A stretch of 10,544 nucleotides of DNA from an uncultured Clostridia bacterium (lineage in GTDB: Bacteria > Bacillota > Clostridia > Oscillospirales > Oscillospiraceae): the NCBI GenBank assembly GCA_946619065.1, contig CAMOLY010000028.1, positions 1-10,544 on the forward strand, given 5' to 3'. Position numbers and translations under genes: made by a program. Of this stretch, positions 1 through 10,544 are shown piece by piece. The notes beneath the pieces are model-generated. The model made no database searches and was not told the DNA's origin. It was given only the letters and a program-made list of their open reading frames with translations. Within the stretch, counting starts at the first letter, position 1; every line of letters starts with the position of its first letter.

Positions 1-1481
1 AGAACCGCGACAAGCTGCGGGGCTACTTCATCACCCACGGCCACGAGGATCACATTGGCTCCATCCCCTACGTCCTGCAGGCCGCCAACGCCCCGGTCCA
101 CGGCACCGCGCTGACCAACGGCCTGATCCGGCTGAAGCTGGAAGAGCACGGTCTGACCGAGTCGGTCCGGCTGGTGACCCACAAGCCCGGAGACGTGGTC
201 CAGGCCGGCTGCTTCCGGGTGGAGTTCATCCACGTGAACCACTCGATTGCCGACGCCGTCGCCTTCTGCATCCACACGCCGGTGGGAAGGGTCATCGTGA
301 CCGGCGACTTCAAGATCGACCCCACCGCGCCGGACGGCATGGCGGATCTGACCCGGCTGGGCACGCTGGGAAACGAGGGCGTGCTGGCCCTGCTCTGCGA
401 CTCCACCAACGTGGAGCGCACCGGCTATACGCCGTCGGAAAACCTGGTGACCGAGAGCTTCGACCGCCAGTTCCGCGGCTGCGACAAGCGGATCATCATC
501 ACCACCTTCGCCTCCAACATGTACCGCATCCAGTCGATTCTGGACATCGCCCGGCGCCACGGCCGGAAGGTGGCGGTCTCCGGCCGCAGCATGGAGAACA
601 TCCTCAAGGTGGCCGGGGAGCTGGGCTATCTGAAGCCCGACGGCGACGAGATCATCGACATCAGCCAGATCCGGAACGTCCCGCCGAACCGGCTGTGCAT
701 CGTGGCCACCGGCTCCCAGGGCGAGAACATGTCCGCCCTCTACCGGATGGCCTTCTCCGGCCACAAGCAGGTGGAGATCTCCGCCCTGGACCGGGTGCTG
801 ATTTCCGCCTCTGCGATTCCGGGCAACGAGAAGGCCGTGTCCCGCATCATCAACGAGCTCTACCGCAAGGGCGCCGAGGTCGTCTACGACAAGTCCGAGG
901 GCCTGCACGTCTCCGGCCACGCCTGCCAGCAGGAGCTGAAGCTGATCCACGCCCTGATCCGGCCCCGCTATTTTATCCCGGTCCACGGCGAGCAGCGGAT
1001 GCTGCAGGTCCACGCCCGGCTTGCCACCCAGATGGGCATGAGCCCGAAGCGGGTCGTCATCGGCGACATCGGCCAGGTCATCGAGCTGAGCGCCAGGAGC
1101 TGCAAGCTCACCGGCGAGACGGTCCCGGCGGGCAGGGTCCTGGTGGACGGCGTCGGAGACGTGGGCGCCGTGGTCCTGCGGGACCGCCGGCACCTGGCCC
1201 AGGACGGCATGGTGGTGGTCTGTCTGAACCTCTCGGCCCAGGACGGCTCGGTCCTCTCCGGCCCGGACATCATCACCCGGGGCTTTGTCTACGCCAAGGA
1301 CAACGAGGTTCTGCTGGAAACCCTGCGCGATCTGGCCGCCGACGCGCTGGACGTCTGTCTCTCCCGCCGCATCCGCGACCACGCCACCATCAAGGCCGCC
1401 ATCAAAAACGAGCTGTCCGCCTATCTCTATAAAAACGGCAGGCGGAACCCGATGATCCTCCCGATCGTGACGGAATTATAA
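1..1481 (+). CDS. rnj: Ribonuclease J, 5'-truncated by the window edge
   Basis: Metallo-beta-lactamase/beta-CASP ribonuclease acting in cytoplasmic mRNA decay and rRNA maturation, with endonuclease and 5'-3' exonuclease activity in the family. The frame is open from base 3 and gives 492 residues before the TAA. The metal-binding HGHEDH motif (HxHxDH) is at fragment residues 12-17. Further conserved positions are His80 (VNHSIAD), Asp102 (TGDFKID), His306 (SGH) and His328 (PVHGE). Adding 62 puts these at 74-79, 142, 164, 368 and 390, which matches Bacillus subtilis RNase J1 numbering as I remember it. So about 62 N-terminal residues are missing and the whole protein would be about 554 aa, normal for the family. 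The C-terminal domain is intact and ends in RRNPMILPIVTEL. An internal ATG at base 174 is not the start, because the catalytic motif lies before it. Paralogue J1 versus J2 cannot be decided. No terminator separates it from pta. Confidence 0.96.
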   Translation, partial: NRDKLRGYFITHGHEDHIGSIPYVLQAANAPVHGTALTNGLIRLKLEEHGLTESVRLVTHKPGDVVQAGCFRVEFIHVNHSIADAVAFCIHTPVGRVIVTGDFKIDPTAPDGMADLTRLGTLGNEGVLALLCDSTNVERTGYTPSENLVTESFDRQFRGCDKRIIITTFASNMYRIQSILDIARRHGRKVAVSGRSMENILKVAGELGYLKPDGDEIIDISQIRNVPPNRLCIVATGSQGENMSALYRMAFSGHKQVEISALDRVLISASAIPGNEKAVSRIINELYRKGAEVVYDKSEGLHVSGHACQQELKLIHALIRPRYFIPVHGEQRMLQVHARLATQMGMSPKRVVIGDIGQVIELSARSCKLTGETVPAGRVLVDGVGDVGAVVLRDRRHLAQDGMVVVCLNLSAQDGSVLSGPDIITRGFVYAKDNEVLLETLRDLAADALDVCLSRRIRDHATIKAAIKNELSAYLYKNGRRNPMILPIVTEL

Positions 1482-1492
1482 CCAACAACGGA

Positions 1493-1521
1493 TTGACTTT
1501 CCCCCGCCGGCGGTATATAAT
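1493..1521 (+). promoter_or_regulatory. Sigma-A-type promoter for pta
   Basis: TTGACT (1493-1498) and TATAAT (1516-1521) are separated by exactly 17 bases, so only one base departs from the consensus. It begins 12 bases after the rnj stop. Transcription would start near 1528 and give a 5' leader of about 46 bases before the pta ATG. With no terminator in the gap, pta is probably read both from here and by read-through from rnj. Confidence 0.88.
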
Positions 1522-1573
1522 GGACCCGCAAATCGATACGCCGCAAAATACAGATCATTTGGAGGAATTTACT

Positions 1574-2584
1574 ATGTTTGATCAGCTGGAAGCCAAGCTC
1601 CGCGCCAATCCCCGGAAGATCGTCTTCACCGAGGGCCACGACGCCCGTATCCTGGAAGCCGCCGCGAAACTGAAGCAGGGCGGGTTCCTGACCCCGATCC
1701 TGATCGGCCCGGTGGACGTGGTCAAGGCCAAGGCCGCCGAATGCGGCTTCGACATCGAGGGTCTGGAGATCATCGACCCCGCGACCTACCCCGAGATGGA
1801 GAAGATGGTGGAGACCATGGTGGAGCTCCGCAAGGGCAAGATGAGCCCCGAGGACTGCCGCGCCAATCTGCTCAAGGGCAACTATTTCGGCACCATGCTC
1901 GTCAAGATGGGCTATGCCGACGCGCTGCTGGGCGGCGCCACCTACTCCACCGCCGACACCGTCCGTCCGGCTCTGCAGCTGGTCAAGACGAGGAAGGGCG
2001 CGCACCTGGTGTCCTCCTGCTTCATTCTGGCCCGCGAGGGCAAGGACGGCCAGGAGCTGCTGGCCATGGGCGACTGCGCGATCAACATTGACTATCAGGA
2101 CACCGTGGACAAGGAAGGCAACGTGACCTTCACCGCCGCGGAAAAGCTGGCCGAGGTGGCCATTGAGACCGCCAAGACCGCGAAGGTCTTCGGCATCGAC
2201 CCGAAGGTCGCCGTGCTGAGCTTCTCCACCAAGGGCTCCGGCAAGGGCGGCACCGTCGCCCTGAGCCAGGCTGCCACCGCGAAGGCCAAGGAGCTGGCTC
2301 CCGACCTGGCCATTGACGGCGAGATGCAGTTCGACGCCGCCGTGTCCCCCACGGTCGGTCAGCTGAAGTTCCCGGGCAGCAAGGTCGCCGGCTACGCCAA
2401 CACCTTCATCTTCCCGAACATCGAAGCCGGCAACATCGGCTATAAGATCGCCCAGCGTCTGGGCGGCTTCGCGGCCTACGGCCCCATCCTGCAGGGTCTG
2501 AACGCCCCGATCAACGACCTCAGCCGCGGCTGCAACGCCGACGAGGTCTACAAGATGGCTCTGATCACCGCTGCGCTGGCATAA
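1574..2584 (+). CDS. pta: Phosphate acetyltransferase (phosphotransacetylase)
   Basis: Interconverts acetyl-CoA plus phosphate and acetyl phosphate plus CoA in the cytoplasm. In fermentative bacteria this feeds acetate kinase for ATP. The 336-aa protein is a single PTA/PTB domain of normal short-form length. Recognisable stretches are KIVFTEGHDARIL (15-27), the glycine-rich STKGSGKGG (218-226), DGEMQFDAAV (248-257), ANTFIFPNIEAGNIGYK (275-291) and GPILQGLNAPINDLSRG (303-319). The ATG at 1574 is chosen because GGAGG at 1561-1565 sits 8 bases upstream. A TTG at 1493 and an ATG at 1520 are in frame, but they fall inside the -35 and -10 boxes. No acetate kinase gene follows; the next gene is a MoxR ATPase, so ackA must lie elsewhere. 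A phosphate butyryltransferase is less likely, given the close match to Pta motifs. Confidence 0.95.
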   Translation: MFDQLEAKLRANPRKIVFTEGHDARILEAAAKLKQGGFLTPILIGPVDVVKAKAAECGFDIEGLEIIDPATYPEMEKMVETMVELRKGKMSPEDCRANLLKGNYFGTMLVKMGYADALLGGATYSTADTVRPALQLVKTRKGAHLVSSCFILAREGKDGQELLAMGDCAINIDYQDTVDKEGNVTFTAAEKLAEVAIETAKTAKVFGIDPKVAVLSFSTKGSGKGGTVALSQAATAKAKELAPDLAIDGEMQFDAAVSPTVGQLKFPGSKVAGYANTFIFPNIEAGNIGYKIAQRLGGFAAYGPILQGLNAPINDLSRGCNADEVYKMALITAALA

Positions 2585-2608
2585 AAATACGCACAGCGCG
2601 GTACGCTG

Positions 2609-2649
2609 GGGGGCGCGCTGCAAAATGAAGCATTTTGCAGCGCGCCCCC
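2609..2649 (+). terminator. Perfect 19-bp hairpin after pta, without a T-tract
   Basis: The left arm 2609-2627 (GGGGGCGCGCTGCAAAATG) pairs with 2631-2649 without a mismatch around an AAG loop. It starts 24 bases after the pta stop. What follows (GTCTGTTCC) is not a T-run, so this is not a textbook intrinsic terminator. It could be a 3'-end stabiliser, a Rho- or Nus-assisted terminator, or an intercistronic processing signal. No convincing promoter is visible between it and the next start at 2695, so the MoxR operon may depend partly on read-through. Confidence 0.6.
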
Positions 2650-2694
2650 GTCTGTTCCATTCGGGCAGCCCCGCCCGCAGAAAGGAAGAACGAC

Positions 2695-3666
2695 ATGGAC
2701 CTTCAGACCGCCTCGGCCCGCATGGCCGGGATCCGCGCGAACATCGGGACCGTCATCGTCGGCAAGGAAGAGACGGTCACCCTCCTGCTGACCGCCCTGC
2801 TCTGCGGCGGGCACGTCCTGCTGGAGGACGTGCCGGGCACGGGAAAGACCGTGCTGGCCAAGTCCCTGGCCCGCTCCCTGGACGCGCCCTTCGCCCGCAT
2901 CCAGTTCACCCCGGACCTGCTGCCCTCGGACGTGACGGGGCTCAACTACTACAACCAGAAGCAGAACGACTTCGTCTTCCGTCCCGGCCCCGTCTTCTGC
3001 AGCGTCCTGCTGGCGGACGAGATCAACCGCGCCACGCCCCGCACCCAGTCCGCCCTGCTGGAGTGCATGGGCGAGGGGCAGGTGACCGTGGACGGCGTGA
3101 CCCGGCAGCTGCCCGATCCCTTCTTCGTCATCGCCACCCAGAACCCCATCGAGACCGCCGGCACCTTCCCGCTGCCGGAGGCCCAGCTGGACCGCTTTAT
3201 GATGATGCTGCCGGTGGGTCTGCCAAGCCGGGCCGAGGAGGCCGCGATCCTGGACCGCTTTCTCACCGGCGAGCCCCTGCGGGAGCTGAAGCCGGTCTGC
3301 ACCGCTGCGGAGCTGCTGGAGATGCGCCGTCTGGCCGGCAGCGTCTTCGTCCACCCCTGTCTGCGGGGCTATCTGGCGGATCTGGCAGTGGCAAGCCGGA
3401 CCTCCCGGGAGACCGTGCTGGGCGTCAGCCCCCGCGGCACCCTGGCCCTGCTCTCGGCCATCCGGGCCCTGGCCCTGATCTCCGGCCGGGACTACGCTGT
3501 GCCCGAGGACGTCCGGACCCTGGCCGTGCCGGTGCTGGCCCACCGGGTCACCCTGCAGCACGGCGTGTTCGACCGCGCCGCCGGCGCGGGCCTGATCGAG
3601 CGCCTGCTGGCCTCGGTCCCGGTCCCCACCGAAAAATGGGCGCGCGGGCAGTCCGAGGCCCAGTAA
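2695..3666 (+). CDS. MoxR-family AAA+ ATPase
   Basis: AAA+ ATPase of the MoxR type (323 aa). Family members act as chaperone-like ATPases that help mature or assemble partner complexes, usually with a DUF58/von Willebrand A-like protein encoded next door. Visible motifs are Walker A VPGTGKT (46-52), Walker B LLADE (105-109) followed by INRA, sensor 1 TQNP (148-151), LPEAQLDRF (159-168) with a candidate arginine finger at 167, and sensor 2 SPRG (245-248). A helical lid follows. The ATG at 2695 has AGAAAGGAAGAA just upstream. The in-frame TTG at 2635 is rejected because it lies inside the 3' arm of the preceding hairpin. No signal peptide or membrane segment is seen, so it is cytoplasmic. It is the first gene of a four-gene run with DUF58 (43-base gap), a DUF4129-type membrane protein and a small membrane protein. 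The substrate is unknown. Confidence 0.94.
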   Translation: MDLQTASARMAGIRANIGTVIVGKEETVTLLLTALLCGGHVLLEDVPGTGKTVLAKSLARSLDAPFARIQFTPDLLPSDVTGLNYYNQKQNDFVFRPGPVFCSVLLADEINRATPRTQSALLECMGEGQVTVDGVTRQLPDPFFVIATQNPIETAGTFPLPEAQLDRFMMMLPVGLPSRAEEAAILDRFLTGEPLRELKPVCTAAELLEMRRLAGSVFVHPCLRGYLADLAVASRTSRETVLGVSPRGTLALLSAIRALALISGRDYAVPEDVRTLAVPVLAHRVTLQHGVFDRAAGAGLIERLLASVPVPTEKWARGQSEAQ

Positions 3667-3696
3667 TCCGTCCATAAAAAACGACCGCTTCGCGAA

Positions 3697-3712
3697 GGGG
3701 GGAGGCCGCTTG
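3697..3712 (+). promoter_or_regulatory. Ribosome binding site fixing a TTG start
   Basis: GGGGGGAGG (3697-3705) lies 4 bases before TTG at 3710. The next in-frame ATG would remove about 60 residues, including the N-terminal membrane helix. A self-complementary CTTCGCGAAG (3688-3697) touches the purine run and could mildly affect access to it. Confidence 0.7.
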
Positions 3713-4786
3713 CTTTTCATCTGGTTTTTTGCCGGCGCACTGCTGCTCTTTCTCCTGCAGCGCGCCGTCTATCGGAAATACTGGGACAGGGGCCTGCGCT
3801 GCCGGGTCAGCTTCCCCGCCGACGGCGCGGAGGCCGGCCGGGACGTGCGCGTGATCTCGCGGGTGGAAAACCGCAAGCTCCTGCCCCTGCCCATGCTCCG
3901 GACCTCCTTCCGGCTGGAGCGGAATTTCGCTTCGGTCACCGCGGAGGGCGGCGCAAAGCCCACCGTGGCCTGGCAGGCGGCGATCCCGGCGCGGAAGAGC
4001 GTCCGCAGCGAGACGGTCCTGTCCGGGCTGCCCCGGGGACTGTACACCGTCGCCGATCTGCAGCTGCGGGCGGCGGATCTGTTCTACGCCCCCACCCGGA
4101 CGCGGAACCAGCGCAGCTTCGCCCGCTTCACGGTCTATCCCGCCAAGCTGCCCGCCCAGACCCTCCAGCTGCCCTTCCGGCAGCTGCTCGGCTCGGTCCT
4201 GACCCGGCAGCAGACCCAGGAGGATCCCTTTGAGATCCGGAACATCCGCCCCTATGAGGTCACCGACAGCATGCGCCTGATCAACTGGAAGGCCAGCGCC
4301 CGCACCGGCGAGCTCAAGGTCAACCAGCACGACCACACCACCGACGAGGCCCTGCTGCTGATCGTGGACGGGGAGCACGGCGCGTTGGAGGACCGGGAGG
4401 CGGCCATCAGCCTGGCCTCCTCTCTGGCGGAGCTGTTTCTGCGCCGGGGCGTTCCGGTGGCCCTGGAAACGAACATCCGCAGCTGTCTCAACGGCAGGGC
4501 CGTTTCGGTCCCGGCCGGCAGCGGCGGGGCCCACCGGAAAAATCTGGACACGGCGCTGGCCACCTGCAAGCTGGAGGCGGAGCTGGCCCTGTCCTTCTCC
4601 GACCTGCTGGAGGAGCTCCGGCTTCGGCCCCGGCGCGCCATGCCGGTGGTGATCTCCGCCGCGCCGGAGGCGGTCGGCGGGGCCCTGCCCGGCCTGGGCC
4701 GGGGCTGGGTGCTGCGGGCGCAGCGCGATCCGGCGGAGGGCTGCCGGGCAGAGCCCCTGCCCCGGAGAACGGAGGCGGCGGGATGA
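3710..4786 (+). CDS. DUF58 domain membrane-anchored protein (MoxR partner)
   Basis: A 358-aa protein with one N-terminal membrane helix (about 2-19) and then a long soluble part. The DUF58 signature is clear at 175-208: FEIRNIRPYEVTDSMRLINW followed by KASARTGELKVNQHD. After it, EALLLIVDGEHG (213-224) occupies the place of the von Willebrand A-like strand and metal site. The DxSxS pattern there is degenerate (DGEHG), so metal binding may be lost. The preceding region, with LPRGLYTVADLQLRAADLFY (107-126), is typical of family members. Such proteins are nearly always next to a MoxR ATPase and are thought to be its partner. Here the stop overlaps the next start (ATGA), implying translational coupling. 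The start is TTG, chosen from the strong Shine-Dalgarno site. The C-terminal 40 residues are arginine- and glycine-rich and look poorly conserved. The cellular role is inferred from the cluster only. Confidence 0.9.
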   Translation: MLFIWFFAGALLLFLLQRAVYRKYWDRGLRCRVSFPADGAEAGRDVRVISRVENRKLLPLPMLRTSFRLERNFASVTAEGGAKPTVAWQAAIPARKSVRSETVLSGLPRGLYTVADLQLRAADLFYAPTRTRNQRSFARFTVYPAKLPAQTLQLPFRQLLGSVLTRQQTQEDPFEIRNIRPYEVTDSMRLINWKASARTGELKVNQHDHTTDEALLLIVDGEHGALEDREAAISLASSLAELFLRRGVPVALETNIRSCLNGRAVSVPAGSGGAHRKNLDTALATCKLEAELALSFSDLLEELRLRPRRAMPVVISAAPEAVGGALPGLGRGWVLRAQRDPAEGCRAEPLPRRTEAAG

Positions 4787-5988
4787 AGGAGCTGAAATCG
4801 CTGAACCGGACCATGGCGCTGCTGGAGGCGGCGCATCTGTGCCTGCTGTGCTGGTGCCTCTCCCTGACCCTGCTGTTCCTGGTTCCGGAATATCCCCCGC
4901 GGACCGAGCTGTTCTGGGCCCTGGGCGCCGCCCTGCCGACCCTCGCGGTCTGGGGGATCTGCCTGGCGCCGCTGGGGCTGCCGGTCCGGGCCGCCCTCTG
5001 TCTGGGCGTCTGCGGACTGTGCATGCTGCTTCCCACCGGGATCCTGCGCCTGTGCTGGATCCTCTGCGCGGGGATCCCGGCCTTCGCCGGCTGCGTCCTC
5101 CGCCGGCCCGCGGGAAAAATGGTGCTGACGGTCCCGCGCCCCTGGCACGCCCTGGCGTTTTTGTCCTGCTTCGGCATGGCGCGGTTTGTCGGCGGCGCCG
5201 TGCCCAAGACGGCCTCCGCAGCCTTCGCCCTGCTGTTCCTTCTCAACAGCCTGCTCTATCTGCACACGAAGCGGCTGCGCTCCCTGCTCTGCGACCCCGG
5301 CATCGAGGCCCTGTCCGCCGGCCGGATGGTCCGGACCGGACGGGTGATGGTCCTGGGCTTTCTGCTCCTGGCGGCAGCGGCCCTGATCGCAATCCCGCTG
5401 CTGACCTCCGCCCCGGATCAGCGCAGCAGCATCCGGCCTTCCGGCGAGCCGGGCGTCGTCCCGACGACGGAGAACGGGCCCGAGACGGTTCAGCTCCCGG
5501 AGGGCATCGTCAACCCGGCCGTCGGCAGCAAATCCGATTCCGGTCTGGCGAACCGGATCGTCGCCCGGATTTTTGAGATTTTCCTGCTGGCCTCCGTGGG
5601 CATGTGCCTGATTGCGCTGATCATCCGCCTTTGCGCCATCGAAAACGGCAGCGACCGCAAGACCGCGCCGAAGGAGTCCGGCCTCACCGTGGAGGACCTT
5701 CCGCCGGAGCCCTCCGCCCCCGCCCTGCGGGAGCCCCCCGCCGAGGGCTGGGAGCGAAAGATCCGGCGCCGGTACGCCGCCCTGATCGGCAGCCGTGCCG
5801 GGAAAGAAAGCCGTCTTGCCCCGCTGACGCCCACCCAGCTGGAACAGGCGGCCGGACTGCCGGAGGGCGAGGCCCTGGACACCCTGCACACCCTCTATGA
5901 AAAAGCCCGCTACGGAAGCGAGGCCTGCTCCCGGGCGGACGAGGCCGCGGTCAAGGCCGCCATCCGCCGTCTGCGGAGGGAAGACTGA
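4783..5988 (+). CDS. Polytopic membrane protein with C-terminal DUF4129-like domain
   Basis: A 401-aa protein. It starts at an ATG that overlaps the previous stop by 4 bases. Hydrophobic segments lie at about 11-34, 42-62, 66-86, 88-105, 144-160, 186-208 and 261-285, with a weaker one near 121-138. A presumably external loop (209-259) is rich in Pro, Ser, Gly and acidic residues. The cytoplasmic tail (286-401) contains RRRYAALIG (328-336), APLTPTQLEQAAGLP (346-360) and LYEKARYG (371-378), which is the pattern of DUF4129. In the common MoxR-DUF58 cluster the third gene is TgpA: membrane helices, a transglutaminase core, then DUF4129. Here the ends of that layout seem present, but no transglutaminase Cys-His-Asp core is visible and the loop that would house it is only about 50 residues. 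I infer a reduced, non-catalytic TgpA relative. The membrane part itself is not assigned to a family. Confidence 0.75.
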   Translation: MKELKSLNRTMALLEAAHLCLLCWCLSLTLLFLVPEYPPRTELFWALGAALPTLAVWGICLAPLGLPVRAALCLGVCGLCMLLPTGILRLCWILCAGIPAFAGCVLRRPAGKMVLTVPRPWHALAFLSCFGMARFVGGAVPKTASAAFALLFLLNSLLYLHTKRLRSLLCDPGIEALSAGRMVRTGRVMVLGFLLLAAAALIAIPLLTSAPDQRSSIRPSGEPGVVPTTENGPETVQLPEGIVNPAVGSKSDSGLANRIVARIFEIFLLASVGMCLIALIIRLCAIENGSDRKTAPKESGLTVEDLPPEPSAPALREPPAEGWERKIRRRYAALIGSRAGKESRLAPLTPTQLEQAAGLPEGEALDTLHTLYEKARYGSEACSRADEAAVKAAIRRLRRED

Positions 5989-6014
5989 TACAAAGCTCCG
6001 GTAGGAGGTACCTT

Positions 6015-6383
6015 ATGGATTACAGAAATTATTACGGCAGCCAGGCTGCGCACCTTCTCGCGCGCCTGCGGCGCAGCAGAAGGCAGACGATTGCCTCCCT
6101 GCTGACCGCGCTCCTATGCGGCGGCAGCTTTCTCTACTTTCAGTTCCCGGCGCTGATCCGCGCCGCCATCGAAGGCAAGCCCGCCTTCGCCGAGCCCGCG
6201 CAGGAGGGCGGCGCCCAGGCCGCCGCCGAGGGAATCGAACACGTGGCCCTGTCCGCCTGGATTTTCGCAGGCGTGCTGGCAGTCGGCTTCGTGTTCTGCA
6301 CAGTCGTCTTCATCCTTTCCCTGCGGAAGTATCTGCTGCTGAAAAAAGCCCTCAATCCTGCCGCCCTGCGGGAGGAAGACTGA
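6015..6383 (+). CDS. Small two-helix membrane protein, operon tail
   Basis: A 122-aa protein with no family I recognise. AGGAGGT (6003-6009) lies 5 bases before the ATG. An arginine-rich N-terminus (LLARLRRSRRQ, 14-24) is followed by a hydrophobic segment at about 25-50, an Ala/Glu-rich loop (55-76), a second helix (79-103) and a short basic tail. By the positive-inside rule both ends are probably cytoplasmic with an external loop. It follows the DUF4129-type gene by 26 bases with no terminator, so it is presumably the fourth gene of the MoxR operon. Both proteins end in similar charged tails (LRRED and LREED, from near-identical codons), which may be chance. A small accessory subunit of the membrane complex is a guess from position. 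A rho-independent terminator follows only about 250 bases later, beyond a repeat zone. Confidence 0.8.
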   Translation: MDYRNYYGSQAAHLLARLRRSRRQTIASLLTALLCGGSFLYFQFPALIRAAIEGKPAFAEPAQEGGAQAAAEGIEHVALSAWIFAGVLAVGFVFCTVVFILSLRKYLLLKKALNPAALREED

Positions 6384-6392
6384 GTCCCGCCG

Positions 6393-6472
6393 GGGGACGA
6401 GGGATCAGGCAATAGGCAATAGGCAATAGGCAATAGGAGACGGGGGGACGAGTGATCAGTGATCAGGGATTA
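6393..6472 (+). repeat. Heptamer tandem-repeat tract 1
   Basis: Mostly built from 7-base words: GGGATCA (6401-6407), four exact GGCAATA units (6408-6435), a GGAGACG/GGGGGACGA interruption, two GTGATCA units (6452-6465), then GGGATTA (6466-6472). The words share a G-x-x-A-x-x-A frame, so they look like variants of one ancestral heptamer. This resembles the short tandemly repeated repetitive sequences described in cyanobacteria. The complementary words recur at 9140-9192. Confidence 0.9.
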
Positions 6473-6500
6473 GGGGCGGGGACGCCGGAATGTTTCCCTT

Positions 6501-6601
6501 CGTCGGGGCGCACACTGTGCGCCCACAGAACGGGATCGGGAACGATCAAAACCACCGGGGCTCGTCTCGCGCCGTGGGCGCATGATATGCGCCCCTACGG
6601 A
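6501..6601 (+). repeat. Paired-hairpin element, copy A
   Basis: Two hairpins lie 70 bases apart, start to start. The first (6506-6524) is GGGCGCAC, loop ACT, GTGCGCCC. The second (6576-6594) is GGGCGCAT, loop GAT, ATGCGCCC. The 51-base spacer begins ACAGAACGGGA and carries GATCAAAA and CACCGGG. The outer flanks are CGTCGG on the left and CTACGG on the right. The spacer matches that of copy C at about 42 of 51 positions by eye, in the same orientation. The loop types are exchanged relative to copies B and C. Confidence 0.92.
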
Positions 6602-6633
6602 AGCGGGCGGACCGGGACGGGTCCCCCGTCCAT

Positions 6634-6661
6634 GCCTTCCCCTCAAGGGGAAGGCTTTTTT
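6634..6661 (+). terminator. Rho-independent terminator for the MoxR operon
   Basis: GCCTTCCCCT (6634-6643) pairs perfectly with AGGGGAAGGC (6646-6655) and is followed by six T's (6656-6661). It is the first good intrinsic terminator after the stop at 6383. The heptamer tract and hairpin element A would therefore be transcribed as a 3' untranslated region of the operon. Confidence 0.88.
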
Positions 6662-6744
6662 CTGCCCGAACGTGCGCGCCATCGTAATCTCCTCCGCCGC
6701 AAAACCATCGTGCGAATCGGTTTGTATTTCATTCTCTCACCCCA

Positions 6745-6790
6745 TCAATTCTTTCATTTTTTTCATTCTTTCATTTTTTCATTTTTCTCC
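6745..6790 (+). repeat. Pyrimidine-rich T/C tract with TTTCAT repetition
   Basis: About 46 bases almost free of G, in which TTTCATT/TTTCATTTTTT recurs imperfectly. It contrasts sharply with the GC-rich surroundings. It could be a flexible or easily melted stretch upstream of the next gene, or an eroded tandem repeat. No function can be read from it. Confidence 0.5.
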
Positions 6791-6830
6791 CGCCTTCCCC
6801 GTCTCGACAGTTTCCTCTCCGCAGCCGCGC

Positions 6831-6836
6831 TATACT
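6831..6836 (+). promoter_or_regulatory. Possible -10 box for the 249-aa gene
   Basis: TATACT lies 29-34 bases before the ATG at 6865. The best -35 match, TCGACA at 6804-6809, is 21 bases away, longer than normal spacing. If real, the promoter is weak or needs an activator. Confidence 0.4.
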
Positions 6837-6864
6837 GGGGCTACCAACGGAAAGGAGACCGAAT

Positions 6865-7614
6865 ATGAGCATGGATTCGATTTGGCTGGCCGCGGTCGGG
6901 GCGGTGATCGGCGTCCTGACCCTTACGGCCACAGCCTATGCAAGCCGCAGCGGAGGCGGGCGGGCAGCCTCCGAATCGCCGCCTCAGACGGCTGCGGTCT
7001 GCGCCGCGCCAGCGGATGACACCCGTGATGACGAGGTCTGGGGCGGGCAGGCGGCGGAGGCCTTCGCCCCGGAAAAGTGGTACGCCGCCCTCCGCCTGGA
7101 CGTGGAGGCGGGCCAGCCCCTCAGCCTCTGCGAGCTGGACGGGACCGAGATCGCCCCGCTGGAGCCGGACGCGGACGGGGACGTGGCCCTGGGCCCGATT
7201 GCGCCGGGCCGGTATGCCCTCGTCTCCGGCACGGAGCGGCTGGGCAGCTTCCGCATGTATGACAACGCGGCCCTGGGAGAGGCCGCCGGCAGACTCTGGA
7301 CCGACGGAGAGGTGCTGCATCTGGCCGATTATCTGCCCGGGCAGGCGGAGGTCACGGTGACGCTCCCGGCCGCCGGCTACTACAGCTTCGCCCTGGTGGA
7401 CGACAACGGCCTGCGCCGGACCTCGGATCTCTTCATCCCCTCCGCCGCCCGCCCGGACGAGGGCCGCAGCTTCCTGCGCACGCTGGAATTCTACGGCCTG
7501 CCGGAGGGCCGCTACACCCTCGTCCACCAAAAGCTCCCGCTGCTCCAGTTCCGGGTCCTGGCGGGCGGCGTCGCCCGGGTTTCGGCGGCTGTGGCGGCAA
7601 ACACGGTGGGCTGA
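6865..7614 (+). CDS. Exported or anchored protein with repeated G-R/Y-Y-x-L-V motifs
   Basis: A 249-aa protein of no family I recognise. AAAGGAG (6851-6857) precedes the ATG by 7 bases. One hydrophobic N-terminal segment (about 6-26) ending in ATAYA could be a signal peptide or an uncleaved anchor; a Ser/Pro/Ala-rich linker follows (27-70). The rest looks all-beta. Residues 110-131 (APGRYALVSGTERLGSFRM core) and 210-231 (PEGRYTLVHQKLPLLQFRV core) align without gaps, with 8 identities in 22. A third related stretch, PAAGYYSFALV, is at 168-178. The pattern (hydrophobic, P-x-G-R-Y-x-L-V, then F-R) resembles the last strands of SpaA/Cna-B or transthyretin-like sandwich domains, but no isopeptide Lys/Asn arrangement is evident and no LPXTG sorting signal occurs. 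I infer an extracytoplasmic binding or structural protein. It lies alone between repeat zone 1 and a promoter-led gene. Confidence 0.75.
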   Translation: MSMDSIWLAAVGAVIGVLTLTATAYASRSGGGRAASESPPQTAAVCAAPADDTRDDEVWGGQAAEAFAPEKWYAALRLDVEAGQPLSLCELDGTEIAPLEPDADGDVALGPIAPGRYALVSGTERLGSFRMYDNAALGEAAGRLWTDGEVLHLADYLPGQAEVTVTLPAAGYYSFALVDDNGLRRTSDLFIPSAARPDEGRSFLRTLEFYGLPEGRYTLVHQKLPLLQFRVLAGGVARVSAAVAANTVG

Positions 7615-7651
7615 ACGTCCTGTGGAGACGGAGGCTTTCCGCCGTCAGGGC

Positions 7652-7680
7652 TTGCACAATCCCGCTCCGTGTGGTATAAT
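7652..7680 (+). promoter_or_regulatory. Sigma-A-type promoter with extended -10
   Basis: TTGCAC (7652-7657), a 17-base spacer and TATAAT (7675-7680), with TG one base before the -10 box (extended -10). It lies 27 bases before the ATG at 7707 and makes the 272-aa gene an independent unit. Confidence 0.85.
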
Positions 7681-7706
7681 CAGAAAAAAGTCACGGAGGG
7701 ATCTGT

Positions 7707-8525
7707 ATGCAGCATTCCCGCTTCTCCCGTCCGGTCCTGCTGGCCGCGGCCGTCTGGAGCGCCGCAGCCTTTGTCCTGCGCTTCTGGATTCTGAAAAACA
7801 GCCTGGACGTCAACGGCGTCCTGTTTGCCGACAGTCCGGCGCTGACCTGGACCGTCGTCTTCTCCCTGGCGGGCTTCGTCGGTCTGGCCCTGCTCTGCTT
7901 CCGGCTCAGCCGCCTGCCCGGGACCGACCGTTGTTTTCTCGGCAGCAGCATCTCCGTCCTTCCCGCCGCGCTTGCCGCGGTCTTCCTGTTTGCCGGCTGC
8001 ATCCTGCGGCTGACGGACGCGGGGGCCTCCCTGGACCGGGCCATGCGCCTGACCGAGATCGGCGGCATTGTCAGCGCCGCCGGAATGGCCGCCCTGACGT
8101 TCCTCCGGGAAAGGCTCGGAAAGCATGGGTTCTGGATCCGGCTGCTGCTGGCCCTCTACACCTGCGTGAGCCTGATCCTCCGCTTCCGCGTCTGGAGCCA
8201 CGACCCGATGATCATCGACATCGTGCCCCAGCTGCTGGCGATGATCTGCGCGATGCTGAGCTGCGTGCTGCTGACGGCCTTCCCGCTGGGCGCCGGCCAC
8301 CGCAGAAGCACGGTGCTGTTCTCCCTGATGGCCTTCCTCTTTACCGTGATGTCCCTGCCCGACTATCTGATCGCGATCAAGACGGGTCTCGCGGACCTGC
8401 TGATTTATTCCGGCCTTGCGCTCTGGTGCGCAACCCACGCCTGCCTGCTGCTGCGAAAGCAGGTTCAGGACGAGCCGGAACCGCCGGCCGAGTCCGAGGG
8501 CAGCGAGGCGGAGCCGATTTCCTGA
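7707..8525 (+). CDS. Polytopic membrane protein of unknown function
   Basis: A 272-aa protein not matched to a family I know. CGGAGGG (7694-7700) precedes the ATG by 6 bases. About eight hydrophobic segments can be drawn at 9-28, 46-66, 82-102, 116-134, 143-160, 172-191, 200-222 and 228-249, with short loops. The cytoplasmic tail (251-272) is strongly acidic (QDEPEPPAESEGSEAEPIS). There are no transporter signature motifs, ATP-binding sites or obvious catalytic pairs. Charged residues close to or within membrane segments include an Asp-Pro in VWSHDPMIIDIVPQ (162-175) and an Asp in LPDYLIAI (217-224). It has its own promoter 27 bases upstream and a hairpin-rich terminator region about 55 bases after the stop, so it appears monocistronic. 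A sensory, transport or cell-envelope role is possible but unsupported. Confidence 0.82.
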   Translation: MQHSRFSRPVLLAAAVWSAAAFVLRFWILKNSLDVNGVLFADSPALTWTVVFSLAGFVGLALLCFRLSRLPGTDRCFLGSSISVLPAALAAVFLFAGCILRLTDAGASLDRAMRLTEIGGIVSAAGMAALTFLRERLGKHGFWIRLLLALYTCVSLILRFRVWSHDPMIIDIVPQLLAMICAMLSCVLLTAFPLGAGHRRSTVLFSLMAFLFTVMSLPDYLIAIKTGLADLLIYSGLALWCATHACLLLRKQVQDEPEPPAESEGSEAEPIS

Positions 8526-8580
8526 TTTTTCCAGTGTATTGACCCGTATTTCCGCAGATACTCTCTGCAGAAAGAGAGCA

Positions 8581-8602
8581 CCCGCGCGGCGAGCCGCGCG
8601 GG
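8581..8602 (+). repeat. GC-rich perfect hairpin
   Basis: CCCGCGCGGC (8581-8590) and GCCGCGCGGG (8593-8602) pair fully around GA. No T-run follows. It lies 13 bases before the true terminator and may act with it as a double-stem transcript end. Confidence 0.8.
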
Positions 8603-8615
8603 ACGGGCCCAAGCT

Positions 8616-8647
8616 CCCGCGGCCGTTCATCCGGCCGCGGGTTTTTT
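8616..8647 (+). terminator. Rho-independent terminator of the 272-aa membrane protein gene
   Basis: CCCGCGGCCG (8616-8625), loop TTCATC, CGGCCGCGGG (8632-8641), then six T's (8642-8647). The 10-bp stem is perfect and it lies about 90 bases after the stop at 8525. Confidence 0.92.
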
Positions 8648-8671
8648 CAAACTTTTTGAAGTTTGAAAAAA
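8642..8671 (+). repeat. A/T-rich hairpin overlapping the terminator T-run
   Basis: TTTTTTCAAACTT (8642-8654) pairs perfectly with AAGTTTGAAAAAA (8659-8671) around TTTG. Its left arm starts with the T-run of the preceding terminator, so in RNA the U-run could be taken up by this second stem. Confidence 0.8.
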
Positions 8672-8776
8672 GTGATTGAACGAGAAAGACAACCCTGATG
8701 GTTTTCTTTCACACTTTCTTTCCTTCCGAATCCTTGACCGAATGGACTGCCTGACACCCTGCCGCAATCGGATTCC

Positions 8777-8793
8777 CCGGCCGCGGGTTTTTT
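8777..8793 (+). repeat. Stray copy of the terminator 3' half
   Basis: CCGGCCGCGGGTTTTTT here is identical to 8631-8647. The matching left arm of the stem is missing, so the copy should not terminate well. The two copies begin 146 bases apart. Confidence 0.75.
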
Positions 8794-8880
8794 GTCCCGC
8801 GCCAAAGCCCCCGCCCGTCGCCGGAACCTTTTCCCCCGGCCTTCGTCAGAAAAACGGCCGATTCCTGCCCCCGCTCCTTT

Positions 8881-8981
8881 CGTCCGGGCGCATATCATGC
8901 GCCCACAGAGCGGGACCAATCACGATCAAAAACACCGGGAAAGCTCTCTCGCTGTGGGCGCACACTGTGCGCCCCTACGGA
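8881..8981 (+). repeat. Paired-hairpin element, copy B
   Basis: The first hairpin (8886-8904) is GGGCGCAT, loop ATC, ATGCGCCC. The second (8956-8974) is GGGCGCAC, loop ACT, GTGCGCCC. They are separated by 51 bases that match copy C at about 44 of 51 positions by eye. The right flank is CTACGGA, as in copy A. The left flank is CGTCCG rather than CGTCGG. Confidence 0.92.
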
Positions 8982-8998
8982 GCGGGACGCTTCCCTTT

Positions 8999-9099
8999 CG
9001 TCGGGGCGCATATCATGCGCCCACAGAACGGGACCGGGAACGATCAAAAACACCGGGAAAGCTCTCTCACCGTGGGCGCACACTGTGCGCCCCGACGGA
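8999..9099 (+). repeat. Paired-hairpin element, copy C
   Basis: The first hairpin (9004-9022) has loop ATC and the second (9074-9092) has loop ACT, with a 51-base spacer. The left outer flank CGTCGGGGCGCA and the right outer flank TGCGCCCCGACG are exact inverted repeats, so this copy has perfect terminal inverted repeats. It begins 118 bases after copy B. GCGGGACGC and TTCCCTTT precede it, and related bases (GCGGGGACGC ... TTCCCTT) precede copy A, so the repeated unit extends a little to the left. Confidence 0.92.
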
Positions 9100-9139
9100 T
9101 CTTTCCGCAATCGGCGCTTCCGCCGTTTCCCCCGTCCCC

Positions 9140-9192
9140 TATTGCCTGTTGCCTATTGCCTCGCCTCCCCCCGTCCCCTAATCCCTAATCCC
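9140..9192 (-). repeat. Heptamer tandem-repeat tract 2 (inverted relative to tract 1)
   Basis: TATTGCC, TGTTGCC, TATTGCC (9140-9160) and two TAATCCC units (9179-9192). These are complements of GGCAATA, GGCAACA and GGGATTA, so this tract carries the words of tract 1 on the other strand. The interruption CCCCCCGTCCCC matches the complement of the GGGGGACGA-type interruption in tract 1. Confidence 0.88.
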
Positions 9193-9209
9193 TGCGGAAA
9201 AACCACAGA

Positions 9210-9238
9210 TTGACAGCCCTCCCCGGACATGATATAAT
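9210..9238 (+). promoter_or_regulatory. Full-consensus promoter for yfhO
   Basis: TTGACA (9210-9215), exactly 17 bases, TATAAT (9233-9238), plus TG at 9230-9231 as an extended -10. All twelve consensus bases are present. Transcription would begin near 9245, giving a leader of about 65 bases. The promoter lies 18 bases after heptamer tract 2. Confidence 0.93.
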
Positions 9239-9288
9239 TAGAAAAATAGTGTGGCAGTCTGTCCTTCCGGGCGCTCTGCCCTGCAAGC

Positions 9289-9314
9289 GGAGGATCCTCG
9301 AGGTGAAAGTGATG
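9289..9314 (+). promoter_or_regulatory. Two candidate ribosome binding sites and starts for yfhO
   Basis: GAGGTG (9300-9305) is 6 bases before ATG at 9312. GGAGGA (9289-9294) is 8 bases before an in-frame GTG at 9303, and another in-frame GTG is at 9309. ATG 9312 is preferred for codon type. The alternative at 9303 adds only three residues. Confidence 0.6.
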
Positions 9315-10544
9315 TCGAACGTGTCTGAATTACAGTCCTACCGCCGGGTGGAGACCGGCGGCGGCTTCCTCGCCAGGCAGATCCGGCCCAGGTATGTCTA
9401 TCTGGCCGCCTTCTTTTTGCCGATGCTGTTTCTGGGCGTGCTCTGGGCAATCCGGGACGTCCAGCCCTTCGGCAGGCAGATGATCCTGGCCCACGACCAG
9501 TGGCACCAGTATTACCCCTTCTATCTGGATCTGCGCGCCCGCATCCGGGGCGGAGACTCTCTGCTCCACTCCTGGACCACCGGCATGGGCACCAGCTATC
9601 TGCCGCTGTTCGCCTATTATCTGGCCAGTCCCCTGAACCTGGTGGCGGTCCTGCTGCCGGATTCCATGGTGATGGTCTGGTACAACGCCGCCGTTCTGCT
9701 CCGCATCGGCGGGGCCGGCCTGTTCTTCGCCTATTTCCTCCGCAAGACCTTCCACCGCAGCGAGATGACAATGGCGGTCTTCTCCACGATGTACGCCCTG
9801 TGCAGCTTCATCATGGGCTACTACTGGAACGCGATCTGGCTGGACACCATCGCCCTGCTGCCGCTGGTGGTCGTGGGGGCGGTGAGCCTGCTTCGGGACG
9901 GCCGCTACAGCCTCTACACCTTCAGCCTCTTCCTGTCGGTCTTCTGCAACTACTATATCGGTCTGTTCACCTGTATCTTCGTCCTGCTGATCTTCATCGG
10001 CTGGCACATCGTCAACTGGGACGATCTGGGCGGCTTCGGCATCCGCCTGCTCCGGTTCTTCTTCTTCTCCCTGGTGGCCATCGGCATGACCGCGATTCTG
10101 ACCGTTCCCACCTATCTGGGTCTGAAAACCACCTCCAACGCCGAGAACAAATTCCCGGAGCCCGAGTCGATGAACATCGTCAAGACCGACCAGGTCCCCG
10201 CCTCCGAATTTGCCGACCGGCTGTCCCGGAGCGAGACCTTCTCGGCCCTCTTCGACTTCTTTGACAAGGACATCCCGGAATACACCGAGACCCGCAAGGC
10301 CAACACCACCTGGGCCGGCTTCCACGACGTGGTGCTGTCGCTGCGTCTGGGCGACCTGTCCCACAGTCTGAAGTCCTTCCTGCTGCCGCTGGAGGGCTTC
10401 GAGGCCATCCTCTCCAACACCGGCGACGGCATCAGCCCGACCTCCATGGAGGGTCTGCCGAACGTGGCCTGCGGCTTCGTTACGGCGATCCTGGCCCTGC
10501 TCTATCTGCTCTGCAAAAAGGTCCCCCTGAAGGAGCGGATCTTC
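9312..10544 (+). CDS. yfhO: YfhO-family membrane protein (GT-C-like), 3'-truncated by the window edge
   Basis: The first 411 residues of a multi-pass protein whose family usually runs to about 800-900 aa. YfhO-family proteins are GT-C-fold membrane enzymes; Bacillus and Listeria relatives are linked to glycosylation of lipoteichoic or wall teichoic acids using undecaprenyl-linked sugars on the outer face. Helix 1 is at about 28-47. The first external loop carries HDQWHQYYPFYLDLR (61-75), holding the acidic residue expected of GT-C enzymes, and SWTTGMGTSYLPLFAYYLASP (87-107) is family-typical. YYWNAIWLDTIALLPLV (170-186) matches the conserved (M/I)WLD...LLPL motif. Further hydrophobic segments lie at 126-142, 150-169, 180-194, 202-217, 219-235, 246-266 and 386-401. 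A soluble stretch (268-340) follows the eighth segment. No stop is reached. The acceptor polymer and sugar cannot be determined. A very strong promoter drives it, and no partner gene is visible. Confidence 0.9.
   Translation, partial: MSNVSELQSYRRVETGGGFLARQIRPRYVYLAAFFLPMLFLGVLWAIRDVQPFGRQMILAHDQWHQYYPFYLDLRARIRGGDSLLHSWTTGMGTSYLPLFAYYLASPLNLVAVLLPDSMVMVWYNAAVLLRIGGAGLFFAYFLRKTFHRSEMTMAVFSTMYALCSFIMGYYWNAIWLDTIALLPLVVVGAVSLLRDGRYSLYTFSLFLSVFCNYYIGLFTCIFVLLIFIGWHIVNWDDLGGFGIRLLRFFFFSLVAIGMTAILTVPTYLGLKTTSNAENKFPEPESMNIVKTDQVPASEFADRLSRSETFSALFDFFDKDIPEYTETRKANTTWAGFHDVVLSLRLGDLSHSLKSFLLPLEGFEAILSNTGDGISPTSMEGLPNVACGFVTAILALLYLLCKKVPLKERIF

Follow-up and report, generated by a model that had tools for sequence, protein, structure and literature searches.

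REP/REPIN/BIME-like paired-hairpin repeats with two core types in both orders in a draft Clostridia genome

Contig CAMOLY010000028.1 of an uncultured Clostridia bacterium carries, in the 10,544-nt stretch analysed here as a whole (the window), three copies of a paired-hairpin repeat, one of which has its two loop types in the opposite places. The question raised by this locus is what kind of element the repeat represents and how two orders of its halves have arisen. The geometry and setting are almost certainly those of REP/REPIN/BIME elements; the origin of the two orders is a matter of competing readings, weighed below.

Window copies and the genome-wide hairpin family

The three copies (A, B and C) are composed of the following parts.

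6501–6601, plus strand: dimer A, a loop-swapped heterodimer with the C core left and the T core right
6506–6524, no strand assigned: hairpin A-left, C type, GGGCGCAC-ACT-GTGCGCCC, outer tag GTCG
6525–6575, plus strand: spacer A, 51 nt, oriented as in B and C, with 88% identity both to the C47_8005 spacer and to that of copy C
6576–6594, no strand assigned: hairpin A-right, T type, ATC read from outside inward, outer tag GTAG
8881–8981, plus strand: dimer B, T/C heterodimer
8886–8904, no strand assigned: hairpin B-left, T type, outer tag GTCC
8905–8955, plus strand: spacer B, 51 nt
8956–8974, no strand assigned: hairpin B-right, C type, AGT from outside inward, outer tag GTAG
8975–9003, plus strand: linker B-C, 29 nt, making the 118-nt tandem step of dimers B and C
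8999–9099, plus strand: dimer C, T/C heterodimer; predicted to form one long hairpin as ssDNA (z -5.5)
9004–9022, no strand assigned: hairpin C-left, T type, outer tag GTCG
9023–9073, plus strand: spacer C, 51 nt
9074–9092, no strand assigned: hairpin C-right, C type, AGT from outside inward, outer tag GTCG

All six hairpins are 19 nt long with an 8-bp stem and a 3-nt loop, match GGGCGCA-N5-TGCGCCC exactly (chance expectation 0.00), and form three pairs with starts exactly 70 nt apart. Six or more such hairpins appeared in none of 200 dinucleotide shuffles of the window, and a chance origin was set aside. The earlier note, made from the letters of this DNA, is borne out in its claim of three paired elements; the single orientation of spacer and near flanks in A, B and C was likewise confirmed. 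Over 106 nt, with copy B as reference, identity was 77% for A and 92% for C, and 82% between A and C. The window copies are extragenic, located between ORFs 6015-6383 and 6865-7614 and between ORFs 7707-8525 and 9312-end. Two details of the earlier description were only partly right. The loop letters had been given correctly, but the 'ACT' of A and that of B and C, treated there as one loop type, are different loops in the element's own polarity: read from outside inward, copy A has ACT as its C loop, whereas B and C have AGT. The T loop reads ATC in every copy. The terminal inverted repeats of copy C, described as perfect, are so only over an outer run of 12 nt; the 26-nt arms are 85% complementary.

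The genome searched is a draft of 1.08 Mb in 152 contigs, 57% complete. It contains 53 exact copies of the hairpin pattern and none of a reversed control pattern, and the family is thus not restricted to the three window copies. Two core types were distinguished: T, whose loop is in most cases AYC, and C, for which ANT is the usual loop. With hairpins oriented by tag and inner flank (n=67), all T cores (40/40) read TAYCA or TATTA in tag orientation, a single polarity that disposes of random loop identity, and the first loop base was A in 64 of the 67. The tags were GTAG in 17, GTCG in 21, GTCC in 26 and others in three; the tetranucleotide expected of a REP at its 5' foot is GTAG or GTGG. The dimers can be iterated in tandem through a second linker, as in the 118-nt step from B to C; the 48-nt hairpin-to-hairpin step at that junction recurs on contigs C67 and C89, and neighbouring exact hairpins in the genome include three 48-nt and two 50-nt steps. 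Read-through ORFs from other strains indicate that the 8.7-9.2 kb locus bears differing dimer arrays. The paired pattern was found in no stretch of a species-genome collection, which may lack this genome or very near ones.

Unlike pairs and the swapped core order

Among 25 pairs of hairpins 60-95 nt apart, 19 are inverted tail-out dimers; the six left out are four head-to-tail array pairs on C106 and one pair each on C74 and C78 that were not tail-out. The distance is exactly 70 nt in 15 dimers, and the GT tag is present on both ends in 17/19, C45_5038 and C3_12396 being without it on one end. Oriented by the spacer, the core order was T/C in 12, C/T in four (including window copy A), T/T in three and C/C in none. 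The swapped order is therefore real and recurs in 4/19 dimers. Heterodimers (16/19) exceed the chance expectation (permutation p 0.009); with near-identical spacers collapsed, reducing 19 dimers to 14, they make up 11/14 and the excess becomes marginal (p 0.055). The raw set of 25 pairs, non-dimers included, comprised T/C 12, T/T 7, C/T 4, C/C 1 and one undefined, and the 24 defined neighbouring pairs of this mixed set gave a Fisher p of 0.14. The longest unbroken in-register arm complementarity was 6-13 nt in the 16 heterodimers and 13, 21 and 24 nt in the three T/T dimers.

The simplest reading of the loop swap is that the spacer flipped. Written as outer flank/core/core/outer flank, the 19 dimers include XTCY (5), YTCX (3), XCTY (2) and YCTX (1), the outer flanks being noisy, with 8/19 dimers T/T or having like or unclear outer flanks. 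XCTY is YTCX with an inverted spacer, and YCTX is XTCY with an inverted spacer. Of the four swapped dimers, three are bordered by unlike outer flanks, and each of these three has the arrangement that another dimer class of the genome would take on if its spacer were turned round; the hairpins themselves may thus not have moved. The claim that the spacer had not moved while the loops changed places is, for this reason, less well supported. Copy A (XCTY) has C47_8005 (YTCX) as its neighbour in the tree (support 0.93, spacers 88% identical) and matches it in arrangement once the spacer is inverted, save for point differences: the C core is CACTG in A against CACCG, and both tags differ too.

The elements are head-to-head pairs of tagged palindromes and almost certainly a REPIN/BIME family. 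We favour, with moderate confidence, a reading in which a RAYT-type HUH transposase probably copies them in trans and a likely inversion of the 51-nt spacer gives the T and C cores in both orders. Recombination between the inverted hairpin arms would flip the spacer and yield both orders, and it would be inversion, not gene conversion, that produced the C/T dimers. Perfectly matched pairs might be lost on account of the long unbroken hairpins that they form; inversion preserves one core of each type and would then leave dimers stable, whereas conversion to T/T or C/C would not. A bolder extension, which we regard as rather unlikely, makes REPIN dimers invertible micro-segments whose spacer flips both ways between unlike hairpins, possibly through ssDNA cleavage and joining by RAYT, the pair surviving only while its hairpins differ, so that selection would keep unlikeness and not left/right order.

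Tentatively, the same REPIN/BIME family could instead have exchanged its cores while the spacer stayed where it was, the identical 7-nt stems allowing short tracts of gene conversion or template switching. T and C have the stem GGGCGCA/TGCGCCC in common, and therefore a 5-nt tract bounded by identity would suffice. The T/T dimers (3/19) are unobtainable by inversion alone, and 11 T cores have the inner flank that normally goes with C, eight C cores the one that normally goes with T (n=67). Moreover, the spacer of copy A is as near to that of the standard window copy C (88%) as to that of C47_8005, which would suit gene conversion as well. On the other hand, independent events should also yield C/C dimers, of which 0/19 were seen, and the change from T/C to C/T takes two events, while classes one inversion away are already present in the genome.

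It is also conceivable, if less likely than not, that the T/C rule reflects descent only: a few founder dimers were amplified, the four C/T dimers came from separate founders, and no rule against homodimers exists. Spacers do form near-identical groups, dimers C90 and C89_1786 have a common spacer (94%), and the heterodimer excess weakens on collapsing, as given above. Against this, the C/T dimers are spread over three spacer groups and copy A sits among T/C spacers.

Immobile RNA-level elements, i.e. terminators or mRNA-end stabilisers spread by duplication and serving as no transposase substrate, are improbable, although all three window copies are downstream of genes, with co-directional ORFs on either side, and their folded energies are below those of every shuffle (z -4.6 to -5.5). 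No Rfam family exceeded the threshold in the window, no T-run follows the hairpins by eye, the same hairpins occur in or beside RAYT-type genes of relatives, and an RNA stem would presumably not need a fixed loop polarity relative to the tag. The terminator reading was set aside. An artefact of the fragmented draft assembly is very improbable: some copies are at contig ends (e.g., C74, C84 and C37), and C110 repeats the left flank of copy A and ends within the right loop, but the three window copies are intergenic and internal to a single contig, and this locus, with similar dimers, is also encoded on separate environmental contigs.

RAYT-type genes in relatives

The likeness to REP/BIME units proposed in the earlier note held as far as it was tested, with multicopy tagged hairpins, inverted tail-out pairs and RAYT-type genes in relatives. 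A RAYT gene, for which that note had advised a search, was found in this genome neither by Pfam Y1_Tnp nor by an 11-sequence RAYT profile (57% recovered, 43% missing). In comparison, RAYT-type ORFs of two relatives (G032 and G132) have an inverted pair of GTAG-GGGCGCACAGTGTGCGCCC, the C hairpin, within the gene, and a RAYT-type ORF of a third (G271) adjoins two GTAG-tagged T hairpins. Y1_Tnp matches in congeners were set aside, being judged to be either ordinary IS200 elements or longer forms other than RAYT. A loose peptide pattern picked out no RAYT protein with T-type peptides among the 120 listed of 527.

The tags of relatives were tallied at 21 loci and, in a second set, at 14 of 16 loci, overlapping or off-pattern loci being left out. 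At the 21 loci GTAG stood on 24/29 distinct hairpins, with A as first loop base in 24/24 of those; at the 14 loci, from two T-rich relative genomes, 19/19 hairpins had GTAG, some overlapping loci possibly being counted twice. For the S. maltophilia enzyme, cleavage is reported to be lost with the changes that were tested at positions 3 and 4 of the tag (PMC8266576). Since only 17/67 hairpins of our genome keep GTAG, many of its copies may be immobile. The enzyme would read tag and loop, and the genome would have, or once have had, a cognate RAYT; by analogy with S. maltophilia, the loop 'code' suggested earlier is plausible solely as an enzyme-recognition feature (PMC8266576).

Neither a mobility event nor a clean empty site appeared among the matches listed, and the alternative reading as a MITE of a DDE transposon gained no support. 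With the element flanks joined, the matches listed in the fetched stretches were to the elements themselves, to their tandem neighbours or to unrelated repeats. Congeners that possess the DUF4129-like protein reach no more than 36% identity in it, and therefore synteny yielded no empty sites. For the MoxR protein, the best of the 80 relatives kept, from Cuneatibacter caecimuris, is 65% identical.

Comparison with known REP systems and meaning for REP dimers

Judged from sequence, the element appears to be of a known kind, with T and C cores that pair in either order. The REPINs of Pseudomonas fluorescens SBW25 are likewise extragenic, RAYT-linked inverted REP doublets that form hairpins, and their step is fixed too, at 71 bp in group GI as against 70 here (PMC3116915); here the RAYT-type genes are known from relatives. 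The SBW25 GI doublets are described as symmetrical, each end bearing the same invariant 16-mer, whereas two cores in either order were found here, and the tag, mostly GTCG or GTCC, also differs from theirs (PMC3116915). E. coli BIMEs also join unlike REP types (Y and Z) in inverted pairs, often in tandem, comparable to the 118-nt steps; they differ in longer, bulged stems as against perfect 8-bp stems with 3-nt loops, and in that both type orders around one spacer are seen here (PMC6006769, PMC8266576). REP-Sm of Stenotrophomonas maltophilia, with a total length of 23 nt, shares the perfect stem of 8 bp and the loop of 3 nt, and its enzyme TnpA-Sm is sensitive to loop polarity and to the first loop base (PMC8266576). 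That crucial base is G in REP-Sm (PMC8266576) and A in nearly all hairpins here; the tag has drifted here, and no enzyme was found in this 57% complete genome.

The GTAG and CGTC super-families share with our family head-to-head dimers with conserved spacers (PMC3733652). Unlike in those super-families, GTAG, GTCG and GTCC tags (hence CGTC) occur here within one hairpin family. The CGTC super-family is defined in PMC3733652 by the CGTC tag and by a stem that opens with A/T pairs; membership in it was rejected, as the CGTC tag occurs here but the stems start with GGG. A word search of PMC3733652 returned neither 'inversion' nor 'exchange'. REP dimers with inverted spacers or exchanged cores were not seen described in the literature searched (passages of PMC3733652, PMC6006769, PMC3116915, PMC8266576 and PMC12306157), most subscription papers being outside that search.

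The finding bears on the heterodimer preference of most REP families, for which the same source sees 'no obvious explanation' (PMC3733652). With simple copying of one left/right pair, selection can hardly be distinguished from descent; in this family the order is reshuffled and most dimers still have one core of each type, which helps to separate the two. If the order changes were indeed made by flips, the reason why identical pairs are avoided would become testable. Moreover, a single hairpin family whose tags range from GTAG to CGTC-like ones bears on the kinship of the two published super-families. REPIN/BIME-like dimers are also shown here in a genome that has Clostridia as the nearest named relatives of its proteins.

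Paired hairpins in the window and its genome

The window is the 10,544-base contig C28 of a draft genome (G000) that comprises 1.08 Mb in 152 contigs and is estimated to be 57% complete. The window's gene content is ordinary: the 3' part of an RNase J-like gene, a phosphate acetyltransferase, a MoxR-type ATPase, a DUF58 protein and, truncated where the window stops, a YfhO membrane protein. Among the window ORFs searched against Pfam, three had no match and a weak DUF4129 match fell under the cut-off. Elements A, B and C sit in two intergenic gaps, each with two 19-nt hairpins at a 70-nt step, whereby B and C are linked via 29 nt into a 118-nt tandem step. These three paired elements, as described in the earlier note, were borne out by six exact matches to GGGCGCA-N5-TGCGCCC, a number reached in none of 200 shuffles. 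Near both element sites lie short tandem repeats (AGGCAAT, GGGATTA/CCCTAAT-like units), 94% complementary across 33 nt:

6414-6446 and 9129-9161, short tandem repeats inverted to each other
6443-6474 and 9168-9193, short tandem repeats inverted to each other

Stretches resembling them occur on contigs C67, C106, C110, C89 and C47.

The genome-wide search that the note had proposed with this pattern returned 53 exact copies from G000 against none for a reversed control pattern, and the fetched stretches contain 53 exact copies. The T core type, GGGCGCAT-NNN-ATGCGCCC, accounts for 31 and the C type, GGGCGCAC-NNN-GTGCGCCC, for 21; one copy is neither. With two mismatches tolerated, the fetched stretches yielded 67 hairpins, oriented by the outer tag (the tetranucleotide at the outer foot) and the inner flank, without use of the loop. 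Read inward, each of the 40 T cores showed TAYCA or TATTA, never its reverse, and 64/67 hairpins had A at the first loop position. Tags were GTCC (26), GTCG (21), GTAG (17) and other (3).

Contig C106 has a layout different from the dimers, five T hairpins head-to-tail, set at steps of 73-74 nt and sharing a single type of inner flank (L046:2640-2965). A second hairpin family, GTAG-TGGCC...GGCCA, is mixed among the elements there (L046:1390-1740, 3100-3240); a similar tagged hairpin adjoins a RAYT-type (REP-associated tyrosine transposase) gene in genome G018 (L182). On C110 (L035:1490-1616), a near copy of A with its left flank stops within the loop of the right hairpin and runs on into other sequence, either a junction within the loop or an assembly end.

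Hairpin order and its exchange

Neighbouring hairpins 60-95 nt apart formed 25 pairs, six of which were set aside as not tail-out (on C106 four array pairs running head-to-tail, on C74 and C78 one pair each). The 19 head-to-head dimers had steps of 70 nt (15), 68 nt (one) and, with a longer spacer, 90-91 nt (three). Read in spacer orientation, their cores were T/C in 12, C/T in four, T/T in three and C/C in none; the exchange of hairpin order first claimed from the loops is thus real and recurrent. At least 16/19 heterodimers arose in 0.9% of permutations keeping left and right frequencies, and 11/14, with near-identical spacers collapsed, in 5.5%; including the six non-dimers gave a Fisher p of 0.14. 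The excess of heterodimers among dimers is suggestive, not firm. The longest uninterrupted in-register arm pairing spans 6-13 nt in heterodimers, against 13, 21 and 24 nt across the three T/T dimers. We infer that the unlikeness of the paired hairpins is what is kept, which fits the idea that closely matched pairs may be lost as long unbroken hairpins.

Outer flanks fall into two types, X (TCGTC) and Y (CCGT), and the order flank/core/core/flank was XTCY in five dimers, YTCX in three, XCTY in two and YCTX in one; the other eight of the 19 had outer flanks alike or unclear, or were T/T. Inverting the spacer only converts YTCX to XCTY and XTCY to YCTX. In the spacer tree, copy A (XCTY) clusters with the dimer C47_8005 on contig C47 (YTCX) with a support of 0.93. 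The swapped order is most simply reached in one step, by inversion of the spacer between the inverted arms of the hairpins, which would flip the spacer while retaining one T and one C. Gene conversion of the hairpin cores may instead have produced this order, since A's spacer, 88% identical to that of C47_8005, is equally similar to that of standard copy C, and A and C47_8005 have different C cores (CACTG and CACCG, respectively) and differ at both tags, not in arrangement alone; conversion of a core would, however, yield T/T or C/C.

Relatives and RAYT-type genes

The hairpin was present in 16 of 59 genomes searched, the C hairpin in 14/120 family genomes and T hairpins in 19/400, G000 counted each time. 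Four genomes (G000, G032, G131 and G155) carried at least 18 C hairpins; T hairpins numbered 31 in G000, 31 in G350 and 13 in G271. Of 29 distinct hairpins in 21 examined loci of relatives, 24 were preceded by GTAG; in two T-rich genomes (14 loci), all 19 hairpins combined GTAG with a first loop base A.

A RAYT profile built from 11 RAYT-like congener proteins (MPNHxH motif invariant) had matches with an E value of at most 0.001 in 44 of 120 family genomes. The RAYT sought at the note's suggestion was found in the incomplete G000 neither by this profile nor by Pfam Y1_Tnp. G032 and G132 each have a RAYT-type gene with two inverted GTAG-GGGCGCACAGTGTGCGCCC hairpins within the reading frame:

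L220:1495-2007, RAYT-type gene with in-frame hairpins, G032
L206:1468-1980, RAYT-type gene with in-frame hairpins, G132

A RAYT-type gene of G271 adjoins two GTAG-tagged T hairpins, so that T and C cores alike are found at genes of this type, though in other genomes. Across L200-L229, 20 of 30 loci had at least one GTAG-tagged hairpin inside the RAYT-type match and 15 an inverted pair; the two genes read whole had one hairpin 5' and one 3' of the HUH motif. In-frame REPs are not new: they are known from subclass 2.4 of tnpAREP (PMC6006769), where they generally lie between HUH and Y. The two-site inverted pair may deserve attention. At L171 (G019:C61), a RAYT-like domain appears to end a long open frame with an apparently sugar-kinase-type start and many VGAVIGRPPQ repeats, perhaps a read-through of another hairpin array.

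Arrays in other strains and known systems

Predicted proteins reading through the repeats (AHIMRP, GRTLCAP and similar), including window ORFs 8676-9188 and 8792-9181, are likely annotation artefacts, yet serve as records of dimer arrays in other strains. The read-through ORF over B and C matches seven such environmental proteins (P0001-P0007). Both flanks of this locus are present in P0001, with two dimers plus an added stretch, and in P0002, which reads as three dimers and an extra T hairpin; the array therefore varies between strains. The 14 complete peptide-read dimers in the seven proteins each hold one T and one C, a set biased by a query carrying T/C dimers and hence left out of the statistics. 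One P0005 dimer appeared loop-swapped, judging from a by-eye back-translation of its inner flanks that has more than one solution.

The suggested likeness to REP/BIME units held in the tested features, but most copies lack GTAG, and the incomplete G000 yielded no cognate enzyme. REP-Sm of S. maltophilia has the same geometry, an 8-bp perfect stem and 3-nt loop after a tetranucleotide; there, binding is lost on loop reversal, the base at the first loop position is crucial, and the enzyme no longer cleaves after the changes tested at tag positions 3 and 4 (PMC8266576). Pseudomonas GI REPINs have a 71 bp step, near the 70 nt here (PMC3116915). The REPIN/BIME kind is already known; two-type dimers in both orders round one spacer, with outer-flank and core order in each of the four possible combinations, represent a variant that was not found described in the REP/REPIN literature searched. 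Overall, the elements are a real multicopy family of REPIN/BIME type in which the exchange of hairpin order is recurrent.
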